64,000 bases of DNA from an uncultured Eggerthellaceae bacterium (GTDB lineage: Bacteria > Actinomycetota > Coriobacteriia > Coriobacteriales > Eggerthellaceae). A program made the translations under genes and the position numbers. The notes under the pieces were generated by a model. The model saw only the letters and a list, made by a program, of their open reading frames with translations. It was not told the origin of the DNA and did not search any database. The stretch is taken from contig CATKXW010000003.1 of NCBI GenBank assembly GCA_949840905.1, forward strand, positions 1-64,000, read 5' to 3'. This document shows, one piece after another, positions 1 to 64,000 of this stretch. Within the stretch, counting starts at the first letter, position 1, and each line of letters opens with the position of its first letter.

Positions 1-2
1 TG

Positions 3-29
3 GTTAATTGCATTCTTAACCTGGACACC
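3..29 (+). repeat. Left terminal inverted repeat of the IS30-like element
   Basis: It begins GTTAATTG and ends CTGGACACC. It matches the reverse complement of 1743-1769 with four mismatches. Confidence 0.8.
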
Positions 30-39
30 TAGGTGCGCC

Positions 40-61
40 CTGCAATCTTGAACTGGACACC
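40..61 (+). repeat. Internal copy of the IS end sequence
   Basis: The segment containing CTTGAACTGGACACC copies the inner part of the right terminal repeat almost exactly and lies in direct orientation just inside the left repeat. Further partial copies follow: GTCCAGATTGCC at 137-148 and again at 158-169 (21-bp period), and TTGAACTGGACA near 282. They may be extra transposase binding sites. Confidence 0.6.
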
Positions 62-349
62 TCTGTTTTTTCGCGCCTCGATCGAGGCGCGTCTTCTCGC
101 AATCGCGCATATCGGGCGCTTGCGGGCCGACCGTATGTCCAGATTGCCTTCAGTAACGTCCAGATTGCCACTTCAGAGCCGGCTCGCGCCGAGAAGACGG
201 CGGCGGCTCGGCTGACCGCCCGGAGAGGCCCGTCTTCGACGCTAGCGCACCTGCTCGCATCGCACCAGAGGGAACGGAACTTTTTGCAGCTTTGAACTGG
301 ACATCGGGAAAGGGGCGCCGATGCGCCTTCCCGGCCCCGCGCTTCGGTC

Positions 350-1663
350 TTAGAATTGATGTCGTGTACGCGCGAGGAGCTCAGGAGTCATGATCACCTC
401 ATCGGAGGGGATCTCCTCTATCCCGAGGTTCTCGAGCAGGCTTTGGGGCAGCGCGATCCTGGCGAGCTTCATCGGAGCTTGCCTTCGCGCTGCTCTTGGG
501 TAGCTGTTCACATGGCTGCAGATGAGCGCCATGTCCGCTTGCGTCAGCGAATCGATGCTCGTGCCCTTCGGCACGATCTTGCGGTATTCGACGTGGTTCC
601 TCTCGCAAGCGCCCTTCTGAGCCGGTTTCATCGGGTCGCAGTAGAAGACGCGGCAGCGCCTATGACCTTCCTCGATGGACGCCTCCATCCCTTCGTAGTT
701 CAAAAACTCCGAGCCGCGGTCGGTCAGGATGATGCCGAACACCTCGCCGAACTCCCCTTCGCAGTACGCTTCGAGCGCATCCATCGCGGCGATGACGCAT
801 GCCTGGGTCTTCGCCGGCAGAAGGACGTATATCTGGAACAGAAGCCTCGGGAAGTGCAGGGAGAGCACGGCTTTCCTATTCGAACGGGTGCCCTCTATGG
901 TGTCCATCTGCACGGTCGAGATGCGCTCTTGTTCGCCCAGAGCCTCCCAGTCGCTGTAGCGGCGCCCGGAAAGCGCCATCCGCGGTGAGCCCTTCTTCTC
1001 CTTTCTCCGTCTGTAGCGCACCTTCTTCGGCAACTCTATGTTCGCAAGCCCCATCACTCCTTTGTCCATGTAGGCGTAGAACGTCCTCACCGACACCGGC
1101 ATCTCGGCCCCATGCGCCGCCCATATGGCTTCTAGACTGTGGCCTTTCTCGAGGAGAGCGCGCACCTTGCCCACCATGGCCTCGAGCTCGGCCGGACGGC
1201 AGGCGATGCCCGCATGCGTGGTGGACGCGCGCATCTCGTGCTTTCTCTGCGCGTCGCGCGCGTAGTAGTAGGTCTTGCCGAACTCGCAGATAGCCCGCCT
1301 TAGGCAGAAGTTGCAGACGTAAGGCGGCTTCTCCAAGCGCGGGCATCTTCTCACGTCGAACTTCTTGCAGAAGCTGTAGCAGTCCTCGCTCAGGCATTTC
1401 TTGCAGAGCTTATCCGGGGTCGGACACGTCCCGCACACACCGCGTTCGATGCACGCCAGGTAATGGATGCATCGCCGCGACCCGTCGAAAAGGAAGTTCG
1501 CCTTCAGCTTCCACGTGCGGTTGCGTCGTATCTCGTTCGAGACCGTCGAGGGCGATACGTTCAGGCGCCTCGCTATCTCGCGAAAGGACGAACCGTGCTT
1601 GAGCATATCCTCTATGACGCATCTGTCGTCGTAGTCGAGATGCTTGCCCTTCTTCTTAGGCAT
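350..1663 (-). CDS. IS30-family transposase
   Basis: This 437-residue protein should catalyse transposition of the surrounding element. Residues 7-49 form an N-terminal helix-turn-helix typical of IS30 transposases. Residues 65-120 are Cys-rich with several CxxC pairs, probably a zinc-binding insert. The C-terminal half is an RNase-H-like DDE integrase: Asp254 in MDTIEG, Asp315 in LTDRGSEF, and a Glu in ERNHVEYRKIVPKG (354 or 359). The ERNH...PKG signature is characteristic of IS30. The start is the first Met (MPKKKGKHLDYD), with a purine-rich AGGAGGTCAT segment just upstream. The frame is intact, so the element may be active. Confidence 0.92.
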   Translation of the reverse strand: MPKKKGKHLDYDDRCVIEDMLKHGSSFREIARRLNVSPSTVSNEIRRNRTWKLKANFLFDGSRRCIHYLACIERGVCGTCPTPDKLCKKCLSEDCYSFCKKFDVRRCPRLEKPPYVCNFCLRRAICEFGKTYYYARDAQRKHEMRASTTHAGIACRPAELEAMVGKVRALLEKGHSLEAIWAAHGAEMPVSVRTFYAYMDKGVMGLANIELPKKVRYRRRKEKKGSPRMALSGRRYSDWEALGEQERISTVQMDTIEGTRSNRKAVLSLHFPRLLFQIYVLLPAKTQACVIAAMDALEAYCEGEFGEVFGIILTDRGSEFLNYEGMEASIEEGHRRCRVFYCDPMKPAQKGACERNHVEYRKIVPKGTSIDSLTQADMALICSHVNSYPRAARRQAPMKLARIALPQSLLENLGIEEIPSDEVIMTPELLARTRHQF

Positions 1664-1742
1664 ATGACCTCCTTCCCAAAGCGAGACCGGGAAGGGCTAT
1701 GCTCATGATAATGAGGTCGGTGTACTGAAGTTAATCTGGACG

Positions 1743-1769
1743 GGTGTCCAGTTCAAGATTTCAATTAAC
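1743..1769 (-). repeat. Right terminal inverted repeat of the IS30-like element
   Basis: It mirrors 3-29. Just inside, TCTGGACGGGTGTCCA (1735-1750) places two CTGGAC cores in opposite orientation. Confidence 0.8.
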
Positions 1770-1952
1770 AGTTGTGAAGATTTGGTTAGCCCCTCGAAGC
1801 CGCGCGCTCGGTCGGGCGGCGCGAAGGAGGAGGGGGGGTCGACCGTCAGGGCAAGAGCCTCTTCCCAAAGCGTTAACGTTCCAATATGCGATCGCCACGC
1901 GCCCACCATCTCTTACGGGCTGACCATGCTTTCTCGTCACCCCCATTGCTCT

Positions 1953-2108
1953 CTAGAACAAGGGGATCTCGCCGCGCAGGAACGCTTCGAGCGGGGCTTC
2001 ATTCGACCCCACGACAAGGCTCTTCATTCCTTTGAACGCTTTATGGAAGGCGTCTAAGCCACCTAGCTTCTTGATGTGACGCTCTTCAGTGCGATCGTCG
2101 AGCGGAGC
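1953..2108 (-). pseudogene. Possible truncated gene tail downstream of arsS
   Basis: After the arsS stop codon the same frame stays open to a TAG at 1953-1955. Its last 45 or so residues look like genuine protein (RHIKKLGGLDAFHKAFKGMK, then SLVVGSNEAPLEAFLRGEIP). No start codon with a ribosome site is visible, and the segment between this tail and arsS reads poorly. The simplest reading is the C-terminal remnant of a gene whose front part was lost, next to the IS30 insertion. The family was not recognised. The rest of the 1770-2183 gap shows nothing else. Confidence 0.3.
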
Positions 2109-2183
2109 GGAAGCAGCGAACCGAAGGAACCCGCGTGCAGGAACGCCTTCGGTTCGCTGGGGAGAAGAACGATGCCGATGCCC

Positions 2184-3191
2184 TTACGCTGTGGCACCTC
2201 CACAAGAAGAGCCCGCGCCAGCGGTGCAGCCGTAGCAGTGGTTGCCGAACGCGATCCTGCGTTCGAGCGAACGGCCGGGGTCGGTCGCCAGATCCGCGAC
2301 CGTCCCGCCATCGATGCAGGGCATCTCGGCTGCTTGGTTGAAGTCGCAATCGTAGAGCCGTCCATCGTAGCCGACGGATAACTGGGAGCGGCACATCATG
2401 GTAGGTACCGCTGCCGGATTGAACGCGTCCACCAACTTCTGCATGTATGCTCCGAGCTTCCCCTTCTTCTGAAGCGCGTTCGCGAAGCGTCCGTTCGGAT
2501 CGTTAGCGATAGCGAAGAGATGGTCGAAGACGATGCCGCATTCCTCGCCGAGCTGCTGCTTGTAATCATGCTCGAGGCCGGCTTGGTCACCCGGCAGGAA
2601 CATGCCGCCCGGGTTGTAGACCAGATCGAGCTCGAGCGTCCGGCCATCAGGGCCTGCGCCTTCGCCTTTGCCATAGCCCAGAGCGTTCAGGCGCCTGAGA
2701 CCTTCGATGATCGGATCGTACGTGCCCTCACCACGTTGCTTCTCGGCGTTCTTCTTCACGTAATGAGGGAGGCTCACGATGACCGTGATGCCCAGATCCG
2801 CCCACACCTCCGGCAAATGCGCGTATTCCGGCTCCTCCAAGATGACCAGATTGGAGCGGGTCATCACCTTCGCTCCGGTGGCGGCCGCCTCGCGAATGAG
2901 CCACTCGTAGTCGGGGTTCATCTCGGGCGCACCGCCCGTGATGTCGATGATGTCCATATCATGGTCGCGGACCACTTGCAGACACTGATCCATGGTCTCG
3001 CGCGACATCTTCTCGGTGCGAGCGGGGCCGGATTCCACATGACAGTGCTCGCAAGCAAGATTGCATCTCAACCCCACGTTCATCTGCAACGTGGAAAGAT
3101 GATCATCGGTGCGTTCGCATTCGCCCACGCGGTCGATGAACGGAGGGAGCCCCGTCATCACCTTTCGGGCTTCCGCATCGAGCTTCGCCAT
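2184..3191 (-). CDS. arsS: Arsenosugar biosynthesis-type radical SAM protein (ArsS family)
   Basis: This 335-residue protein is a radical SAM enzyme. Cys43-x3-Cys47-x2-Cys50 (CNLACEHC) binds the catalytic [4Fe-4S] cluster, and ITGGAPEMN follows as the SAM-binding strand. The C-terminal Cys-rich tail (HCYGCTAGAGSSCGG) is the family hallmark; some relatives have selenocysteine at this position, but here the codon is TGT. ArsS proteins are named for a proposed role in arsenosugar synthesis, and their reaction in anaerobes is not settled. The stop of the upstream AhpD-like gene (3193) is one base from this start, so the two are co-translated. Members often co-occur with a peroxidase-like partner, as here. 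Confidence 0.85.
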   Translation of the reverse strand: MAKLDAEARKVMTGLPPFIDRVGECERTDDHLSTLQMNVGLRCNLACEHCHVESGPARTEKMSRETMDQCLQVVRDHDMDIIDITGGAPEMNPDYEWLIREAAATGAKVMTRSNLVILEEPEYAHLPEVWADLGITVIVSLPHYVKKNAEKQRGEGTYDPIIEGLRRLNALGYGKGEGAGPDGRTLELDLVYNPGGMFLPGDQAGLEHDYKQQLGEECGIVFDHLFAIANDPNGRFANALQKKGKLGAYMQKLVDAFNPAAVPTMMCRSQLSVGYDGRLYDCDFNQAAEMPCIDGGTVADLATDPGRSLERRIAFGNHCYGCTAGAGSSCGGATA

Positions 3192-3192
3192 G

Positions 3193-3525
3193 CTAGAGCT
3201 CCATGTCCGCGACGATCTTCTTCATCTGCACGCCATGAGCCAACGCCGCACCGCCGCGTATAGCGCAAGCCACGTGGAACGCCTCGGTCATCTGCTCTTC
3301 GGTAACGCCCTTCTCCAAGCACGAATTGGTGTAGGAATCGATGCAGTACGGGCACTGCACGGTGGCGGCCACCGCCAGCGCGATGAGCGCCTTCTCGCGG
3401 GCCGTCAGCGCACCGCCCTCGAACACCGTGCCGTAGTAGCCCATGAACTTCTCCCACAGCTCGGGAGCTTCCTCGCCCATGGTCGAGAACTTGGCCAAGC
3501 CTTCCGGATCGTAATAGGTCTCCAT
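3193..3525 (-). CDS. Arsenosugar-associated AhpD-like carboxymuconolactone decarboxylase family protein
   Basis: This 110-residue protein has the compact all-helical AhpD fold, with the redox motif CPYCIDSYT (two Cys three residues apart) and a following His in EAFHVACAIRGG. AhpD-type CxxC proteins act as disulfide reductases or peroxidase partners. This small version is the usual companion of ArsS. A ribosome site (GAGAGGTGC) sits just before the Met. It is the first gene of the pair and is immediately followed by arsS. Confidence 0.85.
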   Translation of the reverse strand: METYYDPEGLAKFSTMGEEAPELWEKFMGYYGTVFEGGALTAREKALIALAVAATVQCPYCIDSYTNSCLEKGVTEEQMTEAFHVACAIRGGAALAHGVQMKKIVADMEL

Positions 3526-3565
3526 GCACCTCTCCTCTGTTGATCGGTGATTTTATGAGCATAGA

Positions 3566-3591
3566 TTTAGTCTAATAGTTGTTTTAGTCTA
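3566..3591. promoter_or_regulatory. Direct-repeat element upstream of the arsS pair
   Basis: TTTAGTCTA occurs at 3566-3574 and exactly again at 3583-3591, a 17-bp period, in an AT-rich stretch 41-66 bp before the AhpD-like start. The spacing could fit an operator for a dimeric regulator overlapping the promoter. A similar core (TAGTCTAT) lies in front of the LysR gene at 20679. Confidence 0.4.
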
Positions 3592-3765
3592 CTACAAGAT
3601 GATAATGCGAACCGATGCATATATGACGTAGCCGGTCCGACTCAGTTGGCACCAGCGCGCCCGAAGCACCTCACGCGAACGGGTTCACCTTGCCTCATGA
3701 CAACGGAGCTCTTCCCCTTACCTCCTTCTTTCTATGGATCGACCAGGGGAAAGAGGGGGATTTCT

Positions 3766-3900
3766 ATGGAGTTGACCATTCGTGCCTTAGAGCTCGTCAC
3801 CGCTCTCATGAGCCTTGCATCCGTGGCAGTAGAAACGCCCCATTCCGGGGCGCGAGGCAAAAAGGAGGCAGAAGCGGAACTTCTGGCTCTTCGGTCATGA
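3766..3900 (+). CDS. Possible small ORF, 44 residues
   Basis: An ATG preceded by GAGGGGGA opens a 44-codon frame that starts MELTIRALELVTALMSLASV, a single hydrophobic helix, followed by a charged tail. No family is recognised. It lies in the roughly 440-bp gap between the arsS pair and the oxidoreductase operon, in which nothing else is evident. It could be a small membrane peptide or chance. Confidence 0.22.
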   Translation: MELTIRALELVTALMSLASVAVETPHSGARGKKEAEAELLALRS

Positions 3901-3964
3901 ACCGTTACCTACGATCACCACAAGCGCTTCTGGCTGCCGGCATATCGCAGCTCTACCTCTATGC

Positions 3965-4870
3965 TCACGAACTCTCGCAGCTGCACCGTTGGCGCAGGCG
4001 CTGCCAGACCTGATCGCGATGAGCCTCGATGGTGACGATATCAGCATCAGTGAGGGCACGATAGCGGGACTGCGAGCGCAGGTGGTCGGCCACCGACGCG
4101 AACCGCCCGGGGTCGCGATTCAAGGTGAAGCGACCATCTTCGTATTCGGCGAGATACCACAGACCGCAATCGACGATGCCCTTGCCCAGGGCGATGGTGT
4201 CAGATGAGGGAAAGCCCCAGCCGACCGGGCACGGTGCCATCACGTGGATGAAGCGGGTGCCACGGATATCGCGCGCCTTTTCCACTTTCTTCAGAAGATC
4301 GTTGGGATAGCCGATCGAAGCGGTGGCCGCATAGGGGATGCCCTGGGCCGCCACCATGGCGAACAGGTCCTTCTTGCCCGTGACGCACCCCGGATGAGAA
4401 GGACCGGCCGGGGTCGTGGTGGTGCTGGCGCCGAAGGGCGTCTCGCTGGAGCGCTGGATGCCGGTGTTCATGTAGGCTTCGTTGTCATAGCAGAAGTACA
4501 GCACGTCATCGTTGCGGTCGATGGCGCCGCTGAGCGCTTGCAGGCCGATGTCGGCCGTCCCGCCGTCTCCTGCGAAGCCCACCACGGTGCAGCCGTCAGG
4601 TTTGATGCCCTGGGCGCGCAGCCCTGCCTCGATGCCCGACAGCACCGAAGCCGTCGCCGCGAACGGCGTGATCATGGCATTGTTCGCGAAGGCGAGCTGC
4701 GGGAAGTTGAACCCGGTGGCGCTCATGCAACCGGCCGGCAATGCCGCAACGGCATCTTTACCGAGCACCTTGAGCGCCTGGCGCACCACCAGCGCGCCAC
4801 CGCAGCCAGGACACGCCTTATGGCCATAGAAGAGCTCATCGTCGCTCATCGTGCGCGCGTTCACGCTCAT
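3965..4870 (-). CDS. porB: 2-oxoacid:ferredoxin oxidoreductase, beta subunit (TPP-binding)
   Basis: This 301-residue protein carries the thiamine-pyrophosphate site of a pyruvate or branched/aromatic 2-oxoacid:ferredoxin oxidoreductase. Near the N-terminus GHKACPGCGGA gives cluster-ligand Cys residues. FAGDGGTADIGLQALSGAI followed by YDNEAYMNTG is the classical TPP/Mg motif. Its ATG overlaps the stop of the alpha-subunit gene by 4 bp. With the gamma-delta and alpha genes it completes the enzyme that decarboxylates a 2-oxoacid to acyl-CoA with reduction of ferredoxin. The nearby CoA ligase suggests an aromatic or branched-chain substrate rather than pyruvate, but this is inference. Confidence 0.9.
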   Translation of the reverse strand: MSVNARTMSDDELFYGHKACPGCGGALVVRQALKVLGKDAVAALPAGCMSATGFNFPQLAFANNAMITPFAATASVLSGIEAGLRAQGIKPDGCTVVGFAGDGGTADIGLQALSGAIDRNDDVLYFCYDNEAYMNTGIQRSSETPFGASTTTTPAGPSHPGCVTGKKDLFAMVAAQGIPYAATASIGYPNDLLKKVEKARDIRGTRFIHVMAPCPVGWGFPSSDTIALGKGIVDCGLWYLAEYEDGRFTLNRDPGRFASVADHLRSQSRYRALTDADIVTIEAHRDQVWQRLRQRCSCESS

Positions 4871-6039
4871 GCCGCACCTCCTAGGAACATAACGGGATCG
4901 ACGTACTGCTCGCCTGCTGCGGCCCGTTCCAGCTCAGCGAACGCATCGCGGATCTGCTCACGCGTGATATCATCACCGCCCAAGCCTCCGATGAAGTCGC
5001 GCACGGGCGGCACCGATCCGCGCCGCGCCAGAGCTGACAGCACGTTCGTGAACACGGTACCTTCCGCACCGTAGGAGATATCCTTTTCCAGCACGCCCAC
5101 GGCGGATGCGCCGCGAAGCGCCTCGGCGATGGCCGCCGCCGGGAACGGGCGCATGTAGCGGATGCGCAGCAGTCCCACCGGCCGACCCTCGGCGCGTAGC
5201 TCATCCACCACATCGCGCACGAGTCCCGCGATGGAGCCCAACGTGACGAGCACCGTTTCCGCGTCGTCGCAGCGATAAGCCTCCACCAGCCCTGGATAGC
5301 GCCGCCCGAACCGCGCGGCGAACCGCTCTTCTACCTCGTCGATGACCGACTCGGCAGCCACCATGTCGCGATGGTGGGCATGAGCATAGTAGCGGTTGAA
5401 CTCCGGACCAGCGGAATACCCGAGGCTGACGGGATGGTCGAAGTCGAACTTGTTGGCCGTCACGTAAGGCGGCAAGAACTCGTCAGCTGCAGCTTGGTCG
5501 GGCACGTCAACGGGCTCGTAGGTATGGGTGAGCGCGAAGCCGTCGAGATTCACCATGAACGGCAACGACACCCGCGAATCCTCCGCGATGGCGAAGGCCA
5601 TCAGTGCCGCATCGAGCGCCTCTTGGTTATCCTGCACGTACAGCTGGATCCAACCATGATCGAGCAACGCCAGAGAGTCGCGCTGATCCCCATAGATGTT
5701 CCACGGCAGCGCCAGAGCGCGGTTCGCGTTCATCATGACCACGGGGAAACGTCCGCCTGCTACATAGGTAAGGCATTCCGCCATGTAGAGCAGCCCTTGG
5801 GAGGACGTGGCCGTGAAGGTGCGCGCGCCAGTGGCAGAGGCCCCCATGGCCGCCGACAGCGCCGAGTGCTCCGATTCCACATGCAAGTACTCCGCCTGCA
5901 AGCGACCGTCCTCCACCATGGAAGAGAGCGCTTCCACCACCGTGGTCTGCGGCGTGATGGGATAGGCGCTTATCACGTGCGGCCGCGCCAGGCGCACCCC
6001 TTCAGCGAACGCATCATTGCCGGATATGAAGCGCCTCAT
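4867..6039 (-). CDS. porA: 2-oxoacid:ferredoxin oxidoreductase, alpha subunit
   Basis: This 390-residue protein begins MRRFISGNDAFAEGVRLARP and contains the PorA pyrimidine-binding domain (ISAYPITPQTTVVEALSSM, EYLHVESEHSALSAAMGAS, ATSSQGLLYMAE) and a C-terminal domain II (VLVTLGSIAGLVRDVVDELR, RIRYMRPFP). The same frame is open far upstream, but that part is antiparallel or out-of-frame to the gamma-delta gene. The start chosen gives a normal PorA N-terminus and a 26-bp overlap with the preceding gene. It is the substrate-binding half of the enzyme. Confidence 0.9.
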   Translation of the reverse strand: MRRFISGNDAFAEGVRLARPHVISAYPITPQTTVVEALSSMVEDGRLQAEYLHVESEHSALSAAMGASATGARTFTATSSQGLLYMAECLTYVAGGRFPVVMMNANRALALPWNIYGDQRDSLALLDHGWIQLYVQDNQEALDAALMAFAIAEDSRVSLPFMVNLDGFALTHTYEPVDVPDQAAADEFLPPYVTANKFDFDHPVSLGYSAGPEFNRYYAHAHHRDMVAAESVIDEVEERFAARFGRRYPGLVEAYRCDDAETVLVTLGSIAGLVRDVVDELRAEGRPVGLLRIRYMRPFPAAAIAEALRGASAVGVLEKDISYGAEGTVFTNVLSALARRGSVPPVRDFIGGLGGDDITREQIRDAFAELERAAAGEQYVDPVMFLGGAA

Positions 6040-6982
6040 CGCGCCCCCCTCCTTCTTCGACCATGGCGATGCAGTGCGCAGGACACGCCTTCGCGCAGAT
6101 GCCGCAGCCTTTGCAGAAGTCGTAGTCGATCGCAACCGTGGACGACGAGCCGGCACCAGGCTGCTTGTAGATGGTGCCATCAGGGCAGAGCAGATAGCAG
6201 TTGAAGCAACCGGTGCACGCCTGCTGGTCCACCAGGGGCCGCAGTGAGCGCCAGCCCGCGTTCTTCGACACCAAATGGCCCCCTTGGAAGCAGGTGGAAC
6301 GCGCGAACCGTTCGGGAGCGACCGTGAGCTCTTGAAGCTGCGGGATGATGCGCGCGGGCGGCTCCGCAGAAACGACGGAGGAAGCTTCGCGCTCCTTCTC
6401 GCCGGACGCCCCCTCGATGGGAGCAGCCTCGCTGCAACAGGGAAGAGCATCAGCTCTCGCTCGGCCTGCCACCAGATCGTAGGCAGCCCGCACCACTGCG
6501 ATGTTGCGCTCGTGCAGCTTGGCAGGCATAGTAGCGCGAATACCCTCTTCCACGTTCTCGAGGGTGACCGCATCGCACAGCGCAGCGATAGCACCGAGGA
6601 AGACGGTGTTCGGAATAGCGCGCCCGAGGATGTCGGCAGCCAGCCCGCTGCCATCCACCGTCACCACGCGCGCATCAGGATGGGCGACCTTGCTGTTCAG
6701 CAGCACCACGCCGCCTTCTGCCAGCTCATCTTCCCATCCATCAGCAAAGAGGGTGTCATCCAGATACACGACGATGGCCGCCCGGCGCGAGGCCGAGCGG
6801 TCACCGATGGGCCGCGCAGCTATCTTGGTGTAAGCGCGCATGGGCGCGCCGCGGCGTTCAGGGCCGAAGGTGGGAAAGGCCAGCGCGAAGGTATCGGGGT
6901 CCGCCGAAGCCGCTGCTCCCAGCACTCGCGCCGCCGTGAACGCTCCTTGACCGCCACGGGCATGCCAGATGACTTCCAGCAC
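6014..6982 (-). CDS. 2-oxoacid:ferredoxin oxidoreductase, fused gamma and delta subunits
   Basis: In this 322-residue protein, residues 1-185 form the gamma domain (HARGGQGAFTAARVLGAAA, with CoA-handling motifs FPTFGPERRGAPMRAY). A roughly 50-residue linker rich in Ala, Glu and Ser follows. The C-terminus carries two [4Fe-4S] ferredoxin motifs, CTGCFNCYLLCPDG and CKGCGICAKACPAHC. Gamma and delta are often separate genes, so this is a fusion. It should pass electrons from the TPP centre to ferredoxin. It overlaps the alpha gene and follows the LysR-like effector-domain gene after 34 bp. Confidence 0.88.
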   Translation of the reverse strand: MLEVIWHARGGQGAFTAARVLGAAASADPDTFALAFPTFGPERRGAPMRAYTKIAARPIGDRSASRRAAIVVYLDDTLFADGWEDELAEGGVVLLNSKVAHPDARVVTVDGSGLAADILGRAIPNTVFLGAIAALCDAVTLENVEEGIRATMPAKLHERNIAVVRAAYDLVAGRARADALPCCSEAAPIEGASGEKEREASSVVSAEPPARIIPQLQELTVAPERFARSTCFQGGHLVSKNAGWRSLRPLVDQQACTGCFNCYLLCPDGTIYKQPGAGSSSTVAIDYDFCKGCGICAKACPAHCIAMVEEGGGRDEALHIRQ

Positions 6983-7016
6983 CTGCGCCCCCTTTCCGCG
7001 AAAGCTCGCCCAGGCC

Positions 7017-7673
7017 CTAGTCGACGTAGAAGCTCAGGTTCTTCTTCAAGTGACCGACGAAGCGCTCGCCGACGTCGGTCAGCTGCGCGCCCCGCTTCGT
7101 GATGTAACCGAGATGCAGCACCACATCGGTCTGCAACGGGATGGTGGTGAGAGCTGTGCCATCGGTGATGCCGACGAAGATGCCGCTGGTCACAGTATAG
7201 CCGTTCAGGGCCATGATGAGCTCGCTCAGCGTGGCGCGGTCGGTGGTGATGACACGCTTGGCGCGGGGCACCTCGGCCAGAGCCTCCTCATAGAACTGGG
7301 TGGGCGCGCCAGGTCCCTGGTCGAAGAAAACGTACGGATAATCGGCCAGCTGATCGAGACTCAAGCTCTTCGCGTTGATGAACGGGTGGGTGATCGGCAG
7401 CGCCACGCGCGGAGCCGAGGTAGCCAGCTCGTGGAACTCCAAGCCAGCGGCGGCCAAATCAGCCTCTAGCGCCTCTTTGGTGCTCGACACTTCCACCAGC
7501 ACGCCCAGATCGGCATCGCCTGACACCACATCGTCCATCACGCCGCGCGTGGAGCGGTCGCGCAACGCATAACAGTAGCTGTCGCCGCCGAGCGCCAGGA
7601 TGGTCTGAGCGAACGCAGGCACGTTGAACAGGTAATGCTGACCGGAAACCGCGAAATCAACTTTAGTCGCCAT
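7017..7673 (-). CDS. LysR-type effector-binding domain protein without DNA-binding domain
   Basis: The 218-residue product (MATKVDFAVSGQHYLFNVPA...) resembles the periplasmic-binding-like ligand domain of LysR regulators: GVMDDVVSGDADLGVLVEVS, then LPITHPFI, then FVGITDGTAL. There is no helix-turn-helix in this frame or immediately upstream. The frame is open further 5', but that part overlaps the CoA-ligase gene. The ATG chosen leaves a 31-bp gap and has AAAGGACGG upstream. Lying between a CoA ligase and an oxidoreductase, it may bind their 2-oxoacid or aryl substrate, as a sensor, co-regulator or chaperone. This role is inferred from position only. Confidence 0.7.
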   Translation of the reverse strand: MATKVDFAVSGQHYLFNVPAFAQTILALGGDSYCYALRDRSTRGVMDDVVSGDADLGVLVEVSSTKEALEADLAAAGLEFHELATSAPRVALPITHPFINAKSLSLDQLADYPYVFFDQGPGAPTQFYEEALAEVPRAKRVITTDRATLSELIMALNGYTVTSGIFVGITDGTALTTIPLQTDVVLHLGYITKRGAQLTDVGERFVGHLKKNLSFYVD

Positions 7674-7704
7674 GGGAGGGGTCCGTCCTTTCAGGGAAGA
7701 GGGA

Positions 7705-9045
7705 TCAAGCGTTCTTGCGCTCATCGACGAAGCGGGAAGCTTTGTGCTCGCTGGAGATGCCCAGCTTGCCGGCATCGTAGACCAGCACCTTCGCCGGGCG
7801 TACGCCAGTGTGGGCCTTCAGCGCAGCCGTCACGCGAGCAGCCACCGCGTCGAAGGGCTCGTCAGAGCCTTGGGCGCGCTCGACCGATACCTCGTATTTG
7901 GTGGTGAAGTCCTGGTCGTACACGCGGATGGAGTACTCGCCGGTCAAGCCCTCCTCGCCGCGCACGACGAACTCGATGTCGCTCGGGAACACGTTCACGG
8001 CGCCCACGATGAACATCTCATCCTTGCGACCGGTTATGTGAATACGGGCCAAGGTGCGCCCGCAGCTGCACTTCTCGTTGCTGACATAGCCGATGTCACC
8101 GGTGCGGAAGCGGATCATGGGGCGAGCCTTCTTCATGAGCGTGGTGTACACCAGCTCACCGATCTCGCCCGGAGCGAGCACCTCCCCGGTCTCCGGATCG
8201 ACGGTCTCCACCAGTATCTGGTCCTCCACGATGTGCAGGCCGTCCTTCGCCTCGCACATGGCCGCGCATGCACCGTAGATGTCGGAGAGCCCGAAGAAGT
8301 CGACCACCTTCGCATCCCACAGATTCTCGATGGCCTCGCGAGTGGAAGCGATGGAGCCGCCCGGCTCGCCGGCCACGATGATGGTATGGATGGAGAAGTC
8401 GGTCTTCGGGTCGAGCCCCTTCTCCTTGATCTTCTCGCCGAGGGTCCACGCATAGGAAGGCGAGGTCCAGATGATGGTGGGTTGATACTGCTGCAGCACG
8501 AAGATGAGGCGATCGGAAGGCACAGCGCCCACCCAGATGGCCAGCGCGCCCAGACGCTGAGCGCCGATCACGTCGGGGCCGCCCACGTACAGCGCGAAGT
8601 TCAGACCGTGCACGTAGCGGTCGGTGGGGCGCATGCCCGCCTGCCAGAACAGTCGGGCCTCGGTATCCTGCCACAGGTCGAAGTCTTCCTGGGTGAAGGG
8701 GCTCACCGTGGGAACACCGGTGGAACCGGACGAGGTGGCCATGAAGATGACGTCCTCCTCCGGCACCGAGCACATCTCGCCGAAGAAGCTGCCCACGTGC
8801 TGGGTGGCGCGCTCGGTGGCCTTGTCGACGAACGGGAACTTCTCGATGTCGGCCAGGCTGGTGATGTCCTCGGGCTTCACGCCCGCCTCATCGAAGGAGC
8901 GCTTGTACCAGACGGTGTTGTCGTAGGCGTAGCGCACCATGGCCTGCAGGCGCTCCAGCTGAAGCTCCTCCAACTGCGGGCGCGGCATGCACTCGATATC
9001 GGGATCGTAGTACTTCTGGTCGTACGGGATGCTCTTCTTCGCCAT
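7705..9045 (-). CDS. Phenylacetate-CoA ligase family (AMP-forming acyl/aryl-CoA ligase)
   Basis: This 446-residue member of the adenylate-forming family activates an acid to its CoA thioester using ATP. The P-loop-like motif ATSSGSTGVPTVSPFT, the middle-domain signatures (FFGLSDIYGA, FRTGDIGYVSNEKCSCGRT) and the C-terminal domain (EFVVRGEEGLTGEYSIRVYD) match PaaK-type phenylacetate/indoleacetate ligases. It is the first gene of a minus-strand run that continues into the LysR-like gene and the oxidoreductase subunits. The same pairing (aryl-CoA ligase with indolepyruvate-type oxidoreductase) occurs in anaerobes that ferment amino acids via 2-oxoacids, so aromatic amino-acid use is plausible. 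A ribosome site (AGAAGGAGC) precedes the ATG. Confidence 0.85.
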   Translation of the reverse strand: MAKKSIPYDQKYYDPDIECMPRPQLEELQLERLQAMVRYAYDNTVWYKRSFDEAGVKPEDITSLADIEKFPFVDKATERATQHVGSFFGEMCSVPEEDVIFMATSSGSTGVPTVSPFTQEDFDLWQDTEARLFWQAGMRPTDRYVHGLNFALYVGGPDVIGAQRLGALAIWVGAVPSDRLIFVLQQYQPTIIWTSPSYAWTLGEKIKEKGLDPKTDFSIHTIIVAGEPGGSIASTREAIENLWDAKVVDFFGLSDIYGACAAMCEAKDGLHIVEDQILVETVDPETGEVLAPGEIGELVYTTLMKKARPMIRFRTGDIGYVSNEKCSCGRTLARIHITGRKDEMFIVGAVNVFPSDIEFVVRGEEGLTGEYSIRVYDQDFTTKYEVSVERAQGSDEPFDAVAARVTAALKAHTGVRPAKVLVYDAGKLGISSEHKASRFVDERKNA

Positions 9046-9269
9046 GATGCTCCTTCTTCTCTTCTATCGCAGGAAAAGCGCCTGTTCGCGGGCGCGGAAA
9101 GTCACAAGACGATATGAAACCACAACGTATCGGGCCTCACAACCCGCAGCGGTATAGCCGTTTCCGCCCGACCGCCATCGCTTCTTCCGATGGGCGCGAT
9201 CACGGGAAGGCGTACTATATAGCAACAACAGAGCGGTTCCGCGATGAAACGGATCGGGAGGAGTCGACC

Positions 9270-10229
9270 ATGGCCATCTGTTACGAGCTCGCCGGGAGCA
9301 TGGTGCTCGCGCCGAGCGATCCAGCACAGGGACAGCAGAGCAGCGATAGCGCCTCGGCCACCGGCAGCGTTGATGTGCCCATGGTGAAGGTGGTCACCTC
9401 CGACGAGTTCGACAAGATACCCGCCATCCCCGAAGACGGACGAGAGGCCTTGCAGATCCTATCCACCGCTCCGAGCAACTTCGTCGACCTTCATCCGGAT
9501 TTCATCGTGGGGTCGTTCGCGGTGCCAGACATGGAGCAGGCCAGTGCCGATGCCAGCCTGTTCTCGTTCTACCTCGATCGTGAACGGCTGGTGTTCGTGG
9601 ACGAAGGCTGCACCTGCGCTGATGTGCTGGCATCCATTGCCAAAAGCCAGGTAATGCGGGACATGACCACGCCCCATTGCCTGTACGCGTTCATGAAAGA
9701 GCTGATCGTGAACGACTTCGAGCACCTCGACAAGAACGAAGACGCCATGGAGGCCATCGAGGAATCCATCGTGGTGAGCAAACGCGACGTGAACGTGCGC
9801 CAGATCATGGGCTTTCGCCGCCTCTCCATGAATCTCGGTGCCTACTACCTGCAGTTGGCCGCCATGGCCTCACTGCTCACCGACAACGAGAACAAGCTGA
9901 TGAGCCGCAACGAAGCGCGCGCGTTCTCCCACGTCCAGTACTTCGCCGACCGTTTCGCCACCCGTGCAGAAACGCTGAAGGAGTACAGCCTGCAGCTTCA
10001 CGAGCTGCATCAGACGCGCATCGACCTCATGCAGAACTCCATCATGCAGACCTTCACCATCGTGACGGTGCTGTTCGCACCGTTGACGCTGATAACCAGC
10101 TGGTACGGTATGAACCTGTCGGTGCTACCGGGGCTGGATTGGCCTTACATGTTCCTGCTGCTGATCGTAGCATCGATTCTCTGCACCAGTCTGCTGCTCG
10201 TGTGGTTCCACAAACGACGCTGGATATGA
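9270..10229 (+). CDS. CorA-like divalent metal ion transporter
   Basis: This 319-residue protein has a long soluble N-terminal region, a coiled-coil-like helix (residues ~200-250) and two C-terminal transmembrane helices. The first ends in the CorA signature YGMN (in ITSWYGMNLSVLPG), the second in LLLIVASILCTSLLLVWF followed by positive residues. CorA proteins are pentameric Mg/Co/Ni channels. An ATG preceded by GGGAGGAG (9256-9263) was chosen over upstream in-frame codons. The gene leads into larE with a 4-bp overlap or 8-bp gap, so metal (perhaps nickel) uptake may be coupled to lar cofactor synthesis; this link is inferred. Confidence 0.85.
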   Translation: MAICYELAGSMVLAPSDPAQGQQSSDSASATGSVDVPMVKVVTSDEFDKIPAIPEDGREALQILSTAPSNFVDLHPDFIVGSFAVPDMEQASADASLFSFYLDRERLVFVDEGCTCADVLASIAKSQVMRDMTTPHCLYAFMKELIVNDFEHLDKNEDAMEAIEESIVVSKRDVNVRQIMGFRRLSMNLGAYYLQLAAMASLLTDNENKLMSRNEARAFSHVQYFADRFATRAETLKEYSLQLHELHQTRIDLMQNSIMQTFTIVTVLFAPLTLITSWYGMNLSVLPGLDWPYMFLLLIVASILCTSLLLVWFHKRRWI

Positions 10230-10237
10230 GGGATGCG

Positions 10238-11029
10238 ATGACAGAAGGCAACAGCACGACCGAGAACGCCGAGGAACGCCTGCGCTCGTTCTTCGCCCAG
10301 CATATGCAGGTGGCGGTAGCGCTATCAGGGGGCGTTGATTCGACGCTGCTGATGCGCACAGCGCAACAAGCGGGCGCGCAAGTGCGCGCGTACTTCGTGC
10401 AGACCCCGCTCCAACCCGCCTTCGAAGCGACCGATGCCCGCATGGCCGCCGAGAGCTCGGGCGTGGAGCTCACGGTGATCCCCCTCGATGTGCTGGCGGT
10501 GCCGGAGGTGGCCATCAACGGTGCCGAGCGATGCTATCACTGCAAGCGCGCTCTGCTCGACGCGATCGTAAGGAAGGCGCAACAGGACGGATATTCCCTG
10601 GTGGTCGATGGAACGAACGCGAGCGATGATGCGAACGGGCGCCCCGGCATGCGGGCGCTTCAGGAGCTAGGCGTGCGCTCGCCGCTGCGGGAGAGCGGCA
10701 TCACGAAGGCCCAAGTGCGCGAGCTGGCCCGAAACGCCGAGCTTCCCACCTGGAACAAGCCGAGCTATGCGTGCTTGGCCACCCGCATACCCTGCGGCGA
10801 GCCCCTCACCAACGCGGCGCTCCGAGCCGCCGAACAGGCCGAAGACGCCCTGCATGCGCTCGGATTCTCAGATTTCCGCGTGCGCCGCTTCCATGACTGC
10901 GCCCGCCTGCAACTGCGCGAGGAACAATGGTCGCTTCTCATGAGGGAGCGTGCTGCTGTGCGAGAGGCGCTCCTTCCCTTTTACGACGAGGTGCTGCTCG
11001 ACCTGGAGGTGCGAGACGATGAACGATGA
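10238..11029 (+). CDS. larE: LarE, ATP-dependent sacrificial sulfur transferase
   Basis: This roughly 263-residue PP-loop enzyme makes the thiocarboxylates of the nickel-pincer nucleotide cofactor. The AMP-forming PP-loop is VALSGGVDSTLLM. Two further family motifs are RCYHCK and KPSYACLATRIPCGE. The three Cys (two in CYHC, one in YACLATR) resemble the set that binds a [4Fe-4S] cluster in catalytic, rather than sacrificial, LarE forms; this is a tentative reading. A second candidate ATG at 10226 overlaps the corA-like stop; 10238 has GAGGGA just upstream. It overlaps larB by 11 bp. Confidence 0.9.
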   Translation: MTEGNSTTENAEERLRSFFAQHMQVAVALSGGVDSTLLMRTAQQAGAQVRAYFVQTPLQPAFEATDARMAAESSGVELTVIPLDVLAVPEVAINGAERCYHCKRALLDAIVRKAQQDGYSLVVDGTNASDDANGRPGMRALQELGVRSPLRESGITKAQVRELARNAELPTWNKPSYACLATRIPCGEPLTNAALRAAEQAEDALHALGFSDFRVRRFHDCARLQLREEQWSLLMRERAAVREALLPFYDEVLLDLEVRDDER

Positions 11030-11777
11030 GATGAGACGCGTGCTGGAAGAGGTGCGCGTGGGGTCGCTCTCCGTGGAAGAGGCGCTCGGGCGGTTGAAGG
11101 CGGCTCCGTTCGAGGACATCGGCTATGCGAAGGTCGACCTGCATCGCAAAGTGCGCCAAGGGGCCGCCGAGGTCATCTACGGTGCCGGAAAGACCCCTGA
11201 TCAGATGGCAGGCATCGTGGAGGTGATGCAGAGCAACGGCCAGGGCACGGTGCTCATCACGCGACTGGCCGCCGATGCGGCCGCTGAGCTGGCCACCCTC
11301 ATAGACGACCTGACCTATCACGCACAAGCCCGCATCGGCATCATCGGCAGGATGCCCGAGCCGGACGGCCTCGGCACCATCGTGGTGGCGACCGGCGGCA
11401 CCAGCGACATTCCCATAGCAGAAGAGGCCGCGCTGACCGCGGAAGTGGCGGGCAATCGCGTTCATCGCCTCTACGATGTAGGAGTGGCAGGGCTGCATCG
11501 CACCCTCGCCCATCTCGATGTGCTCATGGATGCCACGGTGATCATAGCCGTGGCCGGTATGGAAGGCGCGCTGCCCAGCGTGCTGGGCGGCCTGGTCGCA
11601 TGCCCCGTGATAGCGGTGCCCACCAGCGTGGGCTACGGCGCTGCTCTCGGCGGCATAGCCGCGCTGCTGGGCATGCTCAACTCGTGCGCGAGCGGCGTGT
11701 CGGTGGTCAACATCGACAACGGATTCGGCGCGGGCTTCCTCGCGAGCCGCATCAACCATATGAGAGCGAAGGAGTGA
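11019..11777 (+). CDS. larB: LarB, nicotinate-adenine dinucleotide carboxylase/hydrolase
   Basis: This 252-residue protein has a PurE-like C-terminal half (MDATVIIAVAGMEGALPSV, then GLVACPVIAVPTSVGYGA) and an N-terminal LarB-specific region (DLHRKVRQGAAEVIYGAGKT). LarB carboxylates and hydrolyses nicotinic acid adenine dinucleotide, the first step of the nickel-pincer cofactor pathway. The start inside larE has a strong GGAGG at 11004-11008 and gives 11 bp of overlap, a sign of coupling. The neighbours are larE and larC in the same order of transcription. Confidence 0.92.
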   Translation: MNDEMRRVLEEVRVGSLSVEEALGRLKAAPFEDIGYAKVDLHRKVRQGAAEVIYGAGKTPDQMAGIVEVMQSNGQGTVLITRLAADAAAELATLIDDLTYHAQARIGIIGRMPEPDGLGTIVVATGGTSDIPIAEEAALTAEVAGNRVHRLYDVGVAGLHRTLAHLDVLMDATVIIAVAGMEGALPSVLGGLVACPVIAVPTSVGYGAALGGIAALLGMLNSCASGVSVVNIDNGFGAGFLASRINHMRAKE

Positions 11778-11783
11778 GCTGCG

Positions 11784-13034
11784 ATGACCTTGCTATATAT
11801 AGAGTGCGATGCCGGCGTGGCCGGCGACATGCTGTGCGGAGCGCTGCTCGACCTACTGTCTGAAGAAGAAGGAGCGGACGCTCTGCGCCTGATGAACGCC
11901 TTGCCGCTGCCCGAGGTGTCCCTCGCCCGCGAGCGCGCTGCCACTTGCGGCGTGACGGGGACCCGCGTGCATGTGAGCATCGGAGGTGTCGAGGAGCACG
12001 CCCACAGCGATCGTACAGCCTCGGGATCGTCCGGTCGCGAGCACCATCATCACGAGAGGACCGACCACAGCCATCGCACGCTCGATGCCATCGAGACGCT
12101 CATCGACAGCTTCGCAGCTCTGCCACGCTCGGTGCGCGATGATGCCCGCGCGGTCTTCCATCTCATCGCCGAAGCCGAGGCTACGGTGCATGGCAGCACC
12201 CTCGACCATATCCATTTCCACGAGGTCGGCACCCTCGATGCTGTGGCCGACGTCACGCTCGCCTGCCTGCTGATGGACCGCCTCGCCCCCGTCTCTATCG
12301 CCGCCTCACCGATACGAACCGGGTTCGGCGAAGTGCGCTGCGCCCACGGCCTGCTGCCCGTGCCCGCACCGGCCACAGCATCACTGCTGCAAGGGATCCC
12401 CTCCTACGGGGGCGACCTGGAAGGCGAGTTCTGCACGCCCACCGGGGCAGCTCTGATACGGCATTTCGCCACGAAGTTCGGCGCGCGCCCGCCCATGGTC
12501 ATCGACCGGATAGGCTACGGTATCGGCACTAAGGAGTTCCCCATCGCCAATTGCGTGCGCGCCTTCCTGGGCGAGCCACTGGAAAGCACCCCCGATACCA
12601 GGGAGAGCTCGGTGGTGGAGCTATGCTGCAACATCGACGACATGACCGCCGAAGACATCGCCTTCGCCTGCGATCGCCTGATGGAAACTGGTGCGCTGGA
12701 CGCCTATACCATCCCTCTCATCATGAAGAAGGGGCGACCGGGCACCATGGTGTGCGCGCTTGCGGCTCCCGAGGATGTATCAGCCCTGGAACAAGCCCTC
12801 TTTCGTTACACGACCACCCTCGGCGTGCGTCGTCACCTCTGGGAGCGCATCACCCTACAGCGCAGCATCGCCACCGTGGACACCGCGCTCGGAACCGTCA
12901 GACAGAAGAGAGCCCGGTCAGCCGACGGCAGCATCGAGCGCACGAAATGGGAGCATGACGACCTCGCCCGGCTCGCGCGCGAACATGACCTCACCCTAGA
13001 GGAGGTCCGAGAGGAACTGGACGCCCGTATCTAG
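11784..13034 (+). CDS. larC: LarC, nickel insertion protein of the nickel-pincer cofactor
   Basis: This 416-residue protein begins MTLLYIECDAGVAGDMLCGA, the LarC N-terminal signature, and ends in the ligand domain needed to insert nickel into the pincer nucleotide. A His-rich stretch (residues ~75-95, including REHHHHERTDHSHR) is a likely nickel store. In Lactobacillus plantarum LarC is made by a programmed frameshift; here it is one continuous frame. No larA (lactate racemase or other nickel-pincer isomerase) lies in this window. The gene ends in a CTAG shared with the convergent Cys-cluster gene. Confidence 0.92.
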   Translation: MTLLYIECDAGVAGDMLCGALLDLLSEEEGADALRLMNALPLPEVSLARERAATCGVTGTRVHVSIGGVEEHAHSDRTASGSSGREHHHHERTDHSHRTLDAIETLIDSFAALPRSVRDDARAVFHLIAEAEATVHGSTLDHIHFHEVGTLDAVADVTLACLLMDRLAPVSIAASPIRTGFGEVRCAHGLLPVPAPATASLLQGIPSYGGDLEGEFCTPTGAALIRHFATKFGARPPMVIDRIGYGIGTKEFPIANCVRAFLGEPLESTPDTRESSVVELCCNIDDMTAEDIAFACDRLMETGALDAYTIPLIMKKGRPGTMVCALAAPEDVSALEQALFRYTTTLGVRRHLWERITLQRSIATVDTALGTVRQKRARSADGSIERTKWEHDDLARLAREHDLTLEEVREELDARI

Positions 13035-13426
13035 GCGAACGCCCCCGAGCGCGGGTCGCGCTCATCGCCGTTGAGGAAGCATTCATGTAGGTCGATCAAA
13101 GGCGGATCGGCTGGTATGCACAGTTGCGGATTCAGCTGCACCACGCGATGACGCGGTACTCGGCAATGATGCAGGCGGCAGATCTGCGGACGCGCCTCCC
13201 ACACCAGACAGCGGCCGTCATCACCTTGGAAGCAACAGACTTCCTTTCCGCGATCCCGTGGCGCGATATCGTGCTCCTCTATATAGGCCCGCATCCGAGC
13301 GACCTCTTCCGGGAGCACCGCGAGCACGTTGATGCGACAGCATCGGCCGCATCGTTCGCAATCGGGATAAGAATTGTCGCCATCGAACACGACGGTGGGC
13401 TCTGTGTGGAATGATGCGCTCTCCAT
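13031..13426 (-). CDS. YkgJ-family cysteine cluster protein
   Basis: This 131-residue protein has the Cys pattern of the YkgJ/FliB zinc- or iron-cluster family: CERCGRCCR near the start, then CCFQGDDGRCLVWEARPQIC and a final CHR/HHCR set. The function of the family is unknown. The start (MESASFHTE) is close to a divergent promoter shared with the sirtuin-like gene. The stop overlaps the larC stop in a CTAG palindrome. Confidence 0.75.
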   Translation of the reverse strand: MESASFHTEPTVVFDGDNSYPDCERCGRCCRINVLAVLPEEVARMRAYIEEHDIAPRDRGKEVCCFQGDDGRCLVWEARPQICRLHHCRVPRHRVVQLNPQLCIPADPPLIDLHECFLNGDERDPRSGAFA

Positions 13427-13443
13427 AGCCTTATGATACCCAT

Positions 13444-13479
13444 ATTAGACCGTTTGACCAGCACAAACACCGGTCTAAT
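13444..13479. promoter_or_regulatory. Inverted repeat in a divergent promoter region
   Basis: ATTAGACCG (13444-13452) and CGGTCTAAT (13471-13479) form a perfect 9-bp inverted repeat with an 18-bp spacer. A TTGACC hexamer lies at 13454-13459 inside the spacer. The site lies between the divergent Cys-cluster and sirtuin-like genes and could be the operator of either. Confidence 0.4.
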
Positions 13480-13515
13480 CGGTGGTAGGGCCGGCATCTC
13501 TGCTATCATCGAGCT

Positions 13516-14379
13516 ATGCCGAGCATCGATCCGAGAAGTCCCGAGCGCCTCAAACGCCTATTCGAAGAGACCGAGGCGGTGCTCATCACCGCAGGCAACG
13601 GATTCAGTCGGCTCGAAAAGTTCGACCCCCTCACCAGCCCCCGTTGGTTCCGCCACCATTTCCGCGATCTGCGCGCTCGTCATAAGCTGCATTCCATCGC
13701 TCACGGCATCATGTTCCCCTACCCGGCGCGCACCATGGAGTGGGCCTTCATGGGACGCCTCATCGCGCTGCTGAGCAGTCGCCAGCCCATGAGCGAGCCC
13801 ATGAAGGCAGTAGCCCTCATGGCCGCCCAAAGACCCCTGTTCGTCGCCACCACCAGCGCCGACGGTTCGTTCCGCACGGCGGGCATCGGCGACGAACGAC
13901 TGTTCGAGATGGCTGGCAATCTCCACTTCATGCACTGCCGGTGGCTCTGCAACGATGCCGTATTCCCTGTCGAAGACGCAGTGCGCACCATGCTGGCACC
14001 AGGCCTCGCGCCTACCATCGCTCCCGAGCATATCCCGCGATGCCCCCGTTGCAATGCCCCTATGACCTCCACTATCGCTCGCGATCTTCGCTTCATGGAG
14101 CGTCCCGATTGGGCCATGGGGTACTACCGGCTGCTATCGTTCCTGCGCTCTCACTCTAGCAAGCGCCTTCTCATCATAGAGCTGGGCGTCAGCCCATGGA
14201 ACGCATGGCTGAAGAGCATCGCCATCCACGCAGCTGATCGCAACCCCCTCGCCCAGTACTTGCAGGTGAACGACCAGAGCAGCTACCTGCCGCCGCGCCT
14301 CTACGATCGCACCCTCCAACTCGAGCACGGCATCGTCGAAGCCCTCAGCTCGCTGCTCGGCATCGAGACCGCAGAATAG
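13516..14379 (+). CDS. Sir2-like protein resembling macrodomain-linked (class M) sirtuins, with altered motifs
   Basis: The layout of this 287-residue protein follows class M sirtuins. An N-terminal NAD-loop segment reads AVLITAGNGFSRLEKFD, where active relatives have a GAGAGLS-type sequence. A conserved mid-region WFRHHFRDLR...FPYPARTMEWAF follows. Where others read TTNVDHQF, this protein has VATTSADGSFRTAG. A zinc-ribbon-like pair CPRCNAP follows, and then LIIELGVSPWNAW. Sirtuins of this type ADP-ribosylate or deacylate lipoyl proteins. The changes in the GAG and NVD motifs suggest altered or lost NAD chemistry. Its usual partners (GcvH-L, macrodomain) are not visible here. The start lacks a strong ribosome site. 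Confidence 0.6.
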   Translation: MPSIDPRSPERLKRLFEETEAVLITAGNGFSRLEKFDPLTSPRWFRHHFRDLRARHKLHSIAHGIMFPYPARTMEWAFMGRLIALLSSRQPMSEPMKAVALMAAQRPLFVATTSADGSFRTAGIGDERLFEMAGNLHFMHCRWLCNDAVFPVEDAVRTMLAPGLAPTIAPEHIPRCPRCNAPMTSTIARDLRFMERPDWAMGYYRLLSFLRSHSSKRLLIIELGVSPWNAWLKSIAIHAADRNPLAQYLQVNDQSSYLPPRLYDRTLQLEHGIVEALSSLLGIETAE

Positions 14380-14515
14380 AGACGCAGGACCGACGAGCTG
14401 CGACCAAGAACCATGACTTTCACCGATGCCTTCCGCAAGGTCTTCCCCGCTCAGCCGTGGCGCACAGGCCGCTCCGCTATACTTTGCGTGTTTCAAAAGG
14501 GAAAAGGGGAGAATA

Positions 14516-16165
14516 ATGGAAGGCTTCGAACTCATCAGCTGCGGCTTTTGGTCGATCATCCCGCCGCTGCTGGCACTGGCACTAGCGCTCATCACGAAGG
14601 AGGTGTACTCCTCGCTCACCGTGGGCGTGTTCGTAGGCATGATCATCTACCAGTTCACGCTGAACGGCGCAGGCGGCGAACAGCTGATAGATTCGTTCGC
14701 CATGGTTCCGCAGATGATGGCCGAGCAGATAGCCGGAAACGGAGCATTGCTGCTCTTCCTTGCCCTATTGGGCGCCCTCACCGTGGTGATAGGCGCATCG
14801 GGCGGCGCGCGCGCCTATGCTGACTGGGTCTCGAACCACATCAAGAACCAGAAGATGGCGGCGCTGCTCACCGCGTTCCTCGGCATCATCATCTTCGTGG
14901 ACGATTACTTCAACTGCCTCACCGTAGGCGCCGTCATGCGCCCCATCACCGACCGCTTCCACATCAGCCGCGAGAAGCTCGCCTGGATCATCGACTCCAC
15001 CGCAGCGCCGGTCTGCATCATCGCTCCCGTGTCGAGCTGGGCAGTAGCGGTGGGCGGCTACCTTGGCGAAGACGGCTTCAACACTTTCGTCGCCTCCATC
15101 CCGTATAACTTCTACGCGCTGCTCACCATCTTCTTCGTGTTCTTCCTCATCATCATGGGCCTCGATTTCGGTTCGATGAAGGCCGCCCAAGATGCGGCCA
15201 TGGGCATGGCCGCCCCCGAGGACGACGTGAAGCTCAGCCGTATGCTGATGAAGAAGGTGACCAAGGCCGAGCAGGACCTGGAAGACACCGGCAGCATGCC
15301 CGCGAAGGTGACCGAGAAATCCGATATCGAGAACGCCACCAGCGATGCCATCGACGCATACAAGGGCATGCGCATCTCCGACAAGGGTCGCGTGTCCGAC
15401 CTGATCGTGCCCATCCTGGTACTGATCGCGTTCGCCATCTTGGGCATGATGTACGTGGGCGGCTTCTTCCAAGGCGTCGACTTCGCTACGGCCGTGGGCG
15501 AGAACCCGGTCATGGGCCTGTGCATCGGCGTATGCGTCGCGCTCGTAGTGGCGGCCATCATGTACCTACCGCGCAAGCTGCTGAGCTTGGACGGCTTCAT
15601 GGACGGCATCTCCGAAGGCGTGCGCTCCATGGTGGGTGCCATCATGATCTTGGTGCTGGCTTGGAGCCTGGGCGGCACCTGCCGCTATCTGCTGGGCACC
15701 GGCGAGTTCGTATCGAGCTTCCTCGGCGGTCTGGGCGTCGGTCTCGATCTGCTGCCGGCCATCATCTTCGTGGTGGCGGCCTTCATCGGCTTCGCCATGG
15801 GGACCTCGTGGGGCACCGTCGCTCTCATCCTTCCCATCGTCATCGGCGTGTTCGAGCCGAGCGACCCGCTCTTCCTGATCGCTGTCGGCGCTACCCTGGC
15901 CGGTGCGGTCTATGGTGATCACATCTCGCCCATCTCTGACACCACCATCCTGTCCTCGGCCGGTGCTCAATGCAACCACCTGCGTCACGTAGCCACCCAG
16001 CTGCCCTATGCCTCGCTGGTCATGGTAGTGTGCTTCATAGGCTACGCCATCGCCGGGTTCACGAAGAATCCGTGGATATCGCTCGGCCTAGGCGTGGTGC
16101 TCCTGATCGTGGCGGTGATCGTGCTCGGCAAACTGTCGGATCGCAAGCGTCCTGCAAAAGCCTGA
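14516..16165 (+). CDS. NhaC-type Na+/H+ antiporter family protein
   Basis: This 549-residue integral membrane protein has about 11-12 hydrophobic helices. Segments such as ITKEVYSSLTVGVFVGMIIY, FVDDYFNCLTVGAVMRPITD and GFAMGTSWGTVALILPIVIG are typical of the NhaC family of sodium:proton, malate:lactate and arginine:ornithine antiporters. The start (MEGFELISCGFW) follows a GGGGAG ribosome site; a TATACT -10 element lies at 14478-14483. The transported ion pair cannot be read from sequence. A strong terminator follows at 16183. Confidence 0.85.
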   Translation: MEGFELISCGFWSIIPPLLALALALITKEVYSSLTVGVFVGMIIYQFTLNGAGGEQLIDSFAMVPQMMAEQIAGNGALLLFLALLGALTVVIGASGGARAYADWVSNHIKNQKMAALLTAFLGIIIFVDDYFNCLTVGAVMRPITDRFHISREKLAWIIDSTAAPVCIIAPVSSWAVAVGGYLGEDGFNTFVASIPYNFYALLTIFFVFFLIIMGLDFGSMKAAQDAAMGMAAPEDDVKLSRMLMKKVTKAEQDLEDTGSMPAKVTEKSDIENATSDAIDAYKGMRISDKGRVSDLIVPILVLIAFAILGMMYVGGFFQGVDFATAVGENPVMGLCIGVCVALVVAAIMYLPRKLLSLDGFMDGISEGVRSMVGAIMILVLAWSLGGTCRYLLGTGEFVSSFLGGLGVGLDLLPAIIFVVAAFIGFAMGTSWGTVALILPIVIGVFEPSDPLFLIAVGATLAGAVYGDHISPISDTTILSSAGAQCNHLRHVATQLPYASLVMVVCFIGYAIAGFTKNPWISLGLGVVLLIVAVIVLGKLSDRKRPAKA

Positions 16166-16182
16166 GCGTCTCCCTGCAAGCG

Positions 16183-16223
16183 AAAGAGCGGCCGGGCCGG
16201 GCGTTGGTCCGGCCGCTCTTTTT
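16183..16223 (+). terminator. Intrinsic terminator after the NhaC-type gene
   Basis: A 13-bp perfect stem (AAAGAGCGGCCGG / CCGGCCGCTCTTT) is followed by a run of T, 18 bp after the stop codon. Confidence 0.9.
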
Positions 16224-16241
16224 CATCATAGGATTCCTCTC

Positions 16242-17228
16242 GTGAAAACTCCTCCTGTTCCGCGGTCGTTCCCCGCATTCGGATACAAGCTGCTCATCGT
16301 CATCGCCACTATCATCTGGGGGGCTTCCTTCGTGTACATGAAAGAAGCGGTGAAGGTGCTGCATCCCGCATGGCTGCTGGGCATTCGCTTCAGTGCCACA
16401 GCGGTACTGCTGGGCATCATCTTCTTCAAGGCCGTGCGCTCCTCATTGAACCGCCCGGCGCTCGTGGCGGGCATCGTGCTGGGCATAGCCGACTTCCTCG
16501 CATTCTGGGTGCAGACCACGGGCCTCGCCTATACCACACCCGGCAAGAACGCCTTTCTCACTGCCACCTACTGCGTCATCGTACCCTTCGTCTACTGGCT
16601 GGTAGCGGCCCGCAAGCCCACCGCGAAGAACCTCGTGGCCGCTATCATGTGCGTGGCGGGCGTCGCGTTCGTATCGCTCGGCAGTGGCGACAGCTTCACC
16701 AACATAGGCTTCGGAGACGCCATGTCATTGCTAGGTGCTGTGTTCTTCGCAGTGCATATCGTGCTCGTGGCGCGCTTCGCCCCTGGACGCAACATCCTCG
16801 CCTTGACCGTATTCCAATTCGCCACCGAAGGCCTATGCGGCTTGCTGTTGGGTGCTGTGAGCGAGCCATGGCCCACTTTGGGTTCGTTCACACCTCATCT
16901 GTTGTTCAACCTTGCCTACCTGGTGGTGTTCGCTTCTTGCGTGAGCGTGGTGTTCCAAAACGTCGCCCTCGCCCACGTATCGCCGAATCAAGGAGCGCTT
17001 CTGCTCTCACTGGAGTCAGTGTTCGGCGTGGTGTTCTCCGTGGCCATGTACGGCGAAGAGCTCACGGTGCGACTGCTAGTCGGATTCGCCCTCATCTTCG
17101 GCGCCATCCTCGTCAGCGAGCTCACCCTCAAACGGAAAAGAAGGTCCATCCCCACCGACTCCGAAGGCCATCCCGTAGCCGACCTCCTCGACAACGACCC
17201 TCTCGTTGCTGAGGAAGTAAGACGATAG
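16242..17228 (+). CDS. EamA-family (DMT) transporter
   Basis: This 328-residue membrane protein has ten predicted helices in two EamA repeats; the first contains IATIIWGASFVYMKEAVKVL and the second ends GALLLSLESVFGVVFSVAMY. The family exports or imports small metabolites; the substrate is not deducible. The start is GTG at 16242 (MKTPPVPRSFP), just after the previous terminator. It ends with a basic, then acidic cytoplasmic tail. Confidence 0.82.
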   Translation: MKTPPVPRSFPAFGYKLLIVIATIIWGASFVYMKEAVKVLHPAWLLGIRFSATAVLLGIIFFKAVRSSLNRPALVAGIVLGIADFLAFWVQTTGLAYTTPGKNAFLTATYCVIVPFVYWLVAARKPTAKNLVAAIMCVAGVAFVSLGSGDSFTNIGFGDAMSLLGAVFFAVHIVLVARFAPGRNILALTVFQFATEGLCGLLLGAVSEPWPTLGSFTPHLLFNLAYLVVFASCVSVVFQNVALAHVSPNQGALLLSLESVFGVVFSVAMYGEELTVRLLVGFALIFGAILVSELTLKRKRRSIPTDSEGHPVADLLDNDPLVAEEVRR

Positions 17229-17308
17229 AAGACCTCAGGTCCTCCATGGACTTACCGATCGCTCGCACTAGCGAACATCTTAAAACGGTCAGGCATGAAC
17301 GATGTCGC

Positions 17309-18148
17309 TCACACTATGTCGAACTCGGCAAAGAGCTGTTCGCGATAGACAGGATCAGCAACCACTCGCCTAGCATCATCGACGCGATCAGTCTCGAACA
17401 GCTTAGCCATGAGCCCAGAAAGTCTCTCTTCGCCTTCGACTCGACCTTCGACTCGCCCTTCAGCTCGCCCTTCAGCTCGCCCCTCGGCCAGCCCCTCATG
17501 ACGCGCATCGTCATAGATCGTGTTCACGGAGAGCACTTTGCTCACCCACTTTCTATCGGTATTGGCGCGATCCACAGCCTCATCCATAGCACGCAACAAA
17601 GCATCGTCTTCAGCAACGCGCCCGTTCTCCAGATATTCTAATAGATTGCGAATCCCTTCGCTCTCAGCGTGCTCGTAGGCGCAACAGTTGAGAGCAAGCC
17701 AATGAGCTCCCGTCTCCACAACACGCCCGCTCTCTCGGCAGATTCGCTCGATCGTGTAAACAGGCAGCCCATCACCGAAAGGATCATGTATGCACAGGAA
17801 GATGACGTAGCTCTCGCGCAGATCGCCATAAGAAGCCCCTTTGGGAAGGTTATCCGAATCTATGACAGACTGGTAATAGCGTAGCCTCCTTGGAAAGTCG
17901 GCTTTGCGTCGCACTTGAATCTCCACATCATAGACGCGGAGATCATCTTTGAGATAGAGATCAAGCTGGATCCCTTTCGCATCAGCAAGAAGATCTATCA
18001 CTTGTTCGGCGTTCTGGTAGACGATGCGACCGATCCGAATACCCAGGATCCGCTCGAGCAGCCCTATGCAGATGTTCTCATCGCGCATGACCCGATCGAA
18101 CATGAACGAGTCGGTGATGGTGAGCTTTCGTTCTGGCACTTTAGCCAT
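17309..18148 (-). CDS. Rpn/PD-(D/E)XK nuclease family putative transposase-related protein
   Basis: This 279-residue protein starts MAKVPERKLTITDSFMFD and has the Rpn/PDDEXK family order: TDSFMFDRVM, IQLDLYLKDD, then VYDVEIQVRR, where D...ExQ is the likely metal site. These proteins are genome-encoded nucleases linked to recombination; many are of unknown use. The C-terminus holds a charged run of four-residue repeats (AEGR/VEGR), encoded by a 12-bp repeated DNA segment. The start at 18148 has AGGAG just upstream. The gene is alone on its strand between + strand transporter and ackA genes. Confidence 0.78.
   Translation of the reverse strand: MAKVPERKLTITDSFMFDRVMRDENICIGLLERILGIRIGRIVYQNAEQVIDLLADAKGIQLDLYLKDDLRVYDVEIQVRRKADFPRRLRYYQSVIDSDNLPKGASYGDLRESYVIFLCIHDPFGDGLPVYTIERICRESGRVVETGAHWLALNCCAYEHAESEGIRNLLEYLENGRVAEDDALLRAMDEAVDRANTDRKWVSKVLSVNTIYDDARHEGLAEGRAEGRAEGRVEGRVEGEERLSGLMAKLFETDRVDDARRVVADPVYREQLFAEFDIV
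17431..17497 (-). repeat. 12-bp tandem repeats encoding AEGR/VEGR units
   Basis: Five or so near-identical 12-bp units in the 3' part of the Rpn-family gene encode AEGRAEGRAEGRVEGRVEGE. The number of units could vary between strains without breaking the frame. Confidence 0.7.
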
Positions 18149-18318
18149 GATAACTCCTCTCTCCCCTCTTGCAAGGGACGCCACTGAGACAGCATGTCAG
18201 GAGAGGATCTTGCGAACTCGACGCGGAACACAGTCGCCCTATCGCGCTGCCGCGGCCTTGGACCATTCCCCGCTCTTATGCGGAGGAACAGATTCGCACT
18301 GGCTCACCAAGTGGCTCT

Positions 18319-18324
18319 TATAAT
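18319..18324 (+). promoter_or_regulatory. Possible -10 box upstream of ackA
   Basis: A TATAAT hexamer lies 167 bp before the ackA start in the 342-bp gap between the Rpn gene and ackA. No good -35 match sits at 17 bp upstream. Nothing else is recognised in the gap. Confidence 0.35.
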
Positions 18325-18490
18325 ATCATGAAAGTAGATCTTTTGTTCGAGAATATTCGTTCGCTTTGCGAGCATGAGGCCTCTCCGCGGAAGACCATGG
18401 CGCGTGGCCCCGTCATGAACTCGCGCGCCGATCCAACCCTTTCCTACTGTCAAAGGACTAGAATGGGCTGAACGAAGAAAGGATCGGACC

Positions 18491-19705
18491 ATGCTCGTTT
18501 TAGTGGTGAACGCTGGCAGCTCTTCGCTGAAGAGCCAGCTGATCGAAACACACGGCAAAGAGGCGCGCATGAAGTGCCTAGCGGAGAAGGTGGGCACGCC
18601 CGAGGCGACCATGACCGTGGCATTCGCGCCCGACTTCCATAAGGCGACCTATGACGTGGCCGGCCTTTCGGTAGCACGGTGCCTCGAAAAGCTGCTCGAT
18701 ATCATGGTGAGCGATCCTGCGAGCCCTATCAGCCGACTCGACCAGATAGAGGCCATCGGCAACCGCATCGTGGCCGGCGGAGAGTTCTTCACGCGAACGA
18801 CGCTCATCGACGACGCCGCTCGCAGGAACCTGACCCGCTGCGAAGAGCTGGCACCGCTACATAACCCGCCAGCCGACGAATGCATCGACATGCTGCGCAC
18901 ATTGCTTCCGAACACTCCGCAGGTGGCGGTGTTCGATACGGCGTTCCATCAGACCATGCCCGCGAAGGCTTACATGTACCCGCTGCCTATGCGCTATTAC
19001 GACGAGTATTCCATCCGTCGCTACGGGGCCCATGGCACCTCTCACCGCTACGCCGCGCAACAAGCAGCCGCCCTGCTCGAACGGCCCCTGTCCGACCTGG
19101 GGCTCATCACCTGCCACCTGGGCAACGGCGGCTCCATCACGGCCGTGAACCACGGGAAGTCCATCGACACCACCATGGGCTTCACGCCGCTGGAAGGCCT
19201 GATGATGGGCACGCGCTCCGGCAGCATCGACCCGGCCATCATCACCTACATCATGCGGCGCGAAGGCAAGACCTTCGACGAGATGGACAAGATACTGAAC
19301 AACGAGAGCGGGGTCTTAGGTATCAGCGGCATCGGCAGCGACATGCGCGATGTGCTGACCGCGGCCGAGAACGGCGACGACCGCGCCGAACTGGCCATCG
19401 ACATGTACGTGTACCGCATTCAGAAGGCCATCGGCAGCTACTACGCCGCTATGACCCGTACCGATGCCGTAGTGATGACCGCCGGTATCGGCGAGAACTC
19501 GGCGCATTTGCGCGAGCGCATCTTCGCAGGGCTCGCCCATATGGGCATGATCCTCGACAAGGAGCGCAACGACGTCACCGGTCAGATCGGCGTGAATCGC
19601 ATCATCTCCATCGACGACAGCCCCATCAAGATATGCGTCGTCACCACCAACGAGGAGATGCGCATCGCGTGTGAGACCAACGACCTGGTATCCCAGATCG
19701 GCTAG
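18491..19705 (+). CDS. ackA: Acetate kinase
   Basis: This 404-residue protein interconverts acetyl phosphate and acetate with ATP formation. It starts MLVLVVNAGSSSLKSQLIE and has the family motifs (FDTAFHQTMP, GAHGTSHRYAA, CHLGNGGSITAV and TAGIGENSAHLRE). The usual length is about 400, so it is full length. No phosphotransacetylase gene is adjacent. A ribosome site (GAAAGGATC) precedes the ATG. Acetyl phosphate from 2-oxoacid oxidation (see the operon at 4-9 kb) would feed it. The stop overlaps the convergent LysR stop in CTAG. Confidence 0.96.
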   Translation: MLVLVVNAGSSSLKSQLIETHGKEARMKCLAEKVGTPEATMTVAFAPDFHKATYDVAGLSVARCLEKLLDIMVSDPASPISRLDQIEAIGNRIVAGGEFFTRTTLIDDAARRNLTRCEELAPLHNPPADECIDMLRTLLPNTPQVAVFDTAFHQTMPAKAYMYPLPMRYYDEYSIRRYGAHGTSHRYAAQQAAALLERPLSDLGLITCHLGNGGSITAVNHGKSIDTTMGFTPLEGLMMGTRSGSIDPAIITYIMRREGKTFDEMDKILNNESGVLGISGIGSDMRDVLTAAENGDDRAELAIDMYVYRIQKAIGSYYAAMTRTDAVVMTAGIGENSAHLRERIFAGLAHMGMILDKERNDVTGQIGVNRIISIDDSPIKICVVTTNEEMRIACETNDLVSQIG

Positions 19706-20625
19706 CGTGACGCTTCGAGCGGCAGCTCTTCTCCGAGGCAGGTGCTAAGGCAGGCGCTCACCGCTTCGATGAAAAGGCTCACCGCAGGCTTGGGATCTTG
19801 CCCATGGATGAGGCCATAGGGAATGCTGTGGCACAGCTCGCAATCGTGCACGTGCAAGGACGGATGGATGTCTTGCCAGGCAGCGGGCGTGAACAAGACC
19901 TTTCCTTCCAGCTCGCACGTAGTGAACACGTCCATATCGTAGAAGCCGACGCTCTCGATGGTGCATCTGGCTTCGCGAGCCAGCTCTTCGTGGAGCCGAT
20001 CGTAGTGAGCCGAAAGGCCCGGCTTCAGCACGACGACGGTCTGGCCTTCGAGGTCTTCCAGGCTGATCCGCTCCCTTCTCGCCAACGGATGGCGATCGCT
20101 CACAGCAGGCAGCAATCGTTCCTGGGATAACGGGACGAACCCGCATCGACCCGCATAGCTCTCGGAAAGGTAGAGGCCTTCTTGCACGTCATAGGTCTTA
20201 TCGAGCTCGTCGATGGCGAAATGACGCGAAGCGTATAACGTCTGGAGCGACACGATCTCGATGCGCAGGGAAGGCAATCGCTCCATCACGCGCAGCCAGA
20301 GGTCAGGTAGTAGGCGACACTTCATATGCAGCGACGTGCCCACCCGCACCGTGCGAGTGTCAGCATTCTGCAGTCCCCGCGCCTTTTCCACGGCGCTCAT
20401 GGCTCGCTGGCGCAGATCGATAGCATCCTCATAGAGCGAGCGGCCCGCCGCAGTGAGCGCCACGCCCTGGTTGCTGCGCCGGAAAAGGTCCACGTTCAAG
20501 CGCTTTTCCAGCAGATTCACTTGCTGTATGAGAGCTGCCGGCGTTATGAACAGCTCGCCTGCGGCACGGGAGAAACTGCCGAGCTCGGCGGCGGCGATGA
20601 ACGCATCCAACTGGCGATTGTACAT
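19702..20625 (-). CDS. LysR-family transcriptional regulator
   Basis: This 307-residue protein has an N-terminal winged helix-turn-helix (MYNRQLDAFIAAAELGSFSR AAGELFITPAALIQQV...LE), a linker helix and a LysR ligand domain. The Met at 20625 is preferred to one nine codons earlier because GGGAGA lies at the right distance and LysR proteins normally begin this way. The arylamine N-acetyltransferase gene is divergent and may be its target. Palindromic CTATAG/ATAGAC sequences occupy the shared upstream region. Confidence 0.88.
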   Translation of the reverse strand: MYNRQLDAFIAAAELGSFSRAAGELFITPAALIQQVNLLEKRLNVDLFRRSNQGVALTAAGRSLYEDAIDLRQRAMSAVEKARGLQNADTRTVRVGTSLHMKCRLLPDLWLRVMERLPSLRIEIVSLQTLYASRHFAIDELDKTYDVQEGLYLSESYAGRCGFVPLSQERLLPAVSDRHPLARRERISLEDLEGQTVVVLKPGLSAHYDRLHEELAREARCTIESVGFYDMDVFTTCELEGKVLFTPAAWQDIHPSLHVHDCELCHSIPYGLIHGQDPKPAVSLFIEAVSACLSTCLGEELPLEASR

Positions 20626-20674
20626 CGGCGGAGAGTCTCCCTTCGTCGGCACGCACCTTATCGTGCGATCTTTG

Positions 20675-20704
20675 CATATAGTCTATCCTATAGACGCTCT
20701 ATAG
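20675..20704. promoter_or_regulatory. Palindromic operator-like sequence upstream of the LysR gene
   Basis: GTCTAT-CCT-ATAGAC at 20681-20695 is a perfect palindrome with a 3-bp centre, flanked by a second CTATAG at 20699. This fits LysR autoregulatory sites of the T-N11-A type in the region between the divergent LysR and nat genes. Confidence 0.5.
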
Positions 20705-20879
20705 CATTCCGAAGTTCCGTCGATGCGTTGCCGGTCGTATCATGAAGACGACGCCTTCTCGAAGAGGACCCATGGTGCCGTTATCGACATGAATAGCCCT
20801 TCGAGACGATCGCCCTTCATTCGTCGGCCATTCGCGCTCCTGGCGAGCGCCGCTTCCACAGAGAAAGGTGCTTCCCGAG

Positions 20880-21683
20880 ATGCTTACCCCCGAACAGACC
20901 CGCGCATACCTCGACCGGCTCGATATCGACGAGGTTTCTGCCCCCACCAAAGAGAATCTCGATCGGCTGATCTATGCGCACCAGACGCGCATCCCCTTCG
21001 AGACGGTGAACCTCCATCGGAGCGGCGCTGCGCCCGACCTCTCCACCGAGGTCATATTCGATCGGCTCATCACCAAGAAGCTGGGCGGCTATTGCTTCGA
21101 GCTGAACAAGCTGTTCCAGGAGCTGCTGGAAACGCTCGGCTACGATGTGCGCCCTGTGCTCTGCCGGGCCGTGCGCGGACGCGACGGGCGCATGCCCATC
21201 AACCATCGCGGTATCATCGTCACCTTGGACGATGGCCAGTATTCGGCCGATGTGGGCTTCGGTGGCCCCATGCCCGCTGGTGCCCTGATGCTGGCACCCG
21301 GCAAGGAGCAGAGCATCTGCGGCGAGACCTATATCGCCGAGCGCACCGATCATGCCTGGTGGAAGATCGACCGCGTCACGCGCGCGGCCTCTGACTTCTT
21401 CGACGACGGCCTTCCCTCGCGCCGTCATACCGAGCTCGAGCTGTGCTCGGCTTCCGTAGAAGACATCGACTTCGACGCTCTGAACCTCTCGTGGGTGCGC
21501 CCCGGTACACTGTTCCATGACCACGAGATCGTGAACTTGCGCACCGATGACGGCTTCAAAGGCTTCAAAGACGGCGTGCTCACCGTGAAACGCGGGGCAG
21601 ACAAGATCATAACGGAATGCCCCGACGATGCCACTGTCGATGCCGTGCTGCTAGAGCACTTCGGCCTGGATTACCGCAGATAA
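20880..21683 (+). CDS. nat: Arylamine N-acetyltransferase
   Basis: This 267-residue NAT-family protein transfers acetyl groups from acetyl-CoA to arylamines or hydrazines. The catalytic triad can be read: Cys in LGGYCFELNKLF, His in PINHRGIIV and Asp in SADVGFGGPMP. The PFETVNLH motif near the start is also typical. An ATG at 20880 with AGAAAGG upstream is chosen; a GTG at 20868 is an alternative. The gene stands opposite the LysR regulator. A convergent-gene hairpin follows. Confidence 0.9.
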   Translation: MLTPEQTRAYLDRLDIDEVSAPTKENLDRLIYAHQTRIPFETVNLHRSGAAPDLSTEVIFDRLITKKLGGYCFELNKLFQELLETLGYDVRPVLCRAVRGRDGRMPINHRGIIVTLDDGQYSADVGFGGPMPAGALMLAPGKEQSICGETYIAERTDHAWWKIDRVTRAASDFFDDGLPSRRHTELELCSASVEDIDFDALNLSWVRPGTLFHDHEIVNLRTDDGFKGFKDGVLTVKRGADKIITECPDDATVDAVLLEHFGLDYRR

Positions 21684-21704
21684 AAGTCCTTCTAAGATGC
21701 GAGC

Positions 21705-21741
21705 GAAACGACCCTTCCCATACCATGGGAAGGGTCGTTTC
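21705..21741. terminator. Bidirectional terminator hairpin
   Basis: A 17-bp perfect stem with a 3-nt loop (arms 21705-21721 and 21725-21741, GAAACGACCCTTCCCAT and its complement) lies between the convergent nat gene and the giant surface protein gene. It can serve both. Confidence 0.75.
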
Positions 21742-21868
21742 AATAGATGGTACGGCGGAAGAGAAAGCGACTTTGCCCGCCTCCATCCTTCTTCCGTCAA
21801 GCTCCGAGAACGAACCTTGAAGTTCTCTGATGCGAAAGCCAGGCTCGCCGCTCCCCGTCTTTCCTCGA

Positions 21869-24800
21869 TCAGCCGACGATGACCTCGCCTACAGCGGGAT
21901 CTTCCACTTGCCACATGAGCCATGCGACATCATCGACGGAGGCGTTCACCGCGGGCCTCGCCCCCGTTACCGTGAGCGCGAGCGAACCATCAAGGTGAGT
22001 GCGGAAACCGGATGATCCCGGGATCTCGACCGCGTTGCCGAACCGCTGCCATGCACTGCCCACCGCAGCGCCATCAGCTGCAGCCTTTGGGAGCAAGAAC
22101 CCAGCATTTTCCTCGCCTAGAACGACCTCAGCCCTCACGCTCGCCTTACCGAAGTCACCATCGGAGGCGAAAAGTCGCGATGCATCGTGAGAAAGACCGC
22201 CTCTCACCCGCGTCACCGTCACCGGTTCAGGCGTGAGAGATTCGAACCTGAGCGCAGCCGGCACAGGCGTGTTCCCGAATAGCGTGTCCAATTCGACCTT
22301 GGCGGTCATCGGCACGCTCACGTTGTAGATCGGCCCGGTGAGATGCGCATAGATCGTGTAGTAGGACAGCGGCTTCTTCGTTCCACCACCAACATCCACC
22401 TGCTCTACCTTATCCGGCGTAAGCTGGCTCGCGAGCGTTTGCGAGAAGTTATAGCTGGTGGTAGAGGGACGAGCGCCGCTCTCATCCAGCCCCACGCGCC
22501 ATCCGCGCAGGTCATCGAATGCATAACCGAAAGCCTTGGGCGATCCAGGGTATTCCACCGTACCCGCCGCGAGCGAAGATGCTGTCACATAATAGGTAGG
22601 CGCGATCGACGCGCTGTAGGTTCCATGACCTGCATTAGGCAGCGCAAAACGCACGACAGAGAGCCCCTCTTTGGCAAGATCGGTCTTCGAACGCAGGATG
22701 CGCTTCTGGCTCGGATTCGCACCGGTCCATCCCGTATAGTTCAGCACTGATGCGTTCGTGCCCAGATAGAGCGTGATCAGATTTCCGTTCGCATCAGTAG
22801 TGCCATCAGGCTTCTCGCTGCCCGTGTAGGTGAAGAAATCCTGCGAATCGTTAGCCTGGGCCAGGTCGAAGTCGAACGTGTCCGGCAAGTCCCTGAGGGC
22901 GTCGCACCCGTTGAAGACAGTATCAAGGGCCCCAAGATCGTTCTTGGACAGATCAAGGACCTTGTCTTCACCGCGATTCGCCTTCAAACTGCTCTTCGGC
23001 AAGCTGAATCCTTCAGGGAGGGATTGAAGCGCTGTGCATCCATTGAACATCTGCTGGATATACTCTGCGCCTTCTGGCACTGTGAAACCCGCAGGCAGCG
23101 CCTCCAGTGAAGCGCATTCGTTGAACATGCCGTAGGCTATCTTCACTGAATCCGGCAGCTTGAAGCCCGCAGGCAGAGATCGCAAAGACCTGCATCCTGA
23201 GAACATGCGGAACGTCTCTATCACCCCTTCAGGCAACGTGAAGCTTGATGGCAACGCCTTGATGGGAGTGCGCAGGAACATGCAATGCACATCCGTCACC
23301 GTCGAAGGCAGGAGGAATCCTTCACCGATAGCGCTTATCAACGTACCCTGAAATAGATTGCCAGCCAGCTCGACCCCTTCGCCGAGCGTGAAGGAAGCCG
23401 GCAGGTAAGAGAGCGCACTGCAATCAAAGAAGAGCATGGTGATGTCGCGAACGCCCTCCGGCACGAAAACATCGGATATATCAGTCAGCCGCGGCATAGC
23501 ATAGAACCAGCAGGTCATGGCACCTGTGCCCTCTGCCGACCCCTCGGGACGGATATCCTTCGCCATGACCACGCGATCCACCTTACTGCGTACGCTCTCC
23601 CAAGCTCCTGATCGGGTGCGATCATACCGCCATCCATGCTCGGTCTTCATCTCGCCATCCTCTTCCCACGTGCTCACGAAATTGGACCTAGCTATCTCGG
23701 CACCCGGCTCCGAGTCGATGAACAGAGTGGTGATCTGCTCTTCGCTCCCATCGAAGGCGGTATGGGTGTCGGTCGCTATATGCCACGAGGCTCGCGGCAC
23801 GCCATCCGGCACACCGTTCGTGACCGTGCCCAGATTGCCGCCGATCCTCTCGCATCTCGCATAGAGGCGAGCGGTGTTCGCCATACCCGATGTTGCAGCG
23901 AGTACCGTAGAGCCGAACGAGAACGCCGAACCCGCGCTCAGATCAGCGTTCGTATGCCAACTTTCGAACTCGAAGAATCCGAGCGTCGGCCTCCCCGGAT
24001 CAGCGGTCATCGGCAGCTTCTTGTCGGTCCCCGTAACGCGCGATGCCCACACAGACCAACCATCTGCTGCCGAATCATCGGGCACCATGAACTGCACTTT
24101 AAGACATCCCGCAGGAACGCCTCGCAGGATGCGTTTCTGCGAAGGGTTCGAACCGGTCCATCCGGGATATGTCTTCACCGCAGCACTATCGCCCATGTAG
24201 TACGTATAAAGGTTGCCGTTCACATCGGTGCTGCCGTCCGTCTTGGTTCCGCCCGAATAGGTGAAGAAGTCCTTCGAGGTGTTCGCCTGCAAAAGATCGA
24301 AGTCGAAAGAATCGGGCAACGTGGTAAGGGCATCGCATCCTTTGAAGACATACGCCAGAGGTCCCAGGTCTTCGCTGCTGATATCAGGGAGCTTGTCGTC
24401 GCCACGACTTGCCTTAAGGCTCGTCTTCGGCAGGCTGAACCCTTCCGGAAGCGTCTTCAGCGCTGTGCAATCTTGAAAGAACTGCTGGATGTACTCCGTT
24501 CCCTCCGGTATCGTGAAACCAGCTGGCAGCGACGTTAGATCCTTGCATTGAGTGAACATGCCATAGGCGATCCTCAGCGTCGAAGGCAGCTTGAATCCTG
24601 CTGGCAACGACGTCAGATTCGAACCCGAGAACATGCGGAACGTGTTCTCCACGCCTTCGGGCAATACGAACCCTGCAGGGATCGTCTTGATCGGAGTGCC
24701 CAAGAAGAAGCAATTGACCTCTTTGACCGTGGAAGGGAGCGTAAAGCCCTCCCCTATCTCGGATATATTCGTATTTTGGAATAGGTTGCCAGCCAGCTCC

Positions 24801-27800
24801 ACGCCTTCACCGAGAGTGAAGCTGGAGGGCACGGTCTTGAGATTTCGACAAGTGAAGAAGAGCATGCGAATATTCTTGACACCCGCAGGAACGAAGACAT
24901 TCTCTATATCCTCAAGGAGCGGCATATGCGCGAACCATGAGTACATCGATCCCGTCCCATGTGCAGTGCCCTCAGGCTTCACATCGGCGTCCATGACCAC
25001 TCGTTGCACCCGCGAGCGCACCGCCGCCCATGCACCGGAATGCTCATAACCATACTCCCATTCATAGGTGGTCTCTTTCGTCCCATCCACCGTGCGCGTT
25101 CCGATGAAGTTAGAGCGGGCGATCTCAGCAGTAGGCTCGCAAGAGATATGCAATGTCGTGGTTCGCTCGACGATGAGCTCGCCTGTCTCGTTCGTCGAGT
25201 ACTTATCTGCGAACTCAAGCTGCCAAGAGGCCCGCGGGCATGCGTCCGGAACACCGTTGGTCACCGTAGCGAGCTTATCGCCGATGATAGAGTAGCCGGC
25301 GTACAGGCGCGCCACACCGTCGGAAGCCGCTGTGAGCACCGTCGTGCCAAATACGAACTTGCTCGCGGGCTCAAGGCTCGATGAGGCATACCACGAACCT
25401 GAGAACTCGAACCGCTCCATGGAAGGAGCGCCAGGATCGCTCTGGACAGGGATCTTTCTATCCGAATCCGTGTAAACGACAGCCCAAGGCTCCCACCCAA
25501 GCCCTTCGATAGTGTTACCAGTGGGAATCATGAGCATCGCTTTGATGGCTCCGGCAGGCGCTCCCTGCAGTATGCGCTTCTGGGAGGGCGTCGCACCCGT
25601 CCAGCCAGCATAGTCTCTCACGGCTTGGTTGCTGCCCGTATAACGGGTGATCAGATTACCGTTAGCGTCAGTAGCGTCGCTCTTCGCACCAGTGTAGGAG
25701 AAGAAGCTCGCCGAAGCATTGGCCTTGCTCAGATCGAAATCGAACGAATCAGGCAACGCATTCAGAGCATCGCACCCGCGGAACATCCTATCGTAGGGAG
25801 CCGTTCCCTCGATGTCAGGTTCATAGTCAGGATCGGTCGTCTCGTTGGTGCTGGCGCTCGACTTTGGAAGGCTGAACCCCTCGGGCAAACGTTTCAGGCT
25901 CGTACAGCCATCGAACATCCCCTGCGCGTACCGCACGCCTTCAGGGATCGTGAACCCAGCTGGCAACGTCTGCAATTCCTCGCAGCTTCGGAACATCACA
26001 TCAGCACGAACGACCGAAGAGGGTATGGTGAAACCCGCTGGAAGCGCTTCTAGCTTCCGGCATCCATTGAACATCTTGGCGCAATTCTCGATACCATCGG
26101 GCAAGGTGAATCCCGGCTGGATGACCCGTAGCGGAGTGCCCATGAACATGCATTGGGTCCTCTTCACCGTAGATGGCAGCTTGAAGCCGGCTTCGAGCAT
26201 CTCGACCGCGGTGTGCTGGAACACATTGCCAACATCCTTTGCTCCTTCTCCGATGGTGAACGAAGCAGGAACGTTCTTCAGGCTCTTGCAATTCATGAAC
26301 AGCATGGCCATGTTCTCAACGCCGGCCGGAACGAATACTTCGGATATATCCCGGAGTGCGGTCATATCAAAGAACCAGTTCTGCATGCTGGCAGTGCCAC
26401 TCGCCGCTCCTTCCGGACGAACCGTCGATGCCATGACGATGCGGTTCACAAGGGGTCGCACAGGCTTCCATGCCCCCGTTTGCTCATAGTTAAAATGCCA
26501 GCCGTTCAGCGTGTCACCGTCCTTCTTGCTCACGAAATTCGCTTCCGCTATCTCAGCACCTTCCGTACAGTCGATATAGAGCGTGACGACCTCATCGACC
26601 GTCTGCGAACCGCCCGCGCTGCTCGGCGGGGTCGTGGTGACAGCACGCTTGAGATACCAATACGCCTCTCCGATACCACCTACGGTGTCGAGCATCTGAT
26701 GCTCCGAATAGTTGATCGCGGCGCTTCCTTCCCCGACGATAACGTCTTCCTCCACTGTGACCGGATCAGAGGTGCCGTGCCCATCCGCACCCGATCGAGA
26801 GGCCGCTGTCGAGCGCAGATCGAACGTATGACTGATCACCGTCGAAGGTGCGAAAGACGTTGCTTCCTCCCCAGTTTCAGACAGAGAGCCATCTGTCATG
26901 CTGGGATCGCTCGACTGGTCGTCATCAAGAACGAACCGATCGTCCTGCGCATTCCGCATTTCTTCCCCAGAAGGAACCTCATGAGGGGCCATCGCGCCTT
27001 CCATCGGTCCTACAGACGGTGATGCTACCTCCTCATCAGGAGCGTTAGACCGAGGAGCCGTGATCTCTTGATCCATAGGCAGCGAAGCAGAAGGGCCGTC
27101 GTCGGTATGCGAAGCATCATCGGAAACCCTCGTAGTGGCCACCACGGTATCGCCATCCATCACCACGATAGGCACCGGAAACTCGAATCGATCCAGTTCA
27201 ACGTTGTATAGGAAACCATCTTCCGAGGTGAGAGCTGCACTGTCCGCATCAACGATGAGAGCGGTGAGATGCGCGCAATGCGAAGACGCGTCCTCGGGGA
27301 ACTTCATCGCGTTAGGAGAGATGCGGACAGCGCCCAGCCTGCCCTCGGGAATGAGCAGGAGGCTTGTTTGGAGCTTGTCATACAAACAACCGTCATACAT
27401 GGAGTAGTTGGTGTTATCAGCAGCGATATCGAAGCGCTGCAGCGTCTCGAAACCCGAAAACGCGCCATCTTCGATGTTGGTGATGGAAGCGGCGATGGTG
27501 AGGTCAGTGATGCACGCATCCTCAGAATCCCCACGAGCCGAGAAAGATGAGAACGCTCCCTCGGCGATGCGGGTCACGTTGTACCGATCGGTACCATCGG
27601 AGGAAACGACGGAAGGCAAAACGATGGTCTGCGCTTCGATGAAATCGCTCGGCAGCTTAGCGGGGTCAACTGCGACGATGGCAACGAGCTCGCCACCAGG
27701 CTCTACCGCATAGGTGATTCCATGGTAGACGAAAGAGCCCACGACGACGGAATCGGGAGAGAGCCCGATTCCTCGGTCGGGCTCATCGGAGTCCTCGCCT

Positions 27801-28449
27801 TCTTCGACACCCTCACCGTCATCGTCTGCAACTTCACCAGAAGCATCGACCACTGGTTCCTGGATCGAGCTGACGCTCATGTCGGGATCAACACCCGCAT
27901 TCGCTCCGCTATCCTTGTTGGTATCAAGTGGCACCTTCGCGCTCACGAGCGGCACGGTCTTGGTGGATTCCAGAGTTTGCGCTAGCACGTAGCTTTTCGT
28001 GGATTCTGCTTGGGCGACCACGTTAAGAGGCAGCTCTTGGTTGATGAAGCTTGAGCTTGTGCCGTTCAGATCTTCCCCGTTAGCAGTATCTGCGACATCT
28101 CCATCAGCGCCTATCGTGCCGTCTATGGCCACAACACTAGAAGGCCCCGAACTTTCAGAGTAGGAGTAGAAGGTCTCAGGAACAGCCTCATTTGAGCCAT
28201 CCTGAACGCCAGTATTCGATTCTGCGGAATGTTCTTCGTTCGCGACGGCGGTCGTCGCATCCTGAAGGTCTACCTGGCCAGAGGCGCTATCGCTTTGCGC
28301 GATGGCATCTAGCGGTGAACCCCCCCCCTCGAATCCGTAGCTGCGAACGCAAGTCCTGCGCTCGGAGCCATCGTGAGGGTGAGAGCGGTAGCTAACGCTA
28401 CCGCGAGCGCGTTCTTCCCGAACGTGCCAACACGTTTCCCGATGTGCAT
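21869..28449 (-). CDS. Giant secreted BspA-like/DUF285-repeat surface protein, frame broken by a nine-G tract in the signal region
   Basis: The body, readable from 28132 to the stop at 21869, is 2087 residues. The true start is an ATG at 28449 with AAAGGGAGC before it. It encodes a signal peptide (basic MHIGKRVGTFGKNA, hydrophobic LAVALATALTLTM, cleavage near GLAFAA). A run of nine G (28320-28328) then puts the reading frame into a stop six codons later. With seven or ten G the frame would run straight into the body. Domains: an N-terminal leucine-rich-like domain (SVVVGSFVYHGITYAVEPGG..., LIPEGRLGAVRISP), then three tandem modules of about 480 residues built of repeats like LKSLPAGFTIPEGVxxxxxM FxGC. 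The C-terminus has no LPXTG anchor and no hydrophobic helix. It is presumably an adhesin. Confidence 0.8.
22690..26990 (-). repeat. Three tandem ~1.43-1.45 kb modules in the giant surface protein gene
   Basis: The segment encoding PSQKRIL and its neighbour GWTG recurs near 22700, 24130 and 25575, periods of about 1430 and 1446 bp. Each module has the order: Trp-rich start with DTxL, a VRPEG segment, seven or so LP/GF repeats with MFxGC, a FFxYxG segment and the GWTG-PSQKRIL end. Confidence 0.75.
28320..28328 (-). repeat. Nine-base homopolymeric G tract (C on + strand)
   Basis: Nine C on the + strand, in the signal-peptide part of the giant surface protein gene. The length decides whether the signal peptide and the body are in frame: 7 or 10 open, 8 or 9 closed. 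A sequencing error of one base would have the same effect. Confidence 0.9.
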
Positions 28450-28940
28450 TTTATGCTCCCTTTCCCGGTCGGATGCATAAGTATTCGGTTGTTCTCTGCG
28501 GGAGAGGGCTCAGGTGAGGACCACCTAAGAGAAATGCGCTGGCTCAAGACCTCGCTACGCGATACCGTCCGCCATCCGCTTGAACGCTTCGAGAAGTCGA
28601 GACTTCCCGTCGACAGTCGCATCCAAGGTGCGCACGATCTTGCGTAGAGGACCAAGACCTGTGACATCACGACCTGTTCCCGCAGGTGACCGCCCTTTGT
28701 CTCGATCAGGCCCACCGTTCTCGCTCCGGTATGTCCGATCAGGCGATTCTTTCTGGAATCGAGCGCTATTCCCGTCCCAAGGGGCTCGCATCCCCTTCAT
28801 ACGGACTGTCTTCGCACCGTCTTCCGTGATGGTTCCGCACTATACCCACCGTCTGAACATTCCGTCAAGGAATGACCAACGATATGTGGAGGGATAGTGG
28901 AGCGGGAGCATGCGCGATCCAACGAAGGACCTCACCTCCA
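28450..28940. other. Intergenic gap upstream of the giant surface protein
   Basis: About 490 bp contain the promoter region of the surface protein gene, with an AT-rich stretch near 28485 (CATAAGTATTCGGTTGTTC on the + strand). Weakly coding-like open frames occur on the minus strand (ending KIVRTLDATVDGKSRLLEAF near 28560-28640). No family or clear start is recognisable. Confidence 0.4.
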
Positions 28941-29084
28941 TCAAGCGATAGACGAGCAGAGCTCCTTAGCTTCGATGGGAACGATACGTTCTATATCCTC
29001 CTCGTTCAACGCCAAGGATTCCCACATATCCACATCCCGCTGCAAGTTCTTCCAAAGCTCGGGGGAAGCACGGAGAATGACCGG
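28941..29084 (-). other. Possible short reading frame after the CobW-type GTPase stop
   Basis: Immediately after the GTPase stop (TAA) the same frame continues to a TGA at 28941 and reads as ordinary protein (RASPELWKNLQRDVDMWESL, then NEEDIERIVPIEAKELCSSIA). No convincing ribosome site precedes an internal GTG or TTG start. It may be a small gene, or the lost tail of an ancestral longer protein. No family recognised. Confidence 0.25.
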
Positions 29085-30197
29085 TTAGCGGCCTTCGTCC
29101 ATCATGCCGAAACATTCGGTGAAGAATACCTGGCAGTCGAGGCCGTAGCGGTCGCAGACTTCGTCGAGAGCGTCGTCTATGATACGGGCGAGGGGACGCG
29201 CTTCGCAAACAGCACGAGCGTTGACTATCATGCGCATGCTGCTCTGATCATGCTCGAAGCACCGCTCGTATTCGGTGTCGTAGTCCACGCCGATGAGCGA
29301 TGCCTTATTGAAATCGTCGATGCCCTCGCCCTCGGCATCCTCGCTTCCGGCGATGGCGAACGTCTTGAGGTGCGGCACGTTGCGCTTGCGCTCGATTAGA
29401 CCCATGCGAATGGCTTCGATCATATCATCGAGAACGGCATTCATGTCGATGGCCGCACCGCTGTTGGTCTTCAAGTACGCACGGCGGTTATACCAGGTCA
29501 GCTTAGCCTCGGCCTCTGCAAACTCACCATCGTAGCGCACAGAGAAGTTCTTAAGAGAGCTCGTATGAGCAGTGATGAAGTCGGCCAGCTCCGCGATGCC
29601 GATACGCTCGCGGGCAGAGATGGCCAATACGGGGATATCAGGAACGGCGGTCTTCAAGAAGTCGAGATAGCGCGCTATCTCTTCCTCGGAGAGCAGATCG
29701 CACTTGTTCAACACCACCAGATCCGCCTCTTCCAATTGCAGCTTCAGCAGATACACCAGCTCACTCGGCAGATTGATGTCGGCCTTTTCAGGCATGATCA
29801 TACGCAAGCGTTCCGGGTCGGTTATCACCGTGAACGGTGCGAGGGTGAACTGATCGGCGTGAGCCTTGGCCAACGTGTGGTACACGTGATCGAGCGCTCC
29901 GACCCCACAGCCGGGAATATCGCTCATCACGAACTGTGCGCCATCACGATCGCGAAGACGACGTAGCTGATCAACCACGTTGTCCATCTGATAGCAGATG
30001 CATCCGGAAGCTATCTCCACCACATTGCAACCGCTCGTTTGAGTGAGGTTCGTGTCCACCAGGTTCGCACCCAGATCGTTCGCGATGATGGCGGTCTCGC
30101 CGAAATGCTCGTTGAGGTATTCCGCCAAGGCGATCATCGTGGTGGTCTTGCCAGCCCCCAGAAAACCGCTCACTACCATGAAGCGCATAGGATCCAT
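29085..30197 (-). CDS. CobW/COG0523-type P-loop GTPase (metal chaperone family)
   Basis: The N-terminal Walker A of this 370-residue protein is SGFLGAGKTTTMIAL, a GCICYQM segment (variant of the GCICCT metal motif) lies near residue 66, and LNKCDLL is the GTP base-recognition motif. The C-terminal part carries further Cys and His (ERCFEHDQ, CEARPLARI, CDRYGLDCQVFFTECFG). COG0523 proteins deliver zinc, nickel or cobalt, or serve corrinoid systems; which metal is used here is not readable. The start has AAAGGAGCACGAA before the ATG. It is divergent from the DUF5714 gene, which may be a partner. Confidence 0.82.
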   Translation of the reverse strand: MDPMRFMVVSGFLGAGKTTTMIALAEYLNEHFGETAIIANDLGANLVDTNLTQTSGCNVVEIASGCICYQMDNVVDQLRRLRDRDGAQFVMSDIPGCGVGALDHVYHTLAKAHADQFTLAPFTVITDPERLRMIMPEKADINLPSELVYLLKLQLEEADLVVLNKCDLLSEEEIARYLDFLKTAVPDIPVLAISARERIGIAELADFITAHTSSLKNFSVRYDGEFAEAEAKLTWYNRRAYLKTNSGAAIDMNAVLDDMIEAIRMGLIERKRNVPHLKTFAIAGSEDAEGEGIDDFNKASLIGVDYDTEYERCFEHDQSSMRMIVNARAVCEARPLARIIDDALDEVCDRYGLDCQVFFTECFGMMDEGR

Positions 30198-30332
30198 TTC
30201 GTGCTCCTTTCAATAGCCCGCGAACGAGCCGCCCCTCCGCTGTATATTTCGCGTTTTTCCCAGTATAGTTCAGACCATCCTCCCCGCTCAGAAGAAATAC
30301 ATTGCGTCTATTAGTGGACTATAACTACTATA

Positions 30333-30355
30333 GGATCACGAATTGGATCACGAAT
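30333..30355 (+). repeat. 11-bp tandem direct repeat in a promoter region
   Basis: GGATCACGAAT occurs at 30333-30343 and 30345-30355, 12-bp period, just before the DUF5714 start. It follows an AT-rich ACTATAACTACTATA stretch. A role as regulator site is possible but unproven. Confidence 0.35.
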
Positions 30356-30375
30356 GCGAAGAAGATGGTGAAGCC

Positions 30376-31098
30376 ATGGCTTTGAGCAATGCGAACTGTC
30401 TGCTATGCGGGGCGCCCCTCGTCTACGCTGATGCAGCCCAAGAGATGACGTGCGCCATATGCGGCAAGACGGAAACGGGGCACTGCGCGTGCGCAGATGA
30501 CCATTACATCTGCGACGCATGCCACCGAGAAAAAGGCGTAGCGTTCATCTTGGATGCCTGCCGAGCGAGCATATCCACGAACCCCATCGAACTCGCTCAA
30601 CAGATCATGACCGACAGAACGATATACCCGAACGGTCCCGAACATCACACATTGGTGGGTGCGGTACTGCTCACCTGCTACCAGAACGCCGGGGGCGCCA
30701 TCGACCTCGATCAAGCCCTCGACGAGCTGCGTCGTCGCAGCCTTCAAGTACCTGGTGGCACCTGCGGTTTCTGGGGCATATGCGGAGCAGCGGCGAGCGC
30801 TGGTCAGTTCTATGCCATCATCAGCGGCTCGACCCCTCTCGCGGCTGAACCCTGGACAGCCACTGCGCGCTTGACCGCGAACATCATGGGGCGCCTCGCC
30901 GATGTGGGCGGCCCCCGCTGCTGCAAGCGCAACGGCTTCATCGCCATCGAAGAATCAGTGCGCTACGTTGCGGCCACCACCGGCATCGCCATGAAGCTGC
31001 CCGAAAGGACGCTGTGCACCTTCATGGGCGGAAACGACGAGTGCCTGAAACGAGAGTGCCCCTTCTTCCCAAAACACAGCGCCAACACGAACAGCTAG
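30376..31098 (+). CDS. DUF5714 domain protein with N-terminal zinc ribbon
   Basis: This 240-residue protein has a Cys-rich N-terminal zinc-ribbon-like region (CLLCGAPL, CAICGKTETGHCACADDH, then CDACHREKG) and a DUF5714 domain (GTCGFWGICGAAASAGQFYA, PRCCKRN). Several Cys could bind metal or Fe-S. The family's function is unknown; relatives sit near radical-SAM and cobalamin-dependent genes. The ATG at 30376 was chosen because it directly precedes the zinc ribbon; an upstream TTG (30343) is possible. The stop overlaps the convergent ABC permease stop in CTAG. Confidence 0.65.
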   Translation: MALSNANCLLCGAPLVYADAAQEMTCAICGKTETGHCACADDHYICDACHREKGVAFILDACRASISTNPIELAQQIMTDRTIYPNGPEHHTLVGAVLLTCYQNAGGAIDLDQALDELRRRSLQVPGGTCGFWGICGAAASAGQFYAIISGSTPLAAEPWTATARLTANIMGRLADVGGPRCCKRNGFIAIEESVRYVAATTGIAMKLPERTLCTFMGGNDECLKRECPFFPKHSANTNS

Positions 31099-31796
31099 AA
31101 CTCGCGCGATCCATAAAGACGTGAGGAGATGAGAGCGCTCACCACATAAAGGGTCACCACACCGAACCCCGCCAAGACAATGCCCAACTCCAAAGTGTCG
31201 GCCCCTATATCGAGCATGCTGCGCGAAAGCCCCAAGAACAGATGGTCCACATCGGCCTCCCCGAAAAACGCGATGCCGATGGCCAATATGATCACCATGG
31301 CCACCGGCACGATGCGAGTAGCTTTCGTCATGCCGAAGCGCATGATCAACGGCAGAGAGACAGCGGCTGTCAGCAGGACGATGGCAGCCCCAAGCGCAAC
31401 GGTGAGAGCTATCTGATAGAAGCCGGTCGCAGTCGAAGTGAGATAGGATGGCGCATCAGGGATCGAATCCCCCACCGTCACGATGATATGTCCCACCACG
31501 AACGTCAGGGCCATCGACAGCAAGAGCACGACAGCCAAGCTCCCATAGCGGCCCCAAACCACCTGACGACGAGTGATGGGCAAGGTGAGACGAAAGCGCT
31601 CCCAACCACCCATGTCGTCATATGCCGATATGCTGAACAGATACATGAACGGCACGATCACCATCATGGCCGCCATGCCCCCACTGAGCGTTTGCATAGT
31701 GAAGGTGAAGAAGATGCCCAGCACCACATCGATGCCGAGCAGCGACAGCAGCGAGTTCTTCATGGTTATCAGATCGGTGAGCATCATCGTCTTCAT
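31095..31796 (-). CDS. ABC-2-type transporter membrane subunit
   Basis: This 233-residue protein has six predicted helices (first LLGIDVVLGIFFTFTM). The cytoplasmic motif around YDDMGGWERFRLTLPITRRQ is the coupling region of ABC-2 export permeases. It overlaps the ATPase gene by 4 bp and is preceded by it in the same operon. The substrate is unknown; YtrA-type operons often export peptides or antibiotics. Confidence 0.85.
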   Translation of the reverse strand: MKTMMLTDLITMKNSLLSLLGIDVVLGIFFTFTMQTLSGGMAAMMVIVPFMYLFSISAYDDMGGWERFRLTLPITRRQVVWGRYGSLAVVLLLSMALTFVVGHIIVTVGDSIPDAPSYLTSTATGFYQIALTVALGAAIVLLTAAVSLPLIMRFGMTKATRIVPVAMVIILAIGIAFFGEADVDHLFLGLSRSMLDIGADTLELGIVLAGFGVVTLYVVSALISSRLYGSREF

Positions 31797-32671
31797 CGGG
31801 CCTCCCCTTTCAGCATGAGCGCCATGTAGTCCTCGATGGAAGCCTTATCCACCGGAATGTCCTCGAACGCGCGCGCGAACGCGAACCGATCGGACACGAG
31901 CACATCGATGCCATACGCATGGGACAGAGCGCGCATGGCCCCTGGCTCGAAGAAGCCGCTCTCGATGATGCGCTCCACGTCTGCCGCCCGGCAGTGAGCC
32001 ACTCCCGCTTCATCGCATATGACATCTTTCGGTAGGTCGAACATGATATTGCCATCGTCGATGCATATCACCTCGTCAGCGATATGCTCCAGATCGGACG
32101 TGATATGGGTGGACATGAGGATGCCGTGATCGTCGTGCTTCATGAAGTCGCGCAGCAGATCGAGCACCTCGTCGCGAGCGAGCGGATCGAGACCGGCCGT
32201 CGCCTCGTCGAGAATGAGCAACTGTGGATGATGGGCCAGGGCGAACGCCAGCGACAGCTTCATGCCCATACCACGCGATAGATCCTTCACCTTCTTCTTA
32301 GGCGCGAGCTCGAAGCGCTCACAGAGCCGCCCGAAGAATGCTTCATCCCACGCCGTATAAGCGCTGCGACCGATGAGGCTCACATCCCGCACGGTGCCCT
32401 CTCGATTGAAAGCGCACGTGTCGAGCACCACGCCGATGCGCTGCTTCACGCTCACCGGCACATCGCCGTCGATGACCTCATCCAACAAGGTGATGGTACC
32501 CCCATCGGCGCAGACGAGCCCTAGCAGCGACCTGAGCGTGGTGGTCTTGCCGGCCCCGTTCGACCCGACGAACCCTACCACCGTACCCGCTGGCACTGTC
32601 AGGTCTATAGCGTTCAACGAGAAGCCATCGTAGCTCTTGGTCAGCCCTCTCGCCTTTATAAGATGTTCCAT
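31793..32671 (-). CDS. ABC transporter ATP-binding protein
   Basis: This 292-residue ATPase has Walker A VGSNGAGKTTTLRSLLG, signature LSRGMGMKLSLAFAL, Walker B LLILDEATAGLDPLARD and an H-loop STHITSD. It energises the membrane subunit encoded just downstream. The GntR gene begins the transcription unit 7 bp upstream. Confidence 0.92.
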   Translation of the reverse strand: MEHLIKARGLTKSYDGFSLNAIDLTVPAGTVVGFVGSNGAGKTTTLRSLLGLVCADGGTITLLDEVIDGDVPVSVKQRIGVVLDTCAFNREGTVRDVSLIGRSAYTAWDEAFFGRLCERFELAPKKKVKDLSRGMGMKLSLAFALAHHPQLLILDEATAGLDPLARDEVLDLLRDFMKHDDHGILMSTHITSDLEHIADEVICIDDGNIMFDLPKDVICDEAGVAHCRAADVERIIESGFFEPGAMRALSHAYGIDVLVSDRFAFARAFEDIPVDKASIEDYMALMLKGEAR

Positions 32672-32677
32672 GATCCT

Positions 32678-33052
32678 CTACTCGCTTTCCACCAGCACGT
32701 CGACCAACCCGTGAATCTCCTCCCGGGTCAGACCGAGCGCTTCCGCCTCTCGCAGAGCCTCGTCGAGCAGAGCTTCCACCTGCTTCATGCGCTGCTCGCG
32801 TAACAGCTCGCGGTTGCCACCCTTCACGAACGTACCCTTGCCCTGCACCGTGTCGATGAAGCCCTCTTCCTCCAGATCGGCATAGGCGCGCTTCGTGGTT
32901 ATCACGCTTATGCGCAGGTCGTTCGCAAGCGCGCGGATAGAAGGCAGCGCCTCTCCCTCTGCCAACTCCCCGTTCAGGATGGCGTATTTGATCTGCGAGG
33001 TTATCTGAGCGTATATCGGCTCGGCGTTCGCATTCGATATGATGATGTCCAA
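32678..33052 (-). CDS. GntR-family (YtrA-type) transcriptional regulator
   Basis: This 124-residue protein has a winged helix-turn-helix (PIYAQITSQIKYAILNGELAE, then IRALANDLRISVITTKRAYA, IDTVQGKGTFV) followed by a short C-terminal helical tail, as in YtrA-like repressors. A TTG start at 33052 follows AAAGAGGCAC and matches the family start. It is the first gene of the ABC operon and probably represses it. A 10-bp inverted repeat lies in the promoter. Confidence 0.85.
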   Translation of the reverse strand: MDIIISNANAEPIYAQITSQIKYAILNGELAEGEALPSIRALANDLRISVITTKRAYADLEEEGFIDTVQGKGTFVKGGNRELLREQRMKQVEALLDEALREAEALGLTREEIHGLVDVLVESE

Positions 33053-33126
33053 AGTGCCTCTTTCTCGACCGCTCCTACCGCCCGTCGACGTGGTCGCGAA
33101 GCGTCCTTCCCGACCGGAGCTGCCTT

Positions 33127-33162
33127 GGTGTATATAACCAATGAGCACACTATATATACACC
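33127..33162. promoter_or_regulatory. Inverted repeat operator for the GntR/ABC operon
   Basis: GGTGTATATA (33127-33136) and TATATACACC (33153-33162) form a perfect 10-bp inverted repeat with 16-bp spacer. It begins 75 bp upstream of the GntR TTG start. GntR/YtrA repressors bind such symmetric AT-rich sites, so autoregulation is likely. Confidence 0.55.
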
Positions 33163-33304
33163 TATGCACAGTGTCAAGCGTGACCACAAGACCGGTAAGG
33201 TAACCGTTTTCAATCGGACGCCCTCCGAACGCGAGCAACAACCCCTAGTTCGCTAGAATGGGCCGCACAGACAACATGTAAGACCCTGAAAACGGAGGAG
33301 AATC

Positions 33305-33832
33305 ATGGATACGAAAGTAACGAGGGACTGGGGCCTCATCTTCGGCGGCATCGCGCTCGCCATCGTGGGCTGTATCGTCATTTGGTGGCCAGGCCTTTCC
33401 GTCATGGAGTTCGCCATCATCGCCGGTGTGTTCCTGGTGATAGCCGGCGTGGTCGATTTCATCAACTGGGTGCGCTTCCATAAGCAGATGGAAGGCTCAG
33501 GCTGGGCGCTCGCCAACGCCATATGCAACGTCATCCTGGGCATCATGTTCCTCATGCACCCGGTCATGGGCGCGTGGGTGATAACCTGGACGGCCGGCGC
33601 GTTCATCGTGGCCTATGGCGTGTTCGCCATCGTAGCGGCGTTCCGCTTGCGCGGGGCCGGCTCTGGCTGGGGCTGGATGCTGTTCAACGGCATCATCTCC
33701 ATCCTGTGCGGCCTGTTCTTCTTCTTCGCGCCCGACTTCTTCGGCATCTTCTTAGGCGTGTTCCTGCTGATGCGCGGCGTGTCGATGGCGCTCTACGGCA
33801 TCACCGGCCCCACCGCTATGCTGGGAATGTAG
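33305..33832 (+). CDS. HdeD-family (DUF308) membrane protein
   Basis: This 175-residue protein is almost entirely hydrophobic: six predicted helices with the DUF308/HdeD order (GLIFGGIALAIVGCIVIWWP, GVFLVIAGVVDFINW, MFLMHPVMGAWVI, GAFIVAYGVFAIVAAF). HdeD relates to acid stress in enteric bacteria, but the family is broad and the role here is unknown. A strong ribosome site (GGAGGAGAATC) precedes the ATG. A terminator follows at 33886. Confidence 0.82.
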   Translation: MDTKVTRDWGLIFGGIALAIVGCIVIWWPGLSVMEFAIIAGVFLVIAGVVDFINWVRFHKQMEGSGWALANAICNVILGIMFLMHPVMGAWVITWTAGAFIVAYGVFAIVAAFRLRGAGSGWGWMLFNGIISILCGLFFFFAPDFFGIFLGVFLLMRGVSMALYGITGPTAMLGM

Positions 33833-33885
33833 CCGCACCTCTGACCATTTGAGCGAGCGAGGCCTTTCTCGCTCCTTTCGCCTTC

Positions 33886-33929
33886 GACGCCCTCCAGAAG
33901 CCCGAACGGCCTCCGGAGGGCGTCTTTCT
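33886..33929 (+). terminator. Terminator after the HdeD-like gene
   Basis: A 10-bp stem, GACGCCCTCC (33886-33895) with GGAGGGCGTC (33915-33924), followed by TTTCT. Confidence 0.75.
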
Positions 33930-33962
33930 GCGCTCCCACTGCGCATTCGCTCTCAAAAGCCC

Positions 33963-33990
33963 TTGCCATTCCCGAGCTGCGCCGTATAAT
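33963..33990 (+). promoter_or_regulatory. Promoter of the rplJ-rplL operon
   Basis: TTGCCA (33963-33968) and TATAAT (33985-33990) with a 16-bp spacer form a near-consensus sigma-70 promoter, about 220 bp before rplJ. Confidence 0.75.
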
Positions 33991-33999
33991 AGGTAGGCT

Positions 34000-34212
34000 G
34001 CGTTTTCGCAGCGCCCACAATGAAATAAGTTCCGCTACTTAAGACAGCTGGTACTTCGATACGAAGTTCAATCGCGCAAGCGGCCCGCCGAGGTGGTGAT
34101 CTGAAACATGAATATGTTCGATTCGCCGAACCCTCTGCGCCGTGAGCCAGAGGGTTCTTTTCATTTAAGCGAGCGGAACACGGGAATGGACGAAAAGAGG
34201 TGAAATAGGAAC
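34000..34212 (+). ncRNA. Ribosomal protein L10 leader
   Basis: The long untranslated leader between the promoter and rplJ occupies the position where bacteria carry the L10-binding leader RNA that lets the L10-L7/L12 complex repress its own operon. A hairpin GAACCCTCTG (34128-34137) / CAGAGGGTTC (34148-34157) followed by TTTT near the end looks like an attenuator. The L10-binding structure itself was not folded. Confidence 0.6.
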
Positions 34213-34728
34213 ATGCCTAACGCTCAGAACACCGAGATGCTCGCCAATATCAAGGCCGATCTGGAAGGCGCGAAAGCCATGTGGGTGGTGGATTACCGCG
34301 GTCTTACCGTGAAGGAGATCCAGAACCTGCGTCGCCAGATCCGCGAGGCCGGCGCCACCATGAAGGTGTACAAGAACACCATCATGCACATCGCCCTGGC
34401 CGAGCTGGACGCCCCGAACCTGGACGAGATCTTGGCCGGCCCTTCTGCGTTCGTCATCGCAGAGGAGGATCCGGTAGCATCGGCCAAGGCCATCAAGACG
34501 TTCGCTGCTGGTAACGAGAACCTCGTCATCAAAGGCGGCATGATGGATGGTGCTTACGTTGACGCTGAACAGGTGAAAGCGATCGCTTCTCTGCCCTCGC
34601 GCGAAGAGCTCATCGCCAAGCTGCTCGGCACCATCAACAACCCGCTGGTGCAGACCGTTCGCGTGCTCAATGCGCCCATGGAGGCGTTCGCTCGCACCGT
34701 TGCCGCTATCGCGGAGAAAGCTGCGTAA
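34213..34728 (+). CDS. rplJ: Ribosomal protein L10
   Basis: This 171-residue L10 forms the base of the L7/L12 stalk of the 50S subunit and begins MPNAQNTEMLANIKADLEGA, with the typical VDYRGLTVKEIQNLRRQIRE and YKNTIMHIALAE segments. Length is normal. It is followed by rplL after 126 bp, and preceded by the leader. A GGAAC segment lies before the ATG. Confidence 0.96.
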   Translation: MPNAQNTEMLANIKADLEGAKAMWVVDYRGLTVKEIQNLRRQIREAGATMKVYKNTIMHIALAELDAPNLDEILAGPSAFVIAEEDPVASAKAIKTFAAGNENLVIKGGMMDGAYVDAEQVKAIASLPSREELIAKLLGTINNPLVQTVRVLNAPMEAFARTVAAIAEKAA

Positions 34729-34854
34729 ATGCGCGTAGCTACCGGGGATCTTCCCGGGAAAGACGAGCGGCTTGACCGAGCTGCTCGGAACGAAGATGAA
34801 CGTTTCGCGGAAGCCGGTGAGGATCCGGTACCGCAGAGAGAAAGGTAAGTAACG

Positions 34855-35241
34855 ATGGCTGTTACTCGCGAAGAGATCGTTGAAGCTTTGAAGGAAATGC
34901 CGGCTCTCGAGCTTTCTGAGCTCGTGAAGGAGCTGGAGGACGTCTTCGGCGTGTCCGCTGCTGCTCCGGTGGCTGTGGCTGCCGCTCCGGCTGCTGGTGG
35001 CGACGCTGGCGCTGCTGGTGGCGACGAGAAGAGCGACTTCGACGTCGTGCTCGAGGGCTTCGGCGACAACAAGATCGCCGTCATCAAGGTGGTCCGCGAC
35101 CTCACCGGTCTGGGCCTGAAGGAGGCCAAGGAGGCTGTGGAAGGTGCTCCGTCCACGCTCATCGAGGCTGCTCCGAAGGACAAGGCCGAGGATGCCAAGA
35201 AGCAGCTCGAAGAGGCTGGTGCTGCTGTCACCCTGAAGTAA
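34855..35241 (+). CDS. rplL: Ribosomal protein L7/L12
   Basis: This 128-residue protein has an N-terminal dimerisation domain ([20 protein letters not shown]), an Ala-rich hinge ([15 protein letters not shown]) and the conserved C-terminal domain ([34 protein letters not shown]). It recruits translation GTPases. Codon use is strongly biased, as expected. A terminator follows at 35271. Confidence 0.97.
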
Positions 35242-35270
35242 GCTCCTCTTGCTTGCTTTAAGTTGGGAAA

Positions 35271-35297
35271 GCCCGCGACTCGTTCGCGGGCTTTTTT
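35271..35297 (+). terminator. Terminator after rplL
   Basis: GCCCGCGA (35271-35278) pairs with TCGCGGGC (35284-35291), then six T. Confidence 0.93.
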
Positions 35298-35488
35298 CTG
35301 CTTTCCTCGCTCTCTGGTGAAAAGAACCGACGGAAAGGACCTCTCTCGATACGATAGGAACGCTGGGGCGCACCCCTGATCCTGGGTCCCGATGTCGTCA
35401 CATCTTCCCCCTCTTTCTCGCCATTCGAACCTCCCCTCTATCCTTCATTCAGGTACCCTACGATAGGAACGAACGAAGGGAAGATGCA

Positions 35489-36295
35489 GTGGAAGATGAC
35501 TTCAAGAGCCGATCGCGACGCGTACTGGGAGATGCGGGGCTGGCGAAGCTCGAAGCGGCGACAGTAGCTGTGTTCGGGCTCGGTGGCGTCGGCTCGAGCT
35601 GTGCGGAAGCACTGGCGCGAGGCGGCATCGGCACGCTGATCCTGATCGACCGCGATCGAGTGACACCCAGCAACATCAACCGACAGGCCCTCGCCTTTCG
35701 AAGCACCATCGGGCGCGAAAAGGCCGAAGTGATGGCCGCCATGATCTGCGACATCGACCCCGACATCCGCACCTTCGTCAGCACGGCGTTCGTGCGCGAG
35801 AGCGCCTTCACGGAAACAGCTGGCTACACCCCGCTCGACCTCGACGTGCCCGAGCGCTCAGTGAGCGCCGTCCTCGAGTCCTTCCCGCGCCCCGAATTCA
35901 TCGTGGATGCCGTAGACACCATCACCACCAAGCTCGCCTTAGCTCGTTACGCTCAGGATGCGGGCATCCCCATTGTGGCCTCCATGGGCGGTGCGAACAA
36001 GACCGACCCCACCGCGCTGCGATTCGCCGACCTCTACGATACCGTGAACTGTCCGCTATGCCGCTCTATGCGCAAGACCGCCCGCAACCGCGGCATCGAG
36101 CGCCTGCCCGTTCTATACTCCTGTGAAGCGCCCGTGAAAGTGGCCGCCGAGGCTGGTGCGCAGCGTCGTGAGCGCACGGAGTTGGGCACCATGTCCTACT
36201 ACCCGCCCATTATGGGCCAGATGCTCGCTTCCTACGTCATCCGCGAACTGTTGGAACCTGGCTCGGTGACCCTGCAGGGACAGACCACATCGTGA
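35489..36295 (+). CDS. tcdA: tRNA threonylcarbamoyladenosine dehydratase (TcdA/CsdL-type E1-like protein)
   Basis: This 268-residue ThiF-family enzyme cyclises t6A of tRNA with ATP. The nucleotide-binding motif is VAVFGLGGVGSSCAEALARG, followed by LILIDRDRVTPSNINRQ. The family Cys and the C-terminal VKVAAEAG and MSYYPPIMGQMLA segments are present. The GTG start (MEDDFKSRSRR) follows GAAGGGAAG. It stands alone between the L7/L12 terminator and the surface protein gene. Confidence 0.87.
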   Translation: MEDDFKSRSRRVLGDAGLAKLEAATVAVFGLGGVGSSCAEALARGGIGTLILIDRDRVTPSNINRQALAFRSTIGREKAEVMAAMICDIDPDIRTFVSTAFVRESAFTETAGYTPLDLDVPERSVSAVLESFPRPEFIVDAVDTITTKLALARYAQDAGIPIVASMGGANKTDPTALRFADLYDTVNCPLCRSMRKTARNRGIERLPVLYSCEAPVKVAAEAGAQRRERTELGTMSYYPPIMGQMLASYVIRELLEPGSVTLQGQTTS

Positions 36296-36411
36296 CCACC
36301 CTCGACCGCCGACGCACAACAACGTCAAAGACCCAGAAGAGAACTCCCCTTCATAGATGATCGAACAGCGAACAGGAGCGCGACGAGGCTCCGCCCTCAT
36401 GAGAGCAGAGC

Positions 36412-36479
36412 CTCCCTCCTACCGGATGGCTCCCCTTCGCCTCTTCTCCCTCCTACCGGATGGCTCCCCTTCGCCTCTT
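36412..36479. repeat. Two tandem 34-bp repeats at the 3' end of the second surface protein
   Basis: The unit (containing CTACCGGATGGCTCCCCTTC) occurs at 36412-36445 and 36446-36479, apparently identical, followed by a partial third copy (CTCCCTACC). It lies just past the stop codon, between tcdA and the surface protein gene; function unknown. Confidence 0.85.
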
Positions 36480-36483
36480 CTCC

Positions 36484-39400
36484 CTACCAGACGACCCCTT
36501 CCCCGTCATAGCCTTTAAGCCTAGAAGGGTCAGATGCCACATCACCATATCCATCGAGAAGGGCCACGGTGTAGAACAGCTTGGCGATGTCCCCTGATCT
36601 GTTGGTGGCGACATCGGATGCTCTGAGAGAGGAAAGCCCCATCCCGAGATAGAAGGTCTTCTTGGAAGGCGATGCGCTCGCAGCGTCGAGGACGAGGCCT
36701 GCAAGATGGCTCTCGTCTGAAGAGAGGGTGGTCTTGCCTCCTAGGGGCAGGGCATGGCCTGGGGCCTTCTCGTCCGAAAGGGTGATGGTGACATCTCCCA
36801 TCTTGGGACCGAACACCTCTTGAGCAAGAGCAGCGCGATCGGCATGTCCTGGATCTGCTGTGTCCTCGGCCACTTCCACGATCCCTATGGGCGCTGTGGT
36901 ATAGGAGGTGAAGGCGAGCTCGGCATAGACATCGGTCGCATCTCCCGTATAGGAGGTCTCGTTTGCTCTGAAGCGCACCGTATCCGTCGCTGCATCTATG
37001 AGGATGCCAAGGCTCGCTCTTGTTGGGACGTCGATCGCTATCCGGACTGTCCACACAGCCTCTATCGAGGCGACATCATAGACGTCCTCGCCACTTCCCA
37101 GGTTCAATACCTGATAGCTCTCCCCAGGGATGAGCCTTGTGGTGGGCACGGTGTATGCTCCTGCGTCGTCTCGTCCGAAGACGCTCGCCTCCTCATCGCT
37201 TCCCTCTCTGTGGGCCACGAAGTGGGAGAAGACGTATCCAGGTTTCTTGAGGTTCGCATCATTGTCGGGCAGGGTCAGGATGGGGTCATCGTAGGTGAGA
37301 CCTTCGAAGGCTCCCTCATGCCAACCGCTCTGGCTGCCTCCTGTGAGGTCCACCTCTATCGTGTAGGGGTCCGCTTCGAAGTCAGCGACGATGGTGATGT
37401 TCTTCGATACATCAGGTATCGAGGTCACAGGGGATCCTTCGTACAGCCAGCCTTTCCAGGTGTAGCCTCTCTTGACCATGGAAGGGAGCTTCCTCTCCTC
37501 AGCTGTGGATGCTTCGTTGAAGCTCGAAGGCAGGATCGAGCCATCGGATGCGGACCAACCAACGAGAGCATCGCCGTTTCTGTCCTCATAGCTCACGGCA
37601 TAGCCGTTGGTCGTCCAGGTGGCGGTATAGGTAGCTACCGAGAAGGTCTCGCTGCTCGCGTTCCATGAGGCTGTGGTGCCAGGAGAGAACGAGCTCACCG
37701 ACGGCTCCCAGCCTCTGAAGGTGGAACCGAGGAGGGTGGGCAGAAGGCCCTCTTCTGTCATCGAGAAGGAGGGCGTCTCGATGTCGTAGGCGAGCTCTAT
37801 CTCAGTAGCGCTCCTGAAGCTCGCCTTGGGACGGCCTGCCACGGCGTTGTAGGCATCCACCTGCTCGGATGTGAACTTAGCGCCTGTGTGGGCGGTATCG
37901 CTCGGACCATGAGCCTTGAGCGATATCTTTCCTTCCACCTTGTCCCATCTCGCGAAGTAGATGGCAGCCCTCGCCTCTACGGTCGCGATGTCGTATCCGG
38001 CTCCCACTCTCTGCCCCGCTCCCTCTTTGGTCGTCCACCAACCAGCGAAGGCGTAGCCTTTGCGAGTGGGGTCCGCAGGCAGCTTGATGGAGGTCCCATA
38101 GGTCTGGGATGTCACATCCGCTCCTGCGCTGACGGTGCCGCCGTTCGCGTTCCAGGTGATGGCGTAGGAGTTGGGGACCCACCTTGCGTAGAGGGTCGTG
38201 TTCGAGGTCTTGTTCCAAGTTCGAGCAGAAGCGCCGGAGGCTGAGTAGTAGCAGGTTCCCCCAACAGATGCGCTCGTGTCGTACCAGCCTTGGAAGGTGT
38301 ATCCGAGCCTATCCGGTGGAACCGTCGATATGGCTGGCATGTTCGCATCGTATGTAGCAGTGACGCTTCCGGCCTGTCCCCCCGTCCCTCCGTTGGGATC
38401 GAAGGAGACGGTGTAGGTGTTGGGGATCCATTTGGCGGTAGCGGTGAGGTTTCCGTAGGTGCCCTTCTTGACGGTCACGTTCGTGGTGCCGTTGCCCTCT
38501 ATCCCAGAACCTGACGCTCCGCTCACGTCCCAACCGGCGAAAACATAGCCTGTGCGCGCAGGTTGAGCAAGAGCGAAGTTAGCAGTTTCGGGCGTATAAG
38601 AGGTAAGCTGCCCCGAGATGAAACCACCATTTAAGGTGTAGCTGATGCTATAAATGTTCGGTATCCACTTTGCATAGAGCGTTATGTCACCAGGGTGCCA
38701 ACAAATTCCGACAACACTCTGACCAGCTTTGGTAAACCAAAGATCACCAGTACCATTCGTACCAGTGTAATAGCCTTCAAAAGTATAGCCATTCCGCGAG
38801 GGAGGAGTAATGCTAGACAGGTAGCTAGCCACGGTGAACCGGAGCGATTCGGAGCCAGCAGAGCTTGCACCTTGATTATCTAGAGTGATGGTATATGTAT
38901 TCGGTATCCAAATAGCGTTGAATGTATAATTCTCTCTCCCGTCAAATTGGTCGTTTCTTTCGCCCCACGACCCGAAAGTGAAGCCAGCTCGCTCGATACC
39001 GAGATAATGCACAGTACCACTGGAGTCGACAAAATGGACAGCAGCAGCATTCCCAAAGCCTACCCAGTAAGTGCAGTCCGAAGTTACATAGTTTGAATAC
39101 GTACCGATCAGCGCTCCGTTTACATGTTCGCTGATAACCCCTCCGTTCCCGATGATCTTAATAGTCAATGCGCTCGCAGCATAAGAAGTCGCAGAAGATG
39201 TGTCAGCATCACTAGATGTCAGCGCAAAATGAAATCCCTCCAAAGAATCTAAATCGTTTAGCAAGCTATCACGAATCAAGTCTCCCTCATAGAAATCGAT
39301 TTCCCTATCGTCGCTGCGGTCAAGAGCTTGTTTTCGCTCAATCGAGGGCTCCCAAACAAGTTTCGACATATCCTTTGTGTAGAGGCACCCGTCCTCTGAG

Positions 39401-40383
39401 TAGAAAGCTGCGCTGTCCGCATCAGCGACCACGGCGTCCACCGAGGGGCAATGCGAGAACACCTCGGGGTTTACCTCGGTCGCACTAGGAGCGATACGGA
39501 CAGCGCCCACTCGGCCCTCGGGAATGAGCCGTAAAGTGGCAAGATCAGCGCTATAAAGAGCGCCATCGAAAGAAGCGTATGTTGGGTTATCGTCGGAGAC
39601 GACGAGGTATTGCAAGGTATCGGAACCTGTAAAGGCTCCGTCTTCTATGGAGGAGATGGAAGCCGGGATGCCCAAAGCGAGGATGCCGACGCATCCTTCG
39701 AGCGGGTCAGCGACAGCATCGACCTCTCCACCATCATCGATATCGACCCTCTCTTCGACATCAGAGGGATGCTGCGCAGCTTCGCTCGCCTCGATGTCAG
39801 CTTCAGCGGGCAGCTCTTCATCGGAGAACAGCACCTTGCAGCCCATGTAGGCCGGATCAGCGCCCTCCTTGGTAAGGGATGCAAGAGCGCCCGCGGCTAT
39901 GCGGGTGACGCTATAGGCTTCGATGCCATCAGGGCTGACCGCATCAGGGATGGCGAGGATCTGCCTTCGGATGACATCTTCGGGCAGCTTTCTGTAGTCC
40001 ACAGCTACAAGAGCGACGGACTCTCCACCAGGCTCGATGGCATATGTCATGCCATCTTGTGCGAAGGATCCCACGACGACCGAGTCGCCCAAAGGCTCAC
40101 CACCTATGGACAGCTTGGCGTTCACCACAGAAACGGCATGGCTCCCCTCGACAGCATTGGCCAGAAGGTAGTTCCGCGTCGATTCGGTTCGAGCGACCGG
40201 CTCGAGCGCTATCTCTTGGCTGATGACATCCCCAGAAAACAAGAGTTCGTCGTTCCTTCTTTCACCAGGAGAGCCATCGCCTTCCTCTGCGAAAGCGACG
40301 ATAGGGATCAGGCCGAAGGTCAAGGCGAAGATGAGGAAGCTCCGCATGAGATTCTTTGTGCAAGAGACGACAGAGGCTCGCAT
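36484..40383 (-). CDS. Secreted surface protein with LRR-like N-terminus and InlB-type B-repeats
   Basis: The signal peptide of this 1299-residue protein ends near IVAFAEEGDG. Residues ~60-345 form an N-terminal domain closely related to that of the giant surface protein (DSVVVGSFAQDGMTYAIEPG, LIPEGRVGAVRIAPSA). At least four Listeria-Bacteroides B-repeats follow (for example FDPNGGTGG, TRKGYAFAGWWTTKE), each ending in a YAKW/YARW-like segment, then a C-terminal domain with repeats (TLPDNDANLKKPGYVFSHFV). No LPXTG or membrane anchor is visible. The middle part (about 38560-39420) is markedly AT-richer. It is a presumed adhesin. Confidence 0.85.
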   Translation of the reverse strand: MRASVVSCTKNLMRSFLIFALTFGLIPIVAFAEEGDGSPGERRNDELLFSGDVISQEIALEPVARTESTRNYLLANAVEGSHAVSVVNAKLSIGGEPLGDSVVVGSFAQDGMTYAIEPGGESVALVAVDYRKLPEDVIRRQILAIPDAVSPDGIEAYSVTRIAAGALASLTKEGADPAYMGCKVLFSDEELPAEADIEASEAAQHPSDVEERVDIDDGGEVDAVADPLEGCVGILALGIPASISSIEDGAFTGSDTLQYLVVSDDNPTYASFDGALYSADLATLRLIPEGRVGAVRIAPSATEVNPEVFSHCPSVDAVVADADSAAFYSEDGCLYTKDMSKLVWEPSIERKQALDRSDDREIDFYEGDLIRDSLLNDLDSLEGFHFALTSSDADTSSATSYAASALTIKIIGNGGVISEHVNGALIGTYSNYVTSDCTYWVGFGNAAAVHFVDSSGTVHYLGIERAGFTFGSWGERNDQFDGRENYTFNAIWIPNTYTITLDNQGASSAGSESLRFTVASYLSSITPPSRNGYTFEGYYTGTNGTGDLWFTKAGQSVVGICWHPGDITLYAKWIPNIYSISYTLNGGFISGQLTSYTPETANFALAQPARTGYVFAGWDVSGASGSGIEGNGTTNVTVKKGTYGNLTATAKWIPNTYTVSFDPNGGTGGQAGSVTATYDANMPAISTVPPDRLGYTFQGWYDTSASVGGTCYYSASGASARTWNKTSNTTLYARWVPNSYAITWNANGGTVSAGADVTSQTYGTSIKLPADPTRKGYAFAGWWTTKEGAGQRVGAGYDIATVEARAAIYFARWDKVEGKISLKAHGPSDTAHTGAKFTSEQVDAYNAVAGRPKASFRSATEIELAYDIETPSFSMTEEGLLPTLLGSTFRGWEPSVSSFSPGTTASWNASSETFSVATYTATWTTNGYAVSYEDRNGDALVGWSASDGSILPSSFNEASTAEERKLPSMVKRGYTWKGWLYEGSPVTSIPDVSKNITIVADFEADPYTIEVDLTGGSQSGWHEGAFEGLTYDDPILTLPDNDANLKKPGYVFSHFVAHREGSDEEASVFGRDDAGAYTVPTTRLIPGESYQVLNLGSGEDVYDVASIEAVWTVRIAIDVPTRASLGILIDAATDTVRFRANETSYTGDATDVYAELAFTSYTTAPIGIVEVAEDTADPGHADRAALAQEVFGPKMGDVTITLSDEKAPGHALPLGGKTTLSSDESHLAGLVLDAASASPSKKTFYLGMGLSSLRASDVATNRSGDIAKLFYTVALLDGYGDVASDPSRLKGYDGEGVVW

Positions 40384-40484
40384 GGCGATCCGTTCCTTCC
40401 GACAGTCGTGCGTACATCACGCTGTGGAGGGAGTCTCGCATCCCGCGTACTTGCAAGGCACCTGGGTCCCTGAAGCGCCCGAGG

Positions 40485-40573
40485 AGGACACCCACCACAG
40501 ACGCCAATCCGCGGAAGCGCACACAGTGACAGAAAATCTGCACATGAAAAGCACTCCGAAAGGCAGGTGCCCT
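40485..40573. promoter_or_regulatory. Upstream segment shared with the truncated surface gene at 58.9 kb
   Basis: AGGACACCCACCACAGACGC followed by CAA (40485-40507), and TGCCCT at 40568, have counterparts at 58891 (AGGACATCCACCACAGTCGC, then CAA) and 58975, with spacing 83 and 84 bp. Both lie about 90 bp upstream of a surface-protein start and are read on the minus strand. This may be a conserved promoter or regulator site. Confidence 0.45.
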
Positions 40574-41146
40574 CTTCACACGCTTTTCACGTCTACAGAT
40601 AGGTGCGATGACGATCGTCACGAATGTGACGACTGAGCTATTCACTTGTGTGCATTTCCTTATCAGACGCGACGTCATATAAGGATCCGCGAATTGGCTA
40701 GTCGGAATATAGCATGCGTTGAATCCGCTTTCAAATGAAACATGCAGCGCACTGCTCGACCCACCGATGGCTTCTATGAAATCCCAGCGTAAAGACTCTA
40801 TAGGTCATTATGGAGGCTCATCCACAAAACGCTATGAACCGTGAGGCACGACCCCGAATGATCGTTCATGAAGATATGCGCCCCCTAGAGGAGCGACGGC
40901 AAAAGAATGGATAGCGAGACCGATCCGATCCGTGCCCGCTGCTCGAACCGAGTCGCGCAGAAAGCATTTCTGTGCATTGGCCGAATATCGTCCTTGCGCC
41001 CTGCGCCGCGCTCGATCATGAGCTATTGCTCGGCGGCGAGATTCGGGCAGATCCGATCCCCAGAAGATGCTTCACGGCATCTTCCACGAAGAGCTGCTAG
41101 CTATGCTATTGGAACAGCCTTCAATACGACCCTTCCTCCTGAATAC
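40574..41146. other. Gene-poor stretch
   Basis: No supported gene is seen. A short + strand frame (40907-41173) has no family match and weak coding character. The region is AT-richer around 40640-40800. Confidence 0.4.
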
Positions 41147-41185
41147 GAAGGCCCCCTCCAGCAATATGGCTGAGAGAGGGCCTTC
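41147..41185. terminator. Terminator-like hairpin
   Basis: GAAGGCCC (41147-41154) pairs with GGGCCTTC (41178-41185), extended by CCTC/GAGA. No clear T run follows. It sits beside a larger inverted repeat. Confidence 0.45.
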
Positions 41186-41192
41186 ATCACAT

Positions 41193-41298
41193 AACCGACT
41201 CGTGGCTGTGCTACGGCTCCTTCCTGTGTGAGGATTGCTATGGAGGGGGACCACACAAGAGGGTGGAACGGCAGCCGTAGCACAAGCACGAACCGGTT
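41193..41298. repeat. 26-bp inverted repeat with nested hairpin
   Basis: The arms 41193-41218 and 41273-41298 match at 22 of 26 positions, with a 54-bp gap. Part of the gap (CCTTCCTGTGTG and CCACACAAGAGGG) can pair too, giving an extended hairpin. There is no gene inside. It could be a structured RNA, a relic mobile element or a composite terminator. Confidence 0.65.
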
Positions 41299-41378
41299 GG
41301 TCATCACCAGCGATGCATGAGCGTTTCTCGGGCGATGTCGGTCGCTTCCACAAGACGCCCCCTCGCGCCTTGCGCGAC

Positions 41379-41422
41379 CGAAGAGGTGTCCGTCCCCTCC
41401 TGTGGAACGGACACCCTCTTCG
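41379..41422 (-). terminator. Terminator after the lactate-permease-like gene
   Basis: CGAAGAGGTGTCCGT (41379-41393) and ACGGACACCCTCTTCG (41407-41422) form a stem with one bulge, 27 bp past the permease stop. Confidence 0.7.
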
Positions 41423-41448
41423 TCGTTAACCTGCGAACAAGAACGAGC

Positions 41449-43077
41449 CTACGCAGGAATGGTGATCGCGAAGATCTGCGACATGACGACCGAGATGGTC
41501 ACCAAGATGAGCGCGTAGGGCAGCACCTTGCGCAGAACCTGGGACTCGGCGCCCACCTTGTCAAGGGATGCAGCGGACTGCTGCAGCTTGACAGGGGTGA
41601 TGACCGAAGCCAGACCAGCTGCCACGCCACCAGAGGCGATGACGGCGAGCGGGTTGAGGCCGAGGTCTTGGGCCGAGATGAGGTTGTAGTTCGCGAACAG
41701 AGCGATGGTCGAGGTCTCCGAGCCCGTCACGAAGCCGGCGAGCAGGCCCAAGAAGCCGTTGGCCACCGGATACCACCAGCCGAAGGCGGCGGCAGCGGAG
41801 TGCGCCCACAGCGCGATGATGTTGGAGTCCTGGTTGGCAGGATCGAGGAACCAGCACTCCACCCCAGCAGCGTTGGTGCCGAAGGTGTAGCCGGAATACA
41901 TCATCACGTAAGCGATCATGAAGTACACGATGGAGCTGATGGTGGGCGGAGCCCAGCGCTTGTTCCACTTCTTCAGGATGGTGCCCCAGCTAGAGCCGTT
42001 GCGCGGCTTGAGCCAGATCGAAGAGATGAGGGTGGAGACCAGCACCCAGAAGTAAGCGTTCCAGATGACGCGCATGGGCTGACCAGCGTCGCCCGGCCAC
42101 AGGATGACGCGCATCTCCAGCGGACCGGAGTACAGCATGTCCTTCAGCGGACCGACGAAGTTCGTGATGACGCAGAAGAAGATCAGCAAAGCCCAGGGAA
42201 GCAGGCCCTTCCACAGCGGAAGCTCCTTCTCCAAAGCGATATCCTCTTCGGTGAGGCCCGAGCGATCGAAGAACTGCACCTTGCGGATCTTCATGTACAG
42301 CAGCATGACCACCAGCGAGCAAGCGCCGCACAGCACGCCCATCAGCACGATGGACTGCGGCACCAGGTGCGCGAACATGAAGGCGAAGCCGCCCATGCAC
42401 AGACCGGTGATCAGAGCAGCGAGCCAACCTTGCTTCAACAGCTTCGCGCCACCGGCCATGAACAGCATGGAAAGGCAGATGGCAGGCGTGATGACGGGCA
42501 GGTAGTTGGTGAAGTACTGAGCGACCACCTGCAGGGTGGGGGCCGTGCCGTCGATCATGGTGAAGCCGGCACCGGTGAGGATGTCGGTCAGCGTGACGAC
42601 CGTTGCGCCCAGCATGGCGAACGTGCACAGCGAGTCATAGCCGATGCAAGGCAGTGCCACGGCGATGACCGTGGAATAGCCCATGGCGAACATGATCGGC
42701 GGCAAGATGATGGCAGGCGTGGCGCCCACGCACACCAGCATCGAGCCCAAGATCACGTTGATGACCATGATCTGGCAGGGCTTGTCGCCATGGGAGAACG
42801 TCTTGATCCACACCACGACGCGCTGCAAAGCTCCGGTCTCTTGCATGAACGTGATCTGCAAGAGCGCGAAGAAGCCCATGCCGGTGATGGCCATGGAGGC
42901 CAAAAGACCCTTCAGCGATGCGAGAAGGCTGAACACAAAGTCGGTGTTGAAGAACGCGACGGCCACGATGATCGTCAGGATCCAACCGACGATACCGGTG
43001 ATGTCGCCACGCACCTTGAAGCCGACGATCATCACGATCATGACGATGATCGGGATGAAAGAGATTAAGAGATTCAT
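41449..43077 (-). CDS. L-lactate permease family transporter (LctP-type)
   Basis: This roughly 542-residue membrane protein has 12-13 helices of the lactate permease family (ITGMGFFALLQITFMQETGA, CVGATPAIILPPIMFAMGYS, FLGLLAGFVTGSETSTIALF, then SVITPVKLQQSAASLDKVG). Members import lactate or glycolate with H+, and relatives may take other hydroxy acids. Starts at 43077 (ATG) or 43080 (GTG) are both possible, with AGGAGG upstream. It is downstream of the molybdoenzyme group but separated by a terminator-like hairpin at 43336, so it may be an independent unit. The link to the enzyme's substrate is inference. Confidence 0.82.
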   Translation of the reverse strand: MNLLISFIPIIVMIVMIVGFKVRGDITGIVGWILTIIVAVAFFNTDFVFSLLASLKGLLASMAITGMGFFALLQITFMQETGALQRVVVWIKTFSHGDKPCQIMVINVILGSMLVCVGATPAIILPPIMFAMGYSTVIAVALPCIGYDSLCTFAMLGATVVTLTDILTGAGFTMIDGTAPTLQVVAQYFTNYLPVITPAICLSMLFMAGGAKLLKQGWLAALITGLCMGGFAFMFAHLVPQSIVLMGVLCGACSLVVMLLYMKIRKVQFFDRSGLTEEDIALEKELPLWKGLLPWALLIFFCVITNFVGPLKDMLYSGPLEMRVILWPGDAGQPMRVIWNAYFWVLVSTLISSIWLKPRNGSSWGTILKKWNKRWAPPTISSIVYFMIAYVMMYSGYTFGTNAAGVECWFLDPANQDSNIIALWAHSAAAAFGWWYPVANGFLGLLAGFVTGSETSTIALFANYNLISAQDLGLNPLAVIASGGVAAGLASVITPVKLQQSAASLDKVGAESQVLRKVLPYALILVTISVVMSQIFAITIPA

Positions 43078-43335
43078 CACCCATTCCCTCCTATTTAGAG
43101 TGAGGTAGATCCATTCGAAGATCCTTTGACCATTCGGAACTGAGCCTCCCAACAGCAGCGACGACGCGCATCCTGTTCCCCGAGACACTCAAGCCCGAAT
43201 GACCTCTCCCCAATCCGATCTGTCGGACCCAGTGGATACGACAGACCTCCCTCTCACGGAAGAGCGTATAGAATCCTGAATCTGTTAGGTTTCGAGGCCG
43301 CTGCCCCTCTCAGACGGATCGACCTCGATAGCAGT

Positions 43336-43377
43336 GAGGCTGGGGACCCACCGCGCATGCGATAAACCCCCAGCCTC
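43336..43377 (-). terminator. Terminator after the small zinc-ribbon gene
   Basis: GAGGCTGGGG (43336-43345) and CCCCAGCCTC (43368-43377) form a 10-bp perfect stem, 15 bp past the zinc-ribbon stop. The rest of 43078-43335 holds the permease promoter; nothing else seen. Confidence 0.75.
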
Positions 43378-43391
43378 CGGCAAGACAATGT

Positions 43392-43601
43392 CTATTTGAA
43401 CTTCCTGTCTTGGTTGCGGCGCTCGGACTCATCGATGGGCTTATAGGTAGCACCAGCGATGTCGTCGGTGATCACCTTGCTAGCGCCGCACTTCTTGCAG
43501 GTCTCAGCCTCTGCAGCGTTGAAGGTGTTGCACTCCGGGCACTTCCACAGGATGTTGCCGATTGGGGGCGGACGGAAACCGCCTTTCATCTGTTGAGACA
43601 T
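43392..43601 (-). CDS. Small zinc-ribbon protein (69 residues)
   Basis: MSQQMKGGFRPPPIGNILW leads into CPECNTFNAAEAETCKKCG, a single four-Cys zinc ribbon, and a charged tail. A GAGGAGAGA ribosome site precedes it. It closely resembles another small ribbon protein at 46664-46876 in the RPP leader and CxxC spacing. It follows the Fe-S partner gene by 31 bp. Role unknown; a metal or chaperone role for the molybdoenzyme is inference. Confidence 0.75.
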   Translation of the reverse strand: MSQQMKGGFRPPPIGNILWKCPECNTFNAAEAETCKKCGASKVITDDIAGATYKPIDESERRNQDRKFK

Positions 43602-43632
43602 TCTCTCCTCCTTAGGCTCGTATCAACACGAA

Positions 43633-44061
43633 CTAAGCTTCTTCGCGCTCGTCGAGCGTGAACAGAACCATCTTCGGCTTCTCGGCGGCCTTCTTAGCCA
43701 GCTCTTCGATGGGGCCATAGAACATGACACCAGCCTGGCAGTGATGCACGCACATGGGAAGTCGACCTTCCTTGGTACGGTCGGCGCAGCCGTCGCACAG
43801 ATCGGTGGGCATGGGGACGTAGGTCCACTCCCACTTGCCGTTGACGTCCTTGATCGGACCGTACTCAAGGGTCTTGATGCCCCACTGCTCGGCCGGCAAG
43901 CCCAGATGCATCTGGCAAGCCAGCTCGCAAGAGTGGCAGTTGGTGCAGAACTCGTAGTCGATCAGCAGGCCATGCTGAACGGGCTTTGCGTTGTAGTCTT
44001 TGAACTCGGCCCAATACTTCACAGCATCGAAGCCGCGGTTCATTTCCTCAGCTGTAGGCAT
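43633..44061 (-). CDS. Short 4Fe-4S electron-transfer subunit (DmsB-like)
   Basis: This 142-residue protein has two [4Fe-4S] motif sets, CTNCHSCELACQMHLG and, further on, CDGCADR with PMCVHHCQAG. DmsB-type subunits usually have four clusters in about 200 residues, so this is a reduced form, similar to the small partners of pyrogallol-hydroxytransferase/acetylene-hydratase-type enzymes. It is encoded 3 bp after the molybdoenzyme stop. It probably passes electrons to the catalytic subunit. Confidence 0.88.
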   Translation of the reverse strand: MPTAEEMNRGFDAVKYWAEFKDYNAKPVQHGLLIDYEFCTNCHSCELACQMHLGLPAEQWGIKTLEYGPIKDVNGKWEWTYVPMPTDLCDGCADRTKEGRLPMCVHHCQAGVMFYGPIEELAKKAAEKPKMVLFTLDEREEA

Positions 44062-44064
44062 ATC

Positions 44065-46428
44065 TTAAACCCCCTCGAAACGCGTAAAGTGGAAGCCAGT
44101 CAGAGGCTGCGTCGTGATGAGCTCCGACTCGCTATGATCGTTCTCGGGCGTCACCTTGTAGCACTTGCACAGCGTGCTCTTGTACGGAGCACCATAGTGG
44201 GTCGGGCCGTACACGCCCATGGTGGTGAGGTTGTTGGCGTTGCAGTCGAACACACCGTACAGATGCGGCTCTGCAGCCTCTTCCTCGGGGAACCACCAGC
44301 CGTGACGGGCACGCACCAGGTTCGGGATGAGACCGGGGGCGATATGCGCCTTCTGCTTGCACTTGCCACGCGGATTCTCGAACCAAACCCAGTCGCCTTC
44401 AAGAACGCCCAGCTCCTCTGCGAGCTCCGGAGAGATGTCGCAGATAGCGGTCGGATGGATCTGACGCATGTGCGGCAGCTGGCGATGCTCGGAATGGAAC
44501 AGGCCGATGTGACGGTGGCCAGAGGTGTAGATGAGCGGATACTCTTTGTACAGCTCAGGCGTACGATACGGAGACTCGTAGGGCTCCATATGGTGCGGCA
44601 GCGGATCGAAGCCCCACACGTCGAACAGCGGAGAGTAGATCTCGAACAGACCGGTAGCAGTAACGAAGCCCGGGTTGCCGTCCTCGCGGAGCAGGCCCTT
44701 CTCGTACTTGCGATAGGTCTCGTTCCAATCCCACCAGTCGTAGACCTTCTCGCGCAGATCCTGGAAGGTGTAGTCGACGCCGTTGCCCTCGTCCTGGATC
44801 ATCCAAGTGAGGAAGTCCTCGGTGGTCTCGAACTGACCGTAGAACTCAGGGTTGAAGCGCTTGCCCATGGCCATGACGAGCTCTTCGTCAGACTTGCACT
44901 CATAGTAGCGACCCGCAGAAGCGGTGATGGTGCGCAGCGGCTGCCACCAGGAGCGATAGGAGTTGCGCTCGATGGACATGGCCATCGGGAGCACGCAGTC
45001 GGCGAAAGCGACAGCCGTCGGGGTCAGATAGTAATCTGCCACGATGGTGTACTTGATGTTCTTCCACGCCTTGTACACGCGCGGAGCGTCGCCGGCCATG
45101 TTGGCGATCGGGTTGGTCTGCTCGACCCAGATGAGCTGCGGACGGTAGGGAACGCCCGTCTCCATGGCCTCCAGCAGCAGATCCGGCGGAATGAACGGCG
45201 TATAGCCGGCCTTGTGGATCGGGGACTGCGTGGTGCCGATACGACGATCGAGCATCTCAGGGGAGATGAACTCGAGGCCAGCGCCGTACTTCTTGGAAGA
45301 GTTGTAGGCGTAGCGCACGAGCACGTTGCCGCCGGGGACGTCGAGGTTGCCGCAGATGGCGACCATGTCGTCGATGGCGTTGGAAGCCTCCATAGCGGAG
45401 ATCTGCATGTCGATGGCGAGACCCCACTGGATGCCAGCAGGCTTGGCCTTAGCATACATGCGAGCAGCGTCGATGATCAGCTGAGCGTCGACCCAGCAGA
45501 TCTCGGCGACCTTGTCGACCGGGTACTCCTGCACGCGCTCGACCAGAGAGTCGAAGCCGTAGGTCCAGGTCTCAGTCCACTCGTGATCGTAGAGATCCTC
45601 GTTGATGATCACGTTCAGCATGCCGAGCGCCAGAGCGCAGTCGGTGCCAGGACGAATCTGCAGCCAAATATCCGCCTTAGAAGCAAGCCAGGTCAGAGCC
45701 GGGTCGACCACGATGAACTTGGTGCCCATGCGCATAAGGTCGATCAGCCAGTGGCCCATGAAGCCGTCAGGGTTGGATGCGAGAGGCTGATTAGCCCACA
45801 CGACGACGACCTCAGGCTTGACCCATTCCGCGTTATTGTAGCGGTCGGGATGCAGCTGAGCGTTGTCGAGGATCCAGCAGTCGCCTTCCTGCAGCAGATT
45901 CGCGGTCATGCGAGGCTGATAGCAGGAGTCAGCGGACAGGAAGCCGAAAGACATGTTCGGCGAACCGAAAGCAGTGCGGAGAACCATAGCGCCCTGCCAC
46001 ATCGCGTTACGGCCGGTGCCGGAGAGAGCGACCACGCCCTCGGGCCCGATACCACCGAACTCATCGCGAATGATGCGGCAGCAATCCTGGAAAGCTTCCT
46101 CGATGAAGTCGAGAGCCTCGTCCCAGGTAACGCGCTTCCACTTGTTAGAACCTTTTTCTCCGTCAAGGAGCAGCGGCCATTTCATGCGATCATGGTTGTA
46201 GATCTGCTCAACCATGTTGATGCAGCGCAGGCACAGACGACCCTGGTTGTAAGCAAAATTGGGATCGCCTTCCACGCGCTCGAGCGTACCATCTTTAGTG
46301 TAGGCCAGAACGCCACAACCGTTGTGGCAGCCAGGGCCCGTCCAGACCGAAGTACGAGTCACCTCATAGCCATCTTCGTACCAGCGCCAGTCTGTTTTAT
46401 AAAGATCCTTATTGAGCTCGTTGATCAT
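44065..46428 (-). CDS. Cytoplasmic molybdopterin oxidoreductase (acetylene hydratase / catechol dehydroxylase-like)
   Basis: This 787-residue bis-MGD enzyme has one N-terminal [4Fe-4S] set (GPGCHNGCGV, GRLCLRC). It lacks a Tat signal, so it works in the cytoplasm. The run RPGTDCALALGMLNVIINED is very like acetylene hydratase, and the end holds the usual MGD-binding domain (EYPLIYTSGHRHIGLFHSEH, QIHPTAICDIS). The SADSCYQPR segment holds a Cys near the expected metal-ligand position. Relatives in Eggerthellaceae include catechol dehydroxylases and pyrogallol-type enzymes, so substrate is unproven. It is followed by the Fe-S subunit gene and surrounded by small zinc-ribbon genes. Confidence 0.8.
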   Translation of the reverse strand: MINELNKDLYKTDWRWYEDGYEVTRTSVWTGPGCHNGCGVLAYTKDGTLERVEGDPNFAYNQGRLCLRCINMVEQIYNHDRMKWPLLLDGEKGSNKWKRVTWDEALDFIEEAFQDCCRIIRDEFGGIGPEGVVALSGTGRNAMWQGAMVLRTAFGSPNMSFGFLSADSCYQPRMTANLLQEGDCWILDNAQLHPDRYNNAEWVKPEVVVVWANQPLASNPDGFMGHWLIDLMRMGTKFIVVDPALTWLASKADIWLQIRPGTDCALALGMLNVIINEDLYDHEWTETWTYGFDSLVERVQEYPVDKVAEICWVDAQLIIDAARMYAKAKPAGIQWGLAIDMQISAMEASNAIDDMVAICGNLDVPGGNVLVRYAYNSSKKYGAGLEFISPEMLDRRIGTTQSPIHKAGYTPFIPPDLLLEAMETGVPYRPQLIWVEQTNPIANMAGDAPRVYKAWKNIKYTIVADYYLTPTAVAFADCVLPMAMSIERNSYRSWWQPLRTITASAGRYYECKSDEELVMAMGKRFNPEFYGQFETTEDFLTWMIQDEGNGVDYTFQDLREKVYDWWDWNETYRKYEKGLLREDGNPGFVTATGLFEIYSPLFDVWGFDPLPHHMEPYESPYRTPELYKEYPLIYTSGHRHIGLFHSEHRQLPHMRQIHPTAICDISPELAEELGVLEGDWVWFENPRGKCKQKAHIAPGLIPNLVRARHGWWFPEEEAAEPHLYGVFDCNANNLTTMGVYGPTHYGAPYKSTLCKCYKVTPENDHSESELITTQPLTGFHFTRFEGV

Positions 46429-46616
46429 GAAACGTCCCCCCTTTCTCTTTCTCTTTCGAATAGGAATGTTTCCGCTTTCGTAGAGCTTCTGCTAACTGTC
46501 TTTCCGACCACCCCCTGATTGCTTTCATCTGTTCGCATCGAACATGCCCCTGGCCCATGGCCTTGCGGCCACATCATTGGCTGTAAGCAAACGTTCGATC
46601 CTTCGATTTGCTAGGC

Positions 46617-46633
46617 GTGAGCCGCGGGCTCAC
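46617..46633. terminator. Short hairpin downstream of the second zinc-ribbon gene
   Basis: GTGAGCC-GCG-GGCTCAC is a perfect 7-bp stem just past the 46664 stop (minus strand); no T run, so termination is uncertain. Confidence 0.4.
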
Positions 46634-46663
46634 AGACCAGGAGCAGTTTGTCCAGAAAAGAAT

Positions 46664-46876
46664 CTATGCGCTCGGCGGTTTCGGAGCACCAGGAGCCTTC
46701 GGGGCACCAGGAGCAGCCGGGGCAGCGCCAGGAGCGCCGGGAGCGCTGGCAGCCTCGTCGCCCGTAGGCAGATCGGCTCCGCACTTCTTGCACTTCGTCA
46801 TCTCCGGCGGGTTGAAAGAACCGCAACTCGGGCACTTCTTCATCATGTCATCGAATGATGGCGGTCTAAAACACAT
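46664..46876 (-). CDS. Small zinc-ribbon protein with Ala/Pro/Gly-rich tail (70 residues)
   Basis: MCFRPPSFDDMMKKCPSCGS holds the first pair of Cys; KCKKCGADLPTG the second. The remainder is a repetitive APGAPGAAPAAPGAPKAPGA tail. An upstream in-frame Met (46948) exists, but this one has GAGAGGAG in place. It resembles the 43392-43601 protein in ribbon and leader and lies upstream of the molybdoenzyme gene. Confidence 0.72.
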   Translation of the reverse strand: MCFRPPSFDDMMKKCPSCGSFNPPEMTKCKKCGADLPTGDEAASAPGAPGAAPAAPGAPKAPGAPKPPSA

Positions 46877-47220
46877 AAGACGAACTCCTCTCGTATCACC
46901 ATTACTGGCTCGCTCCATGAATGGCGAGGGGCGCGGCCGGGTCTTCATCAGCCGCAGCGCCCATGCCTTGCGTGGAGCAAGTCGAAAATAGCACGCAGGC
47001 GCACGTCACATGTCACACCTGAGATAGTAAAAATGGGGAGTTAATGCCATCTAGTACATGGCGTATGAGGTCGTTATACGGGTGTTTCTTCAAAAATGAC
47101 TACGAGAGACGAAAGTGAAGAGCTCAGATGGGCTCAGCACCGGAGCCGGCTTTGCGCGCATCGAACGCACCCTTCTGGGCGTCGGAACATCAGTATGAGA
47201 ACACGAGGAAGAGCCTCATG
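46877..47220. promoter_or_regulatory. Promoter region upstream of the molybdoenzyme and zinc-ribbon genes
   Basis: About 340 bp without a gene. The stretch around 47025-47110 is AT-rich and would serve the minus-strand genes. A direct repeat GTCACA (47005-47010 and 47012-47017) resembles half of a CRP/FNR-like site, but symmetry is missing. Confidence 0.35.
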
Positions 47221-47565
47221 TCAGGGCTTCACGAAGGCGCGCATCTTCGGATGAGCCTCCAGCCACTCCTCGCTCGGGCGCGTGTTGCGCTCGCACACCA
47301 GATCGCCATGGTCGTGCTTGGGCACTTTGCTGTTGCCGCATGGATAGGCGCACACGAACCCGCTATAGTTGCAGCGGACCGGCTTAGGGCGCACTTCAGC
47401 AGAAAGATCACGACCGCATTTCTTGCACAGCAGCTCGCCGCCAGCTATGATGTCATCCTTCTCGAAGACGTTGAGCGAGCCGCAGGCCTCGCACGTGGTC
47501 GACTTCAAGGGCGCTGGCTGACACTTCCCGCACATGGGATTGCATATCCAACATCCACCAGGCAT
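47221..47565 (-). CDS. Cys-rich zinc-ribbon-like protein (114 residues)
   Basis: It begins MPGGCWICNPMCGKCQPAP and contains about 12 Cys in CxxC-type pairs (TCEACGSLN, LLCKKCGRDL, VRCNYSGFVCAYPCG), then an acidic/His tail (HDHGDLVCERN). The Met at 47565 has AGAGAGGAAACG upstream; the frame extends further but without support. It is the third small Cys-rich gene in this neighbourhood and is not assigned to a family. It may bind several zinc ions or an Fe-S cluster. Confidence 0.7.
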   Translation of the reverse strand: MPGGCWICNPMCGKCQPAPLKSTTCEACGSLNVFEKDDIIAGGELLCKKCGRDLSAEVRPKPVRCNYSGFVCAYPCGNSKVPKHDHGDLVCERNTRPSEEWLEAHPKMRAFVKP

Positions 47566-47633
47566 GATCGTTTCCTCTCTTATTCCACGCGCCCGCTTCC
47601 TCTGGACGGGCGTCCATCCTTCGAGCATGGATC

Positions 47634-47673
47634 GGCCGGGACCCTATCCTTCACGGAAGGAAGTTCCCCGGCC
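47634..47673 (-). terminator. Hairpin after the small duplicated-motif gene
   Basis: GGCCGGGAC and GTTCCCCGGCC bracket CCTTC/GAAGG, giving a composite stem between 47221-47565 and 47769-47984 on the minus strand. Confidence 0.5.
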
Positions 47674-47768
47674 AGCCCCGACGCGGCCCTCTCCGAGAGG
47701 GACGCGTCGCTTCGCACAGTACTGAAAAAGGGGAATGGGAAAAGGAACGAACTGGACGAGGTCGAGCC

Positions 47769-47984
47769 TCATCGACCCGCGACGCGCCCATCGGCGATGG
47801 AAGCATCTTCGATGTGCTCCATCGCAGCGCCCACGATGTCGGCCTCGGTACCGGTGCCGACCTTCTCGCGCAGCTCGTTGTCGGGCACAGGAGCCTTCTT
47901 ATCGGTCAGCCCGTCGGCGATCGAGGCGTCCTCGATGAACTCAGCGGCAGCCCCTACCAGCTCTTCTTCGTTGTTCGGAAACAT
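47769..47984 (-). CDS. Small acidic protein with a duplicated motif (71 residues)
   Basis: Starting MFPNNEEELVGAAAEFIEDA, the protein contains two copies of a block of about 20 residues, LVGAAAEFIEDASIADG and IVGAAMEHIEDASIADG, separated by a short hinge. A start six codons upstream is possible; this one has AAAGGA at 8 bp. It has no known family. The repeat suggests a two-part helical or binding unit. It stands between the Cys-rich gene and the membrane proteins. Confidence 0.6.
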   Translation of the reverse strand: MFPNNEEELVGAAAEFIEDASIADGLTDKKAPVPDNELREKVGTGTEADIVGAAMEHIEDASIADGRVAGR

Positions 47985-48214
47985 CTTAAGCATCCTTTCC
48001 ATCAGATCCTCGACGCTGATGCCGCATCGCGCCCGCCTTCGGCGCCGCGACCCTCACATGCAAGGATCGATCGAAAGTTCGCTCACAGCCTGCTTCCGAG
48101 TATAGGGGGCCTTAACGGAGCTTCGGCACCGCGAGCACGCTTCGTTAGGAATGCGTTACCGTTGCCCCTGATCCTCCCAGAAAAGACAGGCTCTTCCCTC
48201 TTCTCCCCCTCTCC

Positions 48215-49009
48215 CTATCGCCTCCCTTTCGTGTTCTTCTTCGAGCGCTTCGTCGCCTGCTTCACCTTCTCCTTCAGTTCGCGCTCCCATGCCTCGCGCA
48301 GAGGCTTCATCTTCAACCGCTCGATGACCGTAGCCACGATGAGCAACGCGAACGACACGATTATCATCACCACGGGTATCGTGACATCGGCCATGTTGCG
48401 CTGGGCGATGATGACCGCCACCAAGGTGATGATCGTGGCCGTGGCTATGAGACCCAGCCATACGCGGCGGATAGCCTTGAACTCAGCGGTAGGGGGCACG
48501 CGCTTGTTGCGAGCGCGGCTGAGGAATATCTTGTCGATGTCGGCCTGAGTGGCACCATGCTTGCCGTCCGATTCTCGCAAAGCCAGCTCGTTAACCTTAT
48601 GCCAAGCGTTGATGTCCTCTTTGATGGGACGGGCGCGGCCGAAGGCGACCACCATGCCCACCACGATGACCACGTTGGCGATGAGCAGGATATTGTTCTG
48701 GGTCTCCTCGTCTATCTGACCGTTGGTGTACAGCCAGATGGCTAACAGCAGCATGGCAAAGCCGATGGCCACGATAGCCACCACCAACACACGGTACAGC
48801 TTGAAGTCCTTGAACAGCTGCACCAGGCGCGGATCGAGGTCTGCGCCGGCCTGGGCGCTGGCCAAGGCGCTCTCTACCGCCTGCTTCGTCTCCTTGGCAC
48901 CGCTCTCAGGACGGCCGCGCAGCACCGTATCGAGACCGGCGGTCTGATCGCTCGCTGAACCCGCCGCGTAGGGCATGCCTTTGGTGGGAGAGTTCTTCTT
49001 CTTGCTCAT
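48215..49009 (-). CDS. Four-helix membrane protein (paralog 1)
   Basis: The soluble N-terminal part of this 264-residue protein precedes helix pairs VLVVAIVAIGFAMLLLAIWL / ILLIANVVIVVGMVVAFG and WLGLIATATIITLVAVIIA / VVMIIVSFALLIVATVIE, with a basic tail. It is a clear paralog of the next gene (shared R-R-x-W-L...MKPLRxxW end). The family was not recognised. Genes are in the same direction, separated by 85 bp. Confidence 0.6.
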   Translation of the reverse strand: MSKKKNSPTKGMPYAAGSASDQTAGLDTVLRGRPESGAKETKQAVESALASAQAGADLDPRLVQLFKDFKLYRVLVVAIVAIGFAMLLLAIWLYTNGQIDEETQNNILLIANVVIVVGMVVAFGRARPIKEDINAWHKVNELALRESDGKHGATQADIDKIFLSRARNKRVPPTAEFKAIRRVWLGLIATATIITLVAVIIAQRNMADVTIPVVMIIVSFALLIVATVIERLKMKPLREAWERELKEKVKQATKRSKKNTKGRR

Positions 49010-49094
49010 GGGGCAACACCGTTCTTTCGGTCGGGCCGCTTCGAGGGCCGGTGTCAGGTTCGAAAAGATGGGCTCAGGCACCGCAAGAGGCCGG

Positions 49095-49904
49095 TCATTC
49101 GACCATGCCGCGTTCGCCCTTGCGTATGGCGCGCAGGTTGTCGCGCATCTGCATCTCGGTCATGCCGTAGCGGCGCGCCCACTCGTTGCGTAGGGGCTTC
49201 ATGCGAGTACGATCGAGGTAGAACGCCACTACCACCAGAGCGAACGCGCTCAAGAGCATGAGCGTGGCTATGATGCCGAGGCTCGGCTGCAGGTAATACA
49301 GCAGAAGCGATGCGAGACCGAGCAGCGCCGCTGCCCCGTAGATGGAAAGCCACATGCGCCGCAGCTTGCGGTATTCTGGCAGGTCAGGGATGACCTCGGT
49401 ACGAACATCGCGTTCGAGTATCTTGTACACGTCATCCATGTCACGGAATTTTCCGTCCTCGATGAGCACGCCATCGGGTGCGTCGTCGTCACGGATGCGC
49501 GAGATGGGCTCTCCTTTGAACTCCTTCATCTTCCGTTTGAAGGGCCGCGTGCGGGTGAAGATGGTGACCGCCATCAGCACGATGAACAGATAGGCCACCG
49601 ACATCATGATGTTGTAGATGCCCAGACTGACCACTCCGGTCTGACTGAGGCCCACCGACACCAGGATGAGCGCGAAACCGCAGCCGCCCAACACCCACGT
49701 GAGCAGGCGGAAGCGGCGATACTCCGAGGTCAGATACTGATAGAAGCTGTCCGCTTCCTGCTCGGCCGCCGACTCATCCGCCTCGGCACTGACCGCCAAG
49801 GCCGCTGTCTCGGGCGCTTCTTCCGCCCGCGCTGCCTCGTCTGTGGCAGCCTCTTCGGTCACCTCGACCATATCGAGGCGTTCGTTCTCGTTCTGGCTGG
49901 TCAT
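49095..49904 (-). CDS. Four-helix membrane protein (paralog 2)
   Basis: This 269-residue protein has an acidic N-terminus, then four helices (LLTWVLGGCGFALILVSVGL; MSVAYLFIVLMAVTIF; LSIYGAAALLGLASLLLYYL; LMLLSAFALVVVAFYLD) and a basic tail (RTRMKPLRNEWARRYG). It begins within the stop of the methyltransferase fusion gene (ATGA overlap), so it is translated with it. Function unknown. Confidence 0.62.
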   Translation of the reverse strand: MTSQNENERLDMVEVTEEAATDEAARAEEAPETAALAVSAEADESAAEQEADSFYQYLTSEYRRFRLLTWVLGGCGFALILVSVGLSQTGVVSLGIYNIMMSVAYLFIVLMAVTIFTRTRPFKRKMKEFKGEPISRIRDDDAPDGVLIEDGKFRDMDDVYKILERDVRTEVIPDLPEYRKLRRMWLSIYGAAALLGLASLLLYYLQPSLGIIATLMLLSAFALVVVAFYLDRTRMKPLRNEWARRYGMTEMQMRDNLRAIRKGERGMVE

Positions 49905-51265
49905 GACCGCTCCGTTCCTTCGGTTCGTCGTCCAACGCTGTGGCCCGACCCATCATCGGGCCCATCCTGCAACGGCATCACCATGATGACCGCGTCATCG
50001 ACAGGGTTGCCGTAATAGTCGGGAATGCTTCCTATCGCCTCGAAGCCTACCGAGCGATAGAGCGCACGAGCGTCTTCATTGTGCTCGCGTAATTGAAGCC
50101 GCATCTCGCGAGCGCCATCGCCGCGAGCGCCATCGAGAGCGCAGTCCACCAGCAGCGCCCCGATGCCACGCCGGCGCATGGACGGATCCACCGCCACATG
50201 GGTAATGAGCCCTGTGCCCTCCACGGTCCACCACCCGATGTAGCCACGCACCTTCCCCTCGCTATCACGGGCGACCGCATAGACAGCATCATGGTTATGG
50301 CGCAGCTCCATTGCGAAGGCCAGAGGAGCCCATGGGTTCGGGAACGAGCGCATCTCGATGGCCATCACCTCGCCCAGATCATCCTCGGTCATGGGCTCCA
50401 CCGTCATACCGTTCTTCGCTATCAGCAAAAGAGCATGGGCAGCCCCGCGATCTGCTCGTGCGGCCCCATCCGGCCCAGAGCAAGGCTTCTGCCCCACCAC
50501 CGTGAACGTCGGGGTGTCGAAGAAGTAGTCATCACGCTCGAACAGCTGCCGCCACTGGGCCAGCAGCCGCCCCATCTCCTCGTCACGCTCGCCATCGATG
50601 AGCGGATCACGGAAGTAGGTCATGCGATCGAACAGGGCCAGACGCTCATCCCGATCCATGGATGCGGTGCTCTTGTGAGTCACCGTCACCTCCACCGGAG
50701 CGAATCCCGCGTTGCGCAGAAGCCCATAGCACGCGGCACCGTTGCACCGATCGGTATGGGCCGTGTGGGGCACCTTCGGACGCACTGCCTCCTCATAGCG
50801 AGCGAACACGCGCTCCATCACGCGCTCCGGGTCGGGAGAAGATGCCTTCAAGCTGTCGTCCACGGTCTTGATGACCACCCATCCTCCCGGCTTCAAGCAC
50901 TGCAACGCCTTGGAAGCCGCTGCCTGCTTGTCGGGAAGATGCTGGAAGCTATGGCCGAAATACACCAGGTCGAACGAGCCGTCGGCAGCGAAGTCCTCGA
51001 AGCTGCCCTGCCGCCAACAGAACCGCTCGTCATCGGTGGCTTCAACGGCCAGAGCAAGGGCTTCCTCGTCAGGATCGAGGCCCACCACCTGCGCTATGTT
51101 GGCGTAGGGTCCCAGCTTGAGCACCGTATTGAAGCCATCGAAACAGCCCACGTCGAGCACGTGCGCATCGACCATCTCGGTCAACCCGATGCGCTCGAAC
51201 GCACTGTGGTCGGCTGCGGCGCTGCTCAGCGCCACCGCGTCGATCTGTTCGCGATTCCACGGCAT
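49901..51265 (-). CDS. Fused SAM-dependent methyltransferase and RimI-type N-acetyltransferase
   Basis: In this 454-residue protein, residues ~1-265 form a class I methyltransferase (HVLDVGCFDGFNTVLKLGPY, later LKPGGWVVIKTV). Residues ~285-440 form a GNAT domain of the RimI kind (EVMAIEMRSFPNPWAPLAFA, HVAVDPSMRRRGIGALLVD, ALYRSVGFEAIGSIPDYY), which in other species acetylates the N-terminal Ala of S18. The fusion is unusual. The stop overlaps the start of the membrane protein gene. The methyl target is unknown. Confidence 0.82.
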   Translation of the reverse strand: MPWNREQIDAVALSSAAADHSAFERIGLTEMVDAHVLDVGCFDGFNTVLKLGPYANIAQVVGLDPDEEALALAVEATDDERFCWRQGSFEDFAADGSFDLVYFGHSFQHLPDKQAAASKALQCLKPGGWVVIKTVDDSLKASSPDPERVMERVFARYEEAVRPKVPHTAHTDRCNGAACYGLLRNAGFAPVEVTVTHKSTASMDRDERLALFDRMTYFRDPLIDGERDEEMGRLLAQWRQLFERDDYFFDTPTFTVVGQKPCSGPDGAARADRGAAHALLLIAKNGMTVEPMTEDDLGEVMAIEMRSFPNPWAPLAFAMELRHNHDAVYAVARDSEGKVRGYIGWWTVEGTGLITHVAVDPSMRRRGIGALLVDCALDGARGDGAREMRLQLREHNEDARALYRSVGFEAIGSIPDYYGNPVDDAVIMVMPLQDGPDDGSGHSVGRRTEGTERS

Positions 51266-51307
51266 GGAAGAGGACCTTTCGTCTTCGCGAGCCGGCTAGA
51301 TCAGAGC

Positions 51308-52177
51308 TTATCGGCTCGACTTCTGAGCCCGCTGCGCCTCGGCAGCCATGCGAAGCGCGTCGAGCGCGGTGCTGTCGAGCACTTCGCCATCGGAGAACAC
51401 CTCCATGTTCTGCTGCATCTGGCTCACGGAATGAACGTTGCAGGAAACGGTGCGCACTTCAGGCAGCGACTTCACGAAGCGCAGGGCCCAATCGACCGAG
51501 CTGCGAGCCGGATCGGCCTCCTTCAGGATGCGCAGCGGCTCTTCTTTCAGGCGCGTCGCAGGTCCTGTGCGCAGGGCACCGTGGGCGATGATGGGCAGTC
51601 CTGCCGCGGCCGCCACCTCGTATCGCTCGCGCACGCCGCGCTCGAACCAATCGTAGAAGTTGATGCGCAGGCGCACGAAATCCCATGGATAGCGTCCGAT
51701 GAACGCCTCCAACTTGTCCGCCGACAGCTCCGAGCAGAACCCGAGCTGGCCGATGGCGCCGGCCTCCTTCTGGGCGAACAGGTAGTCGATGGCACCCGAA
51801 TCGACGTTTATCTCCTGGTTGAGGTCGGTGACGCCCTCGACCGTATAGAAGTCGATGGTGGTGCGCTCTAGCTTCTTCAACTGCTTTTGAAACACGTATT
51901 CATAGCGCGGATCGACCATCTCGAAGAAGCTGGTGGCCACATAGGTGGGCGTCTCCACCTGCGAGAGCTGCTCGCCCAGGAAGGTCTCGGCCTCGCCCTT
52001 GTGATTGGAATAAGAGGTGTCGAAGAAGTCGATGCCACCTTCAAGACATGCGGCCACTATAGCCTCGGCGGCCTTGGTATCCAGATGGATCACGCGCGCC
52101 GAGTCCTCAGTAGGGAAGCGCTTCGTTCCCAAGCCCAACCGAGAGATGGTCACGCCATTGATGTCGTTGCGTTGCAT
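51308..52177 (-). CDS. Aldo/keto reductase family protein with altered active site
   Basis: This 289-residue TIM-barrel protein begins MQRNDINGVTISRLGLGTKR, the usual AKR start. Asp and Tyr of the tetrad are present in DFFDTSYSN. The Lys normally in the next strand (VATK) is replaced (YVATSFFEM), and the His (IDFYxxH) is replaced by Glu/Gly (IDFYTVEG). NADPH-binding loop features near the C-terminus (TVSCNVHSVSQMQQNME) are partly kept. It may be an inactive or repurposed member. The start has GGAGGGAA upstream. Confidence 0.75.
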   Translation of the reverse strand: MQRNDINGVTISRLGLGTKRFPTEDSARVIHLDTKAAEAIVAACLEGGIDFFDTSYSNHKGEAETFLGEQLSQVETPTYVATSFFEMVDPRYEYVFQKQLKKLERTTIDFYTVEGVTDLNQEINVDSGAIDYLFAQKEAGAIGQLGFCSELSADKLEAFIGRYPWDFVRLRINFYDWFERGVRERYEVAAAAGLPIIAHGALRTGPATRLKEEPLRILKEADPARSSVDWALRFVKSLPEVRTVSCNVHSVSQMQQNMEVFSDGEVLDSTALDALRMAAEAQRAQKSSR

Positions 52178-52259
52178 AAAGGTTCCCTCCAAAATCACCG
52201 ATACCGTTCGTGAAGCGCCCTACGCGAGAAGACCCCGAAAGCCCTTGCGCGATCGAAGC

Positions 52260-54161
52260 TCACACCAGCCCGTACACCGCCTGCGAGTACCTGCTGAAAT
52301 CCGGTATCTCCAATCCTTCGGCGAGCATGGACTGGCCATACAGCGTCCAGGCGATGTTCGCCGCCCTCTCCTTATCGCCGTCCTCGAAAGCCTGGACCAG
52401 CGCCGCGAACACCGGATGCTCCGGGTTCAGCTCTAGCGCATGGCTGATGCGCGGACGGGCCGAAGAATCTTCCGGCACCGAAGCGAAGTAGCGCTCAAGG
52501 CCCAACGAGATGGGACCGAGCGCCACGATGCATGCCGGCTCCTTCGCCAGATGGAAAGTGGAGCGCACCTCGTCCACATCGCTCGGCAACAGCGCTTTCA
52601 TCGAGACGAACAACGCTGCATGCTCGGCATCGGCCGCAGCACGGCGTGCCAGAGACGTCGCATCATCGAGCACCAGGTCATCGGCGGCCACGTTCTTGAT
52701 GGGCAGCCCGTCGTATTCCCTCAAGGTCATGAGAGAGAACTCGTCGATGCCCTCGGAGCACAGCAGCACGTCCCACCCGCGCTCGGTCACCGTGCGCACC
52801 GACGGGGTCGATTCCAGCTTCCGCGCATCGTCGCCGGACGCGAACAGGATGCACGGCTGATCCGGTGCCATGGCCTTGCGGTATTCCCGCAGCGTAACCG
52901 GCTCGTCCTTCAGCGCGGTGAAGAACATGAGGTAATCTTCCAGCGCCTCGTTCAGCGCACCCAAGGTGGCATAGATAGCGAATTTGAACGTACGTCCGAA
53001 GTTCGCGAAGAACTCCACGTAGAGGTCGCGCTCTTCATCGCGCATAACGTCGAGCTCATGTTTCAAGCGCTTGTCTATCTGGGCCGCGATATCGTTCAGG
53101 AACGGATCGGTCTGAATGTCCTCACGCGATAGGTTCAGCGTGATGTCGGAGCTGTCGACCACGCCGCGCACGAAACCGAAGTACTCGGGGATGAGGTCGG
53201 AGTACTGCTCGTCGATCAGCACGCCAGAGCTGTAGAGCTCCAGGCCCTTCTTGTAATCGCGGCTGTAGAAGTCGCCCGATGGCTCTGAGGGGATGAACAG
53301 CAGCACATCGCAGTTGCGCGCGCCGCGGGCATGCATGGTGATGGTGCGCAAAGGCGGGTTCGGGTCACCGAACTCCTCCTTGTAGAAGGCGTCGTAATCG
53401 GCCTGGGACACCTCAGCGCGCGGCTTAGCCCAGATGGGCACCATGGAATTGAGCACGCGGCGCTCGGTGTAATCCTCGAACTGCGGCTCCCACTTCAACA
53501 CGCCCTCAGGGCGCTCTATTTCGCGACGACCGCTGGTCTCCATGGTGATGGGATAGCGGATGTAGTTGCTGTGGCGTACCACCAGCTCCTCAAGGGCCGG
53601 ATACGACAGGAACTTCGTGTAGTCGTTCGCCTCGTCGTTGGGGCGCAGATGCAAGATCACATCGGTGCCGTGGCCTGCGCGGGTGCCCGGGCTCACGGTG
53701 AAGCCTTCCAGGCCGTCGCTCTCCCACACGTTCGCCTCGTCGCTGCCATAGGCGCGCGAGACCACCGTCACATGATCGGCCACCATGAAGCTCGCGTAGA
53801 AGCCCACGCCGAACTGGCCGATGATGTCCACGTTCTCGTCGCGCTCGGCCGCGCCGGCCTGCTTGAGCTCCAAGCTGGCGGAATGAGCGATGGTGCCCAG
53901 ATTCTCCGCCAGCTCCTCGGCGCTCATCCCGATACCGTTATCGCTGACGGTGATGGTGTTGGCATCCTTATCGAAGCTGAGCTCGATGACGGGCTCTTCG
54001 GCCGACGCTGCCTCAGCATCGCCGGCACGCAGGAGCATCACCTTGTCGAGGGAGTCCGACGCGTTCGATATGAGCTCGCGCAGGAACACCTCTTTGGTGG
54101 AATAGATGGAATTGATGACCAGGTCGAGCACGCGCTTGCTCTCGGTCTTGAACTGTTGCAC
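52260..54161 (-). CDS. htpG: Chaperone HtpG (Hsp90)
   Basis: This 633-residue Hsp90 family protein starts with GTG (MQQFKTESKRVLDLVINSIY) after GAAGGAGATG. Motifs include FLRELISNASDSLDKVML, DNGIGMSAEEL, GQFGVGFYASFMVAD and the NLSREDIQTDPF element of the middle domain. The frame is open further 5' but that part has no similarity. It sits downstream of two trigger-factor-like genes on the same strand. Confidence 0.93.
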   Translation of the reverse strand: MQQFKTESKRVLDLVINSIYSTKEVFLRELISNASDSLDKVMLLRAGDAEAASAEEPVIELSFDKDANTITVSDNGIGMSAEELAENLGTIAHSASLELKQAGAAERDENVDIIGQFGVGFYASFMVADHVTVVSRAYGSDEANVWESDGLEGFTVSPGTRAGHGTDVILHLRPNDEANDYTKFLSYPALEELVVRHSNYIRYPITMETSGRREIERPEGVLKWEPQFEDYTERRVLNSMVPIWAKPRAEVSQADYDAFYKEEFGDPNPPLRTITMHARGARNCDVLLFIPSEPSGDFYSRDYKKGLELYSSGVLIDEQYSDLIPEYFGFVRGVVDSSDITLNLSREDIQTDPFLNDIAAQIDKRLKHELDVMRDEERDLYVEFFANFGRTFKFAIYATLGALNEALEDYLMFFTALKDEPVTLREYRKAMAPDQPCILFASGDDARKLESTPSVRTVTERGWDVLLCSEGIDEFSLMTLREYDGLPIKNVAADDLVLDDATSLARRAAADAEHAALFVSMKALLPSDVDEVRSTFHLAKEPACIVALGPISLGLERYFASVPEDSSARPRISHALELNPEHPVFAALVQAFEDGDKERAANIAWTLYGQSMLAEGLEIPDFSRYSQAVYGLV

Positions 54162-54229
54162 GGCACATCTCCTTCGGCTGCTCGCAAAGCGGTAGAACGG
54201 ATAGAACGGTGCGGTTCGCGCTCGCGCGG

Positions 54230-55555
54230 CTACTGCTCGCTCTCCGAGGCGCCCAAGCGCTTCACATCCGCCTCTTCCACGGCGCGCTTGGCAGCTTTCA
54301 GACGCAAAGCGGCGCAACGGGCAGCATAGATGCGACCATCACGGTCGAAATCGGCATGGGCTAGATTTGCGTTGCCGGGGGCGATGGATTCGAAGAAGGC
54401 GTTGAGGTCGTCCTCGTTCACCACCAAGCCCAGATGCTTCGCATACGCGTTCAGGGCGAATTGCCTGGTCAGCTGCGTGCGAACCTGCATCATCAATGCA
54501 TTGCTCAGCTGCTCTTGGGTCATATCCTCAGCAGCGAGGAAGGCATCGAGCGTGCGGTTCTCGCGGCGCAGCTGCTCGTCGAAGCCCTCGCGAGCCTCCT
54601 TCACTGCCACGCCATAGATGAGGTCGGGTATCTCCCCCACCAGGCGCTTCGCCAGCTCGTTGCCAGCGAACATCTGCGCGGTGCGATCGAAGTCGGTCTC
54701 ATGCTGCTCGCGTATCTTCTTGGCCACCTCTTCGCGCAACTGGGCGAGGCTCTGAATGCCCGGTTTCACCGTCTTCGCCCAATCGTCGTCGGGCTCGGGA
54801 GCCTTGGCCTCGATGATGCGCTTGATGGTGACCGTGGTGGCGTACTCGTCCATCTTCACGTTGCCATCCGCATCGGGCACGATGTCGGGGCCTTCGAAGG
54901 TGAAGCTCTTGGTCTCGCCCACCTTCATGCCGATGACTGCTTCGTCGAACGCATCCGGCATGGCGAACACACCAGTGGAGTACTCGCGGCCTTCGGTGCA
55001 TAGGGCGCACACGGTCTCGCCGTTCATGGTGGTGTCCATGGCAAGCTCCACCTTGTCGCCCTTCATGACCACATCATGGCTGGTGTCGGTGACGGAGACC
55101 GCAGCCGCCTGGGCCATGCGCGCCAGCTCGGCGTCTATCTCCTCTTCTTTCACCGCATAGGTGGGCACCGTGATGGACACCGGATCGTAGCTGTCCAGCT
55201 CGTAATCGGGCACAGGCACGCATACTAGCTGATAGCTGAACGCCTTGCCGCTCTGGGCGTGGGCGCCGCAGCGATACACCGGTGCGCCTATGGTATCGAC
55301 CTGGGCCGCCGTCAGGGCGAAGGGCGCACGGTGCCGCATGATCCCCTCGTCGAAGATGAAGGGTGCCTCAGCGCGCCCGAGCTTGTCCATGAGGAAGTCG
55401 ATGGGTTCTTGGTCGCCCACATCATCGAGGGAAAGGCCCGCTTTCGCCATCTCATAGGCCGCGATGCGCTGCAGCTCTTGATCGGTCTCGGCCACCGAGA
55501 GCTCCACCAGCAGTTCCAGCTTGCCGTCCTTTTCCCGTACCTTCTCGACCTTCAT
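54230..55555 (-). CDS. Trigger factor-like chaperone/peptidyl-prolyl isomerase
   Basis: This 441-residue protein has an FKBP-like middle domain (MKGDKVELAMDTTMNGETV...FAMPDAFDEAVIGMKVGETK) and an N-terminal and a long C-terminal trigger-factor region (AKRLVGEIPDLIYGVAVKEA, then NAYAKHLGLVVNEDDLNAFF). Compared with Escherichia coli Tig it is similar in length, but the N-terminal ribosome-binding signature (GFRxGKxP) was not found, so its ribosome docking is uncertain. It stands between htpG and a second trigger-factor-like gene. Confidence 0.7.
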   Translation of the reverse strand: MKVEKVREKDGKLELLVELSVAETDQELQRIAAYEMAKAGLSLDDVGDQEPIDFLMDKLGRAEAPFIFDEGIMRHRAPFALTAAQVDTIGAPVYRCGAHAQSGKAFSYQLVCVPVPDYELDSYDPVSITVPTYAVKEEEIDAELARMAQAAAVSVTDTSHDVVMKGDKVELAMDTTMNGETVCALCTEGREYSTGVFAMPDAFDEAVIGMKVGETKSFTFEGPDIVPDADGNVKMDEYATTVTIKRIIEAKAPEPDDDWAKTVKPGIQSLAQLREEVAKKIREQHETDFDRTAQMFAGNELAKRLVGEIPDLIYGVAVKEAREGFDEQLRRENRTLDAFLAAEDMTQEQLSNALMMQVRTQLTRQFALNAYAKHLGLVVNEDDLNAFFESIAPGNANLAHADFDRDGRIYAARCAALRLKAAKRAVEEADVKRLGASESEQ

Positions 55556-55624
55556 GCTCTCCTCCTTGCATATATAAGGTTCGGAATGTTTCGTCGCAGA
55601 GCCGTCCGTGCGGCCGAGCGACGA

Positions 55625-56473
55625 CTACAGGGTGCTCACGAAGGTGTACTTACCCTCCGCGTCATCGCGGATCTGGGCCGTGGGCAGATGCTCCAGGTCG
55701 GGAACGTCGGTGTCATCGACCACTACCGGTCGAGCTGCAGGCTGCTCGGCAGCCTGAGCGCCCGGCTGCACGCCGTTGACGATGGCCGTATCGATGGCGC
55801 GGCGCATCACCTTCACGCGCACCGCCGCTTTGCGGGCATTCTCCACCTGGCCCTTCTCGCGGATCTCTTCGAGGAAAGCTTCAGGGTTCGGTGCCGATAG
55901 GTACTCGGTCAGCTCGTGGTTGCCCACCTGCATGCCCAGCACATCGGCCATCAGGTCGAGGGCCATGTTCACGCGCAGCTGATACAACGTCTCTTCGCGC
56001 AGCTTGTCCTCGTACTGATCGGTCGTCAGATGTGATTCGCGCAGGAACTGCTCCAGCGAGATGTGCATGGCGTCGAAGCGTGCCTGGTTCGCGGCCCGCA
56101 TGGCGTCCACGTTGCTCTGCAGCACGTCCTCGGGCACCTCGCCCTGCAAACGCTCGACCAACGCATCGCTGCATGCCTTGAACTTCAGGTCGCTATATTG
56201 GAACTCGAGCTCTTTGTCGTACTGCTCTTTGATCGCATTGCGCACATCGTTGACGGTCTCGAGCCCATCGAAATGCGCACGCACCCATGCATCGTCCAGA
56301 TCGGCGATGCTCTTTATCTCCTTGCCGCTACTGAGCACATATTCGAACAGCTGCGCATCGATGTCCTCTTCGTTCATAGGCGGCTTCTCGGGCATGGTGA
56401 TGCGAACGTTGTCGTAGTCGCTCAGCTTGAAGTCGGCCGGATCGAGCTGAAGCGCCTCTGTGGCTCCTGACAT
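55625..56473 (-). CDS. Trigger-factor C-terminal-domain-like protein (shortened)
   Basis: This 282-residue protein has a short N-terminus (MSGATEALQLDPADFKLSDY) and then a trigger-factor C-terminal-domain pattern (LVERLQGEVPEDVLQSNVDA, EQFLRESHLTTDQYEDKL, ALDLMADVLGMQVGNHELTE). No PPIase domain is present. It is the first gene of a run continuing into the full-length-like trigger factor and htpG. A duplicated or split holdase is suggested. Confidence 0.65.
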   Translation of the reverse strand: MSGATEALQLDPADFKLSDYDNVRITMPEKPPMNEEDIDAQLFEYVLSSGKEIKSIADLDDAWVRAHFDGLETVNDVRNAIKEQYDKELEFQYSDLKFKACSDALVERLQGEVPEDVLQSNVDAMRAANQARFDAMHISLEQFLRESHLTTDQYEDKLREETLYQLRVNMALDLMADVLGMQVGNHELTEYLSAPNPEAFLEEIREKGQVENARKAAVRVKVMRRAIDTAIVNGVQPGAQAAEQPAARPVVVDDTDVPDLEHLPTAQIRDDAEGKYTFVSTL

Positions 56474-56722
56474 GACGGTCCCCCTTCGTTCGTTCAGAGC
56501 GCGAGCCGCGCCCCTTTGCGTCGTACCGCTCTGGTACCACGCGTTCTCTCTTAAGGACTATTTATAAAGTCTTCCCAGAAAACGGCCTACCACTGTGCGT
56601 ACTAAAAAGGAAAAACTAGTATTCCGGGGGCTACTTATCCAAGTGTGAACCACGGTATGCTGATAGCACCGTTTCACTGGACGGTTCTGTGTTCGAGACG
56701 AACTTTCGCTGAGGGTGATGAT

Positions 56723-58399
56723 ATGGCTAAGAGCGCGGTGAACGCTCCTGAGGTCATGAGCGGGAGCGAGAGCATTACCAATTCCGGGCGCATAACGACC
56801 CACATCGGCTTCTGCCTGATGCTCTCATGGCACTACCTGCTCCTCTTCTCCCCCGCTTTCGGGGACATCGGGCAAGATAACGAGTTCGACTACCTTTTCT
56901 TGCGACAGCTCGCGCTCTATCTTGCGCTCGCCTTTACCTTCTACGTCATATGGGCGTTCGGAAGATGGCGTATGCGCGCAGGGAAGACGGAGCGCACTTT
57001 CACCGCTCCCACGCTGCTGTTGGGCATCGGTGCTTGCGCTCTGTCGCTGCTCTACGTAGGAGCCCCCTACTTCGGGTTGCCGATACCGGTGCGCATCGCG
57101 CTCATCGCCGCCATCGGCGTGCTGCAGGCCTATTGCATGGTGCTCTGGGTGCGCTGTCTGATGAACAAGGGGTCAGGTCATGTGCTGCCGTCCTTCGGCA
57201 TATATATGATAGCGGGCGGCGTCATCGCTCTTCTCGTGTGCTTCTTCCAATGGCCAGTGCAGGGCATCGTCACCGCGATCATCCCCTTGGCGGCTTGCGT
57301 GCTGCTCACCTACGAGCGCAATCAGGATAGACACGAGCTGATGAATGCCAAGGTCGACAGCGCTACGGTCGCGGAAGTCTCTGATGAGGAAGACGATCAA
57401 GAGGCTGAGGACGAAGGCGCGGAGGACCACGCGCGAACGCTCTCTTCGCGGAACAAGCGCACGATCCTGTTCGCCGCCCTGTTCGCATTCACGTTCGGCC
57501 TGATCCAAGGCTCGTTCATCGTGGCCCAGATCCCGGTGCTCATCGTGAGCGATGCGGTGGTGCTAGTGGGCATCATCTTCGCTGGACTGCTCATTCACAC
57601 TATCCCGAAGAACCTGGGCGTGGCCCTGAGCGTGGATATGATGCATCGCTTCTCGCTCATCCTGTTCGTGACCGGAAGCATCGTCATCACCTGGTACACC
57701 CTGGGCTCGGTGCCGCTGCTCTTCTCCCAGATAGCCCTGCTAGCCGGATTCAACCTGTTCGACTTCGGCGTATTCGTCTACGGCATAGAGGGCCATTGGC
57801 AGCGTGGCCGCACCACCAACGGAGCCGATTTCGCGCGACCCATCGTGTATCTGGGCATGACCTCGGGCCTGCTGCTGGGCCGCTTCATCGTGGACGTGAC
57901 GCCCATGGGCCACAACTCCATGACGCTGCTCATCATCTGCGGTTTCGCCGTCATCATGATGGTGGGCACCACGCTCATGCCGCTCTATCGCTTTGAGGGG
58001 AACGCGAGCAACGGAGAAGACCTCGCCAGTACTGACTCTTCGCACAAAGAAAAGCAACAACCTATGGTGGTGAGCCTGTCGTCGTTTCCCACCGAGACCT
58101 TCGACGCCAGCCTGCAGCGAGCCGGCGAGAGCACCAAACGCCTAGAATCTCCCTGGCGCAGCGCCTGTCGCGCTATCGCCAAGTGGTATCAGCTCTCACC
58201 GCGCGAGACCGAGATATTCATGCTGGTGGCGAAGGGTCGCAATGCCGACTACATCCAGCAGACGCTCACCATCTCCACCCATACGGCCAAGACGCACATC
58301 GCGAACATCTACCACAAGCTCGACGTCCATTCCATGCAAGAGGTGCTCGACCTGGTGGAGAAGTATCGCGATGAGAACGAGCCTGAGCGCACGAAGTAG
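56723..58399 (+). CDS. LuxR-type regulator with 12-helix membrane domain
   Basis: In this 558-residue protein, the first ~440 residues form 12 transmembrane helices resembling an MFS transporter (HIGFCLMLSWHYLLLFSPAF, then LYLALAFTFYVIWAFG and so on), with a charged loop between helices 6 and 7. The C-terminal 65 residues are a LuxR/GerE helix-turn-helix (LSPRETEIFMLVAKGRNADY, STHTAKTHIANIYHKLDVHS). Membrane LuxR proteins of this layout are a hallmark of Eggerthellaceae and probably sense a small molecule. The ATG at 56723 is used with GAGGG upstream. A target is not evident; the adjacent genes on the minus strand are candidates. Confidence 0.88.
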   Translation: MAKSAVNAPEVMSGSESITNSGRITTHIGFCLMLSWHYLLLFSPAFGDIGQDNEFDYLFLRQLALYLALAFTFYVIWAFGRWRMRAGKTERTFTAPTLLLGIGACALSLLYVGAPYFGLPIPVRIALIAAIGVLQAYCMVLWVRCLMNKGSGHVLPSFGIYMIAGGVIALLVCFFQWPVQGIVTAIIPLAACVLLTYERNQDRHELMNAKVDSATVAEVSDEEDDQEAEDEGAEDHARTLSSRNKRTILFAALFAFTFGLIQGSFIVAQIPVLIVSDAVVLVGIIFAGLLIHTIPKNLGVALSVDMMHRFSLILFVTGSIVITWYTLGSVPLLFSQIALLAGFNLFDFGVFVYGIEGHWQRGRTTNGADFARPIVYLGMTSGLLLGRFIVDVTPMGHNSMTLLIICGFAVIMMVGTTLMPLYRFEGNASNGEDLASTDSSHKEKQQPMVVSLSSFPTETFDASLQRAGESTKRLESPWRSACRAIAKWYQLSPRETEIFMLVAKGRNADYIQQTLTISTHTAKTHIANIYHKLDVHSMQEVLDLVEKYRDENEPERTK

Positions 58400-58806
58400 G
58401 GGTAGGGTCGTCGTCCACCCTTCTTCGTTCAGCTCGGCATTGGCAGTGTTCACAGGCGTGAACGCACCCGCTTCACGATCGAGCGTGTAAACGCACCCTC
58501 GCGCCACGTAGGTGGTACGCACGATGGGCATGGGCCTTTCGACGCTCTCCGGCGAGGTCAGCTCGGCGACATCCGTCGTGATGGTGGTCGCAGAAGCATC
58601 CGCGAGATCGGCTGCAGGCAGAGAGACCGTGCGACTTCTAACGAGCGTGCTCGCTACCGGAGCGCTATCCCCTTCATCAGCGAGCGCGACGGAGCGCGCG
58701 AGCGTAGCGTTGTGCGGCATACCGCGCGCGAACGCCAAACAAAAGCGAGCGGCGTCGCTTTCGAAAAGCGCGCGAGGGCGAATGACCGCATAGCGATCAG
58801 CTCCTT
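58400..58806 (-). pseudogene. Remnant of a third surface-protein gene
   Basis: Reverse-strand reading gives a start-like ATG with AAAGGAG (MRSFALARFSKATPLAFV) and, in another frame, a signal-peptide-like and N-terminal surface-protein sequence (RSVALADEGDSAPVASTLVR, then VRTTYVARGCVYTLDREAG). The second block resembles the SVVVGSFVYHGITYAVEPGG segment of the giant protein. The two blocks are out of frame and the rest of the gene is lost where the luxR gene begins. This interpretation rests on weak similarity. Confidence 0.4.
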
Positions 58807-58890
58807 TCGGTGCGTATTCTCGTCACGCCGTGGAGGAGGCCCCGTCTATGAAAGCTCTTCTCAAAGTCGATTCCCGGCGACTATGTGAAA

Positions 58891-58980
58891 AGGACATCCA
58901 CCACAGTCGCCAAACTCCATCACGAGCATAAACATTCAAGCTTCCAAAGATGAATTACAACCATGAGGGGCGGATGCCCT
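58891..58980. promoter_or_regulatory. Upstream segment matching that of the second surface protein gene
   Basis: AGGACATCCACCACAGTCGC (58891 on) and TGCCCT (58975-58980) parallel 40485 and 40568 at nearly equal spacing. Its location just upstream of the remnant supports its link with a surface-protein gene. Confidence 0.4.
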
Positions 58981-59416
58981 GATCATTCTGCGATCCATGC
59001 ATTGGAAAACAAGATGAAAAACTGATATTCGTTCATGCTCATCGCTCTTCATCACCGAAGAGCGAACGGGGTTTGGCATCCCGGGATATTGCAGACACCG
59101 AAATCGCTTTCAAACGACAGGGCGGAAGAACTCGGTCTTGCATTTCTATCCTCCCAGTTCAAAAGCTCAAGTGTTGTTCTTATGGTCATCCGACCGGCAA
59201 CTGCATCCCTCTTCGAACCTTTATGCCCGGGGAAGCGCCCCATGTTGCCCTCGAGAGATCACGACCCTTCCCGAAAGCGTCGCCACGCTTGTCGTAGCCC
59301 GAAGCACAGCACCAGATAATCCCGCCATGGATGCGAAAGGACCATCTCGTCATTCCCGCTCCCAGCCAGCCCGACACCGTAGAACAGCCCGAACTCGCCC
59401 CGCAACTTCACTGCTC
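58981..59416. other. Intergenic stretch
   Basis: No gene is supported; short frames on either strand look like chance. It leads into the 108-bp repeat before the AlbA_2 gene. Confidence 0.4.
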
Positions 59417-59524
59417 TCTAATTATCGCTCAAGAACATTTCGGAGGTTTTCTGCGAGATGGTCTTGAGAATTCCCTGCTAGATGAGCTTCCTTCTAATTG
59501 CCTTCTAATTATCATTCAATTATC
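59417..59524 (+). repeat. 108-bp direct repeat, left copy
   Basis: It matches 61049-61156 at about 86 percent, with the last 38 bp identical. It is AT-rich and includes internal direct repeats of CTTCTAATT and of ATTCAATTATC. It lies just before the AlbA_2 gene. Confidence 0.9.
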
Positions 59525-59558
59525 ATTCAATTATCAATCTCAGCGAGAAAGGGTGACC

Positions 59559-61025
59559 ATGGGTACGGTCGAAGACATCGAGATCATCTTCCAGCTCATC
59601 GGTTTTCCCACCGAAACCGAGTGGCTCGAGTTCAAGCGCGACGCGAAAGACCCTCAAACGATCGGCAAGGACATCAGCGCGCTCGCGAACGCAGCAGCGT
59701 TTCACGATCGGCCCTTCGCCTACAAGATCTGGGGCGTGAGCGATGGCGCGCATGAGCTGGTCGGCACCTCGTTCCGTCCACTCTCCACCAAAGCCGTCGG
59801 CAACCAGGATCTTCCCATTTGGCTCAAGCAGCACCTATCTCCGAACGCCAATTACGAGTTCATCGAGACGGACCATGACGGCAAGCATTTCGTCATCCTC
59901 AAGATCGCAGCAGCAACGTATCAACCGGTCCGCTTCGATTCGCATACCTTCATCCGAGAAGGCAGTGCCACCACACCGCTCAGCATCGGGTCCGAAAAGG
60001 AATCGGTCTTGTGGCGCAAACTGCAGCGCACTCGCTTCGAGCACGGGACAGCCGAGGAAGACCTCGCTTTCCCCGAGATAGAGGAGAAGCTCTTCATCGA
60101 TGAGTACTTCGACCTTTTGAACATGCGCCGGCCAAGCGATACAGCGATCGTGACCGAGGCGTTCGTGCGCCAAGGACTGCTGATCGCTCAAGACAACGGC
60201 TGCTTCTCCATAACGAATCTCGGAGCGCTGCTGATAGCGCGACGGCTTAGCGACTTCCCCACCCTAAGGAAGCGGAGGCTGCGCGTGATCCGGTTCCAAG
60301 GAGACGCGCGAACGACCATATTGAATGATGACCTCTTCGAAGAGGGCTACGCGCTGGCGCTGCCTCTTGTGAGGAATCGCATCCTTTCGCATCTCGCACA
60401 AGAAGAAGTTCATGAAGGGGCGTTTCGTCGGACCCGGACCGCCTTGCCCGAGGGGGCCATCCGCGAGCTTCTGTCGAATGTAGCCATTCACCAAGACCTC
60501 AACGACACGAGTCGCTCGCCCGAAGTGCATGTATTCGACAATCGCATCGAGTTTGCGAATCCTGGAGCCATGCTGATCCCTACCGAGCGCATCGTGAACG
60601 CGCAACCGAAGACGCGGAACGAGGCCCTCGTCAACATCCTGCGTCAAATGGACCTTTGCGAAGAAGGGGGCACCGGCTGGGACATCATCATCGGCGATTG
60701 CGAGGAACGGCATATCATGGCCCCGAAGATCACTAGCTCCGAAGAGGGAGGAACGCGCGTGGTCCTTTATGCTGGAAGCCCTTTCGCTCGCATGTCGAAG
60801 AAGGAGCGGCGCGAAGCAGCCTACTGGCATTCCTGCCTGATGCTGACACGCGATTCCGCCCTCACCAACGCCTCGTTACGCGAGCGCTTCGGGCTCGACT
60901 CCAACAAGAAGGATCTCGTTGCCATCTCCCGTCTTATCCGCGAGTGCTGCGAAGAAGGTCTTATCCATGAGGAGGATCCGGAGGCGAGCAAACGGAACAT
61001 GCGATACCTTCCGTTCTGGGCCTGA
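59559..61025 (+). CDS. AlbA_2/Schlafen-type ATP-binding protein (putative regulator)
   Basis: The N-terminal AlbA_2 domain of this 488-residue protein is TEWLEFKRDAKDPQTIGKDI...LANAAAFHDRPFAYKIWGV. A HATPase-like region lies around ELLSNVAIHQDL and EEGGTGWDIIIGDCEERH, with a winged-helix C-terminus (LTNASLRERFGLDSNKKD). Members are DNA-binding regulators or defence-type proteins. The ATG at 59559 is preceded by GAGAAAGGG. The gene is enclosed by 108-bp direct repeats, so it may have been duplicated or acquired as a unit. Confidence 0.8.
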   Translation: MGTVEDIEIIFQLIGFPTETEWLEFKRDAKDPQTIGKDISALANAAAFHDRPFAYKIWGVSDGAHELVGTSFRPLSTKAVGNQDLPIWLKQHLSPNANYEFIETDHDGKHFVILKIAAATYQPVRFDSHTFIREGSATTPLSIGSEKESVLWRKLQRTRFEHGTAEEDLAFPEIEEKLFIDEYFDLLNMRRPSDTAIVTEAFVRQGLLIAQDNGCFSITNLGALLIARRLSDFPTLRKRRLRVIRFQGDARTTILNDDLFEEGYALALPLVRNRILSHLAQEEVHEGAFRRTRTALPEGAIRELLSNVAIHQDLNDTSRSPEVHVFDNRIEFANPGAMLIPTERIVNAQPKTRNEALVNILRQMDLCEEGGTGWDIIIGDCEERHIMAPKITSSEEGGTRVVLYAGSPFARMSKKERREAAYWHSCLMLTRDSALTNASLRERFGLDSNKKDLVAISRLIRECCEEGLIHEEDPEASKRNMRYLPFWA

Positions 61026-61048
61026 CGTATGAACCTCCGTCAGCGCAT

Positions 61049-61156
61049 TCTAATTATCACTTAAGAACATTTCGAAGGTTCTCTGCGAAGCAGTTTCAAG
61101 AATCACCTGGTAAATGAGCTTCCTTCTAATTGCCTTCTAATTATCATTCAATTATC
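61049..61156 (+). repeat. 108-bp direct repeat, right copy
   Basis: The second copy of the segment in front of the AlbA_2 gene, starting 24 bp after its stop codon. It lacks a following gene on the + strand; the next feature is the minus-strand MFS gene. Confidence 0.9.
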
Positions 61157-61209
61157 GAACAGCCGTCATGATGCTTCGACATGAAGCGGCAGCAGTTTCT
61201 GCGCCATAC

Positions 61210-61248
61210 GAAAACCCCCGCAGCGCGGTGGGCGCGGCGGGGGGTTCC
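61210..61248 (-). terminator. Terminator after the OFA-type MFS gene
   Basis: AACCCCCCGCCGC and GCGGGGGTTTT (minus strand), a GC-rich stem with a T-rich end. Confidence 0.75.
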
Positions 61249-61273
61249 GACAGTGCGATATGGGCCGAGCAGC

Positions 61274-62545
61274 CTAGGCGGAAGCCGCCTTGCGCTTCTC
61301 GTCGAGCTCCTTTTGGCTCTTGTTGAACATCTTGGAGAAGGGCAGCACGTCGAACGTCGCGATCACTGCGAGAACGATGAGCACGATGAACGTCTCCACG
61401 CGTGCGCCGGTACCGAGCACGCTCTGGATGATGAGGTTCAGGATAGAGCCCCACACGATGGCGAAGTTCGCCAGAGAAAGGTTGAGCGGGTAGTTCTTGG
61501 AGCCGAAACGCTGGCGAGAGAAGGCGGAGGCCACAACGGGCACGCCACCATAGCAGAAGCCGCAGCACAGAGCTCCGATGGCGTAGAGCGCGGGGATCTG
61601 CATCGTGAGAGCGATGGCAATAGAGGTCGTCGCGATGATGGCGACGATACCGTCGATGAGCATGGTGACCTTAACGTTGGTCTTATCGAATATGATGCCC
61701 ACGATCACGCGTCCGACGCCATTGAAGGCAGAAACGATGGAGACCAGGAGTACGGCGGTCGCAGAATCGAAACCAGCGAGCTGGCCATCGGAAGCACCGA
61801 AGCCCAAGGTGGCCAGGCCCACAGCGATGACGATGAAAGCCCAGATCCAGTACACGTAGAATAGCGGCGTCTTGAGAGCGGCGTCATCTTCGGCCGGGTC
61901 GTAGCTAGAGCCTCCGGTCTTCTCGGGAGCCATGAGCTCGACGATGTTCGCCGGCGGACGACGAAGCATCAACCCCGCGATGAAGGCGATGATGCCGCCA
62001 GCAAGACCGATGATCAGATACACCGTGGACAGCTCCATGCCGGAACCGCCACCATAGAGTGCTAGCGCGATGTTGCCCAGAATGAGCGCGCCCAGACCGA
62101 AGCCCATCATGAGCACGCCGGAAGAAACGCCCACCATATCAGGGAACCATACGTTGGTGGTGGCGATGATGGTGTTGTAGCCGATACCCACGCCAGCACC
62201 TGCGATGACGCCATAGAAGATGTACACGGCGGTGACGTTCTCGTATCCGCAAAAACCCGTGCCGATGAAACCCACCGCGAAGAGAATAGCAGCGATGATG
62301 ATCGTCGGCTTGACGCCCAACGCCTTCTCGATCTGCGAGCCGATGACCGCACCGAAGCAGAATACGATCATCATGATATTGAAAGTGAGGCCCATCGCAT
62401 CAGCGGTGATGTTAAAGGTATCGCACATGGGCGCCTTGAACATCGAGAACGCATAGATCAGCCCCAGAAATAGCAGAGTGATGGTCGAGAGGGCCAGATA
62501 GACCACTCGCTTCCCCTTGATCTGACTTACTGTCATCTCCTCCAT
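61274..62545 (-). CDS. MFS transporter, OFA (oxalate/formate antiporter-like) type
   Basis: This 423-residue protein has 12 helices. Early segments LGLIYAFSMFKAPMCDTFNI, VIAGAGVGIGYNTIIATTNV and VWFPDMVGVSSGVLMMGFGL match the OFA subfamily; the loop between helices 6 and 7 is longer. Substrates include organic acids such as oxalate or formate. A GAGGAGAGGG site precedes the start. Its promoter lies in the 218-bp gap up to the DUF2130 gene (62546-62763); a TTATAA is seen there. Confidence 0.85.
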   Translation of the reverse strand: MEEMTVSQIKGKRVVYLALSTITLLFLGLIYAFSMFKAPMCDTFNITADAMGLTFNIMMIVFCFGAVIGSQIEKALGVKPTIIIAAILFAVGFIGTGFCGYENVTAVYIFYGVIAGAGVGIGYNTIIATTNVWFPDMVGVSSGVLMMGFGLGALILGNIALALYGGGSGMELSTVYLIIGLAGGIIAFIAGLMLRRPPANIVELMAPEKTGGSSYDPAEDDAALKTPLFYVYWIWAFIVIAVGLATLGFGASDGQLAGFDSATAVLLVSIVSAFNGVGRVIVGIIFDKTNVKVTMLIDGIVAIIATTSIAIALTMQIPALYAIGALCCGFCYGGVPVVASAFSRQRFGSKNYPLNLSLANFAIVWGSILNLIIQSVLGTGARVETFIVLIVLAVIATFDVLPFSKMFNKSQKELDEKRKAASA

Positions 62546-62763
62546 ATATTCCCTCTCCTCTCATCTTTTTTACCATGGACCACCCCATGATCGCCGCCAC
62601 GCACGACGCTACCCCGGATGATCTCAACTGCCTGATTATGACCGGGAACCCCTCAGATCCTTATAACCTGGCATATGAAAAACGCCATCTTAGCTCCTAG
62701 AGCGCTGTTCAGCCCCTAGTACGCCCCGCATGAGCCGCCGCCTCTGAGCGGGGAGGTCTTGTC

Positions 62764-63999
62764 TTATTCGTCTCCGCTCGCACCCTCGCCCGGAAGGGCT
62801 GCCGAGGCGGCCTCATCGAAGAGCGCCTTCATCGTGGGATTCTTGCGCACGAGCTTCTTCACGGTGAGGTCTTCGGCCTTGTCGTTGGCCAGACGCAGGT
62901 TCCGCTCGCTGCCGAGCAGGTTCTCCTTTATCTTGTTCAGGTGATCGATCGACTTGTCGATCTCGTCGATGGCCTTCTGGAAGCGCTCGCTGGCCAAGCG
63001 GTAATTGCGCCCGAACTTCTCCTTGAAGTCGTTGAGGCTCTCCTCGAAGTTGGTCACGTCGATGTTCTGCTGACGGGCCATCTCTAACTGGCGGCGATAG
63101 TCCAGCGAGGTCATAGCCGCATTGCGCAGCAACGTTATCATGGGGATGAAGAACTGCGGGCGGATGACGTACATCTTCTCGTAGCGATAGGACACATCCA
63201 CGATGCCAGCGTTGTACAGCTCGCTCTCTGGCTCGAGCAGCGACACGAGGATGGCGTACTCACAGCCCTTCGCACTGCGATCGCGATCGAGCTTCTTGAA
63301 GTGGTCCTCGTTCTTCTTGCGGTTCACCGAGTCGTCGGCCTCGTTCTTCATCTCGAACATGATGGAGACCACTTCATGACCGTCCTCGTCGTATTCGCGG
63401 AAGATGTAGTCGCCCTTCGAGCCTTCCGAGGCGTCATTGTCCTTTTCGAAATAAGCAGTGGGGAAGGCCGTGGCCCGCAGGCGATTGAACTCCACCTCGC
63501 AATGCTGTTCGAGGGATTCGCCCAGAAGCTTCGTGGAGAGGCGCGCTTTCATATCGCGAATGCGGTCGATCTCGCGATCCCGGTCGGCGATGAGCTCGTC
63601 TTTGGCGGCTAGCTTCTCGGTCAGCTCAGCCCTGTGGGCCAGCGCCTGCTGATCCTTCTCAGCCTGGACTTGCTGCACCTGACCGCGCAGGTCATCGCGC
63701 TCCCGCTCGATGGATGCGCGCGCATCGGCGAACTTGCGCTCAGCGCGCTCCACTTCGAGCTGCCGTTCGGTCTCGAAGCTCTTCTTCTGCGCATCCAGTT
63801 GCTGACGCAGCAAGCCGAGCTCCCGTTCCAGTTCGATCGAGCGACCGCGCTCCTTCTCAAGAGCCTCCTGCACTGCAAGGGCCTGGGCCGTTCGAGCTTC
63901 CTGCTGTTGAGCCTCCAGACGCACTCTCAGCTCGTCGCGATCCCGCTCGAGGGCGGCCTGCTTCTCGGCAGCTGCCCACTCTGCCTCGCTCAGCTGCAC
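62764..63999 (-). CDS. DUF2130 protein (partial, cut by the window edge)
   Basis: This 411-residue fragment has a long coiled coil (residues ~1-150, rich in Glu, Arg, Gln and Ala) and then the DUF2130 domain ([68 protein letters not shown]). DUF2130 proteins are related to RmuC-type nucleases; the EMKNEAD region may be the active site. The usual N-terminal zinc-ribbon region is missing and presumably lies beyond base 64000. Confidence 0.85.
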
Positions 64000-64000
64000 C

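Follow-up and report, generated by a model that had tools for sequence, protein, structure and literature searches.

An orthologue of the Gordonibacter dodh (DOPAC dehydroxylase) operon in an uncultured Eggerthellaceae bacterium, with a different transporter gene and two zinc-ribbon neighbours

The window, i.e. the whole stretch of 64,000 nucleotides that was analysed (positions 1 to 64,000 of contig CATKXW010000003.1), comes from an uncultured Eggerthellaceae bacterium. Its segment 43392-46428 consists of three minus-strand genes, with products of 787, 142 and 69 amino acids, and further genes of interest lie on either side (Table 1). The gene for the 69-amino-acid product was missing from a preliminary description of this DNA. 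Genes were called by codon-usage scoring; scans for promoters and terminators gave nothing above chance level, and a Pfam search with the Cys-rich small protein returned no match.

Table 1. Genes of the dodh locus and related genes in the window
Gene or product	Positions	Strand	Description
dodhA	44065..46428	-	bis-MGD molybdenum catalytic subunit, 787 aa; PF00384, PF01568, PF04879
dodhB	43633..44061	-	small electron-transfer subunit, 142 aa, two 4-Cys sets
dodhC (name proposed in the present analysis)	43392..43601	-	RanBP2-like zinc ribbon, 69 aa
MCFRP-type zinc-ribbon protein	46664..46876	-	70 aa, Ala-Pro-Gly tail, upstream of dodhA
LctP-family (L-lactate permease) transporter	41449..43077	-	542 aa; PF02652, E 3e-34
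Membrane LuxR-type regulator	56645..58399	+	GerE HTH; orthologue of dodh-locus LuxR
Trigger-factor C-domain-like protein	55625..56473	-	46% identical to the G. pamelaeae counterpart
Cys-rich small protein (MPGGCWICNPMCGKCQP...)	47221..47565	-	114 aa; present at most dodh loci

The N-terminus of DodhA (MINELNKDLYKTDWRWYEDGYEVTRTS) has neither twin arginines nor a transmembrane segment, as expected for the cytoplasmic enzyme that had been proposed. The absence of a Tat signal, a catalytic subunit in the range of about 750-790 amino acids and a gene for a small 4Fe-4S partner are all features of Gordonibacter-type dehydroxylases. Among proteins of known structure, the best match by sequence is acetylene hydratase (2E7Z, 231 bits), followed by polysulfide/thiosulfate reductase (143 bits); 2E7Z also gives the best fold match to the AlphaFold model of DodhA (TM 0.80/0.86, E 1.6e-53; the next hit has 6e-42), a model with a pTM of 0.88 and its lowest confidence at residues 30-34. 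The suggestion that the enzyme belongs to the acetylene hydratase/dehydroxylase branch of molybdoenzymes was correct, the protein falling in the acetylene-hydratase-like group of catechol dehydroxylases. A segment shared with acetylene hydratase does exist (residues 231-364), but to call it nearly identical was an overstatement: identity is 52% overall and reaches 77-80% at best, over 20-30 residues.

The identity of dodhA follows from comparison with Gordonibacter pamelaeae. DodhA has a full-length, one-to-one orthologue in this species, with 81% identity (L042), and both qPCR primers published for dodh, the sequences of which were printed in eLife in 2020 (PMC7028382), match the L042 gene without a mismatch and span 184 bases; the pattern of the forward primer occurs only once in that genome. 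Because both primers match exactly, the G. pamelaeae orthologue is dodh, the gene that is induced more than 1700-fold by DOPAC and whose presence tracks DOPAC dehydroxylation among strains (PMC7028382). A genome scan found full-length orthologues, with identities of 78-96%, in G. pamelaeae 7-10-1-b, Gordonibacter sp. 28C, Gordonibacter Marseille-P2775, Paraeggerthella hongkongensis, Raoultibacter timonensis, Adlercreutzia sp. ZJ176 and several MAGs; matches at E <1e-299 were obtained in 14 of the 140 genomes of the family, one of these being a 67% homologue. Placement in a tree, which had been proposed as a check, puts the window protein inside a 14-row dodh clade (SH-aLRT 100 in a tree of 78 rows), next to the 96%-identical L041 and outside the respiratory reductases of other substrates. 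The nearest rows beyond the clade are the 67% homologue, from genome G007, and a 58% paralogue from strain 28C. A 58%-identical, LysR-linked enzyme of strain 28C (L092) was considered as Gs Vadh and set aside, the transporter pair described for Gs Vadh not being seen beside it. As a further point of calibration, Dodh is 46.6% identical in our hands to the protein taken as Cldh/(-)-Eddh, i.e. the enzyme closest to a tandem pair whose members share 74% identity and would match Eldh1/2; the published value is 45%. In the 14 orthologues 541 alignment columns are invariant, and the sub-clade of the window protein differs from the other dodh proteins by 30 fixed differences.

The regulator leads to the same group. 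The LuxR protein of the window has about 10 hydrophobic segments and a C-terminal HTH, so that the membrane-type LuxR characteristic of the dodh group is present; its best near-full-length matches, at 31-37%, are all to LuxRs of dodh loci. With the LuxRs of other dehydroxylases, identity over the length does not exceed 24%, or the match is confined to the HTH. The commonest gene order at dodh loci is Cys-rich protein, LuxR, trigger-factor C-like protein, MCFRP protein, dodhA, dodhB, second zinc ribbon and transporter, as judged from the orthologous loci together with the 67% homologue (two of the loci, L136 and L033, are apparently one and the same Adlercreutzia locus). The trigger-factor C-like gene stands between the LuxR and MCFRP genes in Gordonibacter-type dodh loci; in the window, about 9 kb with other genes lies between dodhA and both this gene and the LuxR gene. 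Gene identity, orthology, operon make-up, orthology of the regulator and fold show this to be an orthologous dodh operon. Since its enzyme is orthologous to the product of a known gene whose substrate, DOPAC, has been assigned, it is not itself new, and the idea that it might act on a new substrate found no support.

The cysteines of the two subunits deserve attention. DodhB has eight, in two sets (39/42/45/49 and 89/92/104/108), in agreement with the two-cluster Fe-S subunit noticed previously, and its identity across the orthologous loci is 64-83%. For DodhA, the claim of one Fe-S set holds in that four conserved cysteines are present (C34, C38, C66 and C69, spaced C-x3-C-x27-C-x2-C), but the classic motif lacks its first Cys, with Gly31 at that position. 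Acetylene hydratase has Cys9, Cys12, Cys16 and Cys46 as cluster ligands and Asp13 as catalytic residue (PMC12096430). Gly31 occupies the position of Cys9, C34, C38 and C66 correspond to Cys12, Cys16 and Cys46, C69 is additional, and His35 stands at the position of Asp13. All four DodhA cysteines are invariant in the 15 orthologue rows, and among the 78 paralogue rows 63-71 have them; for His35 the counts are 15/15 and 72/78, respectively (some of the paralogue rows repeat orthologues and a few are gapped). A review states that the Gordonibacter proteins are without an Fe-S motif. In the protein that we take to be Gp Hcdh, Ser and Tyr replace the first two Cys, consistent with that statement; DodhA and most paralogues retain four cysteines with displaced spacing, which are candidate ligands of a [4Fe-4S] cluster. 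As to His35, judging from the alignment it may be the acid (proton donor) of the dehydroxylation, or a residue of the metal-ligand sphere, beside the Mo site. Finally, an invariant cysteine, C169, lines up with a Cys of polysulfide reductase 2VPW. It lies in a stretch that is left out of the phmmer match to 2E7Z, and may correspond to the cofactor-ligating Cys of acetylene hydratase (the metal ligand Cys141).

The organic-acid permease reported near the enzyme is indeed there, as an L-lactate permease (PF02652) with about 12 hydrophobic segments. Members of the LctP family transport 2-hydroxy monocarboxylates. Most orthologous dodh loci have instead a porter of the MFS, which in NCBIfam matches the aromatic acid/H+ symport family best. 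This adjacent MFS gene, typical of the described loci but optional, is absent from the window; an LctP permease replaces it here and at two other loci (L036 and L038), and neither type is found at L031, at L037 or beside the 67%-identical homologue (L134). LctP thus stands beside dodh in two separate branches, never together with the MFS gene, which suggests replacement. Within the sub-clade of the window, L041 (96% identity) and L039 (93%) have kept the aromatic-acid MFS. Strong LctP homologues occur in 7 of the 140 family genomes, and the closest relatives (65-71%) are located in clusters with MutL, methylaspartate mutase E and MmgE-PrpD, i.e. B12-mutase clusters, a finding that weakens the notion of a dodh-specific permease. 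We give about even odds to the LctP permease being the importer of DOPAC.

On the other flank of the enzyme genes, and directly downstream of dodhB, two small zinc-ribbon proteins are encoded, which are paralogues (E 8e-12). The dodhC product carries the motif W-x-C-x2-C-x3-N-x6-C-x2-C, with a sub-threshold match to PF00641. Each of the 16 other dodh loci that were examined, including that of the 67%-identity homologue L134, encodes a counterpart with 59-96% identity. The upstream protein matches PF13248 with 27.6 bits (cut-off 27), and its gene is kept in most loci. It belongs to a family with an invariant M-C-[FY]-R-P start, two C-x2-C-G knuckles and an Ala-Pro-Gly tail (MCFRP...CPxCG...CxxCG...APGAPKPP). 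In six genomes, 42 of 69 strong MCFRP copies have a dodh-like catalytic gene no more than 2.5 kb away, where about 4.4 would be expected. Of the eight remaining copies of strain 28C, seven have another molybdopterin enzyme within 5 kb and one adjoins a trigger factor gene; since we estimate that roughly a quarter to a third of the 28C genome is that near to such an enzyme, these seven taken alone are weaker evidence, and it is the 2.5-kb figure that carries the claim of enrichment. No MCFRP protein was found in the genus of G004, which is uninformative since that genome is the sole member of its genus. The family is strongly enriched beside bis-MGD enzymes and is apparently new and unreported; in the literature that was searched, no paper mentions both a catechol dehydroxylase and a zinc ribbon.

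What these proteins do can be approached through their conserved neighbourhood, which makes an accessory or maturation factor, or a docking role, the most likely function for the two that flank dodhAB. For the Eggerthella-type enzymes, published work has shown that accessory genes are indispensable (PMC11887054); we found no report in the literature of such genes for the Gordonibacter type. A more general proposal, to which we would give slightly less than an even chance, is that the MCFRP proteins and their paralogue belong to an undescribed accessory family that the bis-MGD enzymes of Coriobacteriia require for their assembly or for redox docking, and that these enzymes bind a [4Fe-4S] cluster through C-x3-C-x27-C-x2-C.

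We consider it likely that the enzyme of this orthologous dodh operon dehydroxylates DOPAC (3,4-dihydroxyphenylacetate). The assignment is drawn from the G. pamelaeae orthologue, to which both primers match exactly, the clade with support of 100, the conserved gene order and the orthologous regulator; regulator likeness is also the published route to the substrate of Gp Hcdh, so the orthology of the LuxR protein favours DOPAC here. For Dodh itself, the 2020 paper still awaited biochemical confirmation (PMC7028382), later papers treat the assignment as established, and no purified-enzyme data were found in the literature. According to this scheme, DOPAC would enter the cell through the neighbouring permease, and the membrane LuxR would sense the substrate and turn the operon on. 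DodhA, as a predicted cytoplasmic bis-MGD molybdenum (or tungsten) enzyme, would receive electrons from DodhB, a putative two-[4Fe-4S] protein, and reductively remove the para-hydroxyl to give 3-hydroxyphenylacetate, with the catechol serving presumably as terminal electron acceptor, or electron sink.

Given the 30 fixed differences, a shift of preference in the sub-clade of the window, e.g. to another dihydroxyphenyl acid, is possible. In its fuller form this would be a dodh orthologue now acting on a related hydroxylated acid carried by LctP, such as a 3,4-dihydroxyphenyl-2-hydroxy acid (dihydroxymandelate or dihydroxyphenyllactate). We regard that as unlikely, though it has arguments on its side: the fixed differences, the presence of LctP in place of the aromatic-acid MFS, and the narrow specificity of the enzymes of this group (PMC7028382, PMC11887054). 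Yet the transporter swap does not follow a change in the enzyme, as L041 and L039 retain the MFS gene; the dodh LuxR has its orthologue in the regulator found here; and the Gordonibacter pair Eldh1/2, which is only 74% identical, takes the same substrate (PMC11887054).

A respiratory or biosynthetic molybdoenzyme for an unrelated inorganic or organic acceptor, resembling Dodh by family alone, would account for the general DMSO-reductase family matches; it seems improbable in view of the position inside the dodh clade and the absence of a Tat signal, and because every curated NCBIfam cut-off is missed by a wide margin. For the same two latter reasons a Tat-exported respiratory reductase (DmsA, PhsA, NapA and others) was discarded. 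Least probable of all is acetylene hydratase, or another non-redox hydratase of its subfamily, in spite of 2E7Z being the top PDB match by sequence and by fold: His35 instead of Asp13, seen in every orthologue row, argues against acetylene hydration, Gly31 stands where Cys9 would be required, and the two-cluster electron-transfer subunit and LuxR regulator indicate a redox enzyme.

If the DOPAC assignment is right, the locus concerns one of the main compounds formed from dopamine and quercetin in the gut, whose activity is altered by removal of the hydroxyl. It extends the range of dodh past Gordonibacter, Paraeggerthella, Raoultibacter and Adlercreutzia to small-genome Eggerthellaceae. What may surprise a specialist is the family of zinc ribbons, the displaced spacing of the cysteines and the exchange of transporters; the recurrent zinc-ribbon neighbours may also offer a handle on the difficult expression of these enzymes outside Coriobacteriia.

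Among the known systems used for comparison, pyrogallol-phloroglucinol transhydroxylase (4V4C), also a bis-MGD enzyme acting on phenolic hydroxyls, gave no significant phmmer match to DodhA and ranked 44th by fold. Pelobacter acetylenicus acetylene hydratase is the closest solved protein and has the same domain order, whereas DodhA differs from it by His35, Gly31, the extra Cys69 and a redox partner subunit. Hydrocaffeic acid dehydroxylase (Gp Hcdh; PMC11585353) is likewise a Gordonibacter-type two-subunit enzyme with an aromatic-acid MFS and a LuxR gene nearby. We take it to be L089, judging from its 770 amino acids, the LuxR and MFS genes beside it and its occurrence in Paraeggerthella; as it also occurs in that genus, the window gene had been suspected to be Gp Hcdh, but this was ruled out by the length and by an identity of 37% with L089, both subunits of which have lost several cysteines kept in DodhA and DodhB. 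The closest described system is Dodh of G. pamelaeae 3C (C1877_13905; PMC7028382), with a catalytic subunit of the same length (about 787-788 amino acids, 81% identity), likewise free of a Tat signal, a small Fe-S subunit, a LuxR regulator and the same two zinc ribbons, from which the window locus is set apart by LctP in place of the aromatic-acid MFS, by its distant LuxR and trigger-factor C-like genes and by the fixed residue differences of its sub-clade.

The two small zinc-ribbon proteins belong to one family, recognizable by an MCFRP start, two CxxCG knuckles and an APGAPKPP tail, which in Coriobacteriia is a recurrent neighbour of bis-MGD molybdoenzymes; further copies are found at the compared loci L033, L036, L041, L092, L093, L097, L102, L112, L115, L118 and L149-L156. 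The Cys-rich protein, for which no Pfam match was found, is kept at most loci encoding orthologous DOPAC dehydroxylases (dodh loci), and a distant likeness of it also occurs near hcdh, the hydrocaffeic acid dehydroxylase gene (L089, L110, L113). The shorter trigger-factor-like protein resembles the trigger-factor C-terminal domain only and, because Gordonibacter dodh loci also include its counterpart, this suggests a dedicated chaperone.

Features of the window
Feature	Position	Strand
Secreted protein, 1299 aa, Listeria-Bacteroides repeats (PF09479)	36484-40383	-
Small zinc-ribbon protein	43392-43601	-
DodhA (residues of note 31, 34, 35, 38, 66, 69)	44065-46428	-
Small zinc-ribbon protein	46664-46876	-
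Cys-rich protein, 114 aa, MPGGCWICNPMCGKCQP...	47221-47565	-
SAM methyltransferase-GNAT acetyltransferase domain fusion	49901-51265	-
Trigger-factor-like, tandem pair	54230-55555	-
Trigger-factor-like, tandem pair, shorter	55625-56473	-

The trigger-factor-like pair is adjoined by htpG, and methyltransferase-GNAT fusions are frequent near dodh in other genera. Downstream of the LctP permease gene lies that of the PF09479 protein, likely a surface protein. In Gordonibacter and relatives, an LctP permease is also part of a conserved cluster (L144, L145, L146, L147) with MutL, MmgE/PrpD, a flavoprotein and proteins of the B12-binding and methylaspartate mutase E-like kinds. This cluster has the look of a carboxylic acid pathway that runs through a B12-dependent mutase.

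Across Gordonibacter-type dehydroxylases, the position of the catalytic Asp13 of acetylene hydratase is an invariant His, and the four-Cys set is displaced, with the spacing C-x3-C-x27-C-x2-C. In the inferred G. pamelaeae Hcdh (L089), by comparison, Cys are lost from the catalytic subunit and its partner alike.
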